DNA from: an uncultured Clostridia bacterium
Lineage (GTDB): Bacteria; Bacillota; Clostridia; Christensenellales; Borkfalkiaceae
Assembly: GCA_947631005.1 (NCBI GenBank)
Contig: CANRJR010000006.1
Span: 1 to 64,000, forward strand
DNA: 64,000 nt
Direction: 5' to 3'
Within the stretch, counting starts at the first letter, position 1. Each line of letters opens with the position of its first letter. Below the pieces are notes generated by a model. The model made no database searches and was not told the DNA's origin. It saw only the letters and a program-made list of their open reading frames with translations. A program made the position numbers and the translations under genes. Shown here in pieces: positions 1 through 64,000 of this stretch.

Positions 1-280
1 GCAGATATGCCATAACTATACCATAAAACCGACGGTAAATCAAGTCCGTGCGGAACGAAAAAACAAAAATGGCATTTAGGCGTGAGCTTGTCTATGACAA
101 GCGCGCCGAGCCCGCAAAACCGAAAAAGAAAGTCATCAAAGCCGCGCGAAGCGGTATTCTTTTTGGCTTGCGCCTTTGCCTGTTCGCCCTCCACGGCAAA
201 GATAAGCGGCAAAAGGGTGACGCGGCGGATTGTATTATGACGGAAAAACCGCTCTAAAACGCGACAAATCGGGAAACGTA

Positions 281-309
281 TTGCATTTTTTGTTGCGCCG
301 TGATATAAT
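281..309 (+). promoter_or_regulatory. sigma-A promoter for the two-TM protein
   Basis: A -35 box TTGCAT at 281-286 and a perfect -10 box TATAAT at 304-309 are separated by 17 bp. The gene at 359 follows. The first 280 bases of the window show no gene I can support; a 69-codon frame there has no ribosome-binding site. Confidence 0.7.
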
Positions 310-358
310 CGAGCTACAAAACGATCGTCATGCTATAACAGGCAATACGGAGGGCAGT

Positions 359-925
359 ATGAGCAGAAAACAGGAAAAAGAGGAATTGTTGCAATACATC
401 GAGCGCATCCTCGACAAAGACGGCTACGCCGTCGTGGACGTGTGTATCGACAGAGATTCGCTGTACGACCCGTACAGTCTCAAAGGCGAAAAGGATCTGA
501 ACGGCGACATCTACAATTACATCGAGGCGCAGACCAACATCATTCCCGCCAACGTGCCGTTGAAGATCCGTCTGCACGGCGACGTCCCCGCGGAGGAACA
601 GGAGGAGATCCGCAAGATCATGCACCGCCACTACACCATGAAATCGTTCGATATTTCGTGGGATAAGATGGCGAATCTCCGCAAGATGATCCTCCTCGCG
701 CTCTTCGGCGCGGCGGTGCTCGCCGTCTATCTCTACCTCGCCATCGTCGGGAAAAACGTGTTTATGTCGGAGATCCTCTCCATTGTCGGCTCGTTCTCCC
801 TGTGGGAAGCGGCGGATTCCTTTTTGTTGGAACGCCCCCACCTGCGCCGCGAGTATAAAAACAACGAGCAGAGTTTGAACCAATGCATCGAATTTGTCCC
901 GACCCAGCCCTCTTCCCGCGCCTGA
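359..925 (+). CDS. Hypothetical protein with two C-terminal membrane segments
   Basis: The product is 188 aa. The frame stays open upstream, but this ATG was chosen because GGAGG lies 6 bases before it and a consensus promoter ends 50 bases upstream. The first 110 residues are charged and soluble, with a stretch of polar and acidic residues. Hydrophobic segments at about residues 113-135 and 142-160 look like a membrane hairpin, followed by a short charged tail. I recognise no family. The gene stands alone: it has its own promoter and a strong terminator directly after it. Function is unknown; a membrane-anchored cytosolic domain is the only thing the sequence supports. Confidence 0.75.
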   Translation: MSRKQEKEELLQYIERILDKDGYAVVDVCIDRDSLYDPYSLKGEKDLNGDIYNYIEAQTNIIPANVPLKIRLHGDVPAEEQEEIRKIMHRHYTMKSFDISWDKMANLRKMILLALFGAAVLAVYLYLAIVGKNVFMSEILSIVGSFSLWEAADSFLLERPHLRREYKNNEQSLNQCIEFVPTQPSSRA

Positions 926-957
926 CCCTCTTGTTTACGGCGCGAAGAACATTCATC

Positions 958-1003
958 GAAAACAGCCCGACCTCGCGGCAAACCGCGAGGTCGGGCTGTT
1001 TTT
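958..1003. terminator. Bidirectional rho-independent terminator
   Basis: An 18-bp perfect stem (961-978 with 983-1000) closes a four-base loop, with A-rich sequence before it and a T run after it. It serves the gene ending at 925 and the convergent regulator gene ending at 1002. A 36-of-37 match recurs at 2751-2786 on the far side of the next block. Confidence 0.9.
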
Positions 1004-1292
1004 AATCTATACCGCGAAGCAAAGTTAAAAGTGCGGTTTTTTGTTCCTGCGTGAGCGTTCGAACCCGCCTCACGAGCTCCTCTTCGTCCCCGTCCGTTTC
1101 GTCCGCAAAAAACTCCGCAAGCGTTATTCCGAATGCGCCGCATATTGCCCGAAGCGTCGACAGTTTGGGTTCTGTCCCTCGCGAATATAAGTTGTTCAAT
1201 GTCGATTGCGTGAGCATCGCTTCCATTGCAAGATAGTTCACCGACCAACCGCGTTCTTTCCGCAACCGTTCGATCTTCTCCATAACGTCCAT
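1002..1292 (-). CDS. XRE-family helix-turn-helix transcriptional regulator
   Basis: This 96-aa protein is mostly one Cro/C1-type HTH domain (residues about 5-62), with the recognition segment around the residues QSTLNNLYSRG and the following helix TLRAICGAFGI. A short acidic linker and a C-terminal helix remain, too small for an effector domain. The ATG is preceded by GGGAGGGG. The gene is transcribed away from the small membrane operon at 1425-2749, and an inverted repeat in the shared intergenic region overlaps the operon promoter. I infer that it represses that operon and perhaps itself. The inducer is not evident. Confidence 0.88.
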   Translation of the reverse strand: MDVMEKIERLRKERGWSVNYLAMEAMLTQSTLNNLYSRGTEPKLSTLRAICGAFGITLAEFFADETDGDEEELVRRVRTLTQEQKTALLTLLRGID

Positions 1293-1329
1293 GCCCGTTC
1301 CCCCTCCCGAATTATTTTATAACGGAATT

Positions 1330-1383
1330 GAGTTAAAAACATAATCGAAAACAGTTGACTTTTTAACTCAAATGGGTTATATT
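1330..1383 (+). promoter_or_regulatory. Promoter with overlapping inverted-repeat operator
   Basis: TTGACT (1355-1360), a 17-bp spacer and TATATT (1378-1383) form a sigma-A promoter for the operon starting at 1425. The perfect inverted repeat GAGTTAAAAA (1330-1339) / TTTTTAACTC (1360-1369) has one arm starting on the last base of the -35 box and running into the spacer. A second, weaker dyad, AACTC-aaat-GGGTT, fills the rest of the spacer. This is where the divergent XRE protein would be expected to bind. Confidence 0.75.
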
Positions 1384-1424
1384 GGAAGAAACGCGGCGTT
1401 TATAAAGGAGATCGCAGTTCGCTC

Positions 1425-1586
1425 ATGGGAAAACTTTTCGAAGCACTTGACATTTGCAAAGACGTAATTGTATGGTTTTTCGTTTTCCTACTTCTTTTGG
1501 GGTACTTTACCGCCGTGCGAATACGGTGGAGTGCGTTCGCACCGATCGCCGCGCGAAAGCATTTACGGAATCGACCGCAAGGTTGA
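1425..1586 (+). CDS. Small single-pass membrane protein, 53 aa
   Basis: This short reading frame begins with ATG at 1425, 14 bases after AAAGGAG, and ends at TGA 1584-1586. It has an amphipathic start, one strongly hydrophobic segment (about residues 14-31, rich in V, F and L) and a basic C-terminal tail with many Arg residues, the usual look of a small bitopic membrane peptide. It is the first gene after the operator-controlled promoter and lies 23 bases before a four-TM protein. No family is recognised. The hydrophobicity pattern and position make it a likely real gene, although the ribosome-binding site spacing is long. Confidence 0.6.
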   Translation: MGKLFEALDICKDVIVWFFVFLLLLGYFTAVRIRWSAFAPIAARKHLRNRPQG

Positions 1587-1609
1587 AAATAAAAAAACGG
1601 AGGTACAGT

Positions 1610-1984
1610 ATGAAAAAGAACATTGCCGCATTGGTTCTCGCCATCCTCGGAACGATTTTCGGTGTGATCGGCGCAATCATTTGGGCAGCATGCGCAGATT
1701 CTTGCGCGAGCATTGTGGGGACGTCGGTCGGCTATACCATCGGCTTCGTCATCCTTGGGATCGGAGGCGGCGTATTGAGCCTGATCGGCGGGATACAGGC
1801 GTACACATGGAAGTCGGCTCGGACGGGTCTGTCCATTCTCGGGCTCATTTTGCAGGTGGGCGCGCTCATTCTGCAATGCGTGTTTGTGGAGGGATTCGTC
1901 TTTGTGCTGTCGCTGTGGACGTTGCTTTCCATTCTCATGTGTCTGCTTGCGACCATCTTCGCGGCGCGCACCCCGAAGGAGTAA
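1610..1984 (+). CDS. Four-TM small membrane protein, unknown function
   Basis: The product is 124 aa. ATG at 1610 follows ACGGAGG with ideal spacing; a longer frame starting upstream is ignored because it overlaps the small membrane protein. Four hydrophobic segments lie at about residues 4-27, 38-62, 70-92 and 95-118, with only short loops. The first loop holds two Cys (CADSC). The protein resembles small DUF4064-like membrane proteins in size and topology, but I cannot assign it firmly. It is the second gene of a three-gene operon under the XRE-type operator, and its stop lies six bases before the GTG of the Lgt-like gene. Confidence 0.75.
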   Translation: MKKNIAALVLAILGTIFGVIGAIIWAACADSCASIVGTSVGYTIGFVILGIGGGVLSLIGGIQAYTWKSARTGLSILGLILQVGALILQCVFVEGFVFVLSLWTLLSILMCLLATIFAARTPKE

Positions 1985-1990
1985 TCCCGC

Positions 1991-2749
1991 GTGAAACCCT
2001 CTTTTACGCTGTTCGGCGTAACGCTCTATCCCTATTCTCTTTTGATGATCGCAGGCGCGGGCGTTTCATTGGGCGTATTTTGCGTCCTATCGTTCCGACG
2101 GCATAAAAATTGCTTCGACGAAAACATTTTTGCGATCGAAATGCTGGTCATTGCGGTGGCGGCGGCTTTGCCCGCCGCCATGCTTTTGGATTCTGTTTTC
2201 AAATGGATCGAAACGGGGACGTTTCGCTTCGGCGGGGCAACCTTTTACGGCGGTCTGCTCGGCGCGCTTTCGCTTTGGCCGCTTTTGTTACTGTTGAAAA
2301 AGCATACCGTTTCGGTATATGAACGGCTGTGCGACGCCGCCCCCGCCATCCCGGCGGGTCATTGCCTCGGGCGCATCGGCTGTTTTTTCGGCGGGTGCTG
2401 TTTCGGGAAGCCAACAAACGGGATCTTCGGCGTTATCTTTCCCCCGGGGTCTCTCCCCTACGAATATTATGGCGGCGCGGTTGCCGTCCACCCGACCCAA
2501 CTTTATGAAGCGGCATATCTCCTGTTGTTGTTCGCCGTACTCCTCGCCTGCGGGAAGAAATACGGCTTCCCTCTTTACTGCGTATTATACGGCATGGGTC
2601 GATATGTGATCGAATGCTTTCGCAACGACGACCGCGGCGCGTTCATCCCCTTTCTTTCCCCTGCGCAATTTATCTCGCTGTTGCTGATTTTACTCGGTAG
2701 TGTCCTCTTCATCCTGCGTTGGGTGCGAAGCAAGAAACAAATACCATAA
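1991..2749 (+). CDS. Prolipoprotein diacylglyceryl transferase (Lgt) family protein, cysteine-rich variant
   Basis: The product is 252 aa with a GTG start, chosen because AAGGAG lies 9 bases upstream and nothing in frame fits better. There are about seven membrane segments. The Lgt signature region is recognisable at residues 127-141 (GRIGCFFGGCCFGKP), as is PTQLYE at 168-173. Classical Lgt has Asn after Gly-Arg-x-Gly; here that position is Cys131, with two more Cys close by. Lgt attaches a diacylglyceryl group to the lipobox cysteine of preprolipoproteins at the membrane. Whether this variant does so, or is a paralogue with another substrate, cannot be told from sequence. It ends the XRE-controlled operon. 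Confidence 0.8.
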   Translation: MKPSFTLFGVTLYPYSLLMIAGAGVSLGVFCVLSFRRHKNCFDENIFAIEMLVIAVAAALPAAMLLDSVFKWIETGTFRFGGATFYGGLLGALSLWPLLLLLKKHTVSVYERLCDAAPAIPAGHCLGRIGCFFGGCCFGKPTNGIFGVIFPPGSLPYEYYGGAVAVHPTQLYEAAYLLLLFAVLLACGKKYGFPLYCVLYGMGRYVIECFRNDDRGAFIPFLSPAQFISLLLILLGSVLFILRWVRSKKQIP

Positions 2750-2750
2750 A

Positions 2751-2788
2751 ACAGCCCGACCTCGCGGCAAACCGCGAGATCGGGCTTC
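2751..2788 (+). terminator. Rho-independent terminator, near-duplicate of the one at 958
   Basis: A hairpin of about 14 bp (arms 2754-2767 and 2772-2785) lies directly after the Lgt-like gene. It matches the terminator at 958-1003 in all but one base of the shared 37, but its downstream T run is weak (TTCTG). Confidence 0.75.
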
Positions 2789-2849
2789 TGATTTCCGTTG
2801 ATTCAAATTCTGCCGCAGTCCTCCCCGACCGCGCAAAAACCGTAAAACG

Positions 2850-4082
2850 CTATACGAGCAGGAGCAGCATGCCCACGCCGTAGCCGAGGAGCGTGCCAAC
2901 GGCGAGCCCGAGCGCGCCGCAAATGACGCCGGGGGCGATGAGGTCGGGGCGGTTCGCCGCCTTGGCGACGGGCGCGATAAAGGGCGGTCCGTAGACGCCC
3001 GCGGTCGAGGTGACGATCGCCGTTGCGCCGTCGACGCGGAAGATTTTGCAGAGCAGGAGATGTAGCAAAATGACGCTCGCTTGCGCGCAGGCGAAGAAGG
3101 CGAGCGTCGGAAGGATGTCGCTCAAAAACACCGTCCAGTCGATGCTCATGGAGAGCGCGAGCGAGAACATCAAGATGAGGTACATGCCGAGCGAATACTG
3201 CCCCTTGATCTCGCGGATGGGACGGATGAACGAGAAGGCGACGCCGAGCGTCGACACCGAAAGCAAAATATAGAGCAGGTTTTCGCCGACCGTCCCCTCA
3301 ATGAGAAATTCGAGGAGCGCGCCCACGCCGAGGCATCCGACGGACAGCAAAAACGCACCGACCAGCCGCAAGACGCTCTTCTTGTCTTTGACGGAAAATC
3401 CGAACGCGTAGTCGTCCGTTTTGGCGGACAGCTCGCAAGCCGCGGCGTCCTCTTTGCCCTCCTCGAAGGCGGGCGCGGGAAGCGGCTCTTTCTTTTTCCC
3501 ACGCTTTTTATCGAGAAAGAAAGCGTACACCTTGGGCGCGATGGAGATGAGCAGAAGAAAGTAGATCCCCCCGACGAGGGTGTCCGACACGTTCGCCGCA
3601 TTCAAAATGTTGCGGGTCTGTTCGACGTCCCGCCCCATCGCGCTTCCCATCGCCGCGCCGATGGCGTTGAGGTTGGGCGTACCGCCCGTATAGAGCCCCA
3701 CGATCATCGCCGAGAGGTCGGCACTCGGGAAAAAGGAACGCGTGATGAAGAACATGGCGACGGCAACCACGACCGCCGAGACGATGCAAAGAGAATACCC
3801 GACCGCCGTCCCCCGCGTGAGCTGTTTGAGCGCGCGCAGGTCGATGGAAAAGAGAATGAGCGGAATGGAGAGGGCGACGAGGATGTAGGCGACCGTCGTC
3901 GTAAGCCCCTTGTCGTAGCTCGTCCCCGAAAGTCCGATGGTGGAGAAGGCGAAGCCGATGAGATAGCAACAGGCGATCGCGCCGACCGCGCCGACGATCT
4001 TGCTGCGGCGGGTCAGCCATACCACGCCGAACGGCAAAAGGAAGATGCAGAGCAAAGCCAAAACGGTGAGTGCGGTCGTCAT
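2850..4082 (-). CDS. DUF819 family membrane protein
   Basis: The product is 410 aa with about eleven membrane segments. The family features seen are the repeated IVGAVGAI-type first segments, the motif GLYTGGTPNLNAIG near residues 140-153 and the segment ending in NVSDTLVGG. A cytosolic loop rich in Lys and Glu (about residues 195-230) separates two half-repeats, a layout typical of this family, which resembles Na+-coupled carboxylate/glutamate carriers. The substrate is not known. The ATG overlaps the stop of the upstream GNAT gene as ATGA, so the two are translationally coupled and share the promoter at 5222-5250. Confidence 0.85.
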   Translation of the reverse strand: MTTALTVLALLCIFLLPFGVVWLTRRSKIVGAVGAIACCYLIGFAFSTIGLSGTSYDKGLTTTVAYILVALSIPLILFSIDLRALKQLTRGTAVGYSLCIVSAVVVAVAMFFITRSFFPSADLSAMIVGLYTGGTPNLNAIGAAMGSAMGRDVEQTRNILNAANVSDTLVGGIYFLLLISIAPKVYAFFLDKKRGKKKEPLPAPAFEEGKEDAAACELSAKTDDYAFGFSVKDKKSVLRLVGAFLLSVGCLGVGALLEFLIEGTVGENLLYILLSVSTLGVAFSFIRPIREIKGQYSLGMYLILMFSLALSMSIDWTVFLSDILPTLAFFACAQASVILLHLLLCKIFRVDGATAIVTSTAGVYGPPFIAPVAKAANRPDLIAPGVICGALGLAVGTLLGYGVGMLLLLV

Positions 4083-5185
4083 AATTCCATCCCGTAGATC
4101 CTGAATACTTTTTTGAGCGTGCCGCTCGCGGCTTCCACGTTTTTGCGCGAGACATCGTTGTTTTCCATGATCGTCCCCGCCTCCATGCCGACGATCCCGA
4201 GCCGCTTGGTGGTCTTATAGAACTCCTGATAGAGGATAAAGTTGACCCCCTTGTTCTGGTATTCGGGGACGACGTACTGCAAAATGGCGCGCACCGAATT
4301 GATTTTGCGTTTGAGGCGCAACATCTTGCAGAGCGAAACGGGATTGATTTTGCCGTTCATGCCGCGGAATACCGTGTTGTAATCGGGGACAGCCATCATC
4401 ACGCCGACGGGGCGGTCGCCGTCGACGGTACGCACGATGAAAATCAGTTCCTGCCACAAAAAGGTGCGCCAATTTTTGACGATGCGTTCGAGGTCCTCCC
4501 GCGTGGGCGCGTCGTCGAAGATGATGTCGTTGGTGGCGGCGAGAATGACCTCGTGCACGTCGTCGATCTCGCGGTCGAGCTTGGAAAAGTCGGCGCAGGA
4601 AACATACAGTCCGTACCGCTTCTTTACCTTGTCGGTAACGCGGGTAATGCGCTCCAAATCGTACTTTGCATAGTCGAGATGATAGGAAACGGTGTCGAAA
4701 TCCTTGTGAAACCCGTATTCCTCCAAAAGACGGGGATAGTAGGGCGGGTTGTAGGAAGTGAGGATCATGGGCTCGGTATCGAAGCCCTCTTTCAAAATGC
4801 CGCGGCGGTTGTCGCGGTCGTAGGGAAAATACGTACCCTCGAGATAGGTCGCCCCCGCCTCTTTCAACAGCCGCGCCGCTTCGTCGAAGAGAAGCCGCAC
4901 GACCCTTTCGTCGTCCACCGTCTCGAAATGCGAAAAAAAGCCGCAACGCGCAATGTGCAACTGTTTGGACGGCTCGACGGTGAACAGCAGCCGCGCCACG
5001 TACCGCCCTCCCTGTTCGACGGCAAGCGCGGTGTACGATTGTTCTTTGAGTACCAACTCCACGAGCGTACAGTACAAATCGCGCCGCATATAGGGCACGA
5101 ACTTACGGTCTCCGCGATAGATCGCGTCCGGCATGGAGACAAACTTTTTCAGCTCGCTTTTCTTTGTCAGACGAATGACCCGCAC
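4079..5185 (-). CDS. GNAT-like acyltransferase superfamily protein
   Basis: The product is 368 aa. I place the start at GTG 5185, not at the ATG at 5212: GGGAGGA lies five bases before the GTG, while the ATG sits about where the promoter would start transcription. The N-terminal domain (about 1-170) begins with a basic KKSELKKF segment and contains the Tyr-rich motif SYNPPYYPRLLEEYGF. The C-terminal half has the beta-strand pattern of an acyl-CoA N-acyltransferase with VVPEYQNKGVN near residues 310-320. Proteins of this type are usually annotated as hypothetical N-acetyltransferases; the substrate is unknown. The ATGA overlap with the DUF819 gene indicates a two-gene operon. Confidence 0.8.
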   Translation of the reverse strand: MRVIRLTKKSELKKFVSMPDAIYRGDRKFVPYMRRDLYCTLVELVLKEQSYTALAVEQGGRYVARLLFTVEPSKQLHIARCGFFSHFETVDDERVVRLLFDEAARLLKEAGATYLEGTYFPYDRDNRRGILKEGFDTEPMILTSYNPPYYPRLLEEYGFHKDFDTVSYHLDYAKYDLERITRVTDKVKKRYGLYVSCADFSKLDREIDDVHEVILAATNDIIFDDAPTREDLERIVKNWRTFLWQELIFIVRTVDGDRPVGVMMAVPDYNTVFRGMNGKINPVSLCKMLRLKRKINSVRAILQYVVPEYQNKGVNFILYQEFYKTTKRLGIVGMEAGTIMENNDVSRKNVEAASGTLKKVFRIYGMEL

Positions 5186-5221
5186 GGTATTCCTCCCGAA
5201 AAGTTTCCTCATTACCGTTAA

Positions 5222-5250
5222 ATTATAACATAAAATTTTCCGTTTGACAA
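5222..5250 (-). promoter_or_regulatory. sigma-A promoter for the GNAT-DUF819 operon
   Basis: Reading on the minus strand, TTGTCA (5245-5250), a 17-bp spacer and TATAAT (5222-5227). Transcription should begin near 5215, leaving a leader of about 30 bases before the GTG start. This supports the GTG over the in-frame ATG at 5212. Confidence 0.8.
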
Positions 5251-5410
5251 TTTTCTTTTGGTGACAATTGTGGGAAATTCCGCTTTTTTCGGATTTTTTT
5301 CGGGCAAAAATTACGGATTGACCTATTTGGAATGCGAACAGAAGATCCCAATTTGTCATTTCAATCCGCTTGCTTCAATTCTATCATGTCCTCCCGCGCA
5401 GCTTCCAATG

Positions 5411-5563
5411 TGTCATTTCGAGCAAGCGAGTGAAACGAGCGCGTCGAGAAATCTCCCTTTCGTCGCGACGCGACGCGTTTTGTAAGCCTCCCCTAATGGG
5501 AAGGCTTACCTTTTACGTCGGTCGCTCCTCTTCGCGGAAAAATACTTCGTCTTTTTTCGCGAT
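5411..5563 (+). repeat. Composite repeat: half family-A element joined to family-B element (copy B1)
   Basis: The 5' half of the dispersed TGTCATTTCGA element (5411-5460) runs straight into family B at CGTCGCGACGCGACG (5461). Family B then has a hairpin with arms GTAAGCCT/AGGCTTAC, the conserved segment TTTTACGTCGGTCGCTCCT, and a second hairpin TCGCG...CGCGA around A- and T-rich inner arms. The same composite recurs at 63705-63861. Confidence 0.75.
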
Positions 5564-5607
5564 GGAATAAGGAATGGCATTATTGGAAGCGAAGCGGCGT
5601 TCTAAAT

Positions 5608-5710
5608 TGTCATTTCGAGCGTAGTCGAGAAATCTCCCTTATTTTTATTTTAAGCCTCATGAACGACCAAGGGGATTTCTCGATTCCGCTTCGCTACACT
5701 CGAAATGACA
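5608..5710. repeat. Family-A dispersed palindromic repeat, complete copy
   Basis: The element begins TGTCATTTCGAG and ends CTCGAAATGACA, so its 12-bp ends are inverted repeats. Inside are GAGAAATCTCCCTT and, 40 bases on, AAGGGGATTTCTC, which pair as a second stem. No ORF is present. Similar copies lie at 8840, 21974, 28254, 59453 and 63904. Confidence 0.85.
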
Positions 5711-5711
5711 A

Positions 5712-5796
5712 CGGAGCATAAACAATAAGAATAAGGGAGATGTTTCGACACGAGAGCCCGCGTCTTTTCGACGCGGGCTCTCGGCTCAACATGACA
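5712..5796. repeat. Family-E hairpin repeat (copy 1)
   Basis: A 14-bp perfect stem, CGAGAGCCCGCGTC (5751-5764) with its complement at 5770-5783, is embedded in a conserved context (AACAATAAGAATAAGGGAGA before, CTCAACATGACA after). A near-identical copy is at 28383-28465. It looks like a terminator hairpin without a T run. Confidence 0.75.
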
Positions 5797-5817
5797 AATT
5801 GGAAGCACTTTTTTGGC

Positions 5818-6052
5818 TTCCAAATTACGGCGTTAGGTGGAATTCATTTCCACCGTGCGCGACACAATTTGCGCGAAACCTCGCGCTTATTGTCTTACAG
5901 AGCGAACGAGAGGACTAACTTAATTAAAGAGAGAGCTGGTTTCTATCACGAAATTTTGTTTTGGCGAAGCACAAAACAAAATTTGTGAACAAACAAAACG
6001 CACGGCGCGCTTTGCGCAACGCGCACGGCACAAGAAAAGAAAATTTGTGAAC
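5818..6052. repeat. Family-F structured repeat (copy F1)
   Basis: This element of 235 bases ends exactly at the stop codon of the minus-strand gene at 6053. It shares a conserved core, including CTTATTGTCTTACA and GCGAACGAGAGGAC, with two tandem copies at 28600-28993. Three hairpins are conserved by position while their arm sequences change in a compensating way. This copy also carries about 40 extra bases near its 3' end containing a duplicated CACAAATTTT arm. Confidence 0.8.
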
Positions 6053-6889
6053 TCATCTCTCTGCCTCATGAAAATACCGCAGATACGCCTTATGGCAATA
6101 GGAACAGACCTGCTCGTCGGTCGCGGGCGTGCCGCCGAAGTCGTACGCGCCGTTGACACGCCAGCCGTTGAGCACGGAGATTTTGAGGGCGTCTTTCGGA
6201 CAGCCGAAAGCGCACGCCATACACCCGACGCAGGACTTCCCGAACTTCGGCTTGCCGTCTACGATCGTGATATTGTTCTGCGGGCAGAGTTTGGCGCACA
6301 AGCCGCATCCGACGCACGCGTCGCCCGCGCGGAATCTCTTCCCGAGAAACGGCATTGCCGTATGCTCGATGCGGAGGGTGAAAGCGACCATCCGTTTGAA
6401 CACGTTGACGCGCTTTCTCGCGCCCTTGCCCGAGGCGATCTCCTCGGCGTCCCGCGCCGTCCGCAGTTCCGCCGCCCGCTTCATGCGCGCCGCCATCTCA
6501 TCGGAATGGCGGAAGATGATGTTGTAGGGCATGACATAGCCGTACTCGCCGCGGACGGTGTAGCCCTTTTTGGTGAGGATGCGGCGGGGGGTGATCCCCG
6601 ACGCGTCGTTGAGGCGAAGTGCCTCGCCCGACGTGCGCATGAGATAGACGGGCGCGTTGCCCGCGGGCAGCTTCTTCAAAAAGGAAAGCATTGCCGTGGG
6701 CGCGTTGAACGCGTGCACGGGGTAGCCGAACACGATCGCGTCATGCCCCCCGATCTCGGGCATGGGTGCGTCCTTTTTGATGCGGTACATGTCGGTATGA
6801 TGCCCCATATTTTGGAGCGACGAAGCCAGCATGTCCGCAACGCGGGCGGTATTTCCCGTTCCCGAAAAGACGCAGAAGAGGACGTTCAT
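6053..6889 (-). CDS. EFR1-type flavodoxin / bis-4Fe-4S ferredoxin fusion protein
   Basis: The product is 278 aa. The start was chosen at ATG 6889, preceded by AGGAGGGAAGA and overlapping the upstream stop as ATGA. Residues 1-150 form a flavodoxin-like FMN domain with the phosphate-binding loop SGTGNTARV at 9-17. Two classic ferredoxin motifs follow: Cys192, 195, 198, 202 and Cys220, 223, 226, 230. A further C-x-x-C (CSYC) lies near the end. Such proteins pass electrons between a flavin and iron-sulfur clusters in the cytosol; the partner is unknown. It is co-transcribed with the SDR gene, which suggests a shared redox reaction. A structured repeat abuts its stop codon. Confidence 0.88.
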   Translation of the reverse strand: MNVLFCVFSGTGNTARVADMLASSLQNMGHHTDMYRIKKDAPMPEIGGHDAIVFGYPVHAFNAPTAMLSFLKKLPAGNAPVYLMRTSGEALRLNDASGITPRRILTKKGYTVRGEYGYVMPYNIIFRHSDEMAARMKRAAELRTARDAEEIASGKGARKRVNVFKRMVAFTLRIEHTAMPFLGKRFRAGDACVGCGLCAKLCPQNNITIVDGKPKFGKSCVGCMACAFGCPKDALKISVLNGWRVNGAYDFGGTPATDEQVCSYCHKAYLRYFHEAER

Positions 6890-8418
6890 TCTTCCCTCCT
6901 CTCGGCGTGGGCGCGCCCCTCGCCGTCGACGGTGTAGCGGTAGTTTTCGTCCTTTTCGTGCGAATCGTACCACACCTGCGCATAGAACGGATTGTCTTTG
7001 GAGAGACGGTCGAAATCCCACGGCGTGGGCTGACCGCAGACGGGACACCAATGCCCGCCGCGAAGCACCGTATAGGGCGACGCCGCGAACTCGTGTCCGT
7101 CGTGACACCGCCAAACGATCTTGGTATAGGCGTCCTGCATGCCCTCCGAGATGACCTCGCCGCCGCGGAACGCCGCCGCCTTTTTCATGTCGTCGATCGT
7201 CCACGCCTCCTGCGGCTTGCTCTCGTCGTATCCGTGGTCGAGGAGCACGGCGTTTTCGACGTCGCGCATCCTATCGTAATCGCCGAAGTCGCCCTTGGCG
7301 ATGAGTTTGTAGTCTTTCCAATTCGAGGACATCTCCCGCGCCGCCTGCAACGAACCGAACGTGGCGATGGCGCGCGCCTCATCCCCGTCCTTGACCCAGC
7401 GGCGGGGCGAATTGGGATGTTTGAGGAGACGGCGGAAGAGGAACAGGTCGATGAGCCGCGCGGGAACGAGCTTGCCGAGCGCGTAGATTTTATGCGCCTT
7501 GCCGATCTCCCGCCAATACTCGTGCACGCCGTCCCGCTGGAATCCGAACAGAGCTTCGAGCTCGCCGCCGTCGTAAAACCAAAGACCGTGGAAGTTGCGC
7601 GCCGCCAGCCAATTCGGCTTGAAGAACTTTTCTGCCGAACCGCCGATGATCGCGAACCCGTCGTTAAAGGTGTCGTATCCCGTCTCCATGCCCTTTTTGC
7701 CCGCGCCGATGTTGTAAATCTTTTTCCAGAACCCGTCGATCTCGCCCGCGTTCTCCCGCTCGACGATGCGCTTGACGAGATATCCGCTGTCCCGCGCGCT
7801 CACCCATTCGAGCGGCGCGTTGAGCGCGGTATGGAACATCAACCCGTCCGAAATGTTGTTTTTCAGCATGTTGGGATTGAGCATCGCCGTCTGCCGCAAC
7901 ACCGCCCAACAGTCGAGCCCCGCATCCAAACAGTACCGCTCGCCGTACAGCTTGTCCATCGCGTAGTGATCGAACGGGCTCACGAGCAGAGGGTCGCCCA
8001 CCCTGCCGAACGGGTGCTTTTCGTTGCGGTTGCCGTACAGTGCGACCGTGGAGATGTGAATGTATTTGGGCTGCGGGCTCTGCGCCTTGACGGCGTTCAC
8101 CATGGCGACCGCCCCGTCGCGGTTGCAGACGCGGCTCGCCGTCGGGTTCGCGTCCGACGCGGGCGGGATGACCGCCGCCATATGGACGACCAGATCCACC
8201 CCCTCCACGAGCGCGCGGCAGACCTGTTCGCTTCCGATCGACCCGCGCACGATTTGGATTCTCTCCCGATAGCGGCGCGCGAGCTTGCGCGCGAGTTTGT
8301 TGTTCTTCTTTTTGGGCGAAAGCAGTATGCGCACCCATTCCACACAGGACAATTCCAGCGTTTGGCGAAGTGCCTCCGCGCCCATATTTCCGCTTGTCCC
8401 CGTCATTGCAATCTTCAT
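6886..8418 (-). CDS. NAD(P)-dependent epimerase/dehydratase (extended SDR) with C-terminal zinc-binding-like domain
   Basis: The product is 510 aa. The N-terminal Rossmann fold has the nucleotide loop GTSGNMG (7-13) and the catalytic pair Tyr152/Lys156 in YAMDK. The SDR body ends near residue 300. About 120 residues of unclear affiliation follow, then a tail (about 430-500) with a C-x-x-GHEF...GG-x-WCPVC pattern that resembles a DUF4379-type treble clef. I know of no standard SDR with this tail. Substrate unknown. The ATG has AGAGGAATCATC before it and a consensus promoter at 8460-8489. The stop overlaps the EFR1-type gene, so the two proteins are probably made together. Confidence 0.8.
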   Translation of the reverse strand: MKIAMTGTSGNMGAEALRQTLELSCVEWVRILLSPKKKNNKLARKLARRYRERIQIVRGSIGSEQVCRALVEGVDLVVHMAAVIPPASDANPTASRVCNRDGAVAMVNAVKAQSPQPKYIHISTVALYGNRNEKHPFGRVGDPLLVSPFDHYAMDKLYGERYCLDAGLDCWAVLRQTAMLNPNMLKNNISDGLMFHTALNAPLEWVSARDSGYLVKRIVERENAGEIDGFWKKIYNIGAGKKGMETGYDTFNDGFAIIGGSAEKFFKPNWLAARNFHGLWFYDGGELEALFGFQRDGVHEYWREIGKAHKIYALGKLVPARLIDLFLFRRLLKHPNSPRRWVKDGDEARAIATFGSLQAAREMSSNWKDYKLIAKGDFGDYDRMRDVENAVLLDHGYDESKPQEAWTIDDMKKAAAFRGGEVISEGMQDAYTKIVWRCHDGHEFAASPYTVLRGGHWCPVCGQPTPWDFDRLSKDNPFYAQVWYDSHEKDENYRYTVDGEGRAHAERREE

Positions 8419-8459
8419 GATGATTCCTCTTTCGCGCCCGCTTTCCGCGGTACAGACCG

Positions 8460-8489
8460 ATTATACATTATTTTATATACATTTGTCAA
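8460..8489 (-). promoter_or_regulatory. sigma-A promoter for the SDR-EFR1 operon
   Basis: On the minus strand, a perfect TTGACA (8484-8489), an 18-bp A+T-rich spacer and a perfect TATAAT (8460-8465). The leader is about 35 bases. Confidence 0.85.
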
Positions 8490-8705
8490 CTTCGTAATGG
8501 TTTTTTATGACGATTTTTCATGCGATTCTTCTATCGCCGCCTTTCATTCGGAATGAGGTCGGAAACGGGCAGAGAAAAATATGGGAGATTCTTCGCTTCG
8601 CGGGCATTGCCCGCTTCGCTCTGAATGACATATCGGAATGCCCGTTCGCTTCTGAAATTCCATTATCGCTTTCATTTTTTCATTGCACCCCTTTTCCGAC
8701 ATGGT

Positions 8706-8797
8706 ATTTCGCCCCGCCCGCGGCTTCTATTTGTAGACCAAGGGCGGCACAAGCCCGCAGGGCGAAGTACCAAGCCGCTTCCCAATATGTCATTTCG
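8706..8797 (+). repeat. Family-D repeat (copy 1)
   Basis: A block of about 90 bases reads CGCCCGCGGCTTCTATTTGT, then AGACCAAGGGCGGCAC, then AGGGCGAAGTACCAAGCCG, and ends in the TGTCATTTCG start of a family-A element. Copies at 28174 and 59371 have the same order. Before it, 8581-8637 holds a degenerate family-A half. No gene is visible between 8500 and 9100. Confidence 0.75.
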
Positions 8798-8839
8798 CCC
8801 CATTTCCCAATTTGTCATTTTACCCGCCGCTTCTTTTTT

Positions 8840-8967
8840 TGTCATTTCGAGCAAACCGCGATAGCGGCGCGTCGAGAAATCTCCCTTATTTTTATTTTAA
8901 GCCTAATCAACGACCGAGGGGATTTTTCGACTTCGGCTCGCTTCGCTCGCCTCCGCTCAAAATGACA
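8840..8967. repeat. Family-A dispersed palindromic repeat
   Basis: A complete copy running from TGTCATTTCGAG to CTCAAAATGACA. It contains the paired inner segments GAGAAATCTCCCTT and GAGGGGATTTTTCGA. Confidence 0.8.
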
Positions 8968-9034
8968 GAGAGGGCGGGCGTGCCGACAGGCGTGAAAAAT
9001 TTTCGGAAATTGCAAACTTTTTTCGTGTCCCCTC

Positions 9035-9062
9035 TTGATTTTCGGAGAATTTGCGGTATAAT
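9035..9062 (+). promoter_or_regulatory. sigma-A promoter for the EF-G paralogue
   Basis: TTGATT (9035-9040), a 16-bp spacer and TATAAT (9057-9062). The leader to the ATG at 9130 is about 60 bases. Confidence 0.75.
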
Positions 9063-9129
9063 GGAAACAGCGGACTGCGCCGCACGCGGACGCGGCATAC
9101 GCGTAAACTCAATTATAAGGGGTCAAACA

Positions 9130-11169
9130 ATGGAAATTTCTGCAAAAAATATTCGCAATATCGCGGTCGTCGGGCATAGCGGCGAGGGAAAAACGACGCT
9201 GTGCGAGGCGATGCTCTTCAACGCGGGCGCGATCGAGCGCATGGGCAAGGTCGACAACGGCACGACGGTATGCGACTTCGACGAACAGGAGATCGCGCGG
9301 AAGTCCTCCGTCTCCCTCGCCGTCGCCTACCTGAATTGGAAAGACACCAAGCTCAACCTCATCGACGTTCCCGGGTTCTACGACTTCGAGGGCGAATTTA
9401 ACGAAGCGATGCGCGCGGCGGGCGCGGCACTCGTCGTGGCCGGCGCGAACGGCGTCGTTACGGTCGGCGCGGAGAAGGCGATCGACCTCTGTCTCAAAGC
9501 CAAGAAGCCGCTCGTCGTATTCATCAACGGCATGGACAAGGAAAACGCCGACTACTACGGTACGGTGCGCGCTTTCCAGGAAAAATATAAGGGCAAGATC
9601 GCCCCGATCCAGATCCCCATTATGGAGGGAAACAAGATGACGGGCATCGTCAACGCGCTCACGGGCAAGGCGTATCATTTCACCAACGTCGGTCCTGAAG
9701 AGATCGCCATCCCCGAAGAATACCGCCGCGACCTCGAAGAGATGCAGCTCGCGCTCATGGAAGCCGCCGCCGAAAACGACGAAGTGCTCCTCGAAAAGTA
9801 CTTTGAGGACGGCGCGCTCTCCCGCGAGGACACCATCCACGGCATCCGCAAGGGCATCTTCAACATCAACGTCATTCCCGTGATGGCGGGCAGCGCGCTC
9901 CTCAACAAGGGCGTAATCAACCTCATGAACGAGATCGTGAAATACATGCCAGAGGCGGCGGAACGCGCCAACCTCTCGGCGACCGACCTCAAAAAGGACG
10001 CCGTCGTTTCGATCGGGTGCGAGGAGAACGCTCCCCTCGCGGCGCAGGTGTTCAAGACCGCCGTCGACCCCTTCGTCGGGAAGATGAACTATCTGCGCGT
10101 CTGCCGCGGCGTCCTCAAAACGGGAACGGACGTGCTCAACCCCGTCACCAACACGACCGAACGCATCAACTCCCTCTACATCGTGCGCGGCAAGAAGCTC
10201 GAACCCGTGAACACGCTCGTCGCGGGAGATATCGGCGCGGTCTCCAAACTCACCGATACGGGCACGGGCGACACCCTCTGCGCGCCCGACGCGCCCGTCC
10301 TGTTCGACCCCATCCCTTTCCCCAAGCCCGTGCTCTCCATGGCGGTCTCCGCGACCGTCCGCGGGACGGAGGACAAGGTGTTCGGCGGGCTCAACCGCCT
10401 CGCCGAAGAGGACAAGAGCTTTAAGGTCTACAAGAATCCCGACACCAACGAAACGCTCGTGGGCGGGCAGGGCGAAGTCCACCTCGAGATCATCAAGAAG
10501 AAATTGAAAGCGAAATTCGGCGCGGACGCGGAATTTACCACCCCCGCCATCGCCTACCGCGAGACCATCCGCTCCACCTCGACCGCCGAGGGCAAATACA
10601 AAAAACAGACGGGCGGGCACGGGCAGTACGGTCACTGCAAGATGCGCTTCGAACCCTGCGAAAAGGACTTCGAATTTGCCGAAGAGGTCGTCGGCGGCAC
10701 AGTTCCCAAGAACTATATCCCCGCCGTCGAAAAGGGCATCATCGAAAGTCTGCCGCACGGCGTCTTGGCGGGCTATCCCGTCATCCGCGTGCGCGCCGTC
10801 CTCTTCGACGGAAGCTATCACCCCGTCGACTCCTCCGAAGCCGCCTTCAAAGCCGCCGCGGAACTCGCCTTTAAGGAGGGGATCAAGAACGCCTCCCCCG
10901 TCCTCCTCGAACCGCTCTGCCGCTTGAAGATCGCCGTCCCCGAACAGTATGTGGGCGACGTGATGGGCGACCTCAACAAACGCCGCGGCCGCATCATCGG
11001 CATGGACGCGCAGGACGGCTTACAGGTGATTACCGCCGAAGCCCCCCAGAGCGAGATCTTGACCTACGCCACTTCCCTCCGCTCCATGACGCAGGGCAGA
11101 GGCAAATTCACCGAGAGCTTCGCCCGCTACGAGCAAGCACCCGATTCCGTCTTGCAAGGTCTGAAATGA
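9130..11169 (+). CDS. Elongation factor G-like GTPase (EF-G paralogue)
   Basis: The product is 679 aa. ATG at 9130 follows AAGGGGTC; the longer upstream frame runs through a repeat and is discarded. All EF-G domains are present: the G domain with P-loop GHSGEGKT (15-22), domain II, and domains III-V including GGHGQYGHC in domain IV. The switch-II motif is DVPGF, so the His normally found at residue 83 is Phe. The G4 motif is NGMD, not NKMD. These changes mark it as one of the EF-G-like paralogues, not the housekeeping fusA, which in most genomes sits with rpsL/rpsG. It probably binds ribosomes and GTP; its precise role is unknown. Confidence 0.85.
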   Translation: MEISAKNIRNIAVVGHSGEGKTTLCEAMLFNAGAIERMGKVDNGTTVCDFDEQEIARKSSVSLAVAYLNWKDTKLNLIDVPGFYDFEGEFNEAMRAAGAALVVAGANGVVTVGAEKAIDLCLKAKKPLVVFINGMDKENADYYGTVRAFQEKYKGKIAPIQIPIMEGNKMTGIVNALTGKAYHFTNVGPEEIAIPEEYRRDLEEMQLALMEAAAENDEVLLEKYFEDGALSREDTIHGIRKGIFNINVIPVMAGSALLNKGVINLMNEIVKYMPEAAERANLSATDLKKDAVVSIGCEENAPLAAQVFKTAVDPFVGKMNYLRVCRGVLKTGTDVLNPVTNTTERINSLYIVRGKKLEPVNTLVAGDIGAVSKLTDTGTGDTLCAPDAPVLFDPIPFPKPVLSMAVSATVRGTEDKVFGGLNRLAEEDKSFKVYKNPDTNETLVGGQGEVHLEIIKKKLKAKFGADAEFTTPAIAYRETIRSTSTAEGKYKKQTGGHGQYGHCKMRFEPCEKDFEFAEEVVGGTVPKNYIPAVEKGIIESLPHGVLAGYPVIRVRAVLFDGSYHPVDSSEAAFKAAAELAFKEGIKNASPVLLEPLCRLKIAVPEQYVGDVMGDLNKRRGRIIGMDAQDGLQVITAEAPQSEILTYATSLRSMTQGRGKFTESFARYEQAPDSVLQGLK

Positions 11170-11173
11170 TAGG

Positions 11174-11204
11174 AAAACGCCCCCGCGCGGGGGCGTTTTA
11201 TTTT
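11174..11204 (+). terminator. Rho-independent terminator after the EF-G paralogue
   Basis: A G+C-rich hairpin, AACGCCCCCGCGCGGGGGCGTT, with A's before it and TTTTATTTT after it. Confidence 0.9.
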
Positions 11205-11226
11205 GCGCGCGGGCAGGGAAAACCGC

Positions 11227-11255
11227 TTGACTTTCCCCGCCCGCAATGCTACAAT
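11227..11255 (+). promoter_or_regulatory. Strong promoter upstream of the tRNA-Leu array
   Basis: TTGACT (11227-11232), a 17-bp spacer and TACAAT (11250-11255). It lies about 20 bases before the first tRNA-Leu 5' fragment, but some 430 bases before the intact tRNA. Confidence 0.8.
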
Positions 11256-11274
11256 ATTATCTCGCAAGACGAAC

Positions 11275-11684
11275 GCCGCTGTGGTGGAATTGGCAGACGC
11301 GCGTCGGCGCAAGCTCCGCGTTGAGCCCTCCCCGCAAGCGGAAAGGGCATGGTCGCTCCGCTGCGCCTCCTTTTCCCAAAAAAGCTCGCTATGCGATCTT
11401 TTTCGGGATTCCCCTATTTTAAGTCCCTTGCTTTGTTTTCATAAGCAAGTCGGAAAATGGAATAGTTCAATATAACACGCCGCTGTGGTGGAATTGGCAG
11501 ACGCGCGTCGGCGCAAGCTCCGCGTTGAGCCCTCCCCGCAAGCGGAAAGGGCATGGTCGCTCCGCTGCGCCTCCTTTTCCCAAAAAAGCTCGCTATGCGA
11601 TCTTTTTCGGGATCTCCCTATATTTTAAGTCCCTTGCTTTGTTTCCATAAGCGGGTCGGAAAATTGAATAGTTCAATATAACAC
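11275..11684 (+). repeat. Two tandem units, each a tRNA-Leu 5' fragment plus a family-B-like hairpin element
   Basis: Units begin at 11275 and 11479 (periods 204 and 206). Each starts with the first 26 nt of tRNA-Leu, GCCGCTGTGGTGGAATTGGC plus AGACGC, then departs into a family-B-like segment whose hairpin TCCCAAAAAA...TTTTTCGGGA is conserved. Each unit then contains TTTTAAGTCCCTTGC (11417-11431 and 11623-11637), the exact reverse complement of the anticodon arm of the intact tRNA. The acceptor 3' half and the T arm are missing, so these are not functional tRNAs. Confidence 0.85.
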
Positions 11685-11771
11685 GCCGCTGTGGTGGAAT
11701 TGGCAGACGCAAGGGACTTAAAATCCCTCGAACGCGAGTTCGTGTCGGTTCGAGCCCGACCAGCGGCACCA
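11685..11771 (+). tRNA. tRNA-Leu(UAA)
   Basis: An intact 87-nt class II tRNA with encoded CCA. Acceptor GCCGCTG pairs with CAGCGGC. The anticodon stem-loop GGGA-CTTAAAA-TCCC gives anticodon TAA. A long variable arm and the T loop GGTTCGAGCC follow. It is the third copy of a tandem array and is followed directly by family-B copy B2. Confidence 0.97.
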
Positions 11772-11880
11772 CGTCGCAACACGACGTATTTTGCAAGCCC
11801 TCGCTATTTAGCAAGGGCTGTGCTTTTTACGTCGGTTGCTCCTTTCCCAAAAAATCTTGCTTTGCAAGATTTTTTGGGAA
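11772..11880 (+). repeat. Family-B structured repeat (copy B2), abutting the tRNA-Leu CCA end
   Basis: It starts CGTCGCAACACGACG one base after the tRNA CCA. Hairpin 1 has arms AGCCCT/AGGGCT, the conserved TTTTTACGTCGGTTGCTCCT follows, and hairpin 2 is TTCCCAAAAAATCTTGC with its full complement. Compared with B1 and B3 the arms differ but still pair. It may act as the tRNA terminator. Confidence 0.8.
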
Positions 11881-11972
11881 CCCCGATTGTGGTTCGGATT
11901 GAATCGGGCTTTTTTGATATAGAAAGCGAGGACAAACCGCCCTCGCCTTTTTGATATCCCATGAAATCAATC

Positions 11973-12188
11973 TTACTTTCTCCGCTCTTTTTTGGGATAT
12001 AGATTTTCGGGATCTTTACAATATGTTCGGACGACACTTCCGCAATCGCGGCACACCGTAGCGAAAAGAATGGCTCTGCGCGTTTCGCCGTTGGCAACGC
12101 ATACTCCGCTGACCATAGAGGAGACGGTGCTTTCTATCAATTCTTCCCCGCCGCAGAACGGGCATTTTTCGATTTTTACTTCTTTCAT
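11973..12188 (-). CDS. Small zinc-ribbon protein
   Basis: The product is 71 aa. ATG at 12188 is preceded by AAAGGAGCGTCAT; the longer frame lacks a site. Two CxxC knuckles, CPFCGG at residues 8-13 and CRDCG near 45-49, bracket a beta-rich middle, as in a zinc ribbon. A basic tail ends the protein. Function unknown; such mini-ribbons bind nucleic acid or proteins. It stands alone between a tRNA locus and the ATPase operon, on the minus strand. The 90 bases before it (11881-11972) show a degenerate GATATAGA/ATATCCC context and no gene. Confidence 0.7.
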   Translation of the reverse strand: MKEVKIEKCPFCGGEELIESTVSSMVSGVCVANGETRRAILFATVCRDCGSVVRTYCKDPENLYPKKERRK

Positions 12189-12260
12189 ATGACGCTCCTT
12201 TGAATTGCCGATGATCGCTTCCATTGTATCACAGCCGCGAAGCGAAGTCAAACGTTCCGA

Positions 12261-12288
12261 GAAAAAGCGAGGGCGACCCTCGCTTTCC
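12261..12288 (-). terminator. Terminator of the V-ATPase operon
   Basis: On the minus strand, AGCGAGGGTCGCCCTCGCT is followed by TTTTTC. It lies about 50 bases after the last ATPase gene. Confidence 0.85.
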
Positions 12289-12339
12289 CACGTTATCAAA
12301 AGGCAACTTTTATGCGATCCCGCGCTTCCCGCACACCTC

Positions 12340-12957
12340 TCATTGCAGGGAATCGACTTTCATGAGGCGGACGATGGCGGCGCGTTCGTTCTCGTCGAGC
12401 TTGTTGCGGATGTACTTGATCGTCTCCTCGAGCTGGGGGATCATGACGTACTCCAACGCGTTGACGCGGCGTTTGTTGCGCTCGATCTCGTAGGACAGCA
12501 GCCGCACCGCCTTTTCGACTTCGGCAAGGCGCAGAAGTTTGGGCAGCAGCGCGGCGACCATGCGCACCGAACCGTCCGCCTCGCTCGTGATCTCCGAAAA
12601 GGCGTAGGGAAGCGCGGACGACGCGCTCTCGTTTAAGGTGATCTTGGGCGCGTCGATGCCCATGATGCTCTCCGTTCCGCAGTCGGCGCGGACCGCCGTC
12701 GCGGGCATACAAAACGCCGCCGCCTGCACATAGGGCGGCGTGAGCGCGCCCGCGAGCGCGAACTGTTTCAATGCGGCGGCAAGGTCGTCCTCCACCTCGT
12801 CGCGCAGACGTTTATCCTCGCGCAAGAGCACGGTAAAGCGGCGCACCATCTCGTCCGACTTGTCTTTGAGCAGTTTGTGTCCGCGGACCGCCGTCGTGAG
12901 GCGCGCTTTGAGCTTTTTGAGCTCCATTCGCGTTGGATTTACATTCAGTCTTGCCAT
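12340..12957 (-). CDS. ntpD: V-type ATP synthase subunit D
   Basis: The product is 205 aa. The start is ATG 12957 (GGAGAACT upstream), giving the family N-terminus MARLNVNPTRMELKKLKARL. Long helices at about 10-75 and 130-200 form the coiled-coil central rotor stalk, with a small domain between them. Subunit D couples ATP turnover in A3B3 to rotation of the membrane ring. It is the last gene of the operon and is separated from subunit B by a 107-base gap that holds an inverted repeat, the only sizeable gap in the operon. Confidence 0.93.
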   Translation of the reverse strand: MARLNVNPTRMELKKLKARLTTAVRGHKLLKDKSDEMVRRFTVLLREDKRLRDEVEDDLAAALKQFALAGALTPPYVQAAAFCMPATAVRADCGTESIMGIDAPKITLNESASSALPYAFSEITSEADGSVRMVAALLPKLLRLAEVEKAVRLLSYEIERNKRRVNALEYVMIPQLEETIKYIRNKLDENERAAIVRLMKVDSLQ

Positions 12958-13016
12958 AGTTCTCCGCGCCCCCATGCCCCTCTCCCGCCCCCATGTCCGA
13001 AGTCGGAACGGGGACG

Positions 13017-13052
13017 CCATGTCCGAAAATCAAGACGCAATCGCGGACATGG
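13017..13052. repeat. Inverted repeat between ATPase subunits B and D
   Basis: CCATGTCCG (13017-13025) and CGGACATGG (13044-13052) form a perfect 9-bp inverted repeat with an 18-base loop. The right arm is followed by GTGGG, as in the tandem array at 22115-22296, and two further CCCCCATG copies precede the left arm. Confidence 0.7.
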
Positions 13053-13064
13053 GTGGGTCGTTGG

Positions 13065-14444
13065 TTATTCTTCGCTCTCTTTCAGGTACTTTTCGAGATA
13101 TTCCGTGCGGATGCGTTTCAATTCGCTCTTCGGCAAAATTCTCAACAGCTCCCAGCCGATGTCGAGGGTCTCCTCGATCGTCCTGTCCGTCTCGAATCCT
13201 TGGTCGATATACCGCGCCTCGAAGGCTTCGGCGAACTTCGCGTACAGCTTATCGACGTCGGAGAGAGCCGCCTCGCCGAGGATGGCGGAGAGCTCCTTGC
13301 TCTCCTTTCCGCGCGCGTACGCCGCGAAGAGCTGGTTCATGGTGTCGGCGTGGTCCTCCCGCGTCTTGCCCGCGCCGATGCCCTTGTCTTTGAGACGGGA
13401 GAGGGAGGGAAGAACGTCGATGGGCGGATTGACGCCCTTTTTGTAGAGGTCGCGCGAGAGAATGATCTGCCCCTCGGTGATGTAGCCCGTGAGGTCGGGA
13501 ATGGGGTGGGTCTTGTCGTCCTCGGGCATGGTGAGAATGGGGATCTGGGTGATCGAGCCTTTCGAGCCGCGGATGCGCCCCGCCCGCTCGTAGAGAGAGG
13601 CGAGGTCGGTGTAGAGATAGCCGGGATAGCCGCGCCGCCCTGGGATCTCCCGCCGCGCCGCCGAGACCTCCCGCAACGCTTCGGCGTAGTTGGTGATGTC
13701 CGTCATGATGACGAGGACGTGCATATCGCAGTCGAACGCGAGGTATTCGGCGCAGGTGAGAGCGATGCGGGGGGTTGCGATGCGCTCGACCGCGGGGTCG
13801 TCCGCAAGGTTGGTGAACAGCACCGTCCGCTCGATCGCGCCCGTGCGCTTGAAGTCGTCGATGAAGAATTGCGCCTCTTCGAACGTGATGCCGATGGCGG
13901 CGAACACGACGGCGAAATTCCCGTCCGAGCCGCGCACTTTCGCCTGCCGCGCGATCTGCGCCGCGAGCTCGGCATGCGGCAGTCCGCTCATCGAGAATAC
14001 GGGCAGTTTTTGCCCGCGGACGAGCGTATTCAGCCCGTCGATCGCGGAGACGCCCGTTTGGATGAACTCGTTGGGATAGTCGCGGGCGGCGGGGTTGATG
14101 GGCTCGCCGTTGACGTCGAGCAGTTTGTCGGGGATGACGGGAACGCCGCCGTCGCGGGGGTTGCCCATGCCGTCGAACACCCTGCCGAGCATGTCTTTGG
14201 AGACGGCGAGCTGTTGGGCGTGCCCCAAAAAGCGCGCCTTGGACGTGGCGATCTGCAATCCCTGCGCGTTCTCGAAGAGCTGGACGACCGCCTTGTCGCG
14301 GTCGATTTCGAGCACCTTTCCCCTGCGCACCTCGCCGTTTTTGCATACGATCTCCACGAGTTCGTTGTAGGTCACTCCCTCGACGCCCTCGACGAGCATC
14401 AAAGGCCCTACGACCTCGCGAATGGTTTTATATTCCTTATACAT
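13065..14444 (-). CDS. ntpB: V-type ATP synthase subunit B
   Basis: The product is 459 aa, of normal length. It is the non-catalytic regulatory subunit that alternates with A in the soluble hexamer. The beta-barrel start, the [15 protein letters not shown] segment in place of a P-loop and the conserved [22 protein letters not shown] segment are typical. The ATG overlaps the subunit A stop by eight bases, so translation is coupled. Confidence 0.96.
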
Positions 14445-16209
14445 CGCCGTCTCCCCCCAAAAGCGACTTGATCTCCGCGCTCATCTCGCCGATGAGGTCG
14501 TCGAACGCGGAAAGTTCGTCCTCCGAAATGTATTTCGCCCGCCCGATCTTCTCCATAAACGGACATTTGAGGACGTCGTCGAGGGCGACGAACCGCGAGA
14601 CGGCTTGCTCGGAGAGCGTGTAGAATTGATAGATGGTGAGCAGCATTAAGAGCTGTTTGCGCAACGACGTGTAGGTGTCCGTTTCGTGGAAGGCGTTCTG
14701 GTGAAGATAGTCCTCGCGGATCATCTTTGCCGTCTCCATGACGAGACGGTCGCGCGAGGAGAGCGCGTCCATGCCGACGAGACGGACGATCTCGTCGAGC
14801 GCAGCCTCCTCCTGCAAGGTCGTCATGGCGAATTGGCGGTATTTGAAGAAGCCCTTGCCCACGTTCGCGTCGTACCAACCTTTCATCCTGTCGGCGTAGA
14901 GCGAATAGCTGATGAGCCAGTCGATCGCGGGGAAATGCCGCTTGTAGGCGAGGGAAGCCGAGAGTCCCCAGAATACCTTGACGATGCGCAAGGTCGCCTG
15001 CGAGACGGGCTCGGAGAGATCGCCGCCGGGGGGCGAGACCGCGCCGATCGCGGTGACCGAACCCGTCCGCTCCTCCCGTCCGAGCAGGCGGACGACGCCC
15101 GCGCGCTCGTAAAATTCGGCGAGGCGGCTCGCAAGATAGGCGGGATAGCCCTCGTCGCCCGGCATCTCTTCGAGTCGGCCGCTCATTTCGCGCAACGCCT
15201 CCGCCCAGCGCGAGGTGGAATCCGCCATGATCGCGACGTTATATCCCATGTCGCGGTAGTATTCGGCGATGGTGATCCCCGTATAGATGGAGGCTTCACG
15301 CGCCGCGACGGGCATATCCGACGTGTTCGCGATGAGCACCGTCCGCTTCATCAGCGGCTCGCCCGTCTTGGGATCTTTGAGGGCGGGAAATTCGTTCAGA
15401 ACGTCGGTCATTTCGTTGCCGCGCTCCCCGCACCCGATATACACGATGATGTCCGCGTCCGCCCACTTGGCGAGCTGGTGCTGGACGACCGTCTTTCCGC
15501 TCCCGAACGGTCCCGGGACTGCCGCCACGCCGCCGCGGGCGATGGGGAAGAGGGTGTCGATGACCCGCTGTCCCGTGACCATGGGGCGATCGGGCGAGAA
15601 TTTTTCGCGGTACGGTCTGCCCTTGCGGACGGGCCACTTGCGCAGCATGGCGACGGGCTCTTGCCCCCGCTCCGTTTGGATGACGGCGATGGGATCGACG
15701 ATGGTAAAGTCGCCCGCTTCGATGGAGACGAGCGTGCCGCGCATGCCGTTTGGCACGAGGACGCGGTGCTCGACGATCTCGGTCTCCTGCACGACGCCGA
15801 GGACGTCCCCCTCCTCCACTTCGTCGCCCGCCTTGGCGGTGGGTGTGAACGTCCACTTTTTCTCGCGGTTGAGCGGATCGACCGAAACGCCGCGCGAAAT
15901 GCGGCTTCCGTATCGGAAGGCGATCGCCGTGAGCGGACGCTGGATGCCGTCGAAAATGCTCGTGAGCAGCCCCGGCGCGAGCTCCGCGGAGAGCGGCTCG
16001 CCCGTGGACACGACGTCCTCCCCCGGTCCGAGCCCCGAGGTCTCCTCATACACCTGTATGGACGCCTTGTCGCCCCGCAGTTCGATGATCTCGCCGACGA
16101 GCTGTTTTTCCGAGACGCGCACGACGTCGTAAAGTTTTGCGTCCGCCATGTTTTCGGCGACGATGAGCGGACCGGAAATTTTTACCGTTTTTCCTATTTT
16201 ACCAACCAT
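14437..16209 (-). CDS. ntpA: V-type ATP synthase catalytic subunit A
   Basis: The product is 590 aa. The Walker A loop GPFGSGKT lies at residues 233-240, and the A-type non-homologous insertion (about 115-190) is present. The conserved stretch [20 protein letters not shown] follows the Walker B region. This subunit hydrolyses or makes ATP. It starts 30 bases after subunit F and overlaps subunit B. Confidence 0.97.
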
Positions 16210-16239
16210 ATCGACCCTTTATAGCTCTTTTCTATGTTA

Positions 16240-16554
16240 CTATTTGCGGAACAGGATATCGACGCCGAGCGCGCGCTCCATCGAATCCTTCAAAAACGCC
16301 TCGCCGTATCCCCTCTCCTTGCCCGTGGGAATGGGCAGGACGACGGGATATGCCGCCTCGTCGAACCGCTTCAACAGATCTTGCAGGGGAGCGGCGTACT
16401 CCTCCGACAAAAACACGACGGGATAGTCGTGCGCGACCCTGCGCAACGTCTCCCGCGCCGACCGCTCGTCGGCGGCGGGGAAAGCCGCCACCCCCGCGGC
16501 TTGGAATACCGAAACCGTTTCATAAGGTCCGACGACCGCGATCTTGCCCTGCAT
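16240..16554 (-). CDS. ntpG: V-type ATP synthase subunit F
   Basis: The product is 104 aa, matching the small rotor subunit (NtpG in the E. hirae naming). The ATG forms a TGATG overlap with the subunit C stop and has GGGAGG seven bases upstream; the longer frame is rejected. The alpha/beta fold starts with KIAVVGPYETVSVFQAAGV, typical of subunit F, which binds D and the rotor stalk. Confidence 0.93.
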   Translation of the reverse strand: MQGKIAVVGPYETVSVFQAAGVAAFPAADERSARETLRRVAHDYPVVFLSEEYAAPLQDLLKRFDEAAYPVVLPIPTGKERGYGEAFLKDSMERALGVDILFRK

Positions 16555-17444
16555 CACTTGCCTCCCGTGAGACGTTTTTCGATCTCTTCCGCCCGTACGC
16601 CCGCCCGCAACGACGCGAGCACGGCGCGCACGTTTCTGATCTCCGCGCGGCGGCGAAAGACGTAATACAAAAAGGGTTCTCTCCCCTCGAGCCCGTAGCG
16701 GCGTCCGGAAAAGTACTTCTCCTCGAAACTCTCCATTCTCCGCTCCGCCGCGGTGAACGGCGGCTCTGTGAGGCACGCCTTGTAAAATTCGCGGTAGGGC
16801 GTCCCCGCGAGCGCGCCCGCCCGCGCTTCGGGATCTTGCGAGACGATCGCAAAGAGCTGTTCCTTTGCCAGCGTCCCGCCCGCGATCCGAAATTTTTCCG
16901 CGTCGTCTTGGGTTTGCGCGCGGCACGCGGTGAGGATATTCGTCATATCCACGCGCGCCCGCAACAGCCGTTTGAGCGGGGGACGCTTTGCGCAGACGCG
17001 AAAGAGATATCCGTACATCGCGTTGTCGTACGCCGCGCCGATCTCCGCACCCGACGCTTCCGCGGAAAGGGCGGGGACGGGCAGCTTGCCCGCATGCAAC
17101 CGCTCTTCAAGCTCCCCGATTTCCATGAGCCCCGTGGGGGCGAGCATGGGCGCGGGGTCGACGCCGAGCCGTTTTGCCTTTTCGAGTGCTTTCCAATTAT
17201 GGAAGTCGCGCGGGGCGAGAAAATACGCCTTGTCCGCCGCGGTGGGGGCGTATTCGCGGATGAACGTGTCGAGCGCGGCTTCCTCTTCGGCGACGGGGTC
17301 ATCGCCCGAGCCGAAGCCGCTCTCCGCGAGCACGCGGCGCGCCTCCTCCTCGCGCATGGCGGGAAGCAAATAGATCTTGTCGCCGAGCAGTCTCCCCTCT
17401 TTTACGGCGATCACGCCGTTTGTGTACACGGTAGCGTATCCCAT
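16554..17444 (-). CDS. ntpC: V-type ATP synthase subunit C
   Basis: The product is 296 aa. The first codon is ATG 17444, in a TGATG overlap with the subunit E stop; a TTG one codon earlier also exists. The protein is almost all helix, as expected for the funnel-shaped subunit (d-type) that joins the central stalk to the K ring. It begins GYATVYTNGVIAVKEGRLL. Sequence conservation in this family is low; operon position and length make the call firm. Confidence 0.93.
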   Translation of the reverse strand: MGYATVYTNGVIAVKEGRLLGDKIYLLPAMREEEARRVLAESGFGSGDDPVAEEEAALDTFIREYAPTAADKAYFLAPRDFHNWKALEKAKRLGVDPAPMLAPTGLMEIGELEERLHAGKLPVPALSAEASGAEIGAAYDNAMYGYLFRVCAKRPPLKRLLRARVDMTNILTACRAQTQDDAEKFRIAGGTLAKEQLFAIVSQDPEARAGALAGTPYREFYKACLTEPPFTAAERRMESFEEKYFSGRRYGLEGREPFLYYVFRRRAEIRNVRAVLASLRAGVRAEEIEKRLTGGK

Positions 17445-18019
17445 CAACGGTCTCCGAACAGGGTGCGCGCGATCTCCGCCTGATGCGTTTCGCGGTCGGC
17501 GGCAAGCAGGGCGGGGAAACTCACGTCCTTATCCGAACGCTCCCCGCGCAACAAAAATCCTCCGCGCACGTCCTCCCGCTCCTGCGAGACGGCGAGCTTT
17601 TTCTCCCGCACGACGGGAAGCGCGGCTACCTCGTCGGCATACGCAAAGCCCGAGGAGAACACGATCTCGTCCCCCTCCTCCGCATACGCCTGCAAGAGCT
17701 TTTCGTAGAGCAAGACCGACTCGCGGCGGTCGAGGACCAACAGCGCGGCGAGCGCGCGAAGATAGACGGCGTCGATCACGCGCCGTTTTTCGGCGAGGCG
17801 GATCTTGGCGGAATCCAGCCGCGCCATCGCCGCTTTGCCATCGCGGATGCGCGCGCCCTGCTCCTCGGCTTCCCGTTCCGCCTCCGCGCGTTCCCGTTCG
17901 CAACGCGCTTCCGCGGCGGCGCGGATCTCTTCCCCGCGCTGTTTTGCGGCGCAGACGACGGTCTCCGCTTCGGCTTGGGCGTCCGAGAGGATGCGCTCAA
18001 CGATCTCTTCTTTCCCCAT
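17444..18019 (-). CDS. ntpE: V-type ATP synthase subunit E
   Basis: The product is 191 aa. An N-terminal helix rich in Ala, Glu and Arg (about 1-90) should form the peripheral-stalk coiled coil with subunit G, and a compact C-terminal domain attaches to A/B. It starts three bases after subunit K ends; its ribosome-binding site is inside the K gene. Confidence 0.92.
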   Translation of the reverse strand: MGKEEIVERILSDAQAEAETVVCAAKQRGEEIRAAAEARCERERAEAEREAEEQGARIRDGKAAMARLDSAKIRLAEKRRVIDAVYLRALAALLVLDRRESVLLYEKLLQAYAEEGDEIVFSSGFAYADEVAALPVVREKKLAVSQEREDVRGGFLLRGERSDKDVSFPALLAADRETHQAEIARTLFGDR

Positions 18020-18022
18020 AAC

Positions 18023-18493
18023 TCAAATCCTGATGACGAGAAGCAGGGAGATGACGAGCCCCAAAAGCGCGTAGAACTCGATCATCGCGGGACCCATGGC
18101 GACTTTGAAGCCCAGATCCTGCTTCGCCGCCGCGTAGATGCAGTTGACCGCCGCCTTCGCCTGAAAGAAGGCGGAGACGAAGCCCGAGATCGCCATGGGC
18201 AGGCAAGCGGCAAACACCGCCCAGCCCTGCGCGGTCGCCTGCGCCGCCTCGGTCACTTCGAGAAGCGCGCCGATCTTGTTCGTGGCGAGGATCGCGATGA
18301 GGAAGCCGTAGAGCCCCTGCGTCGCGGGGAGAAGCATGAGGACGATGAGCTTGCCGAACTTCTTCGGGTTTTCGCCGAGGACGCCCGCCGTCGCGCTCGC
18401 CGTCTTATAAAGACCGAGCCCCGACCCCACGCCGCAGAGGACCACGCAAAGCGCGATCCCGATGATGGCAACCACTACTCCGGTTGTGTACAT
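18023..18493 (-). CDS. ntpK: V-type ATP synthase proteolipid subunit K
   Basis: The product is 156 aa, the size of E. hirae NtpK. ATG at 18493 follows GGAGG with a six-T spacer. Four membrane helices form two hairpins. The ion-binding Glu is in the second hairpin (Glu139, MIEFYALLG); the first has Gln59 in LPATQGLYGF. Leu55, Thr58, Gln59, Gln111 and Glu139 match the five Na+ ligands known for E. hirae NtpK, which suggests sodium coupling. Confidence 0.96.
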   Translation of the reverse strand: MYTTGVVVAIIGIALCVVLCGVGSGLGLYKTASATAGVLGENPKKFGKLIVLMLLPATQGLYGFLIAILATNKIGALLEVTEAAQATAQGWAVFAACLPMAISGFVSAFFQAKAAVNCIYAAAKQDLGFKVAMGPAMIEFYALLGLVISLLLVIRI

Positions 18494-18515
18494 AAAAAAC
18501 CTCCGTATATTAGCC

Positions 18516-20489
18516 TTACGCCGCATGCGGCGCATTCTTCATTCCACATGATTCTTCCAAAAAGATATATTTGGCATGCGAGCCGAGCGGCTCGAACAGT
18601 CTCCCCTCCCCCTCGTAGAACCTGCCGAAGAACTCCACATACTGCAAGCGCGCCGTGTGAATGTACGCGCCGAGCAGCCCGATCGCGAGGTTAAAGACGT
18701 GCCCCACGACGAGGAGAACAGGTCCGAGCACGACGAGCGCAGAGCCCGAGGTAAGAAATTGCAGGGAATAATCCGAAATGACCTGCGCGATCACCGCGCC
18801 CGTCAGCATGAGCCCGTAGAGACGGATGTAACTCAATACGTCGGTGAAATAATTGATGAGCCCGTAGAGCGAGCCGAATCCCTTGGCGAACTTCCCCAAA
18901 AATTTTTCGTGCCGACCCGCCGTAAAGATCGCAACGACGAGCGACGCGCCCGCCGTGATCCCGCCGACCGTTGCGAGTACGGGGACGCCGAAGTCCTCCG
19001 TGAGCCCGACGACGGCGCACAGCGCGCCGAGCGAAAATATCGCCCAAACCAGCCCGTCGAATACGCCGTCCCACACCCGTTTGCGGTGCACGCACTGCGC
19101 GAATTTGCAAACATAGCCCGCGCAGAGCTGAAAGATCCCGAGCAGCAGCGCGATGATGAGCACCGCGGGCAGTTCGATGCCCGCAAGCGAATACATCGCC
19201 GTCTGCGCGTCGGGCATCACCGTAAAGGGCAGAACGCGCTCGCCGAACAGCGAATTGAACAAAAATCCCCAAAGTATGGCGAACACGCCGCCGACGCCGA
19301 ACAAGCCGCCGAGGCTCTTGATCCCCCCGCGCTTTTTCTTCCAAAGGAAAAAGCCGCCCGCCGCCATCATGAGCCCGTACCCGATATCCGCCATGATGAA
19401 GCCCAAAAACAGGCTGTAAAAGAAAGACATCACGGCGTTGGGGTCGAGCTCCCTTGCGTTCGGAGCGGAATACATGTTGGTGACCGTTTCGAAGTTGGCG
19501 ACGACGGGATTGTTGCGCGTGAGCGTGGGGACGAACTCGTCCTCCGCGGGCTCGGAAAATTCCCAATACAGCGGAACGCCGAGCGTGGAAAGCGCGTCTT
19601 TTACCCGCTCTTCCCCGTCGGCGGGGACGAACGCCTCCATAAAGACGACGTGCGCGGTCGCGCGCATCTTCTCGGACGCCTGCGCCTTTTCGAGCGCGAA
19701 TCCCACATAGTCGCAGTAGATCTTGAACGGACGAAGCTCTTCGGAGAGCGCGGCGAGCGCGTCTGTCGCCGCCCGTTCTCTCTCCCTCTGCGCGCCGAGT
19801 TCCGCTTGGAGGGAGGCGGCGCGTTCCGCGCCCGTCCCGTCCTCCCGATAGGGACACGCCGCAAAGGCGGCGGAAAGCAGTCGTCCTACCGCCTCGTCTA
19901 CGCTTGTATGGCAGACGACAAAGAGAAGCGTCCCCTCCGCCGTAAAGGCGGCTTCGTATGCCGCGAGCGGGATCTCGTCGAGCCCCGCTTTGAGCGCGTC
20001 CCACGCGGCTGCCCCCACGAGCCCGTACCGCGCGACGGTGTGCTTGGTGTTGCGGCAGGAGGAAAAGCGAAAATCGGACGCCGTATAGGGCGCGACGGCG
20101 GCGATCTCCCGCGTCAGCCGCGCGATCTCCCCCTCGGCGGCGGCTTTCTCCGCCGTGAGCGACTTGACGTCCGCGATCACTTCGTCTGCCCGCGCGCGGT
20201 AATCCGCCGCGGCGACAAATTCCGAATAGGAGACCCCGAACCCGTCTTTGAGCCCGTCGACATGCTCCTTTTTCCCGCGCGGGGCGTAAGAGGAGATCAC
20301 CGCGAGCGCGCCTTCGAGCGAGGCAAGATAGGCTGAAAGTTCCTCCTTGTCGGAGGCGAGCGGCGTCGTCGCGTCGTTTTCGGCGTGCTCCTTGATCTCT
20401 GCGGCGCGCGTACGTTCGAGCGCGTTGAGGACGGCGTCGCGGTCGTAAGAGAGGACGGCGAGATGAAGTTTTTTCATCCCGACGATCAT
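18516..20489 (-). CDS. ntpI: V-type ATP synthase subunit I (membrane a-subunit)
   Basis: The product is 657 aa. ATG 20489 overlaps the subunit G stop as ATGA. Residues 1-330 form the cytosolic domain with two long coiled-coil helices. The C-terminal half has about eight membrane helices and carries the ion half-channels; LSYIRLYGLMLTGAVIA near residues 545-565 contains the conserved Arg facing the K ring. Length is normal. A stretch of 22 bases separates it from K, whose ribosome-binding site lies there. Confidence 0.95.
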   Translation of the reverse strand: MIVGMKKLHLAVLSYDRDAVLNALERTRAAEIKEHAENDATTPLASDKEELSAYLASLEGALAVISSYAPRGKKEHVDGLKDGFGVSYSEFVAAADYRARADEVIADVKSLTAEKAAAEGEIARLTREIAAVAPYTASDFRFSSCRNTKHTVARYGLVGAAAWDALKAGLDEIPLAAYEAAFTAEGTLLFVVCHTSVDEAVGRLLSAAFAACPYREDGTGAERAASLQAELGAQRERERAATDALAALSEELRPFKIYCDYVGFALEKAQASEKMRATAHVVFMEAFVPADGEERVKDALSTLGVPLYWEFSEPAEDEFVPTLTRNNPVVANFETVTNMYSAPNARELDPNAVMSFFYSLFLGFIMADIGYGLMMAAGGFFLWKKKRGGIKSLGGLFGVGGVFAILWGFLFNSLFGERVLPFTVMPDAQTAMYSLAGIELPAVLIIALLLGIFQLCAGYVCKFAQCVHRKRVWDGVFDGLVWAIFSLGALCAVVGLTEDFGVPVLATVGGITAGASLVVAIFTAGRHEKFLGKFAKGFGSLYGLINYFTDVLSYIRLYGLMLTGAVIAQVISDYSLQFLTSGSALVVLGPVLLVVGHVFNLAIGLLGAYIHTARLQYVEFFGRFYEGEGRLFEPLGSHAKYIFLEESCGMKNAPHAA

Positions 20490-20797
20490 TTCACGATCCT
20501 CCCGACGACGGCGGCGACGTATGCGCCGAGGTGCTCCATACGCGCCTCCGCGTCGGCGCGCGCCTCTTTCTGTACGGTTTCGATCTCCTTGCGGTACAGC
20601 TCGTCCGCATCCCTCCGCGCCTGTTGCACGATCTCTTCCGTACGTTCCGCGCACGCCGCCCCCGACGCCGCCCCGAGTTCGATGGCGTATTTCTCGGCTT
20701 CCGACACAAGCGTTTCCGCCTGCGTCTCCGCCGTCTGTTTGATTTCAGCCGCCCGCGCTTCCGCTTCCGCGACGGCGGCGATGATCCCGTCTCCCAT
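20486..20797 (-). CDS. ntpF: V-type ATP synthase subunit G/H (peripheral stalk)
   Basis: The product is 103 aa. The start MGDGIIAAVAEAEARAAEIK at ATG 20797 fits; the longer frame begins inside the promoter. It is one continuous charged helix rich in Ala and Glu that pairs with subunit E in the stator stalk. It is the first gene of the operon, as ntpF is in E. hirae. The full order is F-I-K-E-C-G-A-B-D. Confidence 0.9.
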   Translation of the reverse strand: MGDGIIAAVAEAEARAAEIKQTAETQAETLVSEAEKYAIELGAASGAACAERTEEIVQQARRDADELYRKEIETVQKEARADAEARMEHLGAYVAAVVGRIVK

Positions 20798-20818
20798 CTG
20801 CCCGTCCTTATCCTTATT

Positions 20819-20848
20819 ATTATACCCCGTTTTCGCCCGACTTGTCAA
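20819..20848 (-). promoter_or_regulatory. sigma-A promoter of the V-ATPase operon
   Basis: On the minus strand, perfect TTGACA (20843-20848) and TATAAT (20819-20824) are separated by 18 bp. The -35 box lies seven bases after the stop codon of the LRR gene. Both boxes are perfect, fitting a highly expressed operon. Confidence 0.9.
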
Positions 20849-20855
20849 AAACGTT

Positions 20856-21665
20856 TTAATCTTTCGGTTGCTTTCTCTGTTCTTCGAGCGCGTCGCGGAA
20901 GGCTTGCGCCAGCCCCTCTTTGATCTCGGAAAGATGCGCGTTCTCGGAGGGCTCGTAGAGCTTTTTCCACCCGCAAAACGCGCTCGGACAGCGGGTAAAG
21001 ACGCACTTCTTTTCGAAATCGTCGGCGTCAGAACAATACAGCCAGAAGAAATCCACTTTCTTGAACTGCGGGTTCTCGCGCAAAAGTTCCTTAATCGCCT
21101 TGCGCGTATATTGGGACTGCACGTCGCCGTTCAAAAAGATGCGCATCCGCCTGTCGTACAACGCTTGCGCCTCGGCTTTTTGTTCGCGCTCCCGCTCCAA
21201 CCGCTCCTGTTCTTCGCGCGCCGCCCGCGCTTCGTCCTCGGGCGTGATCCAATTTGCGGTCTCCTCCTTGGGAACGTGCGTGTGCACGGGCCGTCCGTCG
21301 GGATTCCAATCGCAAAAGACTTCTTCCTCGCGATACACCGTCGTCGAAGTAAACGAGCCGCCCGAGCGGTGAAAGTTGAACGCGTCGTCCTCGGGCGTCA
21401 CTATCTCGTAACTCACCGTCTCCTTGCGCATGCCGTACACCCAGCCCTCCTGCGGCGCGTCCTCGCAGTAGATCTCCAAATTGCCGCACCCGCGGAACGC
21501 GTCCCGCCCGATGACGGCGACCGACTTCGGAATGTAGATCTTATGAAGGCGCATGCTGTCCATGAACGCCTCTTTCCCGATCTCGGTCACGCCGTCGGGG
21601 ATCACATAGTCGCGATAGCGCGTCTGACGCGCCATCTCCCGATCGCCGATCTTCGTATCCGACAT
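20856..21665 (-). CDS. BspA-type leucine-rich repeat protein with coiled coil
   Basis: The product is 269 aa. ATG at 21665 follows GGGGAGG. Residues about 18-72 hold two BspA/TpLRR repeats (IPDGVTEIGKEAF; IPKSVAVIGRDAF). The middle is a strongly charged helix (about 140-172, Glu/Arg/Gln-rich). The C-terminal domain has three Cys. There is no signal peptide, so the protein is probably cytosolic, unlike the surface BspA proteins. Function unknown. It has its own promoter, and its leader has two nearly identical hairpins. Confidence 0.75.
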   Translation of the reverse strand: MSDTKIGDREMARQTRYRDYVIPDGVTEIGKEAFMDSMRLHKIYIPKSVAVIGRDAFRGCGNLEIYCEDAPQEGWVYGMRKETVSYEIVTPEDDAFNFHRSGGSFTSTTVYREEEVFCDWNPDGRPVHTHVPKEETANWITPEDEARAAREEQERLEREREQKAEAQALYDRRMRIFLNGDVQSQYTRKAIKELLRENPQFKKVDFFWLYCSDADDFEKKCVFTRCPSAFCGWKKLYEPSENAHLSEIKEGLAQAFRDALEEQRKQPKD

Positions 21666-21681
21666 CTCGCACCTCCCCGTT

Positions 21682-21784
21682 CGCGGCGTTCCCCGCCGCC
21701 GCTTCTTTTTTGTGTTTGGCGCGGCATTCCCCGCCGCGGTTTTTCGTACCTTTCGATTATATCACACTGCCGCAAAAAACGCAA
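21682..21784 (-). promoter_or_regulatory. Promoter and double-hairpin leader of the LRR gene
   Basis: On the minus strand, TTGCGT (21779-21784), a 17-bp spacer and TATAAT (21756-21761). The leader then has CGCGGCGGGGAATGCCGCG and, about 40 bases on, GCGGCGGGGAACGCCGCG, the second just before the ribosome-binding site. Confidence 0.7.
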
Positions 21785-21973
21785 GCGTCATCGGAGATTC
21801 CCCGTGCGATTTTCGTGTCCCACGCATTGCCCGAATCGCTTCGCATTTCCCATTCCAGCCCTTGCTTCTTTTGTCATGCGGAACGGCATGTTAGAAGCGA
21901 AAGGACATTCTAAAATAAACGAGCATTCTAAAAACGAGCATTCTAAATTGTCATTTCGACCTATTTCCCAATA

Positions 21974-22094
21974 TGTCATTTCGAGTGAAGCGAAGCGGAA
22001 TCGAGAAATCTCCCTTATTTTTATTCCAAGCCTCATCAACGACCAAGGGGATTTCTCCGCTTCGCGGGCTTCGCCCGCTACGGTCAAAATGACA
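21974..22094. repeat. Family-A dispersed palindromic repeat
   Basis: TGTCATTTCGAG...AAAATGACA ends enclose GAGAAATCTCCCTTATTTTT and AAGGGGATTTCTC. A 5' stub of another copy precedes it at 21952. No gene is seen from 21785 to 22416. Confidence 0.8.
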
Positions 22095-22114
22095 GGGAGG
22101 ACGGGACGTATCGC

Positions 22115-22296
22115 TTGGGCACGGGCGGGGAAAAGCTCGCGCCGCGGGCATGGGCGAAATCAAACAAGCGCGCGCCGCGGGCATGGTGGGGAAAAGCGCG
22201 TCCCACAAACATGGGTGTGTTCAAAGCGCGCCACGCGGACATGGGTGGGTTCAAAACCAGAAAACGGGGCGCATGTCTCGGACATGGGTGGGGTTT
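22115..22296 (+). repeat. Degenerate tandem repeat around GGACATGGGTGGG
   Basis: Five to six imperfect copies occur with a period of about 30-40 bases. Each has a CGCG(C)C start, a GG(A/G)CATGG(G)TGGG core and a TTCAAA end. The best cores start near 22147, 22180, 22209, 22237 and 22280. Related cores occur between atpB and atpD (13017-13056). Confidence 0.75.
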
Positions 22297-22310
22297 ATGA
22301 CAAAATCACT

Positions 22311-22416
22311 TTGTACAAATCACTTTGTACAAAACTTTTCTTCCAACTCAACTTGTACAATTCGTTTTGTACAAAACTTCTTTTCAACTCAACTTGTACA
22401 AAACCGTTTGTACAAA
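22311..22416. repeat. Phased array of six TGTACA palindromes in a 42-bp tandem repeat
   Basis: TGTACA starts at 22312, 22326, 22354, 22368, 22395 and 22409. Spacings are 14, 28, 14, 27 and 14 bases. Each site lies in a TTTGTACAAA-like 8-10 bp palindrome. The stretches between pairs share CTT(T/C)TTTTCAACTCAACTTG. The array sits between the tandem repeat and the 3' end of the phosphodiesterase gene. Confidence 0.85.
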
Positions 22417-23526
22417 TTATCTGCCCGTGCAGGGAATGAGGATGAGCGGCACAAGCATCTCCTGCGGGGTGAGCGAGGTGTGGTGTCCCTTGAAATCGTG
22501 GGCGCGCGGGGTGAGCTTTAAGGTCTTGTGCGTCGTGCCGACGGCGATGTAGTCGCCGAGCAATTTCGCATGCTCCCCCCTGCCGCCGAAGTAGTTTTCT
22601 TCGATGAGCTCCTCCACGTCCTTCAACAGAAAGTCCTCGCCGTACGTTTCGCGAAATCTTTGGCAAAATTCCGCGCGGCGGCCCGCCTTCACCTTAAACG
22701 CCCCCGCCCGCGCTTCGAGATAGGGCGGACGGTCGAGCAAGGCGATCAGCGCGTCGTCGCGGTAGATCTCCGCGCTCCCGTCGATATCGGTCTGTCCGTG
22801 GTCCGCCGTCACGATGAGGAGGGTATCGCAAAGAGTGGAAGCGAGCCGCTCGACGCCGCGGTCGATCATTTCGATCGCGCGCTTCGCCTCTTCGGAGGTC
22901 ACGCCGAAGCGGTGCATGGTGGAATCGGGCTCGGTGCAGTAGGCGTACACGAACTGCTTGCCCGCCTTGGCGCACACCGTTTGAATGAGGGGAAACATCT
23001 CCTCGGGCGTGTTCCAAACGTACCTGTTTTGCTCGTCCTCCCAAAATGCGGGGACGACGACGTTCGCCGTATATTCCCCCCCGAGCCGCCTGTAAAAGGG
23101 AACGACGGGGAGCGTCTTGCGCACATAGCCCCGCCCGATCGATTCCCCCGTGCGCGAATCGACGTCCAAAAAGATGTCGACGGCGCGCCCGAGTTCCTCG
23201 AAATACAAGCTCCAACCGAACCAGCCGTGCTCCATGGGATAGGCGTTCGTCTGAACGGTCGTCGTCGCGTTGGTGGTGGTGGAGGGAAAGACCGAGGTCA
23301 ACACCTGCTTGACGTTCTTCCGCAAAAAGCTGTTTTCGGGCAGCGCGGAGAGCGGGTGCGTCCCCATGCCGTCCGCGAGCAGCAGAACCACGTTTTTATA
23401 TCCCTTTTTAAGCTCGGCGGCAAGCTCGGGCAACACGGGTTTTTCGCTCGGACAGCCCAAAAACTGCGCGAGCGTTGCCGAGACGTTGACGATGTTCTGC
23501 GTAAAATCGGGTTTGATGAATTGCAT
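22417..23526 (-). CDS. Type I phosphodiesterase / nucleotide pyrophosphatase-like hydrolase (alkaline phosphatase superfamily)
   Basis: The product is 369 aa. Metal and nucleophile motifs of the superfamily are visible: LLLADGMG (about 49-56, first Asp), the Thr nucleophile region FPSTTTNATTT (about 81-91), EPDSTMHRFG (about 200), TADHGQT (about 245) and FKGHHTS (about 347). It is predicted to be a soluble zinc-dependent phosphodiesterase or phosphatase; no signal peptide is seen. Substrate unknown. It is transcribed alone; upstream lie three 11-12 bp spaced CGACGG repeats and the RNase G terminator. Confidence 0.85.
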   Translation of the reverse strand: MQFIKPDFTQNIVNVSATLAQFLGCPSEKPVLPELAAELKKGYKNVVLLLADGMGTHPLSALPENSFLRKNVKQVLTSVFPSTTTNATTTVQTNAYPMEHGWFGWSLYFEELGRAVDIFLDVDSRTGESIGRGYVRKTLPVVPFYRRLGGEYTANVVVPAFWEDEQNRYVWNTPEEMFPLIQTVCAKAGKQFVYAYCTEPDSTMHRFGVTSEEAKRAIEMIDRGVERLASTLCDTLLIVTADHGQTDIDGSAEIYRDDALIALLDRPPYLEARAGAFKVKAGRRAEFCQRFRETYGEDFLLKDVEELIEENYFGGRGEHAKLLGDYIAVGTTHKTLKLTPRAHDFKGHHTSLTPQEMLVPLILIPCTGR

Positions 23527-23550
23527 GGCGTTCTCCTCATTTCGGTTTTT

Positions 23551-23580
23551 CCGACGGCTTTGACGACGGTTTTCCGACGG
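23551..23580. promoter_or_regulatory. Three direct repeats upstream of the phosphodiesterase gene
   Basis: CGACGG occurs at 23552, 23564 and 23575 (spacing 12 and 11, about one helical turn), each next to a T/A run. I see no convincing -10 box on the minus strand here, so this may be a protein-binding site or simply a short tandem repeat. Confidence 0.4.
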
Positions 23581-23620
23581 TTTTTTACGTTTTACGGAAA
23601 GTTGTTCAAAATTTTTCTAT

Positions 23621-23649
23621 AAAAAGGGGCGCGCCGCAAGACGCCCCCT
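23621..23649 (-). terminator. Terminator after RNase G
   Basis: On the minus strand, GGGGCG and CGCCCC arms flank a nine-base loop and are followed by TTTTTATAG. It lies directly after the RNase G stop. Confidence 0.8.
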
Positions 23650-23653
23650 TGTA

Positions 23654-25156
23654 TCAATAGAGAAGTTGTGCGTCGTCGGGCAGCGTCAGCACGCCCCCCG
23701 CGCCCTTTTCGCCGCGTACCGAAAAGGTCTCCTCGTGCCAGCCCGTACGCGGGATGAGGTAGACGCGTTTGCCCTGCCAGCGTCCCTCCGCCTCGGCGCG
23801 CAGATACCGTTCGCGGAGCACGGTGCGCATGAGTTCGGCGTTGAGCTCGACGATCACGGCGGGATAGCCCTCTGCCAAGACGTCGGCGATCGCCGTACGC
23901 AGGCGCATCGCCATGTACACGTCGGAATACACAAATCCCTGCCGCGTGCAATGGGGGCACGGTTTGAGCATGAGCGAGCCGATCTCGCTCGACGTGCGCT
24001 TGCGCGTGAAGAGCGCGACGCAGAGTTCGCTCATCGGAAGCGTCCGGCATTTGGACTTGTCGGCGGACAACGCCTCCGCGAGGGCGCGGTCGACGGCGAG
24101 CCTGTGCTCCTCCTCCGCCATGTCGATAAAGTCGACGGCGACGATCCCGCCGATGTTGCGCAGACGGACCTGCCGCGCGATCTCCCGCGCGGCGAGCAGG
24201 TTGGTTTCGAACACCGTGCTTTCGAGGTCGCTGTCCCCCGTATATTTGCCCGTATTCACGTCGATGACCGTCATGGCTTCGGTGCGGTCGACGACGATAT
24301 ACCCGCCGTTTTCGAGATCGGCGCGGCGGTCGACGAGGGCGTAGATCTGTTCGGAGAGCCCATAGTGGGCGAACATGGCGCGCTTGCCCGTATAGAGCGA
24401 GACTTTCTTTTCGTTGAAGTCGCCGCGCAGACGCGCGAGCTGTAAGATCTTTTCGTAGAGAGCGCGGTCGCCGACGTGGATGCGAGTGACGCCGCCGCCC
24501 AAGGAATCGCGCATCACCTTGACGGGCAATTCGTATTCGCGGTACACCGCCGTCCCCACGGGCGCGCTCTTCGCCTGTTCGAGTACGGCGCGGTACATGC
24601 GTTTGAGGTATTCGCTCTCCGTTTTGAGATGTCGCTTGGTCGCCGTCTCCGCCGCCGTGCGGACGATAAATCCCTGCCCCTCTTCGCGGTATTTTTCCGC
24701 CTCTTTCAAGAGACGTTCGCGGACGGCGGGGTCGGTGATCTTGCGGGAGATGCCCAAAAAGTCGGTCTGGGGGAGGAAGATAAGGTTTTTGCCGACGAAC
24801 GAGAGGTCGCAGGTGACCTTTGCGCCCTTGTTTCCGCGGGCGGGTTTTACGAGCTGGACCAAGATCTCGTCGCCCTCTTTGAGCGCGGGATGTTCGCGCA
24901 CGTTGCCCTCGCCGTCGTAGGTGGAAAAGCGCGCGCCGCTCTCGTCGAGCGGCAGGTAGCAATTCTTCTCCATGCCGCACGAAATAAACGCCGCCTGCAT
25001 TCCCACGACGACGTTGGCGACCTGACCTTTATAGATGTTGCCGAGGATCTCGCCGCCGTGTTCGTTCTCCGCGCCCACTTCGACGATCTTCCCGTCCTCC
25101 GCATATACGACCATCTGCGCGCCGCAGAAGCGGTCGAAAAACCATTCCTTTTTCAT
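23654..25156 (-). CDS. rng: Ribonuclease G/E family endoribonuclease
   Basis: The product is 500 aa. The start MKKEWFFDRF at 25156 is set by the promoter at 25191-25219, which lies between it and the longer frame. An S1 RNA-binding domain spans about 37-125. The catalytic region has VIDVNTGKYTG (about 300-310) and VAVDFIDM (about 335-342), whose Asp residues hold Mg2+. The CPHC of the zinc link follows at about 400. It cleaves single-stranded RNA 5'-monophosphate dependently, in rRNA and mRNA processing. In Clostridia rng commonly follows spoIVFB, as here. Confidence 0.95.
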   Translation of the reverse strand: MKKEWFFDRFCGAQMVVYAEDGKIVEVGAENEHGGEILGNIYKGQVANVVVGMQAAFISCGMEKNCYLPLDESGARFSTYDGEGNVREHPALKEGDEILVQLVKPARGNKGAKVTCDLSFVGKNLIFLPQTDFLGISRKITDPAVRERLLKEAEKYREEGQGFIVRTAAETATKRHLKTESEYLKRMYRAVLEQAKSAPVGTAVYREYELPVKVMRDSLGGGVTRIHVGDRALYEKILQLARLRGDFNEKKVSLYTGKRAMFAHYGLSEQIYALVDRRADLENGGYIVVDRTEAMTVIDVNTGKYTGDSDLESTVFETNLLAAREIARQVRLRNIGGIVAVDFIDMAEEEHRLAVDRALAEALSADKSKCRTLPMSELCVALFTRKRTSSEIGSLMLKPCPHCTRQGFVYSDVYMAMRLRTAIADVLAEGYPAVIVELNAELMRTVLRERYLRAEAEGRWQGKRVYLIPRTGWHEETFSVRGEKGAGGVLTLPDDAQLLY

Positions 25157-25190
25157 CTCCGACCCCAAACCCGTACACGGGGTTGGAATC

Positions 25191-25219
25191 ATTGTATCAT
25201 ATCTCGCGGAAAATTGCAA
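25191..25219 (-). promoter_or_regulatory. Promoter for RNase G
   Basis: On the minus strand, TTGCAA (25214-25219), a 17-bp spacer and TACAAT (25191-25196). It implies an independent transcript although the gene also follows spoIVFB. Confidence 0.75.
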
Positions 25220-25231
25220 ACCTTTTCTACG

Positions 25232-26062
25232 CTATAAAACGCTCAAAAAATTTTTCAGAGGGACGTCGTATCCCTCCTTTTCGAGCGCGAACAACAGTTC
25301 CTCTTCGCCGAGCTCCCCCAAAAATTCCCCCTTGTCGAACAACAGCAGTGTAAGGTATCTGTCCTCGCTGAAATACCGCAAAACGGCGTTCCCCGTGAGC
25401 GACCCATCGACCGCGACCCGCCGCTCCTCCGCGCCGTGCGAAAAATCGCGCCGACGGGGCAGGGGGACGCGCGCATACCGCCCTCCGCCGAACCCGCCCG
25501 CGGCGAGCAAAACGGCGAAGGCGAGCGCGGTGAAAGCGGGCTTATGAAAGCAGCTGTACACAAAATACCCGAGTGCCGCCGCGGCGATCAAAAGGCTCGC
25601 GGCGCGGCAGATCGCGCGGGCGCGCCGCTCTTTGAGCGGGGAGAGCAGGAGATACAGCACCCGCCCGCCGTCGAGCGGATAGGCGGGGAGGAGGTTGACG
25701 AAAAACAACGAAAAGGAGACGGCGGCGGCGAGCTCGGTGAACGGATAGCTCTCGGGATACATCCACCACAGCGCGACGAAAAAGATTCCCGTTGCGAGGT
25801 TGCAGAGCGGTCCTGCGAGCAATACCCAGAGCTCCTCCCGCTTGGGAATGCCGCCGAGGTCTCCCGAAACGACCGCGCCGTACGGCATGAGTACGACGCG
25901 GTCGAGGGTATATCCGTAGCGTTTGGCGGCGATCGCGTGCGCGCATTCGTGTTCGAGTGCGGCGAGCACGGCGGCAAGGAAGATCCAGAGCGTCCCCGTC
26001 AGCGCGCAAAGCACGCCCGTGATGAGACAGAGCGGATGGACGGAGAGCTTTTTCAGCTCCAA
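25232..26062 (-). CDS. spoIVFB: SpoIVFB-like M50 intramembrane metalloprotease
   Basis: The product is 276 aa with a TTG start that overlaps the upstream stop by ten bases; GGGGATCTC precedes it. TTG is needed to include the family N-terminus SVHPLCLITGVLCALTG. The zinc motif HECAH is at residues 38-42 and the third ligand lies in NLLPAYPLDGG (Asp131). There are about six membrane segments and a C-terminal cytosolic domain. In sporulation SpoIVFB cleaves pro-sigma-K in the outer forespore membrane. Pairing with a SpoIVFA-like gene supports that role here. Confidence 0.9.
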   Translation of the reverse strand: MELKKLSVHPLCLITGVLCALTGTLWIFLAAVLAALEHECAHAIAAKRYGYTLDRVVLMPYGAVVSGDLGGIPKREELWVLLAGPLCNLATGIFFVALWWMYPESYPFTELAAAVSFSLFFVNLLPAYPLDGGRVLYLLLSPLKERRARAICRAASLLIAAAALGYFVYSCFHKPAFTALAFAVLLAAGGFGGGRYARVPLPRRRDFSHGAEERRVAVDGSLTGNAVLRYFSEDRYLTLLLFDKGEFLGELGEEELLFALEKEGYDVPLKNFLSVL

Positions 26063-26775
26063 GAGATCCCCGCGTCTCCGACCGAATAGCAGTTGAGCAG
26101 GCTCTCGCCCTCATAGAACATGACGCGCACCGCGCCTTCGCCGTCGGAATGGGCGATGGGAATGTTGGGACGGACGGTCTCCCCCACGGCGGGATATACG
26201 TCGTCGAGCCCGCTTATAATGGTGGAAAAGGTGTCCGAATGGCGAATGCGGACGGAATATCCCGTCGCCGCGTCTCCCGTCACCGAAAGGACGGTCCCCG
26301 CGACGGGCGCGTACACCGAACAGTCGGCGGTAAAGCTCATCACGCCCGTGTCCGATACGGTGACTTCGGCGTCCACAAAGTCGTTGACGACGGGGGAGAG
26401 GGTGAAGTCGGCATAGGTGCGCGTGTCCGCCTGCGCCGCCGTGTTGCCGTGGAACAGCCCGCGGACAAAGGTATTGATGGCACTGTCCGTCAAAAAGAGA
26501 TTGGTCAAAAAGATGGCGGCGCACAGGGCGCATACGGCGATAAACTCGCCGATGAGAATGCGGCGGGCGACTTTCGACCCCTTCTTTTCCTTGACGGCGC
26601 GCTCGATCGTTCGGCTCTCCGCATAGGCGGGATCTCCCGTTTCGAGGCGGTCGTTCACCTTGTCGACCACCTCGTCGGACATCTCCCGTCCCTTGCGGCG
26701 GCGTTCGCGGCGGTTGACCGTCACCGTCTCGACGGGAATTTCCAACATTTCGGCATAATTGAGTTCTTCATTCAT
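26053..26775 (-). CDS. spoIVFA: SpoIVFA-like membrane protein with degenerate LytM/M23 domain
   Basis: The product is 240 aa. ATG at 26775 follows AGAGGTGTCGAA. A charged cytosolic region (1-85) is followed by one membrane segment (about 88-108) and an extracytoplasmic domain. The end (about 165-240) has the strand pattern of a peptidase M23/LytM domain (YAPVAGTVLSV, YSVRIRHSDTFSTI) but lacks the full H-x-x-x-D / H-x-H zinc set, as in SpoIVFA, which holds SpoIVFB inactive until engulfment is complete. The 10-base overlap with spoIVFB fits a conserved operon. Confidence 0.82.
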   Translation of the reverse strand: MNEELNYAEMLEIPVETVTVNRRERRRKGREMSDEVVDKVNDRLETGDPAYAESRTIERAVKEKKGSKVARRILIGEFIAVCALCAAIFLTNLFLTDSAINTFVRGLFHGNTAAQADTRTYADFTLSPVVNDFVDAEVTVSDTGVMSFTADCSVYAPVAGTVLSVTGDAATGYSVRIRHSDTFSTIISGLDDVYPAVGETVRPNIPIAHSDGEGAVRVMFYEGESLLNCYSVGDAGISWS

Positions 26776-26849
26776 TTCGACACCTCTTTGCGATTTGTCC
26801 CGGGCGTCTTTTGCACGGGCTATTGTAATGTATGCCGCCGTCCGTCCGA

Positions 26850-26896
26850 ATAGAAGAAAAAAACGCTGTCGAATGCGCACGACAGCGTGAAAAAAT
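26850..26896 (-). terminator. Terminator after the cysteine desulfurase gene
   Basis: ACGCTGTCG (26863-26871) pairs with CGACAGCGT (26880-26888); on the minus strand a run of seven T follows. Confidence 0.88.
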
Positions 26897-26919
26897 CCGA
26901 AAAGTATGCCGAATAACCG

Positions 26920-28008
26920 TTACGCCTCCAAACAGCGCAGGAGCGTGCGGACGGCAAAGCCGACCTCCTCCTCCGTCGTCTCCGCGCCGAACGAAAACCG
27001 TATCCCCTTTTGCGCCGTCTCCCGCGAACGCCCCATCGCGAGCATGACGTGCGACGGATAGGAGGCGTGCGCCGAACAAGCCGCGCCCCCCGAACAGGCA
27101 ACGCCGTTCAGATCGAGACGGTTCAAAAGCGCGCCGTCCGCCCGCGGAAACGTGAGATGGGAGATGTTGGGCGCGCGCTCCGCGCCGTCGATCACCGTGT
27201 CGGGCAGAGCCGCTTTCACCGCCCGCTCGAACCCGTCGCGCAGACGCCGCATCCGCGCCGCCGTCTCTTTCTTCCGCGCCTCGGTCACCTCGAGCGCGCA
27301 CGCGAACGCCGAAATTCCCGCAACGTTCAGCGTCCCCCCGCGCAGTCCGCGCTCCTGCTCCCCGCCCGTGATGAGCGGCGAAAGCGGAACGCCCCGCTTC
27401 ACGATGAGCGCGCCCGTCCCTTTGAGCCCGCCCAGCTTGTGCGCCGAGAGCGCGATCCCGTCCGCCGCGGCGCACAGCGATTTGAGATCGCAGGAGACCG
27501 CCGCCTGTACGCAGTCCGAAAAGAAGTACGCGCCGCGCGCGTGCGCGAGCGCGGCAAGTTCATGTACGGGCTGGATCGCCCCCGTCTCGTTGTTGACCGC
27601 CATGACGCAGACAAGCCCCACGTCCCCGGACATGGTAGCCTCCAAATGCGCGGGCATGACCCGCCCGTCCGTCCCCACGCCGCAACAGACCGCGCCGCCG
27701 CCGCGCCGCGCCGACGCCGATAAAAGCGCGGCATGTTCGATGGGCGAGAGCACGCATTTTCCCGTCCCCATGCCGATCGCCGCCCAATTATCCGCCTCCG
27801 TCCCCCCCGACGTAAAATACACCTCGGAGGGCTTTACGCCGAGAGACGCGGCAATGCGGTCGCGCGCGTTTGTGACCTGCGCCGCCGCACGGCGGCCGTA
27901 CGCATGCAGGGAATCGGGATTCCCGAACTCGGCGAGCGTGCGCAACACTGTTTCGCGCACCTCGGGCAGAAGCGGCGCAGTCGCCGCATAATCGAGATAA
28001 ACGTTCAT
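26920..28008 (-). CDS. Cysteine desulfurase (NifS/IscS family)
   Basis: The product is 362 aa beginning MNVYLDYAATAP, the canonical N-terminus. The PLP lysine is Lys191 in SAHKLGG, and the active-site Cys is probably Cys311 in the loop CSGGAACS. It releases sulfur from cysteine for iron-sulfur clusters or thio-modified tRNA. No iscU or mnmA is adjacent. The promoter puts transcription start on the A of this ATG, and no Shine-Dalgarno is possible, so the mRNA appears leaderless. Confidence 0.92.
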   Translation of the reverse strand: MNVYLDYAATAPLLPEVRETVLRTLAEFGNPDSLHAYGRRAAAQVTNARDRIAASLGVKPSEVYFTSGGTEADNWAAIGMGTGKCVLSPIEHAALLSASARRGGGAVCCGVGTDGRVMPAHLEATMSGDVGLVCVMAVNNETGAIQPVHELAALAHARGAYFFSDCVQAAVSCDLKSLCAAADGIALSAHKLGGLKGTGALIVKRGVPLSPLITGGEQERGLRGGTLNVAGISAFACALEVTEARKKETAARMRRLRDGFERAVKAALPDTVIDGAERAPNISHLTFPRADGALLNRLDLNGVACSGGAACSAHASYPSHVMLAMGRSRETAQKGIRFSFGAETTEEEVGFAVRTLLRCLEA

Positions 28009-28014
28009 AAAAAC

Positions 28015-28043
28015 ATTATACCCGCCCTGCACCGAAATGTCAA
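28015..28043 (-). promoter_or_regulatory. Promoter for a leaderless cysteine desulfurase mRNA
   Basis: On the minus strand, perfect TTGACA (28038-28043), a 17-bp spacer and perfect TATAAT (28015-28020). Only six bases separate the -10 box from the ATG. Confidence 0.85.
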
Positions 28044-28173
28044 TGCAATTTCGCGTACCGCTTGCCTACGGCTTCCGTTGTTATGTCCCTCTTTGCTTCC
28101 AATTATGTTATTCCGAGCGAACAGGCGTTTTCAAATTGTCATTTCGAGCGAACAGGCGTTTTTAATTTGTCAT

Positions 28174-28258
28174 TTCGACTCGCCCGCGGCTTCTATTTGT
28201 AGACCAAGGGCGGCACGAGCCCGTAGGGCGAAGCACCAAGCCGTTCCCCAATATGTCA
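28174..28258 (+). repeat. Family-D repeat (copy 2)
   Basis: It has the same order of segments as the copy at 8706: CGCCCGCGGCTTCTATTTGT, AGACCAAGGGCGGCACGAGC, AGGGCGAAGCACCAAGCCG, ending in TGTCATTTCG. Confidence 0.75.
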
Positions 28259-28379
28259 TTTCGACCAAGCCGCGTAAGCGGCGCGTGGAGAAATCTCCCG
28301 CATTTTTATTCCAAGCAATTTCAACGACCAAGGGGATTTCTCGACTTCGGCTCGCTTTCGCTCGCTTGCTCAAATGACA
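28254..28379. repeat. Family-A dispersed palindromic repeat
   Basis: A complete element, from TGTCATTTCGACC to CAAATGACA, with inner GAGAAATCTCCC and AAGGGGATTTCTCG. A partial 3' half lies at 28519-28571. Confidence 0.8.
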
Positions 28380-28382
28380 GTG

Positions 28383-28465
28383 TAGCATAAACAATAAGAA
28401 TAAGGGAGATGTTTCGACACGAGAGCCCGCGTCTCCTCGACGCGGGCTCTCGGCTCAACATGACA
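28383..28465. repeat. Family-E hairpin repeat (copy 2)
   Basis: Nearly identical to 5712-5796. The stem CGAGAGCCCGCGTC/GACGCGGGCTCTCG has its loop changed from TTTTC to TCCTC. Confidence 0.75.
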
Positions 28466-28599
28466 TTATTGTAATGCTTTTCTGGCTTCCAAATAACGGC
28501 GCGAGGAAAACCATAAAATGCGGGAGATTTCTCCGCTTCGCTCGTTTCACTCGCTACGGTCGAAATGACACATTAGAAATGCCTTTCAGGCTTCCAATT

Positions 28600-28791
28600 A
28601 CGGCGCGAGGAAAATCACACTTTTCCGCTGCGCGCCCCAATTTGCCGCATACTTGCGGCTTATTGTCTTACAAAGCGAACGAGAGGACGAACCTAATTAA
28701 AGTGAGAGTCCATTTCCGTCACGAAAATTTCTTTTCGCCACGCGCGGCGCGAAGCGCAACGCGCACGGCACAGAAAAGAAAATTTGTGAAC
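28600..28791. repeat. Family-F structured repeat (copy F2)
   Basis: 192 bases ending AAAATTTGTGAAC. Hairpins: GGAAAA/TTTTCC, GCCGC/GCGGC, and GAAAATTTCTTTTC with GAAAAGAAAATTT, the last closing a G+C-rich inner region. It shares the conserved 45-base core with F1 and F3. Confidence 0.85.
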
Positions 28792-28993
28792 TTCCAAAAT
28801 AACGGCGTTAGGTGGAATTCACTTCCACCGTGCGCGACACAATTTGCCGCACACCTGCGGCTTATTGTCTTACAAAGCGAACGAGAGGACGAACCTAATT
28901 AAAGTGAGAGTCCATTTCCGTCACGAAAATTTCTTTTCGCCACGCGCGGCGCGAAGCGCAACGCGCACGGCACAGAAAAGAAAATTTGTGAAC
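28792..28993. repeat. Family-F structured repeat (copy F3), tandem to F2
   Basis: 202 bases, directly joined to F2. The last 140 bases are almost identical to F2, but the first hairpin is GGTGGAA/TTCCACC as in F1. It ends eight bases before the stop codon of the kinase gene at 29002. No gene is present from 28044 to 29001. Confidence 0.85.
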
Positions 28994-29001
28994 TCCCCCC
29001 C

Positions 29002-29742
29002 TTATTGCCAATCGCAAACATTCACCCATTTTGCGAGGAACTCCTGTTCCTCGGGCTTCTTTTTAACCGACTGCGACGCCGCGACGATGGGCAAAATGCG
29101 CTGGACGTATTGCATGGCGGTGTCCGTTTTACTGCAAAACAGTTTGAGATATTTTTCGGCGAGCGCGTCCTTTTTCTGCAACTTGAAAATGAGGTAGGTG
29201 CGCGCGGCGTCTGCCGAGCCGTTCCCCTGCGTTGCGTGCGACCAGTCGATGATATAGGGCGTGCCGTCTTTGGTGATGATGACGTTGCTGGGCTGGAAAT
29301 CGCCGTGGCAGAGTTTTTTGTGGCGGGGCAGACCGTCGAGACGGACGTGGAGGTCGTAACGGACGGTAGCGGGAAACGAGCTCGCCGAAATTTTGGCGTG
29401 CATCTTATCGCGCAAGTGCCCCAAAAGCGGAACTTTTTCCTTGCTCATGCGGATTTGGAGATCGACGAAATATTCGAGATATTCGTCCGTCTTTTCGGGA
29501 TGCGCCTGCATGAGCTCTTCGAGCGTATCCCCCTCGATAAATTCCCAAATGAGCGACCACTGCCCATCGATGACGGAGACGCCGAGCACCTTGGGAATGT
29601 GCAGCGAACTCTCCTCGACGCGCGCCTGGTTGAGTGCCTCGTTGAGAATACCCGCTTTGGAATAGCTGCTGTCGAACGACTTGATGAGACGGTCGCCGTC
29701 GCGGTACAATTTCTTTCCCGCGCTTTCGTGGATCAGTTGCAT
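29002..29742 (-). CDS. APH/choline-kinase-like phosphotransferase
   Basis: The product is 246 aa. ATG at 29742 follows AAGGAGG. The kinase-like fold is shown by the catalytic motif LCHGDFQPSNVI (about 143-154) and the metal-binding IIDWSHATQGN (about 163-173). The N-lobe has the Lys of LIKSF near residue 20. This is the layout of aminoglycoside phosphotransferases, choline/fructosamine kinases and similar enzymes that phosphorylate small molecules. The substrate cannot be named. Single gene with its own promoter; a family-F repeat lies just after its stop. Confidence 0.8.
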   Translation of the reverse strand: MQLIHESAGKKLYRDGDRLIKSFDSSYSKAGILNEALNQARVEESSLHIPKVLGVSVIDGQWSLIWEFIEGDTLEELMQAHPEKTDEYLEYFVDLQIRMSKEKVPLLGHLRDKMHAKISASSFPATVRYDLHVRLDGLPRHKKLCHGDFQPSNVIITKDGTPYIIDWSHATQGNGSADAARTYLIFKLQKKDALAEKYLKLFCSKTDTAMQYVQRILPIVAASQSVKKKPEEQEFLAKWVNVCDWQ

Positions 29743-29795
29743 ATATTTCCTCCTTCTCGGGCGGGGAACGATCCCGCAAATCTTTTCCGCTTTCT

Positions 29796-29824
29796 ATTAT
29801 AGCCCAAAACCGATGATAAGTAAA
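29796..29824 (-). promoter_or_regulatory. sigma-A promoter of the kinase gene
   Basis: On the minus strand, TTTACT (29819-29824), 17 bp and TATAAT (29796-29801). A small hairpin GCGGG/CCCGC lies in the leader. Confidence 0.75.
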
Positions 29825-29842
29825 TACCTTTTTTGAAAAATT

Positions 29843-30667
29843 TTATCGCTTGCCGTCGGAAGAAGCCGCACCGTCCGCAGGGATGTCCAAAAGGGTGAGA
29901 CAGCGAAGGCGGTCTTGCAACGCTTTGAGGCGCGTGCCGTTTTCCGTCGAGGTGAGCTTTTCGTTCTCGCGGCAGAGCTTTTGCGCCGAATACAGCCCGC
30001 GGGCGTACACGATGGCGACGCCGAGCGGGATGAGCGAGAGCGCGGAAAACACCAAGAGCAGGATGAGCGGAAGCGCGCTCTGCACGCGCACGAGAAAGCT
30101 CGCGCTGACGATCGCCGCGACCGCGACGAGCGCAAAGACGCCCAAACAGACGAGGAAGCGGAACAAATAATAATTGTTGTTGGCGAGGAACGCCTCCCGC
30201 CGCTCGTTTTGCTCGGCTTCGTAGACAAGGCGCACCTTGTTTTCCTCTTCGGCGACGGCGCGGTATTCCCCGCGAAGCGCGCTTCCCATGTTCTCGAACA
30301 CCTCGGCGCGCGCCGCCCGTCCGAAGTCGGTCTCTTTCTCGTCGGCAAATTCCCGCGCGGTCTCCTCGTCGTAAAAGCACGAGGCGTCGCGATAGAATTT
30401 CGTGCGCGCCGCCCAGAGCGCGAGAGCGGCGGAGTCGCCGTAGATCCTCGCCCCGAAGAACGCCTTTCCCGCGCCCTCGAAGTCGTTTTCCGCGATCGCG
30501 GCGCAACCCTCCCGCATGAGCCGCGCGTATTCGCGGCGGGTATGCTCGCGGAATTTGATCTCCGAAAATTCTCCGAGATCGTCCCCGTCCGTATCGGCTT
30601 CGCCGCCGAAGGCTTCCGCCTCTTTCAGGCGCGCCTCTTCCTCCTCGTCCAACATCCTCTCTTCCAT
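29843..30667 (-). CDS. Hypothetical protein with two central membrane segments
   Basis: The product is 274 aa. ATG at 30667 follows AAGGAGG. The N-terminal third is very acidic (EEEEARLKEAEAFGG), then helical with Ala- and Glu-rich segments, possibly tetratricopeptide-like around residues 45-100. Two membrane helices at about 168-192 and 200-225 form a hairpin, and a charged helix ends the protein. No family recognised. It follows ispE by 34 bases and is probably co-transcribed with it. Confidence 0.7.
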   Translation of the reverse strand: MEERMLDEEEEARLKEAEAFGGEADTDGDDLGEFSEIKFREHTRREYARLMREGCAAIAENDFEGAGKAFFGARIYGDSAALALWAARTKFYRDASCFYDEETAREFADEKETDFGRAARAEVFENMGSALRGEYRAVAEEENKVRLVYEAEQNERREAFLANNNYYLFRFLVCLGVFALVAVAAIVSASFLVRVQSALPLILLLVFSALSLIPLGVAIVYARGLYSAQKLCRENEKLTSTENGTRLKALQDRLRCLTLLDIPADGAASSDGKR

Positions 30668-30701
30668 GGTTTCCTCCTTGTTATCGTCAACCGTACGGTC
30701 T

Positions 30702-31574
30702 TTATTCGTCTCCCGCGAAAAAATTTTCCCGCGCGGGCAACACGCTCTTTACAACGAACGCCCGTCCCCCGCCCGAATACCTGCTCTGCGCCCACGCGGC
30801 GAGCTCCTCCGTTTCGAAGAGGGCGAACGACGCGCTTCCCGAACCCGTCATGCCCGCGCCGAGCGGGGAGAGCGCGCGCAGCGCGAGATAGCTCCGCTCC
30901 ACCGCGGGACAGAGCGACTTCGCCGCGGGATACAGATCGTTCCCGAACAGACGCGCCGCCCAAGCGAGATCCCCCCGCCCGAGATCCTCCGCCGCCCGCG
31001 CCGTGCGGTTTCCGCGCGCGGGCATGCGGTCGTATGCGGAAAAGCACGCCGCCGTGGAAACCCCCTCGGGGGGAAGGGCGACCGTGAAGTACATCTCGGG
31101 GGGAAAGGGAAGCGGCGTTACGACGTCCCCCCGCCCCGTGATGCGCGCGAGCCCGCCCGTGAGCAGATAGCCCGTGTCGCTTCCCATCTCGTCGGCGAGC
31201 GATTTGAGCGCGCCCGCGTCCGCAATGCCGTACAGCCTACCCATGCCCGCGATCACCCCCGCGGCGTCGGCGGACGAGCCACCCATGCCCGCGCCCACGG
31301 GGATATTCTTATACACGGTGACGTCCGCACCCGACGTTTGAAAACGGGAGACAAACGCGTCTCCCGCGCGCTGTGCGTTGTCCGATTCGGGGGGGATAAG
31401 CGCGCCGCGTATTTGCACGCGCACCAGCTTATCTTTGCGGCGGCGCAACACGATGCGGTCGTACACGTCCACCGTGACGACGAGGGAATCGAGCATGTGA
31501 TAGCCGTTCTCCGCGCCCACAACGTCGAGCGTGAGATTGAGTTTGGCATAGGCGTTGACGTGCACAACGTTCAT
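30702..31574 (-). CDS. ispE: 4-(cytidine 5'-diphospho)-2-C-methyl-D-erythritol kinase
   Basis: The product is 290 aa beginning MNVVHVNAYAKLNLTLDV, the family start. The GHMP ATP-binding motif PVGAGMGGSSADAAG lies near 92-106, and the C-terminal GAGMTGSGSASFALF near 250. It is the fourth step of the non-mevalonate isoprenoid pathway. In Bacillota it often lies near veg, as here. The promoter at 31581-31609 puts transcription start on the ATG; the only purine-rich bases upstream are AGGGGC, directly adjacent. Confidence 0.95.
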   Translation of the reverse strand: MNVVHVNAYAKLNLTLDVVGAENGYHMLDSLVVTVDVYDRIVLRRRKDKLVRVQIRGALIPPESDNAQRAGDAFVSRFQTSGADVTVYKNIPVGAGMGGSSADAAGVIAGMGRLYGIADAGALKSLADEMGSDTGYLLTGGLARITGRGDVVTPLPFPPEMYFTVALPPEGVSTAACFSAYDRMPARGNRTARAAEDLGRGDLAWAARLFGNDLYPAAKSLCPAVERSYLALRALSPLGAGMTGSGSASFALFETEELAAWAQSRYSGGGRAFVVKSVLPARENFFAGDE

Positions 31575-31580
31575 GCCCCT

Positions 31581-31609
31581 ATTGTAGCACACTTTTTTGG
31601 GTTCGGCAA
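31581..31609 (-). promoter_or_regulatory. Promoter for an apparently leaderless ispE mRNA
   Basis: On the minus strand, TTGCCG (31604-31609), 17 bp and TACAAT (31581-31586), with only six bases between the -10 box and the ATG. The geometry is the same as for the cysteine desulfurase gene. Confidence 0.7.
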
Positions 31610-31685
31610 TACTTTCCCGAAAAAAACGCCCCGCGCGGCAAAGCAAAAGGGGGTCTCCCCCCTTGCGCGCTTTTACGGTTTTGTT

Positions 31686-32765
31686 TTATACGTACAGCCA
31701 TGTGAGGTCGGTGAGTGCGGGGTCGCTTGACAGCGGCTTGACTTTCATTTTGACCTCGATCTCCCTGTCGAGCACCGTCAGAGCGTAGTCGCCGTAGGCG
31801 TACCCCCAATACGACCGCTCGCTCATAAAGACGTTGAGCGTGCTCTCGATCTTCTTGACCGCATATTTCTTGTCCACATCGATGGTGACGGTGAAGTCCA
31901 TCGTCCCCTCGTTGCTGCCCACGACGATAAAGCCGAACAGACCCTCGATCAAAAACGCCTCGGGATCTTTTTGGGCTTCGCGCACCGTCGCCCCGAATTC
32001 GTAGGGATCGCCGAAGAGCTCGCGCACGGACGGCTCTCCCCCCAACGTCTCCACGACATAGCTAAACACCTCGTCGAACCCCTCCAGATCGGACGCGGCA
32101 AACAGCTCGCCGAGCGTGCAGTCGGGGTGCTCTTTATAGTACGCCGCGCCGCCTTCGAGCTTTTCGAATACGGTCGCAAGCGCGTCGATCACGTCGTATT
32201 CGACGCGGTAGCCGCTCCCCGCCTTGTAGACCTTGCTCATGGCGGTGAGCTCGGAATTGCCGTAAGAGCCCAAATCGTCCACCGCGAGACGGACGTCCCC
32301 TGCCAGGAGGAAGGAGTTCTCGCGGCATTCTTTGACGAGCGCGCCAAAGTTTCCCGCCTTGACGCCAACCTCCTCCCACGTTCCGTCGCCGTAAAAGGCG
32401 GACTTTCCGCGGACAAAGGCGAGCTCGAACCGCTTGACGCCGTCTTTATCGACAATGTTGGTAAAGGAATCGCCGAATAGAAGCCCGCCGCGCTCATAGG
32501 CGGTGACGTCGATCGCTTGTTTCGCGGTCGTTTTGTCCGTTGTAGACCACTGTGTCTTTTTGTCTGTGACGCGGCTCGTGACCTTTTTGTCCACGGCGGT
32601 CGCATCGATCGAAGCGTCGAAAGCGGAAAATTCGGCGGTTTCGAGCGCGGCAAGCACTTCCGCTTTCTCGGCTTCGCCGACCTCCTTTTTCCCGCACCCC
32701 GCAAACAGGGCGAGCGCGCCCGCCGCGAACATTGCGCAAAATACGACCCATGTTGATTTTTTCAT
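31686..32765 (-). CDS. Putative lipoprotein, unknown function
   Basis: The product is 359 aa. The signal peptide (MKKSTWVVFCAMFAAGALA) ends in the lipobox LFAGC, so Cys24 should be lipidated and the protein anchored outside the membrane. The mature part is rich in Asp, Glu and Lys, with beta-strand character (DKKVTSRVTDKKTQWSTTDK; TMDFTVTIDVDKKYAVKKI), resembling clostridial lipoproteins of unknown role. It has its own promoter (TTGCAA-17-TATACT) and is isolated between sipL and ispE. Confidence 0.8.
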   Translation of the reverse strand: MKKSTWVVFCAMFAAGALALFAGCGKKEVGEAEKAEVLAALETAEFSAFDASIDATAVDKKVTSRVTDKKTQWSTTDKTTAKQAIDVTAYERGGLLFGDSFTNIVDKDGVKRFELAFVRGKSAFYGDGTWEEVGVKAGNFGALVKECRENSFLLAGDVRLAVDDLGSYGNSELTAMSKVYKAGSGYRVEYDVIDALATVFEKLEGGAAYYKEHPDCTLGELFAASDLEGFDEVFSYVVETLGGEPSVRELFGDPYEFGATVREAQKDPEAFLIEGLFGFIVVGSNEGTMDFTVTIDVDKKYAVKKIESTLNVFMSERSYWGYAYGDYALTVLDREIEVKMKVKPLSSDPALTDLTWLYV

Positions 32766-32778
32766 CGCGTACCCCTCT

Positions 32779-32841
32779 CTTTCTTGCGTTCAAGAAAGTT
32801 TCCTTTGCGAACAGTATAGCACGCTTCCTTGCCTTTTGCAA
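32779..32841 (-). promoter_or_regulatory. Promoter and leader palindrome of the lipoprotein gene
   Basis: On the minus strand, TTGCAA (32836-32841), 17 bp and TATACT (32813-32818). In the leader the perfect palindrome CTTTCTTG-AACG-CAAGAAAG (32779-32798) ends next to the AGAGAGG ribosome-binding site, so it could be an operator or an RNA hairpin. Confidence 0.65.
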
Positions 32842-32858
32842 GACGTTTGCAGACGATT

Positions 32859-34337
32859 TTAGCCGCGGGTGAGCGTCTTTTTGCGGTAGACGATGACCCG
32901 CTGACCCTCCTTTACGGGGAACTCGATGTCGGGATTGCTCGCCGCGACCTCCTCGGGCGGCTTTTTCAAGCTCTTCGCGAGCTCCCAAAGTCCGTCGCCC
33001 GCGCGCGGAACGTACACGCTCACCGCGCTGTCGTTGAGGGCGATCTTCTCTCCCTCCTCGGCGGAGGACACCAGCCGCGCCGTGACCGTGCGCTTCTCCT
33101 GCAAGGTGATTTTGAGGGTGGCTTCGGCGTCGATCTCCCCCTCCTGTTTCTGACGCGCGCTCATGCCGCAGACGAGCACGGAGACGGAAGCGTCCCGCCC
33201 CTCGACGGCGACCGAAAAGGGCAAGCCGATCTCCACCCCGCGGTGCGCGCCGTCTGCGCCGCAGACGAGAAGCGTCGCCATTGCGACCCCCTCCACCCGC
33301 GTGCCGCCCTCCCCCGGAACGAGGTTGGCTTCGGCGCGGGCGCGGACGATCGCCTGCAAGGCGTCCGAGAAGTCGACGGGCGAGGAGAGCGCGCATTTGC
33401 CCGCGATCTTTTCGGTGACGCGGAACACGTCGCCGACGCCCGCGCTCTCGGCGGTCGCAAAGGTGAGGCGCGCCGCGTTCGTCGGCGAGAACGCGTCGGT
33501 CACCGCGTCCACTTCGGTCTCCTCGTACACGCACCCCTCGGCAGAGAGGGTGAAGAGGGCGGTGATGCGGCACTTGCCCTTTTCCTCGTCGGCGTCGGCG
33601 CGAAGATTGACGCCGAGCACGCTCACCTGCGCCTCCGCGCTGCATCCGAACGACGCGCTGTCGCAGGGGATCTCGATGGAGAACGGCACGAGCCGCTCGA
33701 ACGAGACGAGCCCGCTGCCTTTGAGGGCGAGCACGCCGAGGTTGATCTCCCCCTCGGCTTTGAGCATGCCCGTTTCGCAGACGAGGTCGGTGAGGTTGAC
33801 CGCCTCGGTGTGCTGTAAAATGTCGCCGACGAACTCGGTTTCGAACTCGTCCTCGGTCTCCGCCGCGCCCGAAACGAGGTGGGCGGCGAGCACCGTTACG
33901 GGTTCGCGACGCATGACGAGATCCCCGCCCGAAAGATATTCAAAGGTCTGTTCGCCGTAGAGGGAGACGTCTGCGCCGAGAAGAGCCTGCGCATACACGC
34001 TCGCCCCCTCCTTGCGCAGGGAGACGTTTTCGACGCAGAGCTGTACCCGCGCCGTGAGCGCGGGCGTGCAAAATTCGTCTTTGTGCGACGCGGAAAATTC
34101 CACACCCTTTTCGGCGCGGCAAACCCGCTTTTCCGCGTCCTCATAGACGATGGAAAAATGCGCCTTGCCGAAATAGCGGACCTCGCCGCTTCCCGACTCC
34201 GCGCCCGTGAGCGCGGCACTGCAATGGACGGACAACACCGTTTCCACGTCCGTAAAGCGGCATTCCACGGCGGTTTGGGCGGCGAGCTGTTTGCGCTTGC
34301 CGTATCCGCGGAAGGTTTCTGTCTGCGTTTTCAACAT
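32859..34337 (-). CDS. SipL-like DUF3794/LysM spore morphogenesis protein
   Basis: The product is 492 aa. ATG 34337 follows AGGGGAG. Three DUF3794-type repeats fill most of the length; each has the alternation of a VLSVHCSA-like strand, an acidic turn and an FSIEIPC/FSVAVEG-like strand. The C-terminal 45 residues are a LysM domain (VYVPRAGDGLWELAKSL...PGEGQRVIVYRK-like). This is the architecture of SipL, which links SpoIVA to the forespore in clostridia. Location beside veg and ispE matches other clostridial genomes. Confidence 0.82.
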   Translation of the reverse strand: MLKTQTETFRGYGKRKQLAAQTAVECRFTDVETVLSVHCSAALTGAESGSGEVRYFGKAHFSIVYEDAEKRVCRAEKGVEFSASHKDEFCTPALTARVQLCVENVSLRKEGASVYAQALLGADVSLYGEQTFEYLSGGDLVMRREPVTVLAAHLVSGAAETEDEFETEFVGDILQHTEAVNLTDLVCETGMLKAEGEINLGVLALKGSGLVSFERLVPFSIEIPCDSASFGCSAEAQVSVLGVNLRADADEEKGKCRITALFTLSAEGCVYEETEVDAVTDAFSPTNAARLTFATAESAGVGDVFRVTEKIAGKCALSSPVDFSDALQAIVRARAEANLVPGEGGTRVEGVAMATLLVCGADGAHRGVEIGLPFSVAVEGRDASVSVLVCGMSARQKQEGEIDAEATLKITLQEKRTVTARLVSSAEEGEKIALNDSAVSVYVPRAGDGLWELAKSLKKPPEEVAASNPDIEFPVKEGQRVIVYRKKTLTRG

Positions 34338-34454
34338 AAAATTACTCTCCCCTATTTGGTTTCCCTCTATCATATGCGCCGCGGCGCGCCGCTATGCCGC
34401 GCTTTCGCTGTCGCCAGAGGTATATTTTGCGGGAAAGCGGTCTATCATTGTCGT

Positions 34455-34706
34455 ATGATCAAGCCCAAGCGCGACATCGCCCGCGTCAAGAGCGACATTC
34501 AACGCTGTTTGAAACAGCAGGTGGACGTGACCGTCAATTTGGGACGCAACAAGGTGCTCAAATTCTGCGGCGAACTTTCGGGCGTGTACCCCGCCCTCTT
34601 CACCGTGAAACCCAACGAGAGCGGCTTCCTCGGGAAAACGTCGTATTCCTACGCCGAGGTGCTCTGCGGAAGCGTCTCCGTCAAGCCCAAACAAAACTTG
34701 CCTTGA
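34455..34706 (+). CDS. veg: Veg family protein
   Basis: The product is 83 aa. The family hallmarks are the N-terminal helix SDIQRCLKQQVDVTVN, then LSGVYPALFTV and KTSYSYAEVLCGSV, as in B. subtilis Veg (86 aa), which affects biofilm matrix expression. ATG 34455 is taken because the family starts there; the Shine-Dalgarno is weak. It is divergent from the SipL-like gene with 117 bases between. A clear terminator follows. Confidence 0.85.
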   Translation: MIKPKRDIARVKSDIQRCLKQQVDVTVNLGRNKVLKFCGELSGVYPALFTVKPNESGFLGKTSYSYAEVLCGSVSVKPKQNLP

Positions 34707-34731
34707 AAAGGCGTCGCGTTCCGCGGCATAC

Positions 34732-34763
34732 AAAAAGCGGTTTGAAAATACAAACCGCTTTTT
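34732..34763. terminator. Rho-independent terminator after veg
   Basis: AAAAAGCGGTTTG and CAAACCGCTTTTT form a symmetric stem with T runs on both strands. It also serves the convergent flavodoxin-type gene. Confidence 0.9.
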
Positions 34764-34808
34764 CCTTTTGCCGACGATCTCATGGGGACATGGAACGCTC
34801 CCCGACCG

Positions 34809-35354
34809 TCACATGGATTTTCCCAATTCATAGGCTGTAACGAGTTCTTTTCTTCCTTTAATATCGCCGATTCCCGCAACTTCGCCGCAGAGAACTTTGC
34901 CGAGGCTTTTCCAACCGAGATGTTGTTCCAAGCGGTCGTACCAATACGAACTTTCTTCAAACTCATGACCCTCTGCCGCCATCAAAAGAACGGTTTCTTT
35001 CTGCGGGTTTCGGTAATCTTCATTGCACTCCGCGACGGCGAACAGTCGGTCGAAACAAGTTTTCAGCTGTCCGCTGATCGTCCAATAATATAAAGGAGTT
35101 GCAAGAACCACAATGTCGGCTTCCCTGTAAACGGGATAGATTTTTTGCATATCGTCTTTCTGCACACACGGACTATTTATATCTTTTCCGCCGCCGTAGC
35201 ACCCCAAACAGCCGTGAATGTTCATGGATTGCAGAAAAAATTCTCTCACTTCGTTTCCGCTTTCGGTTGCCCCGCGCGCAAATTCGGAAACAAGCGCGCT
35301 CGTATTGCCCTTTCTCCTCGGACTGCCGTTCAAAATCAATATTTTTTTGCCCAT
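34809..35354 (-). CDS. Flavodoxin-fold NAD(P)H-dependent oxidoreductase
   Basis: The product is 181 aa. ATG 35354 follows GGCGAGG. The N-terminal phosphate loop LNGSPRRKGNTSAL (7-20) binds FMN. GCLGCYGGGK followed by Cys in SPCVQKDDM (about 47-70) is the cysteine pattern of the iron-sulfur flavoprotein/azoreductase-like group. It probably reduces quinones or similar electrophiles. It is the second gene under the HxlR-type operator, 14 bases after a SnoaL-like gene. Confidence 0.88.
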   Translation of the reverse strand: MGKKILILNGSPRRKGNTSALVSEFARGATESGNEVREFFLQSMNIHGCLGCYGGGKDINSPCVQKDDMQKIYPVYREADIVVLATPLYYWTISGQLKTCFDRLFAVAECNEDYRNPQKETVLLMAAEGHEFEESSYWYDRLEQHLGWKSLGKVLCGEVAGIGDIKGRKELVTAYELGKSM

Positions 35355-35368
35355 GATTGCCTCGCCGA

Positions 35369-35752
35369 TTATTTTTGAATGGTATTGGAATTTTGGTTGT
35401 AGGCTTTGGCGACGCACTTCCATTCTCCGTTCAGTTTCAGAAGAAGTAAATAGTCGGTAAAATCGATCTTGCCGCCCCATCCCTCTTCCAAAACGCGGAC
35501 GACGGCAAGCGTTTCCTCGACGGTAATAACGTCCACTCTCGCTTTGAAATTTGCGTCCGCGCCGACCGTATCCACATTACGGTAGAACTGTTCGATAGAA
35601 CCGTGTTCGAGTTCGCCGTTGAGAATGCCGAACAAGACGGCTTCGTCGGTAAACAGTTCTTTTGCGTATTTGCTGTTGCCCTCGGCTACGCTCTTGACGA
35701 AATTCATCGCCGCCTTTTCCACGTCTTGATAGTCTTTCAATGTCGCTCTCAT
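35369..35752 (-). CDS. NTF2/SnoaL-like (lumazine-binding-2 type) protein
   Basis: The product is 127 aa. ATG 35752 follows AAGGAG. The small alpha+beta cone fold is shown by the N-terminal helices (VEKAAMNFVKSVAEGN) and the C-terminal strands FTDYLLLLKLNGEWKCVAKAY, typical of the SnoaL-like/DUF4440 group of small-molecule binding or enzyme proteins. First gene of a two-gene operon with the flavin oxidoreductase, divergent from hxlR. Exact activity unknown. Confidence 0.82.
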   Translation of the reverse strand: MRATLKDYQDVEKAAMNFVKSVAEGNSKYAKELFTDEAVLFGILNGELEHGSIEQFYRNVDTVGADANFKARVDVITVEETLAVVRVLEEGWGGKIDFTDYLLLLKLNGEWKCVAKAYNQNSNTIQK

Positions 35753-35786
35753 AAAATAAATCTCCTTAAAATTGATTGACAGACTT

Positions 35787-35840
35787 ATTTTATGATCGTA
35801 TAATTTTTTTGTCAAGTACGCACATTTATGTATGGTACTT
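35787..35840. promoter_or_regulatory. Divergent promoter region with an HxlR-type dyad operator
   Basis: For the minus-strand operon: TTGACA (35810-35815), 17 bp, TAAAAT (35787-35792). The dyad AAGTAC-gc-ACAT-tt-ATGT-atg-GTACTT (35814-35840) overlaps the upstream edge of that -35 box and lies in the promoter zone of hxlR, so one protein could repress both directions. Confidence 0.75.
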
Positions 35841-35864
35841 ACTATTTAGAAGGTATAGGAGAAT

Positions 35865-36197
35865 ATGATGGAACGGTGCATTGCCAATGAAACCCTTGCG
35901 GACACGGGTTTTTCGTACACGTTATCGCTCATCAACGGAAAATACAAGATGACGATCCTCTATACGCTCATGGAGTTTTCCGTGGTGCGTTTTAACGAGT
36001 TGCAAAGATATATCAAGGGCATTTCTTATAAGACGTTGAGCGTCATGCTGAAAGAGCTCGAAGCGGACAAATTGATCGTCCGCAAAGAATATCCGCAGAT
36101 CCCGCCGAAAGTGGAATACAGTCTTTCCGAACGCGGAAGATCGCTCATGCCCATTCTCGATATGATGTGCGAATGGGGAGATCAGAACAGACTGTAA
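35865..36197 (+). CDS. HxlR-family winged-helix transcriptional regulator
   Basis: The product is 110 aa with AGGAGAAT before the ATG. The whole protein is one MarR-like winged helix: LSLINGKYKMTILYTLM, FNELQRYIKGISYKTLSVML (recognition helix) and the wing YPQIPPKVEYSLSERG. The single Cys5 near the N-terminus is where redox-sensing members (YodB, HypR) carry their sensor Cys. It is probably an electrophile- or redox-responsive repressor of the divergent oxidoreductase operon. Confidence 0.92.
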   Translation: MMERCIANETLADTGFSYTLSLINGKYKMTILYTLMEFSVVRFNELQRYIKGISYKTLSVMLKELEADKLIVRKEYPQIPPKVEYSLSERGRSLMPILDMMCEWGDQNRL

Positions 36198-36232
36198 AAG
36201 CAGCCGTTGCGATCGTTCGCAACGGCTGCTTT
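36197..36232. terminator. Rho-independent terminator after hxlR
   Basis: AAAGCAGCCGTTGCGA and its near-perfect complement surround a short loop; T-rich on the plus strand (TTTC). Confidence 0.85.
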
Positions 36233-36289
36233 CGGCTTTCAAGAGACGGTGCGCGCGCCGCTATGAACGCCCGCGTTTGCCGTCCGTAT

Positions 36290-36733
36290 TTATTCCGCAA
36301 TGATCTCTTTCCAACGCTTTTCGAACGCCTCTTCGCTGTGAAGCAATTCTTCGGCGAGTTTGACCACTTCGGGATCGGCTTCCCCGCTCATCTCCGCGAG
36401 GGAGGAACGAAGCGCGGTGATCCCCATCACCGTCCCCTGCACCATCATCTCCGCGATATGGGCGCGGGAATCGTCTTTCATGGCGTTCATTTTGATGCCG
36501 CCCCACATCATCGCCTTTTTGAGGGGATTGGGATTTTTGAGTTCGATGTCTCTGTCGCGGGCGAGGATCGCCGCTTTGCCGCCGACGCGCTCGTATTCCT
36601 CGTGCTCGCGCAAGAGCTCCTCTTTGATCTCGCCGTCGTCCGTTTCGGGAAGAATGTCCGAAATGGATTGCAGGGCATAGGCGCAGTTTCTGTGAACTTC
36701 CGCCAAAACTTCTTCGCTTTTTTTGATATCCAT
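36290..36733 (-). CDS. Helical protein of unknown function
   Basis: The product is 147 aa. ATG 36733 has AAAGGAG at ideal spacing; the longer frame is discarded. It is all alpha, with regularly spaced His, Glu and Met, and four predicted helices (about 1-30, 35-62, 85-115, 118-146), reminiscent of ferritin-like bundles, but I do not see paired E-x-x-H metal motifs. Divergent from rplU. Probably cytosolic. Confidence 0.65.
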
Positions 36734-36800
36734 AGTCTCTCCTTTCATGGGCAGTTTGCGAAATTTTCTGCGGTTTATGCGATTTCCCGCGCAAAACCGC

Positions 36801-36920
36801 TTGACTTTTTTTCGCGGGTATGGTACATTCGGTGTTGAGCCGCGAAAGACGGGCACAAAGCATCCTGCAACAGGGGATCGCCTACGACGCTTTGCGAGAC
36901 CGGGAAGAGGAGGTAAAAGT
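36801..36920 (+). promoter_or_regulatory. Promoter and structured leader of rplU-rpmA
   Basis: TTGACT (36801-36806), 17 bp, TACATT (36824-36829). The leader of about 85 bases has CAAAGC (36856-36861) pairing with GCTTTG (36889-36894) around an inner CCTG-CAA-CAGG hairpin, then AGGAGG. This is the position and size of an L21-type ribosomal protein leader; the match to that RNA family is my inference. Confidence 0.65.
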
Positions 36921-37226
36921 ATGTACGCAATCATCGACAACGGCGGAAAACAGTACAAAGTTTCCGAAGGCGACGTGGTAAGAGTGGAAAAACTTCGCGC
37001 CGAAGTGGGCGAAGAAGTTACGTTCCCCGTCGTGCTCGTTTCCGACGGCGAAACCGTCAAGGTCGGGCAGGACGTTGCATCCGCAAGCGTGAAGGCGACC
37101 GTGCAGGCGCAGGATAAGTACAAGAAGATCATCGTCTTTAAGTACAAGGCAAAGAAGAACGAGCGCAAAAAGCAGGGTCATCGTCAACCCTTCACCGAAG
37201 TAAAGATCGAAAAAATTTCGGTCTGA
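36921..37226 (+). CDS. rplU: 50S ribosomal protein L21
   Basis: The product is 101 aa beginning [14 protein letters not shown], the L21 N-terminus. The conserved end [19 protein letters not shown] contacts 23S rRNA. AGGAGG precedes it. Next gene is rpmA after 23 bases. Confidence 0.98.
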
Positions 37227-37249
37227 CGCGATTCAATAAGGAGTGAAAC

Positions 37250-37516
37250 ATGATTTTTATCGGATTATTCGCGCATAAAAAGGGAACGGGCTCGTCCCAC
37301 AACGGAAGAGATTCCGAAGCCAAACGCCTCGGCGTGAAGCGGCAGGACGGGCAGGAAGTGCTCGCGGGCAGCATCATCGTGCGCCAACGCGGGACGAAGA
37401 TCCACCCCGGCAACAACGTCGGCATCGGCGGGGACGATACCCTCTTCGCCCTCAAAGACGGCGTCGTCCGTTTCGAGCGCAAAGGAAAAGACAAAAAACA
37501 AGTCAGCATATATTAA
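37250..37516 (+). CDS. rpmA: 50S ribosomal protein L27, with short N-terminal extension
   Basis: The product is 88 aa. AAGGAG before the ATG fixes the start, so the seven residues MIFIGLF before AHKKG are translated. Bacillota L27 normally has such an extension ending in FF/F-A that the protease Prp removes. The prp gene usually lies between rplU and rpmA but is absent here. The rest ([20 protein letters not shown]) is typical L27. Confidence 0.97.
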
Positions 37517-37538
37517 ATAGGATAGCAAAACGAAACCG

Positions 37539-37576
37539 CGCCCCTTTTGTAAGTGTAAAAGGGGCGTTTGTTTTTC
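37539..37576 (+). terminator. Terminator after rpmA
   Basis: CGCCCCTTTT (37539-37548) pairs with AAAAGGGGCG (37557-37566); TTTGTTTTT follows. Confidence 0.92.
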
Positions 37577-37668
37577 GAAAATTTCGATTGGACTGGGACG
37601 GAAGTCCCCCACTCCCGCATACAATGGAGAAAAAAAGCAAAATATTTTCCGAATCGCGGGAAAATCGC

Positions 37669-37697
37669 TTGCAATCTTTCCCGATATGTGATATATT
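37669..37697 (+). promoter_or_regulatory. Promoter of the three-tRNA cluster
   Basis: TTGCAA (37669-37674), 17 bp, TATATT (37692-37697), 13 bases before the first tRNA. Confidence 0.8.
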
Positions 37698-37710
37698 TAT
37701 CAAGCAGTTC

Positions 37711-37786
37711 GGAAGTTTAGCTCAGCTGGGAGAGCATCTGCCTTACAAGCAGAGGGTCATAGGTTCGAGTCCTATAACTTCCACCA
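37711..37786 (+). tRNA. tRNA-Val(UAC)
   Basis: 76 nt with encoded CCA. Acceptor GGAAGTT/AACTTCC; anticodon loop CTTACAA. Confidence 0.97.
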
Positions 37787-37811
37787 ATACAGCGCGGATA
37801 GCTACTTTTAT

Positions 37812-37886
37812 GCGGGAATAGCTCAGTGGTAGAGCGTCACCTTGCCAAGGTGAATGTCGCGGGTTCGAGTCTCGTTTCCCGCTCCA
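37812..37886 (+). tRNA. tRNA-Gly(GCC)
   Basis: 75 nt with encoded CCA. Acceptor GCGGGAA/TTCCCGC; anticodon loop TTGCCAA. A short hairpin and T8 follow before the next tRNA, a possible partial terminator. Confidence 0.97.
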
Positions 37887-37911
37887 AACACAGCTCCGCG
37901 CTGTTTTTTTT

Positions 37912-37986
37912 GGCGCCATAGCCAAGTGGTAAGGCAAGGGTCTGCAAAACCCTGACTCCCCGGTTCAAATCCGGGTGGCGCCTCCA
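37912..37986 (+). tRNA. tRNA-Cys(GCA)
   Basis: 75 nt with encoded CCA. Acceptor GGCGCCA/TGGCGCC; anticodon loop CTGCAAA. Confidence 0.97.
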
Positions 37987-38011
37987 AAAACACACTGCGT
38001 TGTGTTTGCTT

Positions 38012-38048
38012 CGACCCCCTATCGTAACGATACGGGGTCGATTTTTTT
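38012..38048 (+). terminator. Terminator of the tRNA cluster
   Basis: CGACCCC-cTATCG-taa-CGATAc-GGGGTCG followed by ATTTTTTT. Confidence 0.9.
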
Positions 38049-38142
38049 AACACATTCTCCCATGTCGATATGCAAGACCCCCCTATCTTCCCTTTCCTGT
38101 TTCGGGAAAATTGTATTTTTCCATAATTTACAAAACAAACCG

Positions 38143-38171
38143 TTGACAAAACGGGGCGAATGTGGTATAGT
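38143..38171 (+). promoter_or_regulatory. sigma-A promoter of the DUF4143 ATPase gene
   Basis: Perfect TTGACA (38143-38148), 17 bp, TATAGT (38166-38171). Leader about 45 bases. Confidence 0.8.
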
Positions 38172-38221
38172 TGTTTTGTAAAAAGTGTCTTTGGACGCAA
38201 ATTCGGAATTATGGGTGTCGT

Positions 38222-39505
38222 ATGTTGCAGATCAAACGAGATATTTATCTCGACAAACTCATTCACAGGCGCGAAAACGGAATGATAAAGGTCATTACGG
38301 GCATTCGCCGTTGCGGGAAAAGCTATTTGCTGTTTGAGTTGTTCTACGATTATTTGCTGTCCGCGGGAGTCCGTCCCGAGCAAATTACGAAACTTTCTCT
38401 CGACGACGATAACAACGAAGAGTATCGCGACGCCAAAAAACTTTCAAGTTTTTTGCGCTCGCAAATAAAAGACGGCGAAATGCACTATTTCCTTTTGGAC
38501 GAAGTGCAGCTTGCCATATCGGATGAAGAGAGAAAAAATAAGAATATCAGGCTATACGGCATCTTCAACGGACTTCTTCAAATGCGGAACGCGGACGTAT
38601 ATGTAACGGGAAGCAGCTCGAAATTCCTCTCCTCCGATGTGTTGACGGAATTCAGAGGTCGCGGCGACGAAGTGAGAATATACCCGTTGACGTTCCGGGA
38701 ATTTTTTTCGGCGTACGGCGGCGACAAATTTTCCGCATATCGGGAATATTCCATTTACGGCGGTATGCCCTTGGCTTTATCTTTCAAAGATGAAGTGGAT
38801 AAAGCAAATTACCTGAATCATCTGTTCGCGGGCAACTATTTGAAAGACGTGGTGGAACGCTATAAATTGCGGGGCGACATGGTTCTGGACGCCTTGGTCG
38901 ATATATTGGCTTCGGACATCGGTTCTTTGACAAATCCGACAAAACTCGTAAACACGTTTTTATCGCGCGGAATCAAGACAAACGAACGGACGGTGTCTGT
39001 CTATATTGATTACCTCATCGACGCGTTTCTGATCAGAAAGGCGGACAGATATGACATCAAGGGCAAGCGTTACATCGGTTCGCCGTTCAAATATTATTTT
39101 GCGGATGTGGGGCTTCGGAATGCCCGCCTGAATTTCAGACAGCTCGAAGAAACGCACATTATGGAAAACATCATTTACAACGAGCTGTTGGTGCGCGGTT
39201 TCAATGTGGACGTCGGCATGGTGGAACGCCGCATTACCAATGCCGACGGGAAAAAACCGCTTGTCCGTCTGGAAGTCGATTTCGTGTGCAATCAAGCAAG
39301 CAGGCGTTACTATATTCAATCGGCTTACGCCATCCCCGACGAAGAAAAAATGGCGCAGGAATCGGCTTCGCTCGACCGCATCGAAGATTCCTTTAAGAAA
39401 ATCATCGTCGTACACGACTACACGCTTCCCTGGCACAACGAGAAAGGATATTTGATCGTCAACATCTTGGACTTCCTCCTCAACCCCGACAGCTTGGAGT
39501 TGTGA
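38222..39505 (+). CDS. AAA-type ATPase with DUF4143 C-terminal domain
   Basis: The product is 427 aa. ATG 38222 lies after the promoter; its ribosome-binding site is weak. Walker A is GIRRCGKS (about 27-34), Walker B YFLLDEVQ (about 90-97), sensor VTGSSS follows, and the DUF4143 nuclease-like domain (about 200-400) includes LEVDFVC. Such proteins are common, function poorly known, often in mobile or defence contexts. Base composition looks lower in G+C than its neighbours, and it sits right after a tRNA gene, both consistent with acquisition. A stranded eight-codon frame with a good ribosome-binding site at 39541 may be a remnant. Confidence 0.9.
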   Translation: MLQIKRDIYLDKLIHRRENGMIKVITGIRRCGKSYLLFELFYDYLLSAGVRPEQITKLSLDDDNNEEYRDAKKLSSFLRSQIKDGEMHYFLLDEVQLAISDEERKNKNIRLYGIFNGLLQMRNADVYVTGSSSKFLSSDVLTEFRGRGDEVRIYPLTFREFFSAYGGDKFSAYREYSIYGGMPLALSFKDEVDKANYLNHLFAGNYLKDVVERYKLRGDMVLDALVDILASDIGSLTNPTKLVNTFLSRGIKTNERTVSVYIDYLIDAFLIRKADRYDIKGKRYIGSPFKYYFADVGLRNARLNFRQLEETHIMENIIYNELLVRGFNVDVGMVERRITNADGKKPLVRLEVDFVCNQASRRYYIQSAYAIPDEEKMAQESASLDRIEDSFKKIIVVHDYTLPWHNEKGYLIVNILDFLLNPDSLEL

Positions 39506-39620
39506 GGACAGACGATAAAAACTCAAAACAGGAGAAAAATATGAAAGACGGATATATGAAATCTTAAAACAATCCGATGCGATCTTGGAAAAACTATTTT
39601 TGGGATAGAACGCCTCCAAG

Positions 39621-39696
39621 AGAAAAAGCGGAAAACGCAATGCGTTTTCCGCTTTTTCATAGGATGAGCGGCGGGCGCGTGCGCCCGCCGCTTTTT
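39621..39696. terminator. Paired convergent terminators between the AAA ATPase gene and gyrA
   Basis: Hairpin 1 AAAAAGCGGAAAACGCA with full complement and T runs on both strands (39622-39657). Hairpin 2 AGCGGCGGGCGC/GCGCCCGCCGCT then TTTTT (39666-39696). Confidence 0.9.
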
Positions 39697-39702
39697 CGGA
39701 AT

Positions 39703-42255
39703 TTAATCGTCGTCGCCCGCGATGTCTTCGGGCGAAAGATCCGCCGCCGTCTCCTCGGGCGCGGCGGTCTCGGCGGCGTCGTCCCGCTCGGTGACCGCGA
39801 CCGTTGCCACAACGCCGTCGCGCACGTTCATCAGCCGTACCCCGCGCGTATTGCGCCCGATCGTGGAGATGTCCTCCGCGTGCATGCGGATGACGATGCC
39901 CGCCGACGTGACGAGCATGACGTCCTGCTCCCCGTTCACGAGCTTCATATTGACGAGCGCGCCCGTCTTTTCGTTGAATACGCCCGCCTTGATGCCCTTG
40001 CCGCCGCGCGACTGCACGCGGTAGTCGTCGGGCGAGGTGCGCTTGCCGTAGCCGTTCTCGGACACGGTGAGGATATCGTACCCCTCGCGCAGCACGAGCA
40101 TATCGACGACGCAGTCCTCGTCGGACAGCGCGATCCCGCGCACGCCCATGGTGTCGCGCCCCATCGGGCGGACGTCCGTCTCGTTGAAGCGGATGCACTT
40201 GCCGCTCCGGCTCGCGATCATGATCTGGTCGTCCCCGCCCGCGAAGTTGACCGCGATGAGCTCGTCGCCCTCCACGATCTTGATGGCGATCTTCCCGCTT
40301 TTGAGGATATGGTCGAACTCGCTCGTCGCCGTCTTTTTGACGAGCCCGCGCTTGGTCGCCATGACGAGGTAGCCGTCGTTGCGTTCGGGGATGGGCAGCA
40401 CCGCCGCGATCTTCTCCCCCGCGGAGAGCTGCAACAGGTTGACGATCGCCCTGCCGCGCGCCTGTTTGTTGGCTTCGGGGATCATGTAGCCGCGGATGGA
40501 ATACACCTTGCCGAAGTTGGAGAAGAACAAGATGTCGTTATGGGTGGAACAGACGAACATCTGCTCCACGAAGTCGTCCTCCTTGGGACGGTGACCCGTG
40601 ACGCCGACGCCGCCGCGGTTCTGCGCGCGGTATTCGGCGACGGGGAAACGCTTGACGTACCCGCCGTGCGTCATGGAGATCACGACGTCCTCCTCGTCGA
40701 TGAGGTCCTCGTCCTCGATCGCGCCGTAGTCGACCGAGATCTCCGTTCTGCGCTCGGAGGGATATTTCGCCTTGATGGTTTGAAGATCGGTGCGGATGAT
40801 GCCGAGCACGCGCTCCTCGTGCGCGAGGATGTCTTTGAGGTCGGCGATGGTCGCGCGGAGGGCTTCGAGCTCCTCTTTGAGCTTCTCCACTTCGAGGGAG
40901 GTGAGCCGTTGCAGGCGCATTTCCAGAATGGCGTTCGCCTGCATTTCGGAGAGTTCGAAGCTCTCCATGAGCTTGGCGCAGGCGGCGTTCTTATCTGCCG
41001 ACTCCTTGATGACGCGGATCACCTCGTCGATGTTGGCGAGGGCGAGGACGAGCCCCGCAACGATATGCGCGCGCTCTTCCGTCTTGTTGAGGTCGAACTG
41101 CGTTCTGCGGCGGATGACCTCCTTCTGGTGGTCGAGATAATAGCTCAAAATGTCGCGGAGGGTGAGATATCTCGGCTCGGTGCCGTTTTCGACGAGCGCG
41201 AGCAGGATGATCCCGTCCGAGATCTGCAAATTGGTATGCTTGTAGAGAGTGTTGAGCACGACCTGCGCGTTGGCGTCTTTCTTGCACTCGATCACGATGC
41301 GCAGTCCCTCTCTGCCGCTCTCTTCTCGGATGTCCGAGATCCCTTCGAGCCGCTTGTCGCGCACCATGTTCGCGATCGTCTCGATGAGCTGGGCTTTGTT
41401 GACCTGATAGGGAATTTCGGTGACGACGATGCGGCTGCGCGTGTTCGCCCCCGTGCCGTGCTCCTCGATCTCGCACCGCGAACGGATGACGATGTTGCCC
41501 TGCCCCGTGCGGTACGCCTTGCGGATGCCGCTCCTGCCCATGATGACGCCCCCCGTGGGGAAGTCGGGCGCGGGGATGTATTCCATGAGTTCGTCGACCG
41601 TGATGTCGGGATTGTCGATCATGGCGATCGTGCCGTCGATGACCTCGGCGAGGTTGTGCGGCGGGATATTGGTCGCCATGCCGACCGCGATGCCGTCCGA
41701 CCCGTTGACGAGCAGGTTGGGGAAGCGCGCGGGCAGAACGGCGGGTTCCATTTCGATGCCGTCGAAGTTGGGGAAGTAGTCGACCGTCTCCTTGTCGAGA
41801 TCGCGCAGCATTTCGGCGGCGAGCTTGGAAAGACGCGCCTCGGTGTAACGCATTGCCGCGGGCGGGTCGCCGTCGACCGAGCCGAAGTTGCCGTGCCCGT
41901 CTACGAGGGGAAAGTTGATGGAGAAGTCCTGCGCGAGGCGCACGAGCGCGTCGTAGACGGACGAGTCGCCGTGCGGGTGATATTTGCCCATGACGTCGCC
42001 GACGATACGCGCGCACTTGCGGTACGCCTTGTCGTTGTAGAGACCCATCTCGTGCATGGCGTACAAAATGCGGCGGTGGACGGGCTTTAACCCGTCGCGT
42101 ACGTCGGGAATGGCGCGGGACTTGTTGACCGCCATCGCGTAGGCGATGAACGAGCGTTTGAGTTCGTCGTTCACCTCCACGTCGATGATCTTGGTCATAT
42201 CGAGCGTTTTCTTAAATTCTTCCGTGAGCTCGGGGCTCGTTTCTCGTTTTGCCAT
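39703..42255 (-). CDS. gyrA: DNA gyrase subunit A
   Basis: The product is 850 aa. Catalytic Tyr137 is in [10 protein letters not shown]. The quinolone region [13 protein letters not shown] has Ser98 and Asp102 where E. coli has Ser83 and Asp87, i.e. the drug-sensitive residues. The C-terminal beta-pinwheel carries the GyrA box QSRGGKG, which marks gyrase rather than topoisomerase IV. The acidic tail ends [12 protein letters not shown]. It lies eight bases after gyrB, with GAGG before the ATG. Confidence 0.98.
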
Positions 42256-42263
42256 ATCTTACC

Positions 42264-44273
<2,010 letters not shown>

Positions 44274-44335
44274 ACGTTTGACGGAAGTTTTTCCCGAAAT
44301 CCGCCCGCAATGGCGCGAAATTTCCCCTCTGCGCC

Positions 44336-44382
44336 CTAAAAAATGCCGCGCCGCGGGGGAACTCCCGCGGCGCGGCATTGCC
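44336..44382 (-). terminator. Terminator after dus
   Basis: On the minus strand, ATGCCGCGCCGCGGG-agttc-CCCCGCGGCGCGGCAT then TTTTTT. One of the strongest hairpins in the window. Confidence 0.92.
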
Positions 44383-44438
44383 GCAATCGCGCCTCTTGAA
44401 CGCGCCCAAACATCTTTCGGAAAGCCTGTCCGCGCCCC

Positions 44439-45368
44439 TCAAAGCCCGCGCAATAAACTTACGGCGAGCTCTTTTACCTCTTCGGGCGACTGCGCGGAAA
44501 ACAGCCTGTTCTTGGCTGCCGCCGCCCCCCGCGTCCCGCGCAGGTAAAACGCCGCCATCTTGCGCATGAACACCGTTGCAAACCGCGCGCCGTACAGCGT
44601 CTCCGTCTCCCGCAACTGCCGAAGAAAGAGTTCGTCGAGGGGAGGACGGGCGATCCCCGACACCTCGCAAAAGAGGCGGGGGTCGTACAGGGCGGCGCGG
44701 GCGACCATCACCGCGTCCGCGCCCGTGCGCGCCTTCATTTCGGCGGCGTCTTGCGCGTTCCGTATCCCGCCGTTGGCGACGACGGGGATGGAGACGGCGT
44801 TTTTCGCTGCGGCGATCTCGGCGTAATTCGGCTCTCCCGCGTAAATTTTATCCCGCGTCCTGCCGTGGACGGTGAGCATGCACGCCCCGCCCCCCTCGCA
44901 CCGCTTGGCGATCTCGGCGGCAAACGGCAACCCCGCCTCGATCCCGATGCGCACCTTTGCCGAGATCCGCTTTCCGCTCTTGACGCACGCGGCGACGATC
45001 TTTTCGAGCAGGGGTAAATTTTCGAGCAGCGCGCTCCCGTCGCCGTTCTTTACGATCTTGGGCATCGGACAGCCGAAGTTGAGGTCGATGAGGTCGAACG
45101 GAGCGAGAGCCTCGCTCTCGCACGCCTCGCGCATAAGGTCGGGATCGCTCCCGAAGATCTGCGCGGCTTGGGGACGGATATCCCCCGCATAGAGCAGGGC
45201 GCGCGTTTCGGGATTTTCGTAATGCAGACCCTTTGCGCTCACCATCTCGGTAAAGGTGAGACCCGCACCCATGTCCGCGCACATCCTGCGGAACGGGTAG
45301 TTGGTATATCCCGCCATGGGGGCGAGAAACACGTCGGACGGGCATACCATGCCCGCGATCTCAAACAT
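44439..45368 (-). CDS. dus: tRNA-dihydrouridine synthase
   Basis: The product is 309 aa. A TIM-barrel FMN enzyme: LAPMAGYTN (16-24), NFGCPMPKIVKNG (about 97-109, with the catalytic Cys) and VHGRTRDKIYAG (about 166-177). It reduces uridine in tRNA D loops. The ATG overlaps the upstream yabN stop by eight bases, closing the spoVT operon. Confidence 0.95.
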   Translation of the reverse strand: MFEIAGMVCPSDVFLAPMAGYTNYPFRRMCADMGAGLTFTEMVSAKGLHYENPETRALLYAGDIRPQAAQIFGSDPDLMREACESEALAPFDLIDLNFGCPMPKIVKNGDGSALLENLPLLEKIVAACVKSGKRISAKVRIGIEAGLPFAAEIAKRCEGGGACMLTVHGRTRDKIYAGEPNYAEIAAAKNAVSIPVVANGGIRNAQDAAEMKARTGADAVMVARAALYDPRLFCEVSGIARPPLDELFLRQLRETETLYGARFATVFMRKMAAFYLRGTRGAAAAKNRLFSAQSPEEVKELAVSLLRGL

Positions 45369-46749
45369 GCTTCGCCTTCTTGTAATAGTACGCCTTTTCC
45401 TCGGGGGTGAGCGCGTTCACGTCCTTCCCGTCGGCGCGGACGGCGGTCTCGTACGCGGTGTACCGCCGCTGCATCTTTTTCACGGTGTCGAGGAGAGCCA
45501 TCTCGCAGTCCTCGCCCGCGGCGCGCCCGAGCTCCACGGTGCAGAACAGCGCGTCGCCGAGTTCCTCCGCGATCGCCTGTTTATCGCCCGCGGCGCACGC
45601 CGCTTTGAGCTCTTGGTATTCCTCGGCGAATTTGCGCTCGAAGTTTTCGAACGTCGCCTTGTCCCAGCCCCCCTTTTCCATGCGCCGCGCGATTTTCTGC
45701 GCGCGCAGGAGGGCGGGGAATCCCGCGGGGACGTCGTTCACCGCTTCTGAGAACGTCGCCTGATGTTTTTCCGCCATCTTGTTCTTTTCCCACAGCGAGA
45801 GCGCGCCCTCCGCGCTCGCCGCGCGGTCTTTCCCGAAGATATGGGTGTGCCGCTCGATGAGCTTTTTGCACAGCCCCGTGAGCATGTCCCCCACCGTGAA
45901 ATTCCCCCGCTCTTCCTCGATGAGCGTGTGGAACAACGCCTGCATGAGCACGTCGCCCGCCTCCTCGCACATGGCTTCGGGGTCGTCGCGGTCCACGGCG
46001 TCCACCAGCTCGTACGCCTCCTCGATGGCGTTGATGCGGATGCTCTCGTGCGTCTGCGCCCTGTCCCACGGACAGCCGTCGGGGGCGCGCAGACGCTTCA
46101 AGATCGCCACCGCCTCCTCAAAGCCGAACCGCTCCCGCGCCGTGAGCCCGATCTCGCCGATTGCGAGTCCCGCGGGGTAGCAAAGCTCTTCCCTGTCGAT
46201 CTCGAAGAGGGGGATCTTGCGCACGCTTTCGTCGCTTATAAGCGTCGTCGGCGTTTCGTCGCCGAACGCGTCCATGAGCCGCAATTTTACGTCGGAAATG
46301 TTGTCGGCGGTGAGGTCGTACACGACGAGGGGGAGGGTGAGCCCGCCCGACACATCGAACGCCGACCGCGCGGTATATGCGCCGAAAAGCCGCGCCGCCG
46401 CCGCAAAGCGGGACGCCTTGGAACGCCCTCCGATCGCCTCCGCGCCGCCCCGTATGAGGATCTGCGCCGCCGCGTCCTCCGACGCGTCGCCGTCCACACA
46501 GTAGCATACCTTTTTGCCCTTTGCCCTGCGCTTTACCTCCGCGGCGATCTTTTTGGCGAGCGTGTCGTAATTGCGGCTCGAACCGTAGAGAAAGTCGAGC
46601 GTCGTATAGGGAATGCCGAGGTCGTCAAGCGTCCGCGCCGAGGGAATTTCGCCTGTGCGCACGAGCGTCTCGTCCGCCTCCCGCGCCGCCTGCGCGCCCC
46701 GCACGGTCAAGTCGCCGCGCTCCGTCCCGAGACTTACAACTGTGATCAT
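45361..46749 (-). CDS. yabN: YabN-like protein: tetrapyrrole-methylase domain fused to MazG
   Basis: The product is 462 aa. The N-terminal 210 residues start MITVVSLGTERGDLTVRG, an SAM-dependent TP-methylase-like fold. The C-terminal 240 residues are a full MazG nucleoside triphosphate pyrophosphohydrolase with LRAPDGCPWDRAQTHESIR, EEAYELVDAV and EEAGDVLMQ. This is the YabN layout of Bacillota, found after spoVT and a flippase in B. subtilis too. Start fixed by AGAGAGG. Confidence 0.93.
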   Translation of the reverse strand: MITVVSLGTERGDLTVRGAQAAREADETLVRTGEIPSARTLDDLGIPYTTLDFLYGSSRNYDTLAKKIAAEVKRRAKGKKVCYCVDGDASEDAAAQILIRGGAEAIGGRSKASRFAAAARLFGAYTARSAFDVSGGLTLPLVVYDLTADNISDVKLRLMDAFGDETPTTLISDESVRKIPLFEIDREELCYPAGLAIGEIGLTARERFGFEEAVAILKRLRAPDGCPWDRAQTHESIRINAIEEAYELVDAVDRDDPEAMCEEAGDVLMQALFHTLIEEERGNFTVGDMLTGLCKKLIERHTHIFGKDRAASAEGALSLWEKNKMAEKHQATFSEAVNDVPAGFPALLRAQKIARRMEKGGWDKATFENFERKFAEEYQELKAACAAGDKQAIAEELGDALFCTVELGRAAGEDCEMALLDTVKKMQRRYTAYETAVRADGKDVNALTPEEKAYYYKKAKHV

Positions 46750-48031
46750 AGTGCCTCTCTTTGGGTTTTTTTACAGTATAAACCAAATCGAAGAAAAAAG
46801 CAACCGGATAACAGACATTCGCCGCGATCGCCGCGCCGTAGATCGAAAACCGCGGATTGCCCACGAGAAGCAGTTGGAGCGTCGCCTTCACGGCGACCGC
46901 CGCCGCCATCCCCGCCGCCGCATACTTCGCCCGCCCCATGCCCGTGAGACAGGCGGCAAGTGTATCGACGCAGGAGAGCGTGACCGCCGAGACCGCGCTC
47001 ATGCGCAGCAGCGAGGCGAGCAGCGCGGCGTCGTCCCCCAGCGAGGGATACAGAGCCGCCGAGATCGGCGCGGCGAACGCGTAGAGCACGACGGCGCAGG
47101 GCAGGGAGAGACAGACGGTCGCCAGCAAAGCGAACATCGCCCGCCGCCGTCCCTCCTCCCCCCGCGCCGAAGCCACTGCGGGCACGATCGCCGCCGCAAG
47201 CCCGTAGGAGAGCGTTGCGGGGAGATTGACGAGCGCGAGCACGCCCCCCGAAAAGATCCCGTAGAGCGCGACCGCGCGCGCCGTATGGCGGGACAGCAGG
47301 CGCACGACGAGCACGCTGTCGAGCGTCTGCGAGAGGGGCAGAAGCGAGGTCGCCGCCATCACGGGCAACACGGCGGGCAGGATGGGCGCGGGCGGGCGGC
47401 GGACGGGAAGGCAGACGCGGCGTTCCCCGCGATAACGCGCCCAGAGATAGACGAGCGCGGCAAGTTCGGACACGGTGACCGCGAAGAGGGCGAAGATCAC
47501 GGCTTGGACGCCGCGGAAAAAGCAGGCGCACGTCAGCCCGACCGCCGTCTTTACGAGCTGTTCCACGATCTCGGACGACGCCGTGGGCTCCATGCGGTTC
47601 TTGCCCTGAAAATACCCGCGGAACACCGCGATGAGCGCGCAGAGCAGCACCGACGGGGCGAGCGCGAAATAGCACGCTTCAAGCGCGTCCTCCCCCTGCA
47701 ACGCGCTCATGAGCGGGGAGAGCAGGCACATGACGAGCGTCCCCGTAAGTCCGAGCAGCGCAAAGAGGGAGAGCGCGGCGCGCACCGTTCCCCCGTCCTC
47801 CGTCCCCCGCGCCGTCTCCTGCGCGATCAGACGCGAAAACGCCGACGGGATCCCCGTCGACGAAAAGGTCAAAAGCACGCAAAACAGGGGATACGCCATT
47901 TGATACAGCCCCATGCCGTACCCCCCGATGAGCCCCATGAGCGGAATGCGGTAGAGCGCGCCGATCGCCTTTGCCGCAAACCCGCCGACCGTGAGCACCG
48001 CCGCGTTTTTGAGATAGCCCGCCCGTTTCAT
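46625..48031 (-). CDS. SpoVB/YabM-type polysaccharide flippase, C-terminus affected by a slippery A7 tract
   Basis: The product is 468 aa as read. It is a MATE/MurJ-type membrane protein with about 13 membrane segments, the Gly-rich start NAAVLTVGGFAAKAIGALYR, and synteny spoVT-flippase-yabN as in B. subtilis (yabM). ATG 48031 overlaps the spoVT stop as ATGA. As read, the frame continues 125 bases into yabN with an Arg/Gly-rich tail that looks non-coding. A -1 shift at A AAA AAA C (46766-46772) would instead end at a TGA (46746-46748) overlapping the yabN ATG, giving 428 aa and the coupling usual in this operon. Confidence 0.85.
   Translation of the reverse strand: MKRAGYLKNAAVLTVGGFAAKAIGALYRIPLMGLIGGYGMGLYQMAYPLFCVLLTFSSTGIPSAFSRLIAQETARGTEDGGTVRAALSLFALLGLTGTLVMCLLSPLMSALQGEDALEACYFALAPSVLLCALIAVFRGYFQGKNRMEPTASSEIVEQLVKTAVGLTCACFFRGVQAVIFALFAVTVSELAALVYLWARYRGERRVCLPVRRPPAPILPAVLPVMAATSLLPLSQTLDSVLVVRLLSRHTARAVALYGIFSGGVLALVNLPATLSYGLAAAIVPAVASARGEEGRRRAMFALLATVCLSLPCAVVLYAFAAPISAALYPSLGDDAALLASLLRMSAVSAVTLSCVDTLAACLTGMGRAKYAAAGMAAAVAVKATLQLLLVGNPRFSIYGAAIAANVCYPVAFFFDLVYTVKKPKERHYDHSCKSRDGARRLDRAGRAGGAGGGRDARAHRRNSLGADA
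46766..46772 (-). other. Possible -1 frameshift site (A7) in the flippase gene
   Basis: In the zero frame the codons are GTA AAA AAA CCC, i.e. A AAA AAA C, the classic slippery heptamer. The -1 frame reads ACC CAA AGA GAG GCA CTA TGA and stops on the yabN start. The site could be programmed or mark a one-base homopolymer error. Confidence 0.5.
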
Positions 48032-48570
48032 TCGAATTGGTTGGCGATGATGTCCGCCGTCAGCCGCGCGAGCTTGAAAGACGCGCTCTCCATCACCGCG
48101 CCCTCGTCCGACGAAAGCAGGACGACCGCCCCGAGACAGTCGCCGCCCGCCACGATGGGCACGACGATCTGCGCCGTATAGCTCTCGCCCTCTTCGGCGA
48201 CGGGAAGCACCTCGCCCCCCTCCGCCTTGCTCGCGAGATAGCTCCTGCGCGAAGTCATGATCTCGCTCATCTTGTCGGAGACCGTCTTTCCCGCAATCGC
48301 CTTTTTGCCCGCGCCCGCCGCCGCGAGCACGGCGTCGCAGTCGCAGATTGCCGCGAGATAGCCGCTCTGTTCGTTGAGCGACTTCGCCGTCCCATCCGCA
48401 AAGCGGTCGAGCGAGGCGATGGGCGAGTATTTTTTGAGCATGAGCTCGTCGCGATCGGTGAACAGTTCGAGCGGATCGCCCTCGCGGATGCGCAAGGTCC
48501 GCCGTATCTCTTTCGGAATGACCACGCGCCCCAGCTCGTCGATCCTCCGCACGATTCCCGTTGCCTTCAT
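48028..48570 (-). CDS. spoVT: Stage V sporulation protein T (AbrB-family regulator)
   Basis: The product is 180 aa. ATG 48570 gives the canonical start MKATGIVRRIDELGRVVIPK. The N-terminal 50 residues are the AbrB swapped-hairpin DNA-binding domain, and residues 60-180 a GAF-like domain. SpoVT tunes forespore sigma-G genes. The GGAGG ribosome-binding site lies in the 3' arm of the terminator-like hairpin just upstream. Confidence 0.95.
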   Translation of the reverse strand: MKATGIVRRIDELGRVVIPKEIRRTLRIREGDPLELFTDRDELMLKKYSPIASLDRFADGTAKSLNEQSGYLAAICDCDAVLAAAGAGKKAIAGKTVSDKMSEIMTSRRSYLASKAEGGEVLPVAEEGESYTAQIVVPIVAGGDCLGAVVLLSSDEGAVMESASFKLARLTADIIANQFE

Positions 48571-48580
48571 AAAACAAAAA

Positions 48581-48623
48581 CCTCCGTATAACTTCATTAT
48601 GCGGAGGCTTCGGATTTCTATGC
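48581..48623 (-). promoter_or_regulatory. uvrA terminator hairpin overlapping the spoVT ribosome-binding site and a sigma-G-like promoter
   Basis: On the minus strand, CCTCCG-CATAA-tgaag-TTATA-CGGAGG then TTTTTGTTTT: an 11-bp stem (one wobble) whose 3' arm is the spoVT Shine-Dalgarno. GCATA (48619-48623) and CATAATG (48595-48601), 17 bp apart, resemble sigma-G/F boxes; that start point would fall in the hairpin loop. Confidence 0.65.
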
Positions 48624-48631
48624 GGGCTCGT

Positions 48632-51445
48632 TCAGAGAACCCGCTTCAAAAAGTTGCCCGTGTAGCTCGACGGGCAGGCGGCGATCTCCTCGGGAGAGCC
48701 GCTGGCGACCACCGTGCCGCCGCCGTCTCCCCCCTCCGGTCCGAGGTCGATGATGTAGTCGGCGATCTTCACGACGTCGAGGTTGTGCTCGATGACGAGC
48801 ACGGTATTTCCCGCCTCCCGCAGGCGCAACAGGATGCGGACGAGCTTATCGACGTCGTAGCTGTGCAGACCCGTCGTGGGCTCGTCGAGGATGTAAACGG
48901 TCTTGCCCGTCGAACGCTTGGAAAGCTCGGTGGCGAGCTTGACCCGCTGTGCCTCGCCGCCCGAGAGGGTGGTGGAACTCTGCCCGAGTTTGAGGTAGCC
49001 GAGCCCCACTTCGTTGAGCGTGGAGATCTTGTTGTAGATAGACGGAATGGGACGGAAGAGCTCGCACGCCTCCTCGACCGTCATGTCGAGCACGTCGGCG
49101 ATGGACTTCCCCTTATAGCGCACGTCGAGTGTCTCGCGGTTGTACCGTTTGCCGCCGCACACCTCGCAGGGGACGTACACGTCGGGCAAAAAGTGCATTT
49201 CGATCTTCATAATCCCGTCGCCCTGACAGTTCTCGCACCTGCCCCCCGCGACGTTGAACGAGAACCGCCCTGACTTGAATCCCATCGTCTTGGCGTCGGG
49301 GGTGGAGGCGAACAGATCGCGGATGGCGGTGAATACGCCCGTGTACGTTGCGGGGTTGGAACGCGGCGTTCTGCCGATGGGGGATTGGTCGATGGCGATG
49401 ACCTTGTCGAAAAATTCGACGCCCGACGCCCCGCCGTGCTTGCCCTGCGGCAGACGCGCGCCGTTGAGCGCGTCGGCAAGGACGGGCAAAACGATCTCGT
49501 TGACGAGGGAGGACTTCCCCGATCCGCTCACCCCCGTGACCGCGGTGATGAGCCCCGCGGGGATCTCGGCGGTGATCCCTTTCAAATTATTCTGGCGGCA
49601 ATCTTCGATGCGAAGCCAACGCCCGTCGGGACGCTTTCTCTCGCGCGGGACTTCGATCTTCCGTCTGCCCGCGAGGTAGTCGCCCGTGATCGACCGCGGT
49701 TCGTTCATGAGGTCCTGCACGCTCCCGCACGCGACAATCTCCCCGCCGTGCACGCCCGCCTTCGGCCCGACGTCCACGAGGTAGTCGGCGGCGCGCATGG
49801 TGTCCTCGTCGTGCTCGACGACGATGAGGGTATTGCCGAGGTCGCGCAGTCCTTTGAGGGAGGCGAGCAGTTTTTCGTTGTCGCGCTGGTGCAGTCCGAT
49901 GGAGGGCTCGTCGAGGATGTACAGCACTCCCGAGAGCGCGCTCCCGATCTGCGTGGCGAGGCGGATGCGCTGGCTCTCCCCGCCCGAGAGGGTGGACGCG
50001 TTGCGCGAGAGGGTGAGATAGTCGAGCCCGACCCCGACGAGGAAGCCAGCTCGGGCGCGGATCTCCTTTAAGATGACGTCGGCGATGGCGTGCTGGGTCT
50101 TGGTGAGCTGTAAGCCGTCGAGAAAGCCCGTGAGCGAGCGGATGGGAAGATCGCACGTCTCGATGATGTTCTTCCCCCCCAACGTGACCGCAAGTGCCTC
50201 CTTTTTGAGGCGTTTGCCGTGGCAGACGGGACATTCGCTCGTGCGCATATACCGCTCGATGTCCCACTTCACGCCGACGGACGACGTCTGTTCGTAACGG
50301 CGTTGCAGGTTGTTGACGAACCCCTCCCACGCGCTCTTATACGTCGAATGGAAGGTCTTGGTGTGATATTCGAGGTCGATCTTCTCCCCGCCGTTGCCGT
50401 ACATCAAGAGGTCGAACACTTCGGGGGGAAGTTCGCGGACGGGGACGTCGAGGCTGAAATGATAGTGCGCGGCAAGCGCGCCGAGATACGCCTGCGTGAC
50501 CGCCGACGAATCGAGATTCCAGCCGCTGATGCGGATCGCTCCCTCGCGGAGAGTCTTGGTGCGGTCGGGGCAGATGAGGTCGGCGTCCACCTTTTGCGAA
50601 AAGCCGAGCCCCGAACAGGCGGGACACGCCCCCCAAACCGTATTGAACGAAAAGAGGCGGGGCTCGATCTCCTCGATGGAGATCCCGCAGTCGGGACAGG
50701 AATAGCGGGAGGAATATAAGGTCTCCTCGCCGTTGCAGTCGACGACGACCAGCCCGTCGGCGAGCTTCAAAGCCGTTTCGATGCTCTCGGTGAGCCGCTT
50801 CAACACGCCGTCTTTGCGGACGAGACGGTCGATGACGACGGAGATGTTGTGCTTGACGTTCTTTTCGAGCGCGATCTCCTCTTGCAGGTCGTACACGATG
50901 CCGTCGATCTTGACGCGGGCGTACCCGCTCTTTTTGTAGCTTTGCAGTTCCTTTTTGTATTCCCCTTTCTTGCCGCGGACAACGGGGGCGTTGACGAGCA
51001 GCTTGCTCCCCTCGGGCAGTTCCATCACACGGTCGGCGATCTCGTCGACCGTCTGGCGGCGGATCTCCTTGCCGCAGTTGGGACAGTGGGGAACGCCCGC
51101 GCGCGCGTACAAGAGGCGCAAATAGTCGTAGATCTCGGTGACCGTCCCCACGGTGGAACGCGGGTTGTGCGAGGTCGTCTTTTGGTCGATGGAGATGGCG
51201 GGCGAAAGTCCGTCGATGGACTCGACGTCGGGTTTTTCCATCATGCCGAGGAATTGGCGCGCGTACGAGGAGAGACTCTCCATGTAGCGGCGTTGCCCCT
51301 CGGCGAAGATGGTGTCGAAGGCGAGCGTAGACTTTCCGCTCCCCGACAGCCCCGTGAATACGGTGAGCGAGCCGCGCGGAATGTGCACGTCCACATTTTT
51401 GAGATTGTTTTCCTTTGCGCCCTTGACGTAGATCTCTTCTTTCAT
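48632..51445 (-). CDS. uvrA: Excinuclease ABC subunit A
   Basis: The product is 937 aa. ATG 51445 overlaps the HAD gene stop as ATGA; a longer frame upstream is spurious. Two ABC modules: Walker [10 protein letters not shown] (about 32-40) and GVSGSGKSS (about 637-645), signatures LSGGESQR and LSGGEAQR. Zinc-site CxxC pairs are CPDC...CPAC and CENC...CEVC. It finds bulky DNA lesions and loads UvrB. Third gene of the uvrB operon. Confidence 0.98.
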
Positions 51446-52032
51446 AGCGGTGTGTTGGTGAGAAAATGACGGACCACGGCGTCGATCTGTTTCCAATTCA
51501 CGCCGCCGTACGCGACTTCGCGCGCCCGCGCGGCGTTGTGCCGTCCGACGGCGAGCACCGCGCGTACCCCGCGCGCCTGCGCGTCGAGACAGGCGTTTAC
51601 ATTGTCGTCTATGAGGATGCCGATCCCGTGTTCGGCGCAGTATTTCCCCTTTTCGCCGTACGGGATGTTCGCTTCGAGCGCGTCGTAGGGGATCTTCCGC
51701 TTTTCCAGCCAATCGCGGGAGACCCGTTCGGGATTGCCGAACCACTCTTTGGTGCGCGCGGTGAGGATGACGACCACGTGTCCCGCCGCCCGCCACGAAG
51801 CGAGAGCCTCTTTCGCGCCGCGGCGCGCCTCCGCGTCGGTGAAGGCGGCAACGCCCCCCTCGCGGACGAATTTGAGCACGTCGTCGTATCCCCAATCGAA
51901 CACCTCGGTGAGAGCGGCGGCGTCGGGATTTTTGAGACGGAACGGGAGATGGTTGCGCTCGATATACGCGCTCGCCCGCCCCACGCGGTCGAGGATATTG
52001 AGCGTATCGTCGATGTCCACTGCGATCTTCAT
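51442..52032 (-). CDS. HAD-superfamily 5'-nucleotidase-like protein
   Basis: The product is 196 aa. HAD motif I is DIDDTLN (6-12), motif II VILTART (about 98-104), motif III and IV lie around YGEKGKYC and [10 protein letters not shown] (about 140-149). The closest type is the 5'(3')-deoxyribonucleotidase (NT5C) group. It overlaps uvrB and uvrA by four bases each, so it is locked into the repair operon; dephosphorylating nucleotides released by repair is a possible, unproven role. Confidence 0.88.
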
Positions 52033-53996
52033 GATGTGCTCCTCATTTTCTTTCGTAGTTCGTTGATCCGCTCGCGGATCTCGATCGCCTGTTCGAAGTC
52101 GAGCGCGTTCGAGGCGACTTTCATGAGTGCTTTGAGCCGCTCGATCTCTTCGGGGATCTCCTTGTGCGAGAGCTGTTCGCTCTTCTTTGCCTTGCCCGTG
52201 ATGGACAGGGTGGACTTCACCTGCTTTACGATGGTGCGCGGGACGATCCCGTGCGCCTCGTTGTACGCATTCTGGATCTGCCGCCGCCGTTCGGTTTCGG
52301 CGATGGCGCGCCGCATGCTGCCCGTCATTTCGTCGGCGTACATCACCACCCGCCCCTCGGCATTGCGCGCCGCCCTGCCGATGGTCTGCACGAGCGACGT
52401 TTCGCTCCGCAAGAATCCCTCCTTGTCGGCGTCGAGAATGGCGACGAGTTTGACTTCGGGAAGATCGAGCCCCTCGCGCAGCAGGTTGATGCCGCAGAGG
52501 ACGTCGAAATCCCCCCCGCGCAAACCGTTTACGATGTCGATCCGCTCCAACGCGTCGATGTCCGAGTGCATGTAGCGCACCTTTACGCCGTTCTCTTTGA
52601 GGTAGTCGGTGAGATTTTCCGCCATCCGCTTGGTGAGCGTGGTGACGAGCGCGCGCCCGCCGCCCGCAACGACCCCGCGGATCTCCGAGAGAAGATCGTC
52701 GATCTGCCCCTTGGTCGGCTTGACGCAGACGGGGGGATCGAGCAGACCCGTGGGACGGATGAGTTGTTCTACGATTTGCCCCGCCTCCCCGAGTTCGTAG
52801 GGGGCGGGCGTCGCCGAAACGCAGATGAGTTGGGGCACGCGCGCGTCGAACTCCTCGAACGTGAGGGGACGGTTGTCGTACGCCGAGCGCATGCGGAAGC
52901 CGTATTCCACGAGATTGGTCTTGCGGGCGAGGTCGCCGTTGTACATCGCGCGGATCTGCGGAATGGTCATATGGCTCTCGTCGATAAACACGAGAAAGTC
53001 GGGCGGGAAGTAGTCGAGCAAAGTAAAGGAGGGCTGCCCGGGGCTGCGCCCGTCGAAATAGCGGGAATAATTTTCGACGCCCGAGCAGTAGCCGATCTCG
53101 CGCATCATTTCGAGGTCGTGCTCGGTGCGCTGGCGAAGCCGTTGCGCTTCGAGCAGTTTGCCCGCGTCCTCGAACGCCTTCACCTCCCCTTGCAGATCCT
53201 CCTCGATCATGGCGAGGGCGCGTTCGAGCCGGTCGCTTCCCACGGCGTAGTGGCTGGCGGGAAAGACGACGGCGTGTTTGAGTTCGGACACGATCTTCCC
53301 CGTTACCACGTCCTCCTCGCAAATGCGGTCGATCTCGTCGCCGAAGAACTCCACGCGGAGAGCGACTTCGGAATTGGAGGCGGGAAAGATCTCCACGACG
53401 TCCCCCCGCACGCGGAAGGTGGAACGCTTGAAGTCGATATCGTTGCGGGAATAGTGGATATCCACGAGCCGCCGTAAAAGCGCGTCCCGCTCCATCTCCT
53501 GCCCGGGGCGCATGGAGATCCCGAGACGGAAAAACTCCTCGGGCGCGCCCAACCCGTAGATGCAGGAGACCGACGACACGACGATCACGTCGTCCCGCTC
53601 GCCGAGCGAACAGGTCGCCGCGTTGCGCAGTTTGTCGATCTCGTCGTTCATCGAAAGGTCCTTTTCGATGTAAGTATCGGTGGAGGGAATGTAGCTCTCG
53701 GGCTGATAGTAGTCGTAATAGGAGACGAAGTACTCCACGCGGTTTTCGGGGAAAAATTCGCGGAATTCGTTGCAGAGCTGCGCCGCGAGCGTCTTGTTGT
53801 GCGCGATGACGAGGGCGGGCCGCCCCACGTTTTTGATGACGTTCGCCATCGTGAACGTCTTGCCGCTCCCCGTCACCCCGACGAGCACCTGCGTGCGGAT
53901 CCCGTCGAGCACCCCCTCGGTGAGCCGCGCGATCGCCTCGGGTTGGTCCCCCGTCGGAGAAAAGGGCGCATGCAGTTTGAATTCGTGATGTTCCAT
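52029..53996 (-). CDS. uvrB: Excinuclease ABC subunit B
   Basis: The product is 655 aa. The start [18 protein letters not shown] at 53996 is the family N-terminus; an ATG seven codons earlier is also possible. Helicase motif I is GVTGSGKT (about 40-47), the beta-hairpin [20 protein letters not shown] (about 92-111) clamps DNA, and the UVR domain (about 615-650) binds UvrC. First gene of uvrB-HAD-uvrA. Confidence 0.98.
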
Positions 53997-54043
53997 TGCC
54001 GTTCCGTCCGCCCCCATGGGCGTTGTTTCCAAACGTATGTTTT

Positions 54044-54072
54044 ATTATACCGCTTCCCGCCGCCGCTGTCAA
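54044..54072 (-). promoter_or_regulatory. sigma-A promoter of the uvrB operon
   Basis: On the minus strand, perfect TTGACA (54067-54072), 17 bp and perfect TATAAT (54044-54049). I see no clear LexA (GAAC-N4-GTTC) box near it. Confidence 0.88.
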
Positions 54073-54091
54073 GCGTTTTCAGCCGAAAGCG

Positions 54092-54460
54092 TCAACGGCA
54101 TAAAATGGCTTTGAGCGCGATGCCGAGCGCGGCGGAGAGCAAGCCGCACACGGCGGTGACGATGAGACGGAAGATGAGGCTTCGGCGGCGTCGGACGTCG
54201 CTCCGCCTGTAATCGAGCCCCGCCTCTTTCATATGGATGCAGTAGGTCTTTTCGCCCTTTCGGTCGGAGAGGACGAGTTCGAAATAGCCGTCGAGTTCGA
54301 GGGAGTACAGCGCGCGTTCGAGGGAGGCTTCGTCGAACTTCTTTTCGGGCAGGAGGGCGAGCAGTTCGTAGGGGAACACGAGAAAGCGTTCTTTGCCTTG
54401 GGAAAGCGAAAAAACGGCACTCATGACCTCGTTTTCCCGCTTGCTCAACGTCTCTGTCAT
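54092..54460 (-). CDS. Winged-helix-like protein with C-terminal membrane anchor (paralogue 2)
   Basis: The product is 122 aa. The N-terminal 75 residues look like a winged helix (KRENEVMSAVFSL, ELLALLPEKKFDEASLERAL, LDGYFELVLSDRKGEKTYCI). After a basic linker DYRRSDVRRRRS comes one membrane segment (about 96-117). It overlaps the preceding gene, of the same layout, by ATGA. Function unknown; a membrane-tethered DNA-binding or protein-binding module is the best description. Confidence 0.7.
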   Translation of the reverse strand: MTETLSKRENEVMSAVFSLSQGKERFLVFPYELLALLPEKKFDEASLERALYSLELDGYFELVLSDRKGEKTYCIHMKEAGLDYRRSDVRRRRSLIFRLIVTAVCGLLSAALGIALKAILCR

Positions 54461-54816
54461 AGCAGAAAGAGCGCAGCGAGCCCGACGAGGAGTGCCGCAA
54501 CGAACGCGCCCGAAAATCCTCCCAATGCGGAATAGAGCGCAGTCTCCCGCTTGCGGCGCACGCTCTCCCCCCGCTCGCGCGCCTCCTGTTTGGCATACGA
54601 CCTGCCCGCGGGAAGCGCGCGGACGCAGAAGAGCCCGCCTTCTTTATAGCGCATTTCGATGAGCCCCCGCGCTTCGAGTTGGTCTAATATCTGACCGATC
54701 TCCCCCTCCGCAGACGGGCACAGCCGCCCGAGTTCGCCTTCGTCTATAATTTTGAATCCGTCGCCGCAGCATTCGTTGACGGCGGCGAGCAACGCGCTCG
54801 ATCTCTCGTCCAACAT
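54457..54816 (-). CDS. Winged-helix-like protein with C-terminal membrane anchor (paralogue 1)
   Basis: The product is 119 aa. ATG 54816 follows GAGGGAG. The order is the same as in the next gene: helical start, LGRLCPSAEGEIGQILDQLE and GLIEMRYKEGGLFCVRAL winged-helix pattern, basic linker REARERGESVRRKRE-like, one membrane segment (about 97-118). The two genes look like an old tandem duplication. Confidence 0.7.
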   Translation of the reverse strand: MLDERSSALLAAVNECCGDGFKIIDEGELGRLCPSAEGEIGQILDQLEARGLIEMRYKEGGLFCVRALPAGRSYAKQEARERGESVRRKRETALYSALGGFSGAFVAALLVGLAALFLL

Positions 54817-54868
54817 ACTCCCTCACGGGCAGTATTGCCCGCGGACGGAAAATCATTCGCGTTTGCGG

Positions 54869-55948
54869 TCAGAACGAGATGAGATTGCAGTCGTAAAGGA
54901 TGGCGGAGAACGGCGAGGAGCGGAACAGCGTCTCCAACATCAAAAACACGTCTTGCACGGGTTGCAACAAAGAGCCATCCGAACCCGACGCCTCGCCGCC
55001 CCCGAGCGAGGACAACAGCGAATCGAGCCCGCCCCCCGCGATAAAGCGGGTCAGCGCGAACAGTCCGCACCAGATCGCCGCCGCGAGCACGAACGAGACG
55101 ACGGACAGGATCACGCCGTCTACAACGCCGAGCACGGGGACGGAACGGCACTTGCGCACGCAGTAGTTCATGAGCGCGCCGAGCACGACGACCATCGCAA
55201 ACGACACGAGGAACACGAGGATCGCGGAGATGAGATAGCCGACGAAAAATGCGGTGACGGCGGGAAGTTTTTTCATCGTGCCCGCCATGAGCGTGGCGAG
55301 CCCCTTGCCGCTGAACCGCACGCCGACGGGGAAGTACAGCCCCAAGAGAACGCAACCCGCCGTGAGGACGAGCATGATGACGGCGAAAACCGACCTGCCG
55401 AATCCCACGCGGTAGCCCCCGCGGAGCGCGAGCGCGAGCGCGGCGACGAGCAGAAGATCAAAGGCGTGCTCCCCGACGGTCTCCATGATTTCGAGTTCGT
55501 AGATCGCCCCCATGCTCTCGGAGAGCGAGGGGATCTGCGCCGCGACGGCGAGCGCGACCCCGCCCCAAACTACGACGAACGCCAAGAGGTTGACGAGGGC
55601 GGTCAACCCGCCGAGAATGCGGTTCATCACGCGGAAGAACGGGTGCGCGGGACGGGCGCGCCGCAGCAGGTAATAGCGGAACGCCGCGCCGCCGCCGAGC
55701 ACCACCGTCGTCCATGCGAGGAACACGCCGAGCGCGACGGCGAAGCCCTCCGTCCCCGCCAGCGTCTCCCGCGCCGATCCGAGCACGAGGGTGCACGGGA
55801 AGATGAGCGCGAGCTGCCACCCGAGCCACGAAGTTTGGTTGAATTTTCGGAATACGCCGTATATCACGCACAGGATGATGAGCACGCAAAGGACGGCGAC
55901 GGCGATCCACGTCGTCGTCGATCCGTCTGCAAGCAGGTCGAATGCCAT
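54869..55948 (-). CDS. CvpA-like multi-pass membrane protein
   Basis: The product is 359 aa. ATG 55948 follows GGGAGG. About nine membrane segments. Two segments resemble CvpA modules: MNRILGGLTALVNLLAFVVV (about 107-126) and VLGVVDGVILSVVSFVLAAA (about 268-287), so the protein may be two CvpA units in tandem. CvpA-type proteins affect envelope stability and colicin V export; the role here is unknown. It follows glnS by 18 bases and is probably co-transcribed. Confidence 0.72.
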   Translation of the reverse strand: MAFDLLADGSTTTWIAVAVLCVLIILCVIYGVFRKFNQTSWLGWQLALIFPCTLVLGSARETLAGTEGFAVALGVFLAWTTVVLGGGAAFRYYLLRRARPAHPFFRVMNRILGGLTALVNLLAFVVVWGGVALAVAAQIPSLSESMGAIYELEIMETVGEHAFDLLLVAALALALRGGYRVGFGRSVFAVIMLVLTAGCVLLGLYFPVGVRFSGKGLATLMAGTMKKLPAVTAFFVGYLISAILVFLVSFAMVVVLGALMNYCVRKCRSVPVLGVVDGVILSVVSFVLAAAIWCGLFALTRFIAGGGLDSLLSSLGGGEASGSDGSLLQPVQDVFLMLETLFRSSPFSAILYDCNLISF

Positions 55949-55966
55949 ATACGCCTCCCTTGTCGG

Positions 55967-57592
55967 TTATTTGTTGAAGTTATCTTTCAGCGAAACGATC
56001 TCGGAGAGCACGAGCTTTCCGTCCTCGCGGCAGGTCTTGTAGTACCCCGTCCGCATGAGCTGGAACGCCTCGCCCTCCGCCGCGCCGTCGAGATAGGGCT
56101 CCGCCTTGACCGCAAACACATGCTCGCTGTCCTTTACGAGACGTTCGGAGAAGTCCTGTCCCGCATAGTCGGCGTCGCGGAGCAAGTGGTCGTACCGTTT
56201 GAGCACGGCGTCGACGCACCGCGCGGCGTTCACCCAATGCAAGACACCCTTTGCCTTGACCCCGCTCGTATCGCTCCCGCTGCGGGAATCGGGCAGGTAG
56301 GCGCACTTGATCTCGACGACCTTGCCCGTCCCGTCGGTGACCGCCTCGTCGCAACGGACGATGTACGCGCTTTTGAGCCGCGCATACCCCCCGATCCGCA
56401 AGCGGTGATATTTGGGCGGCGGGTCGAGCGAGAAATCGCTCCGTTCGATGTATAGCGTTTTGCCGAATTTGATCTTGCGCGTGCCTGCGCCCTCGGCGGT
56501 TTGGTTGACGTCGAACTCGACGTCCTCCTCCCCCTCGTAGTTGGTGACGGTGAGTTTGAGCGGGTCGACGACTGCCATCGCGCGCGGCGCGCAGGCGTTG
56601 AGATAGTCCCGCACGACCGCCTCGAAGTAGCCGATCTCGCACTCCGAATTTGCCTTTGCGACGCCGATGCGGGCGCAGAAGTCGCGGATCGCCGCGGCGG
56701 GAATGCCGCGGTTGCGAAGCCCCGCGAGCGTGGGCATTCTCGGGTCGTCCCACCCGTGCACCGTGCCCTCCTCGACGAGCTTTTTGAGATAGCGTTTGCT
56801 CATAACGAGGTTGGTGAGGTTGAGCCGCGCGAACTCGATCTGGCGCGGCTTGGGCGAGAACCCGAGCTCGATCCCCACCCAATCGTAGAGCGGGCGGTGA
56901 TCTTCGAATTCGAGGGTGCAGAGCGAATGGGTCACCCCCTGCAAATAGTCGCAGATGGGATGCGCGTAGTCGTACATGGGGTAGATGCACCACTTGTCCC
57001 CCGTGCGGTGATGGGTCGCGTGCAGGATGCGGTAGATGACGGGATCGCGCAGGTTGATATTGGGCGACGCCATGTCGATCTTGGCGCGCAGACACTTTTC
57101 GCCGTCGCGGTATTTTCCCGCCCGCATCTCGCGGAACAGCCGCAAATTTTCCTCGGGGGAGCGGTTGCGGTACGGGCTTTCCACGCCCGGTTCGGTGAGC
57201 GTGCCGCGGGTGTTTTTGATCTCCTCGGGGGAGAGGTCGCACACGAACGCCTTGCCCTCCGCGATGAGCTTTTCCGCGAACGCATAGATGGTATCGAAGA
57301 AGTCGGAGGCGTACACCTCCTTATCCCAGCGGTAGCCGAGCCAGAGGATATCGCGGCGGATGGCGTCGACGTACTCCGTCTTTTCCTTGGAGGGATTGGT
57401 GTCGTCGAAGAAGAGGTTGCACTTGCCGCCGTATTTTTCCGCCGTACCGAAGTTGACGAACATGCTCTTTGCGTGCCCGATGTGCAAATACCCATTCGGT
57501 TCGGGCGGGAAACGCGTTCTGATCGCGCTCGCCTTGCCCGCGGCGAGATCCTCGTCGATATAAGCCTGAATAAAATTTTCCGCTTCCGCCAT
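55967..57592 (-). CDS. glnS: Glutaminyl-tRNA synthetase
   Basis: The product is 541 aa. Class I motifs HIGHAKS (37-43) and VMSKR (about 265) are present, with the two C-terminal beta barrels that read the anticodon. The family-specific FPPEPNGYLHIGHAKS distinguishes it from GltX. Direct Gln-tRNA charging is less common in Bacillota, which often rely on GatCAB; whether gatCAB is also present cannot be seen here. TATAAT at about 57628 is a likely -10. Confidence 0.97.
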   Translation of the reverse strand: MAEAENFIQAYIDEDLAAGKASAIRTRFPPEPNGYLHIGHAKSMFVNFGTAEKYGGKCNLFFDDTNPSKEKTEYVDAIRRDILWLGYRWDKEVYASDFFDTIYAFAEKLIAEGKAFVCDLSPEEIKNTRGTLTEPGVESPYRNRSPEENLRLFREMRAGKYRDGEKCLRAKIDMASPNINLRDPVIYRILHATHHRTGDKWCIYPMYDYAHPICDYLQGVTHSLCTLEFEDHRPLYDWVGIELGFSPKPRQIEFARLNLTNLVMSKRYLKKLVEEGTVHGWDDPRMPTLAGLRNRGIPAAAIRDFCARIGVAKANSECEIGYFEAVVRDYLNACAPRAMAVVDPLKLTVTNYEGEEDVEFDVNQTAEGAGTRKIKFGKTLYIERSDFSLDPPPKYHRLRIGGYARLKSAYIVRCDEAVTDGTGKVVEIKCAYLPDSRSGSDTSGVKAKGVLHWVNAARCVDAVLKRYDHLLRDADYAGQDFSERLVKDSEHVFAVKAEPYLDGAAEGEAFQLMRTGYYKTCREDGKLVLSEIVSLKDNFNK

Positions 57593-57744
57593 ATTCTTGT
57601 CGTCCTTTGCCGATCTTATACCGTAATTATAGCATATTCTTTTGGAAAATGATACAATTTCGACGGCATTTTTTGTGATTTTTCGCCCGCGCTTTCCGCT
57701 TTTCTTTTCTCTCGCCCTTATTTTTTCCCGCGCCCCCGAAACAC

Positions 57745-57773
57745 TTGACGGATTTTTCCGAAAGGACTATAAT
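57745..57773 (+). promoter_or_regulatory. sigma-A promoter of glyS
   Basis: TTGACG (57745-57750), 17 bp, TATAAT (57768-57773). The leader is only about 20 bases, so there is no T-box. Confidence 0.88.
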
Positions 57774-57800
57774 TTGAAGAAAAAACAGGCAGGAACGGTT

Positions 57801-59177
57801 ATGGCGGAAAGAGCAGTTACGATGGAAAAGCTGGTCGCGCTGTGCAAGGCGCGCGGCATCATCTTCCCCGGCAGCGAAATTTACGGCGGCATGGGCAATA
57901 CGTGGGACTACGGCCCCGTGGGCGTAGAGATCAAAAACAACATCAAGCGCGCGTGGTGGAAACGCTTCGTGCAGGAGAGCGAGAACAGCTACGGCGTCGA
58001 CGCCGCCATTTTGATGAACTCCCGCGTTTGGGAGGCGAGCGGACATACCACGTCCTTTTCCGATCCCAAAATGGACTGCAAAAAATGCAAGACCCGTCAC
58101 CGCGCCGACAACCTCATCGAGGCGCACTCCAAGGGCAAGGTGAATCCCGATCTCATGTCCGACGCCGAAATGGAGGCGTATATCGCCGAACACCATGTGT
58201 GCTGCCCCAACTGCGGCAACTTCGATTGGACGCCCATCCGCACGTTCAACCTCATGTTCGAGACCTCGCGCGGGGTGACCGACGAGAGCCAGAATAAAAT
58301 TTATTTGCGCCCCGAAACGGCGCAGGGCGAGTTCGTGAACTTCCTCAACGTCCAGCGCACCACCCGCGCCAAAGTCCCGTTCGGCATCGCGCAGATCGGC
58401 AAGGCGTTCCGCAACGAGATCACCCCCGGAAACTTCATCTTCCGCACCATCGAGTTCGAACAGATGGAACATCAATGGTTCTGCAAGGAGGGAACGGACG
58501 GCGAATACTATGAGGAATACAAGCGGCGCGCTTTCGCCTTTTTGACCGACCTCGGCTTCTCGCCCGAACACCTGCGCTTCCACGACCACGACAAGCTCGC
58601 CCACTACGCAAAGGCGGCGTGCGACATCCAATATCTCTATCCCATGGGCTGGTCGGAACTCAACGGCATCCACAACCGCACCGATTACGACCTCACCCGC
58701 CACCAGCAGTATTCGGGCAAGTCGCTCCTCTATGTCGACCCGACCGACAATTCCCGCTATATCCCCTACGTCATCGAATATTCCATCGGCGCGGACCGTC
58801 TCATGCTCGCCGTGCTCTGCGAGGCGTACGACGAGGAGACGCTCGAGGGCGGCGAAACGCGCAACGTGCTTCGCTTCCACCCCGCGATCGCGGCGTATAA
58901 GGCGGCGATCCTCCCCCTGCAAAAGAGCCTCGCCCCGCAGGCGCGCGCCATTTGGGAGACCCTCAAAAAACAGTTCTCCGTCACCTACGACGAAGCGGGC
59001 TCGATCGGCAAACGCTACCGCAGGCAGGACGAGATCGGCACGCCCTATTGCATCACCGTCGACTTCGACACCCTCGAAAACGGCACGGTTACCGTGCGCG
59101 AGCGCGATTCCATGGCGCAGATCCGCATCTCCGCCGACGCACTTTCGGGCTACCTCGCCGACCATTGCGTCTTTTGA
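57801..59177 (+). CDS. glyS: Glycyl-tRNA synthetase, dimeric (alpha2) type
   Basis: The product is 458 aa. ATG 57801 follows AGGAACGG; upstream in-frame ATG is before the promoter. Class II motifs: IGKAFRNEITP (motif 2) and YSIGADRLMLAVL (motif 3). A zinc-ribbon-like insert has CKKC and CPNC. The C-terminal anticodon-binding domain runs from about 370. This is the eukaryote-like single-chain form, not the alpha/beta type. Confidence 0.97.
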   Translation: MAERAVTMEKLVALCKARGIIFPGSEIYGGMGNTWDYGPVGVEIKNNIKRAWWKRFVQESENSYGVDAAILMNSRVWEASGHTTSFSDPKMDCKKCKTRHRADNLIEAHSKGKVNPDLMSDAEMEAYIAEHHVCCPNCGNFDWTPIRTFNLMFETSRGVTDESQNKIYLRPETAQGEFVNFLNVQRTTRAKVPFGIAQIGKAFRNEITPGNFIFRTIEFEQMEHQWFCKEGTDGEYYEEYKRRAFAFLTDLGFSPEHLRFHDHDKLAHYAKAACDIQYLYPMGWSELNGIHNRTDYDLTRHQQYSGKSLLYVDPTDNSRYIPYVIEYSIGADRLMLAVLCEAYDEETLEGGETRNVLRFHPAIAAYKAAILPLQKSLAPQARAIWETLKKQFSVTYDEAGSIGKRYRRQDEIGTPYCITVDFDTLENGTVTVRERDSMAQIRISADALSGYLADHCVF

Positions 59178-59306
59178 AAAATTTATAAAATACGTATTGT
59201 GAGAAATTTATAGAAGTGCGGTTTTGAAAAACTTATAAAACTGTGTTTTTTGAAAACCTCATAAAATACGACGCGCCCCTGTGCCGATTCGGCACAGGGG
59301 CGCGTC
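59173..59306 (+). repeat. Four imperfect repeats and a long hairpin after glyS
   Basis: TTTTGAAAAATTTATAAAAT and three weaker copies (about 59201, 59222, 59249) run on from the last codon of glyS at 21-28 base intervals. Then ACGCGCCCCTGTGCC-GATTC and its 15-base complement form a strong stem (59271-59305) without a T run, the probable terminator. Confidence 0.65.
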
Positions 59307-59370
59307 TGCTTCCGATTTGTCATTCAGAGCGCAGCGAAGAAGTACCAAGCCGCCGCTTCTTAAATGTCAT

Positions 59371-59459
59371 TTCGACCCGCCCGAAGCTTCTATTTGTAGA
59401 CCAAGGGCGGCACGAGCCCGCAGGGCGAAGTACCAAGCCGCCGCTTCCAATTTGTCATT
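59371..59459 (+). repeat. Family-D repeat (copy 3)
   Basis: The same segment order as 8706 and 28174, with AGACCAAGGGCGGCACGAGC and AGGGCGAAGTACCAAGCCG. Confidence 0.75.
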
Positions 59460-59582
59460 TCGACCAAGCGAACGCAGTGAGCGCGTGGAGAAATCTCCCT
59501 TATTTTTATTCCAAGCCTCATCAACGACCAAGGAGATTTCTCGACTTCGGCTCGCTCACGCTCGCCTCCGCTCGAAATGACA
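59453..59582. repeat. Family-A dispersed palindromic repeat
   Basis: A complete copy, TGTCATTTCGACC to CTCGAAATGACA. A 3' half copy follows at 59628-59684. A hairpin GCGAGCCCGCG...CGCGGGCTCGC (59738-59770), like family E, ends the cluster. No gene from 59306 to 59820. Confidence 0.8.
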
Positions 59583-59820
59583 GAAAAGACAAGGCAAAAC
59601 AACGGCGTAGCACAAACAATAAGACTTCGGGGGGGGGATTTCTCGACTTCGGCTCGCTTACGCTCGCCTCCGCTCGAAATGACAGTTGGGAAGTGGTCAC
59701 AGGTCGGAATGACAGAATAAGAATGCGTGAGTACAATGCGAGCCCGCGTCGGAAGGGCGCGGGCTCGCGTTTGAATCGCTTGATTTTTGCGGCATACATG
59801 AACGCAACGCCGCTTGTTCG

Positions 59821-60372
59821 TCAGTTCCAGCGGGCGAGCAGGTCGTCCACTTTCACGAGTTCCGCGCCGTACACGTCTTTGAGATACTTGATGCCGTAGA
59901 CGTAATCCTCTTCGGTGAAAGAATCCATCGCGTCGACGGCGGCGATGATTCCGTAGCCGAGGCAGTACGCGTCCGCCGTGGTATGGCGCACGCACATGTG
60001 CGCGTGCAAGCCGCTCATGACGACGGTCTCCACGCCGAGCTCTTTCAGCAAAAGGTCGAGATCGGTATGGAAGAAGCCAGAATAGCGGCGTTTGGGAACG
60101 ACGTAATCCTTGTCGCACAAGCCGAGCTCGGGAATGACCTCCGCGCCCTTTGTGCCGGCGATCGCGTGGTCGCCCCAGAGTTGCAGTTCATGGTCGACGC
60201 CCTTGATGTGCGCGTCGTTGCAGAAGATGACGGGGACGCCCGCCTTGCGCGCGCCTTGCACGAGTTCCGCCGTTTTGGGAACGATGGCGAGCCCGCGGTC
60301 GCATTTGAGCGCGCCCGTCACGAAGTCGTTGAGCATATCCACGACGAGAACCGCCGTTTTTTTCGATTGCAT
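59821..60372 (-). CDS. Isochorismatase-family cysteine hydrolase
   Basis: The product is 183 aa. ATG 60372 follows ACGGAGG. The catalytic triad of the family is visible: Asp in VVDMLNDF (11-18), Lys in PKRRYSGF (about 93-100) and Cys in HAHMCVRHT (about 124-132). Members are nicotinamidases or other amidases; this one is not assignable to a substrate. Alone, with repeats on its 3' side. Confidence 0.9.
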   Translation of the reverse strand: MQSKKTAVLVVDMLNDFVTGALKCDRGLAIVPKTAELVQGARKAGVPVIFCNDAHIKGVDHELQLWGDHAIAGTKGAEVIPELGLCDKDYVVPKRRYSGFFHTDLDLLLKELGVETVVMSGLHAHMCVRHTTADAYCLGYGIIAAVDAMDSFTEEDYVYGIKYLKDVYGAELVKVDDLLARWN

Positions 60373-60456
60373 AGTGATCCTCCGTTAAAATTTTCTTCAT
60401 TGTACGCCCCGAAACGGAAGAAGTCAAGTATTTTAACGAAAGAAGTCCGTCATTTT

Positions 60457-61140
60457 TTAAGAAGCCGCGCCGTCTTGCGCGGCGTACAGATCGAATTCTC
60501 CCTCGAGGTCGAAGCTCTCCCCCTCGTCGAAGGCGGCGAGTTTGGAGACGGAGACCTCGTACGCGGTCATGGTAACCGTCTCGGTCTCGGACAGCCGCTT
60601 TTGGTATTCGCGGCTCTGGATGCGTCCCGACAGCGCGATCCTGTCGCCCACTTTGAGATTTTGCACGAACCGCGCGTTCCGTCCCCAAGCGATGCAGGGG
60701 ATATAGTCGGACTTGTTGTAGGCGCGGTTGACGGCGAGCAGCAGATCGGCGATCTCGCGGTTGAACGGCGTGGTGCGGTAGACGGGCGGTTTGCAGATGT
60801 AGCCCGAGAGCACGATGCCGTTGGGATTCTTCCCCGCGACGATGGGGACGAGTTCGCGCACGAACAGCGTGAGCATGAGGCGGGAACGTCCCCCCTCCAA
60901 CTTGTTGTAGCTGCGGAACTGCCCGACCGCGGCGATGAGGTCGCCCGTTTTGAGGTCGCTCTTTTGAATGAGCCGCTCGGAAATGGTGACGGGCAGGATA
61001 TCCGCCTGTCCCGAAAGACGCATCACTTTCACATACAATTCGTAAAATCCTTCCCCGTACACTTCGTGCGAAAAGGTCGCCTCGGAAACGATCTCCCCCA
61101 TGATGTACGCCTTGTTGTTTTTTTCGATCCCGTAATCCAT
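60457..61140 (-). CDS. Two-OB-fold single-stranded DNA-binding protein
   Basis: The product is 227 aa. ATG 61140 follows AGGAAAGGAAT. Two OB folds are visible: about 10-100 (IMGEIVSEATFSHEVYGEGF...) and about 110-205 (GIVLSGYICKPPVYRTTPFN..., VGDRIALSGRIQSREYQK). An acidic C-terminus follows but lacks the DDIPF tip of replicative Ssb. This longer SSB-like type is common in Clostridia beside the normal ssb. Its exact role is unproven. Confidence 0.85.
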   Translation of the reverse strand: MDYGIEKNNKAYIMGEIVSEATFSHEVYGEGFYELYVKVMRLSGQADILPVTISERLIQKSDLKTGDLIAAVGQFRSYNKLEGGRSRLMLTLFVRELVPIVAGKNPNGIVLSGYICKPPVYRTTPFNREIADLLLAVNRAYNKSDYIPCIAWGRNARFVQNLKVGDRIALSGRIQSREYQKRLSETETVTMTAYEVSVSKLAAFDEGESFDLEGEFDLYAAQDGAAS

Positions 61141-61182
61141 ATTCCTTTCCTCCGCGTATTTCGCGCCCGTTTTTATGCCGTA

Positions 61183-61953
61183 TCAGGCGACGCCCCGCGG
61201 GATCTGCCGCCCCGTGGCGTCGATGGTGTAGTTTTCGCGATAGATGAGTTCGCCGATGGGGACGAACTCGAACCCGTGCGCGCGCAACGTGTCGATGACG
61301 ATGGGAAGTGCCTCCGCCGTGTGCAGTCCGTTGTTGTGCATCAGGATGATCGACCCGCTCTTGACGCGCTCGGTGACGCGCGCGGCGATGTCGGACGCCG
61401 AAAGATTTTTCCAATCGAGAGAGTCCACATCCCACTGGATGGGGTACAGCCCCATCGCGTTCACGGTGTCGATGAGCAAATTGTCGTAGTCGCCGTAGGG
61501 GGGACGGAAGAGCTCGGGCTTTTTCCCCGCGATCCGCTCGATCGCCTCCGACGAGGTGTTGAGCTCGGTTTGGATCTCGGTCTCCGAAAGCCGCGACATG
61601 TAGGGATGCGTCGCGCTGTGCGTCCCGATCTCATGTCCCGCCTCCGCGATCTTTTTGAGATATTCGGGGTATTTCTCCGCCCAGAACTGCACGGCGAAGA
61701 AGGTCACCCGCACCTTTTCCTCCGCGAGCGTTTGCAACAGGGAATCGGTGTAGTCCACCCCCCACGCGCAGTCGAACGAGAGCGCGATCTTGTTGTCGTC
61801 GCGCTCGACGCAGTAGATGGGCAAACTGCGGCTGCCGCTCCAATACACTTCCTCCGCGCCCGCGGCGTTTGCGGTAAGCGCGCCCGCAACGAGCAATCCC
61901 GCCATCGCCGCCGCAACGGCGACCGCCTTCAATCGTATGGTTATGAACCGCAT
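61183..61953 (-). CDS. Polysaccharide deacetylase (NodB/PdaB-like)
   Basis: The product is 256 aa. ATG 61953 is preferred over an upstream TTG, with AGGTG upstream. A signal or anchor segment spans about 8-31. The NodB domain has LSFDCAWG (Asp present, second Asp replaced by Cys, as in PdaB-type enzymes), HSATHPYM (metal His pair) and RPPYGDYD. It should act on peptidoglycan or spore cortex outside the membrane. Promoter TTGCTT-17-TATCAT lies just upstream. Confidence 0.9.
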   Translation of the reverse strand: MRFITIRLKAVAVAAAMAGLLVAGALTANAAGAEEVYWSGSRSLPIYCVERDDNKIALSFDCAWGVDYTDSLLQTLAEEKVRVTFFAVQFWAEKYPEYLKKIAEAGHEIGTHSATHPYMSRLSETEIQTELNTSSEAIERIAGKKPELFRPPYGDYDNLLIDTVNAMGLYPIQWDVDSLDWKNLSASDIAARVTERVKSGSIILMHNNGLHTAEALPIVIDTLRAHGFEFVPIGELIYRENYTIDATGRQIPRGVA

Positions 61954-62130
61954 CGGCAACACCTATATGATAAAATATTTCGGGGAGAAAAGCAACGGTA
62001 TTTTTGTCGGACGGGCACGATTCCCGTCGATTCCCCCTCCCCGCTTCACCCTACTCTATGCCGCGTTCCCCCCAAATATACCTCTCCCGCCGCGGCGCGG
62101 CGGGAGATGGGGTTGGGATTTTTCAGTGAC

Positions 62131-62166
62131 GGCGAGCCCCTGCGCAATTCTTGCGCAGGGGCTCGC
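62131..62166. terminator. Hairpin after comF
   Basis: GCGAGCCCCTGCGCAA-ttc-TTGCGCAGGGGCTCGC is a perfect 16-bp stem; no T run follows on either strand, so termination is likely but not certain. Confidence 0.6.
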
Positions 62167-62179
62167 GGGAAACGTTCTT

Positions 62180-62899
62180 CTATTCCGAAAGTCCGAAAGG
62201 GTGCTTGTCCTCCACGCTCGTAAAGGTGAACGCGCAGACGCGCGCCGCGCCCGCCTTACGGAGGACGCGACCCATCTCGCAAACGGTCGCGCCCGTGGTC
62301 ATGGTGTCGTCGACGATCACGACGCACTTCCCCTTTGCCGCGCCCTTTTCGGTCAAACGGTATGCGTTTTTCAAATTCTCCTGCCGCGCGTCCCGCCCGA
62401 GCTCCTTCTGCGCGCCCGTCTCCCGCGTCTTTTCCGCATGGATGACGGGAAGCCCCGTCCTGCGGGAGAGCTCCTCGGCGAACAGGCGGGCTTGGTTGTA
62501 GCCGCGCTTCTTCTCCGCCGCGGGGGTCATGGGGATGTAACAAAGGGCGTCCGCTTGCGGGAACGCCTCCAAAAAGCGGGGAAGAGAAAGCTCCGCGAGC
62601 GTGCGATAGAGATATTTCGACCCGCGTTTGAAACGGACGACGAGGCGCGCCGCCTCCCCCTCGTGCGTATATCCCGAGCGCGCCGTGTCGACGGTGAGCG
62701 GACTTCTTTTGCATTCGAGACATATGCCCGCCTCTTTCACCCGCCTGCCGCACAGCGGACAACAGAGCGCGATCGCGGGAAGCGCGGCGCGGCACGCCTC
62801 GCACACCCGCTCTCCCGAAAAGACCTCCCGCCCGCAGATATCGCAGGTGTAGTTTTTCCCGCCCCACGCGCGAAGCGTTACGCGCAGACTTTCAAACAT
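62180..62899 (-). CDS. comF: ComF family phosphoribosyltransferase-like protein
   Basis: The product is 239 aa. ATG 62899 follows GGGAG. The N-terminal zinc finger has CDIC...CEAC and CPLC...CLEC (19-80). The PRTase motif VVIVDDTMTTGATV (about 192-205) and KKRGYNQA (about 129-136) are the ComF hallmarks. In competent bacteria ComF aids DNA uptake with ComFA/PriA; in others the role is unclear. Precedes no other com gene here. Confidence 0.94.
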   Translation of the reverse strand: MFESLRVTLRAWGGKNYTCDICGREVFSGERVCEACRAALPAIALCCPLCGRRVKEAGICLECKRSPLTVDTARSGYTHEGEAARLVVRFKRGSKYLYRTLAELSLPRFLEAFPQADALCYIPMTPAAEKKRGYNQARLFAEELSRRTGLPVIHAEKTRETGAQKELGRDARQENLKNAYRLTEKGAAKGKCVVIVDDTMTTGATVCEMGRVLRKAGAARVCAFTFTSVEDKHPFGLSE

Positions 62900-62944
62900 G
62901 TTTCACTCCCAAGAGAAAAGCGCGGCGATGCGCCGCGCTCAACA

Positions 62945-63442
62945 TCAGAAATCTTCGTCGTCGTTCTTGTCGTCTTTGTCGTCATCGTCGTCATCGTCGT
63001 CGCCCGCGAGCGAATAGATCTCGTCGCCCGTGACGTATTCGAGATCCTCTTCGTCGTCGCCCTCGTAGGTCTCCTCTTCGGGCTCTTCCTCTTCGAACTC
63101 CTCGTCGAACGTCTCGTCGATCTCGCCGATCTCCTCGTCGAGGTCGGCGTCCGCGTCGTCGTCGAGGTATTCCCGCCACTCGTCGTCCTCTTCGGGATCG
63201 GGCTCTTCTTCGTACTCGGTCTTTTTACGGCACTCTTCGCACATCTTTTCGCCTGCGCGCATCATGTTCTCGCCGCAAATGGGACAGAGCTCGGTGGGAA
63301 GCTCCTCATCCGCCTCCTCTATCATGTCGTCGAGATCGCTCGCGATCCCTTTCATTTCCTTTAAGCATACGTCGCAGTATTCCTGCTTTTCCGCGTCGAT
63401 ATAGTTGAGCTCGCACCGCGGACATTTCATATAACGAACCAT
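62945..63442 (-). CDS. Zinc-ribbon protein with long polyacidic tail
   Basis: The product is 165 aa. ATG 63442 follows GGAGGGGG. Two zinc ribbons (CPRC...CDVC at 8-26 and CPIC...CEEC at about 53-72) are followed by about 90 residues dominated by Asp and Glu, ending in a run of Asp. No family recognised. The tail is like those of nucleic-acid mimics or RNA polymerase delta factor, but no relation is shown. Promoter TTTACA-17-TATAAT (63484-63512). Confidence 0.75.
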   Translation of the reverse strand: MVRYMKCPRCELNYIDAEKQEYCDVCLKEMKGIASDLDDMIEEADEELPTELCPICGENMMRAGEKMCEECRKKTEYEEEPDPEEDDEWREYLDDDADADLDEEIGEIDETFDEEFEEEEPEEETYEGDDEEDLEYVTGDEIYSLAGDDDDDDDDKDDKNDDEDF

Positions 63443-63483
63443 AGTTCCCCCTCCGTTCCTTTCGCCTGCTCTTTGGCTAATAA

Positions 63484-63512
63484 ATTATATTAGTAATTAT
63501 TGTTTTTGTAAA
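63484..63512 (-). promoter_or_regulatory. sigma-A promoter of the acidic zinc-ribbon gene
   Basis: On the minus strand, TTTACA (63507-63512), 17 bp, TATAAT (63484-63489). Confidence 0.8.
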
Positions 63513-63704
63513 CTGTTTTTTTATGCGTTTCCGCAAAAAATCGGGATTTTTCTAAATTTTTTTCGGGAAGTGTGAGGAAAGACATGTGGATCGACATATC
63601 CTCTGCAAAGCGGCATTCCTGATCGCCGTTCCAAGCGGAGCGGCATTTTGATTGCCGTTGCGCTCTGCACGCGGCTCTTTTGTCACTTCGCCCCTCTTTC
63701 AATA

Positions 63705-63861
63705 TGTCATTTCGACCAAGCGAACGCAGTGAGCGCGTGGAGAAATCTCCCTTTCGTCGCGACGCGACGCATTTTGTCAGCCTTTCCCAAAATGGGAAAG
63801 GCGTACCTTTTACGTCGGTCGCTCCTCTTCGCGAAAAAATACTTCGTCTTTTTTCGCGAGG
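63705..63861 (+). repeat. Composite repeat: half family-A joined to family-B (copy B3)
   Basis: TGTCATTTCGACC...GAGAAATCTCCCTT joined to CGTCGCGACGCGACG at 63755, as at 5411-5563. Hairpin 1 arms GCCTTTCCC/GGGAAAGGC and hairpin 2 TTCGCGAAAAAA/TTTTTTCGCGA differ from B1/B2 but pair. Confidence 0.78.
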
Positions 63862-63903
63862 AAATAAGGAATGGCGTATTAGAAGCGAAGAGACATTCTA
63901 AAT

Positions 63904-64000
63904 TGTCATTTCGACCAAACGAACGTAGTGAGTGCGTGGAGAAATCTCCCTTATTATATTCCAAACCGAATCAACGACCAAGGGGATTTCTCGATTCCGT
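63904..64000. repeat. Family-A dispersed repeat, cut by the window edge
   Basis: Begins TGTCATTTCGACC and reaches AAGGGGATTTCTCGA at the end of the window; the closing inverted repeat is outside. No gene from 63513 to the end. Confidence 0.78.

Follow-up and report, generated by a model that had tools for sequence, protein, structure and literature searches.

Repeat copies in the window

In the window, which is the whole stretch of 64,000 nucleotides that was analysed, two tandem copies of a hairpin-rich repeat element lie at 28600-28791 and 28792-28993, and a third copy at 5818-6052. All three had been claimed in a preliminary description of this DNA and all three were present, the covariance model placing them at 5830-5947, 28603-28720 and 28805-28922. 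The stem alternations given in that description, GGTGGAA/TTCCACC versus GGAAAA/TTTTCC, GCGCG/CGCGC versus GCCGC/GCGGC and CTTTTC/GAAAAG versus GTTTTG/CAAAAC, were likewise confirmed in the copies. Two copies had been said to end at or within eight bases of a minus-strand stop codon, and the distances are 0 and 8 nt. The features at the two sites are as follows.

5830-5860, plus strand: hairpin P1, version B, of the copy 5818-6052
5871-5886, plus strand: hairpin P2 of the same copy, in the other version GCGCGA/TCGCGC
5947-5990, plus strand: terminal hairpin T (TTTTGTTTTG version) and tail of the same copy
5991-6052, plus strand: partial second T hairpin of the same copy, made of the 3' part of the other T version and reaching up to the stop codon
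6053-7204, minus strand: open reading frame with flavodoxin and 4Fe-4S domain matches, its stop codon immediately after the copy 5818-6052
28475-28513, plus strand: truncated fragment with only the 5' lead and half of P1
28603-28633, plus strand: hairpin P1 of tandem copy 1 (unit 28600-28791), version A, GGAAAA/TTTTCC with loop TCACAC
28644-28659, plus strand: hairpin P2 of tandem copy 1, GCCGCA/TGCGGC
28720-28791, plus strand: terminal hairpin T of tandem copy 1 with the tail AAC
28805-28835, plus strand: hairpin P1 of tandem copy 2 (unit 28792-28993), version B, GGTGGAA/TTCCACC with loop TTCAC
28846-28861, plus strand: hairpin P2 of tandem copy 2, GCCGCA/TGCGGC
28922-28993, plus strand: terminal hairpin T of tandem copy 2 with the tail AAC
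29002-29742, minus strand: gene of the APH-family fold, its stop codon 8 nt from the 3' end of the tandem array (28993)

The mRNA of the APH-family gene would carry the minus strand of the element. Past the first hairpin, BLAST aligns the two tandem copies over 163 nt at 98% identity, and they thus differ essentially in P1. The element lies in mosaic clusters together with several other intergenic repeat families (such as the GTCATTTCGA..GAGAAATCTCCC type), and in the window these families occupy positions 5395-5790, 8583-8943, 21923-22094, 28117-28570, 59310-59685 and 63689-63999. A 148-nt direct repeat, 98% alike and 204 nt apart, was also seen at 11273-11710, directly before the tRNA gene at 11685-11768.

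Architecture of the unit

The element is about 200 bases long and reads, on the plus strand, as a weak 5' lead (AAATnACT/CG), P1, CAATTTG, P2, CTTATTGTC, a core (GCGAACGAGAGGAC..TTAAAG or other versions), TTTCC-TC, the long terminal hairpin T and a tail AA(C/A). Flank profiles showed a sharp 3' end directly behind T, with no clear conservation past the tail and, in other species, conservation of only about 8-12 nt upstream of P1; a shared terminal inverted repeat was not seen in them. Among 52 copies of the own genome, another repeat ending in ATGACA precedes 27, the 3' end of another copy precedes 11, one of two other modules replaces P1 in 12, and the contig ends at 2. A core stem GAGGA/TTTCCTC, possible by eye in relatives, is not followed by the own copies and was left out of the model.

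Tandem copies were found in other species too, and at one locus (L151:1900-2830) nearly identical units follow one another in tandem at a spacing of about 165 nt, with two unrelated P1 hairpins taking turns. In the BRZ MAG/Borkfalkia lineage (L094, L087, L129, L091, L100) P1 and P2 are retained, another structured block takes the place of the core, and close to the full copy there is a partial inverted one. An extra TTTGTGAAC follows the 3' end of T at a distance of 9-12 nt at nine places of the own genome (loci L007, L010, L012, L021, L066, L070, L071 and L073), and these are possible footprints of earlier copies.

Family size and distribution

The preliminary description had proposed collecting further copies. 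With the tandem pair as query, BLAST located 53 places in the own genome of 2.0 Mb and hit 46 of the 61 genomes of the genus. The covariance model, built from 17 copies, gave 55 matches in the own genome and matches in 53 of the 61, with counts of at least 60 in two genomes, where the upper limit of 60 scored candidates was reached. With 53 BLAST places and matches across the genus, the repeat is far beyond chance. In an order-wide scan of 396 genomes, made with stricter filters and at most 9 candidates scored per genome, 16 matched at 1e-6, namely 11 of the 14 genomes listed for the own genus, 4 of the 20 listed for other genera of the family, and one, weakly, in another family. Among the matches listed in a separate scan, the named records are uncultured Clostridia MAGs, many of them labelled Lapin, and one Candidatus Borkfalkia stercoripullorum.

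An exact match to one 24-base motif was not found in IMG/VR, and blastn gave no matches in plasmids and phages. The element had not been recognised as a known RNA family in the preliminary description, and indeed Rfam release 15 at the gathering cut-off returned only the tRNAs of the window, with nothing but weak chance matches of no relevance at a permissive threshold. In the open-access literature, judged by titles and the beginnings of abstracts and with subscription journals mostly outside the scope, no description of this repeat was found.

Position behind stop codons

Gene edges were located with a hexamer gene finder trained on the same loci. It was applied to 42 own copies and 60 from other genomes, 102 distinct copies in all, each having a defined 3' end, for which a T hairpin tail starting with AA was required. 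For sixty copies a gene edge lay no more than 40 nt away from the 3' end, and 55 of these faced a stop codon (23/24 own, 32/36 others) and five a gene start. The median distance from stop codon to element was 3 nt, and in 37 of the 55 it did not exceed 5 nt. Gene 3' ends account for 247 of the 454 intergenic edges (54%) of these loci, giving a nominal binomial p of 3e-10 with related copies not being independent. Where the next gene was farther off, a stop codon was faced by 27 of 36 copies. The count errs low at 5818-6052, as the finder missed the adjoining gene, for which direct reading gives 0 nt. The 3'-UTR position suggested earlier was thus borne out: the element stands in fixed orientation, T starting a few nucleotides behind the stop codon, so that the mRNA of the gene would carry the minus strand of the element with a long, near-perfect hairpin first. 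Behind T, the gene strand showed no intrinsic terminator in the window.

The proteins translated back from the 55 stops were of diverse kinds, and BLASTP links were found only among loci of other species, none joining a neighbour of an own copy to a neighbour of another genome's copy. The idea of a regulon was rejected on these grounds.

The sites themselves are lineage-specific. The APH site spans 969 nt in the own genome, whereas in nine relatives with conserved gene order it measures -4 to 155 nt and holds no model match; in relative L231, copies of its own begin 4 nt behind the APH stop codon, and the APH-site loci L237, L241 and L243 each hold a model match somewhere in the locus. At the ileS-like site, named for a gene that we take to encode isoleucyl-tRNA synthetase, only the own locus of 30 has a match, with 0 of 29 relatives (at least three of the relatives' loci end at contig edges). 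A very recent burst is not visible, since the most similar dispersed pair of own copies is only 98.1% identical over 161 nt.

Pairing and covariation

The model gave 249 distinct hits, 52 own and 197 from other genomes. From these a sequence-based alignment of 44 copies was made, comprising version-A rows of one length with a CCACGC-type loop and excluding other P1 versions. Pairing, which had been noted in three copies, was conserved across the genus, with a covariation score of 0.414 compared to 0.106 in shuffled alignments and 0.101 at the best slid position, which is the excess over controls expected of a structured RNA. Paired states filled 98.7% of 703 cells, with 9 cells unpaired; 11 of the 16 pairs had two-sided changes, and RNAalifold recovered the same helices and one further pair. 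Two-sided differences occupied 96 cells and one-sided differences 1, where cells count sequences and not events.

Pairing was also compared between distinct stems. In 43 distinct P1 stems, 5.86 of 6 positions paired with their own partner and 4.41 with a swapped one, and the arms of P1 vary while the loop (CCACGC, TTCAC, CGCC and relatives) stays. T was sought in 156 hits and 138 reached a score that was also reached by 34 of 156 shuffled controls, so that this threshold is weak alone. In a cleaner test on 46 distinct T bases, 7.85 of 8 positions paired with their own partner, compared with 5.32 when the partner came from a copy having another 5' arm. Sixteen of the 46 retain a bulge at the fourth T base, and a few have G-A mismatches.

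Mode of change of the stems

Between nearest-neighbour distinct stems there were 42 two-sided and 19 one-sided differences, showing that one-sided steps do exist. Only 7 of 555 pairs in distinct stems were G-U, compared to 31 of 404 in 19 tRNAs of the same loci (Fisher p 7e-7), which makes them about six times rarer in the element. Wobble asymmetry did not single out one strand as the folding one across P1, P2 and T, the six inner pairs of P1 having 6 G-T and 0 A-C, P2 having 0 and 9, and T 4 and 3; with G-U at 7/555 and the strand inconsistent, the one-strand wobble pairs expected of a structured RNA were not seen. Two-sided differences outnumber one-sided ones and G-U is rare, so that exchange of blocks, or template switching from arm to arm, accounts for the pattern no less well than compensatory selection acting step by step.

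Exchange of whole hairpins was evident in the own genome. Typed at P1, P2, one core variant and T, 49 own copies (those with the anchor among 50 of full model length) formed 32 distinct combinations, and the six pairwise mutual informations among the slots were all at the shuffled level (p 0.17-0.82). Linkage r2 was 0.362 for sites 1-2 nt apart, 0.056 for those 21-40 nt apart and 0.023 for those 41-80 nt apart, the shuffled value being 0.021; the exchange boundaries are not sharp, given that 0.056 is still above background. The P1 versions A, B and C are common to the own genome and other species (55 of 249 rows unassigned). The slots P1, P2, core and T are thus filled independently from a small menu in the own genome, and this menu is partly common to other species.

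Close relatives also differ by whole hairpins at orthologous sites. P1 was wholly different within four of five orthologous-site groups, with the stop-proximal boundary unchanged. One pair (L139/L143) kept core and T and not P1; in another (L102/L105) P1 and T differ and the core is similar; in a third (L109/L146) P1 and the T arms are kept, with differences in the core block and in a T-loop insert; and L033/L107 also has a G-C to A-T compensatory change in T. The statement that paired changes point to selection on structure is therefore not supported in that form; in the own genome the changes are whole-hairpin exchange with linkage equilibrium, and in-place swaps are seen at orthologous sites.

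Candidate mobilisers

The own genome is 99.94% complete with 55 element copies, and it was searched for four families, Y1_Tnp, RVT_1, the TnpB zinc ribbon and DDE_Tnp_1. As to the IS200/IS605 origin that had been raised, Y1_Tnp (PF01797) is absent from the own genome. Of the 61 genus genomes 15 have it, and its presence is unrelated to copy number, the mean element count being 20.8 in these genomes and 19.6 in the others (Mann-Whitney p 0.72). Reverse transcriptase as the maker of the mosaics was rejected, RVT_1 being absent from the own genome and present in 10 of 61 in the genus with no difference in copy number. The TnpB guide-RNA idea was dropped with the absence of the TnpB zinc ribbon (PF07282) from the own genome, and DDE_Tnp_1 was not found there either.

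Comparison with known repeats

In the consulted part of PMC3049150, the BOX elements of Streptococcus, which have boxA and boxC ends, differ from one another chiefly in how many boxB modules they contain, and are reported with target duplications and terminal inverted repeats. BOX, as portrayed there, and our element are both intergenic, modular and structured, of similar size range (BOX typically below 200 bp), clustered with and inserted into other repeats, strain-variable, and over-represented between convergent genes. Unlike BOX as presented in that part, the element has fixed slots filled by alternative hairpins and a fixed polarity to the stop codon, and no shared terminal inverted repeat shows in its flank profiles; these architectures were compared by reading, with no BOX sequence aligned. 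REPs are, in the consulted portions of PMC3733652, PMC12306157 and PMC3116915, single hairpins of 20-40 bp with a GTAG or CGTC tag and are often tied to RAYT genes. According to the same portions, REP, BIME and REPIN sequences resemble the element as dispersed palindromes, many downstream of genes and some within 15-20 nt of stop codons, with stems carrying alternative complementary residues. In contrast to that REP description, the element is about 200 nt long with several hairpins instead of one of 20-40 bp, no GTAG/CGTC tag was seen at the foot of T, and the Y1 transposase (RAYT/TnpA) of REPIN and IS200/IS605 systems is absent from the genome. Template switching is described in the excerpts of PMC8794818 as creating and mending hairpins; as in those RNA hairpins, the arms here change together and the stems remain perfect. 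The cases in these excerpts concern RNA genes, whereas here dispersed repeat copies are involved, with whole-hairpin exchange in addition.

Interpretation

The observation made in the preliminary description is confirmed and its interpretation is partly supported. Our best reading, to which we give about an even chance, is that the element is a non-autonomous, structured chromosomal repeat of the 3' UTR, BOX/REP-like, which evolves by exchange of hairpin blocks. Hairpins may be swapped at the constant linkers (GCGCG..CAATTTG, CTTATTGTC, TTTCC-TC and GTGAA), either by recombination over short patches or by template switching, and arm-to-arm correction by template switching, a mechanism like that in the excerpts of PMC8794818, could help the stems to stay perfect. 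By analogy with REP sequences near stop codons, as the consulted portion of PMC12306157 has them, a role at the mRNA 3' end is proposed, in which T behind the stop codon would shield the end from exonucleases or limit read-through, and the orientation would be held for that reason.

A conserved RNA, either an independent ncRNA or a cis-regulator with stems under ordinary compensatory selection, would account for covariation beyond the shuffled and slid controls, for the conserved loops and for the one orthologous site with a G-C to A-T compensatory change. It is rather unlikely, as G-U pairs are scarce (7/555 against 31/404 in the tRNAs), wobble asymmetry indicates no single strand, whole hairpins are replaced at orthologous sites, the diverse neighbour genes have none in common between own and other copies, the element is absent from specific sites among relatives, and some lineages have a replaced core. 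Palindromes that lie in neutral 3'-UTR space and are kept perfect without selection, through ectopic gene conversion and template switching during replication, would fit the excess of two-sided over one-sided differences, the few G-U pairs and the known ability of template switching, in the excerpts of PMC8794818, to create and mend hairpins. Such correction should, however, erase the loops, which remain conserved, as well as the fourth-base bulge of T (16/46) and the few G-A mismatches, which persist, and the fixed orientation behind stop codons implies some constraint; we consider this explanation unlikely. A neutral reading in which 3' UTRs merely tolerate insertions explains the location, but not the orientation.

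We regard it as quite improbable that the element is the remnant of a single-strand-DNA transposon of the IS200/IS605 or REP-RAYT type, with the hairpins as recognition sites of the transposase. Hairpins near both ends, the sharp 3' end directly behind T, tandem copies and lineage-specific sites are what such a remnant would show, but Y1_Tnp and the TnpB zinc ribbon are absent from a nearly complete genome full of copies, the presence of Y1_Tnp is unrelated to copy number in the 61 genomes, and the arms of T are entirely different from lineage to lineage, a replacement that would not be expected to be tolerated by a specific transposase. A bolder form of the block-exchange reading, which we hold to be a long shot, is that hairpin cassettes behind stop codons are rewritten in place by a dedicated activity at the constant linkers, which would give genes interchangeable 3'-UTR structures from a menu that is partly cross-species.

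Functional RNAs are usually proved by covariation, and here strong covariation in the own genome stems from the exchange of whole hairpins. As covariation can arise in this way, with few G-U intermediates genus-wide, the element is a warning to RNA-discovery pipelines and allows template switching and compensatory selection to be tested directly against each other. For the gut bacteria that carry it, the near-exact, oriented placement behind stop codons points to either an unrecognised role at mRNA 3' ends or a mobiliser that targets the ends of genes.
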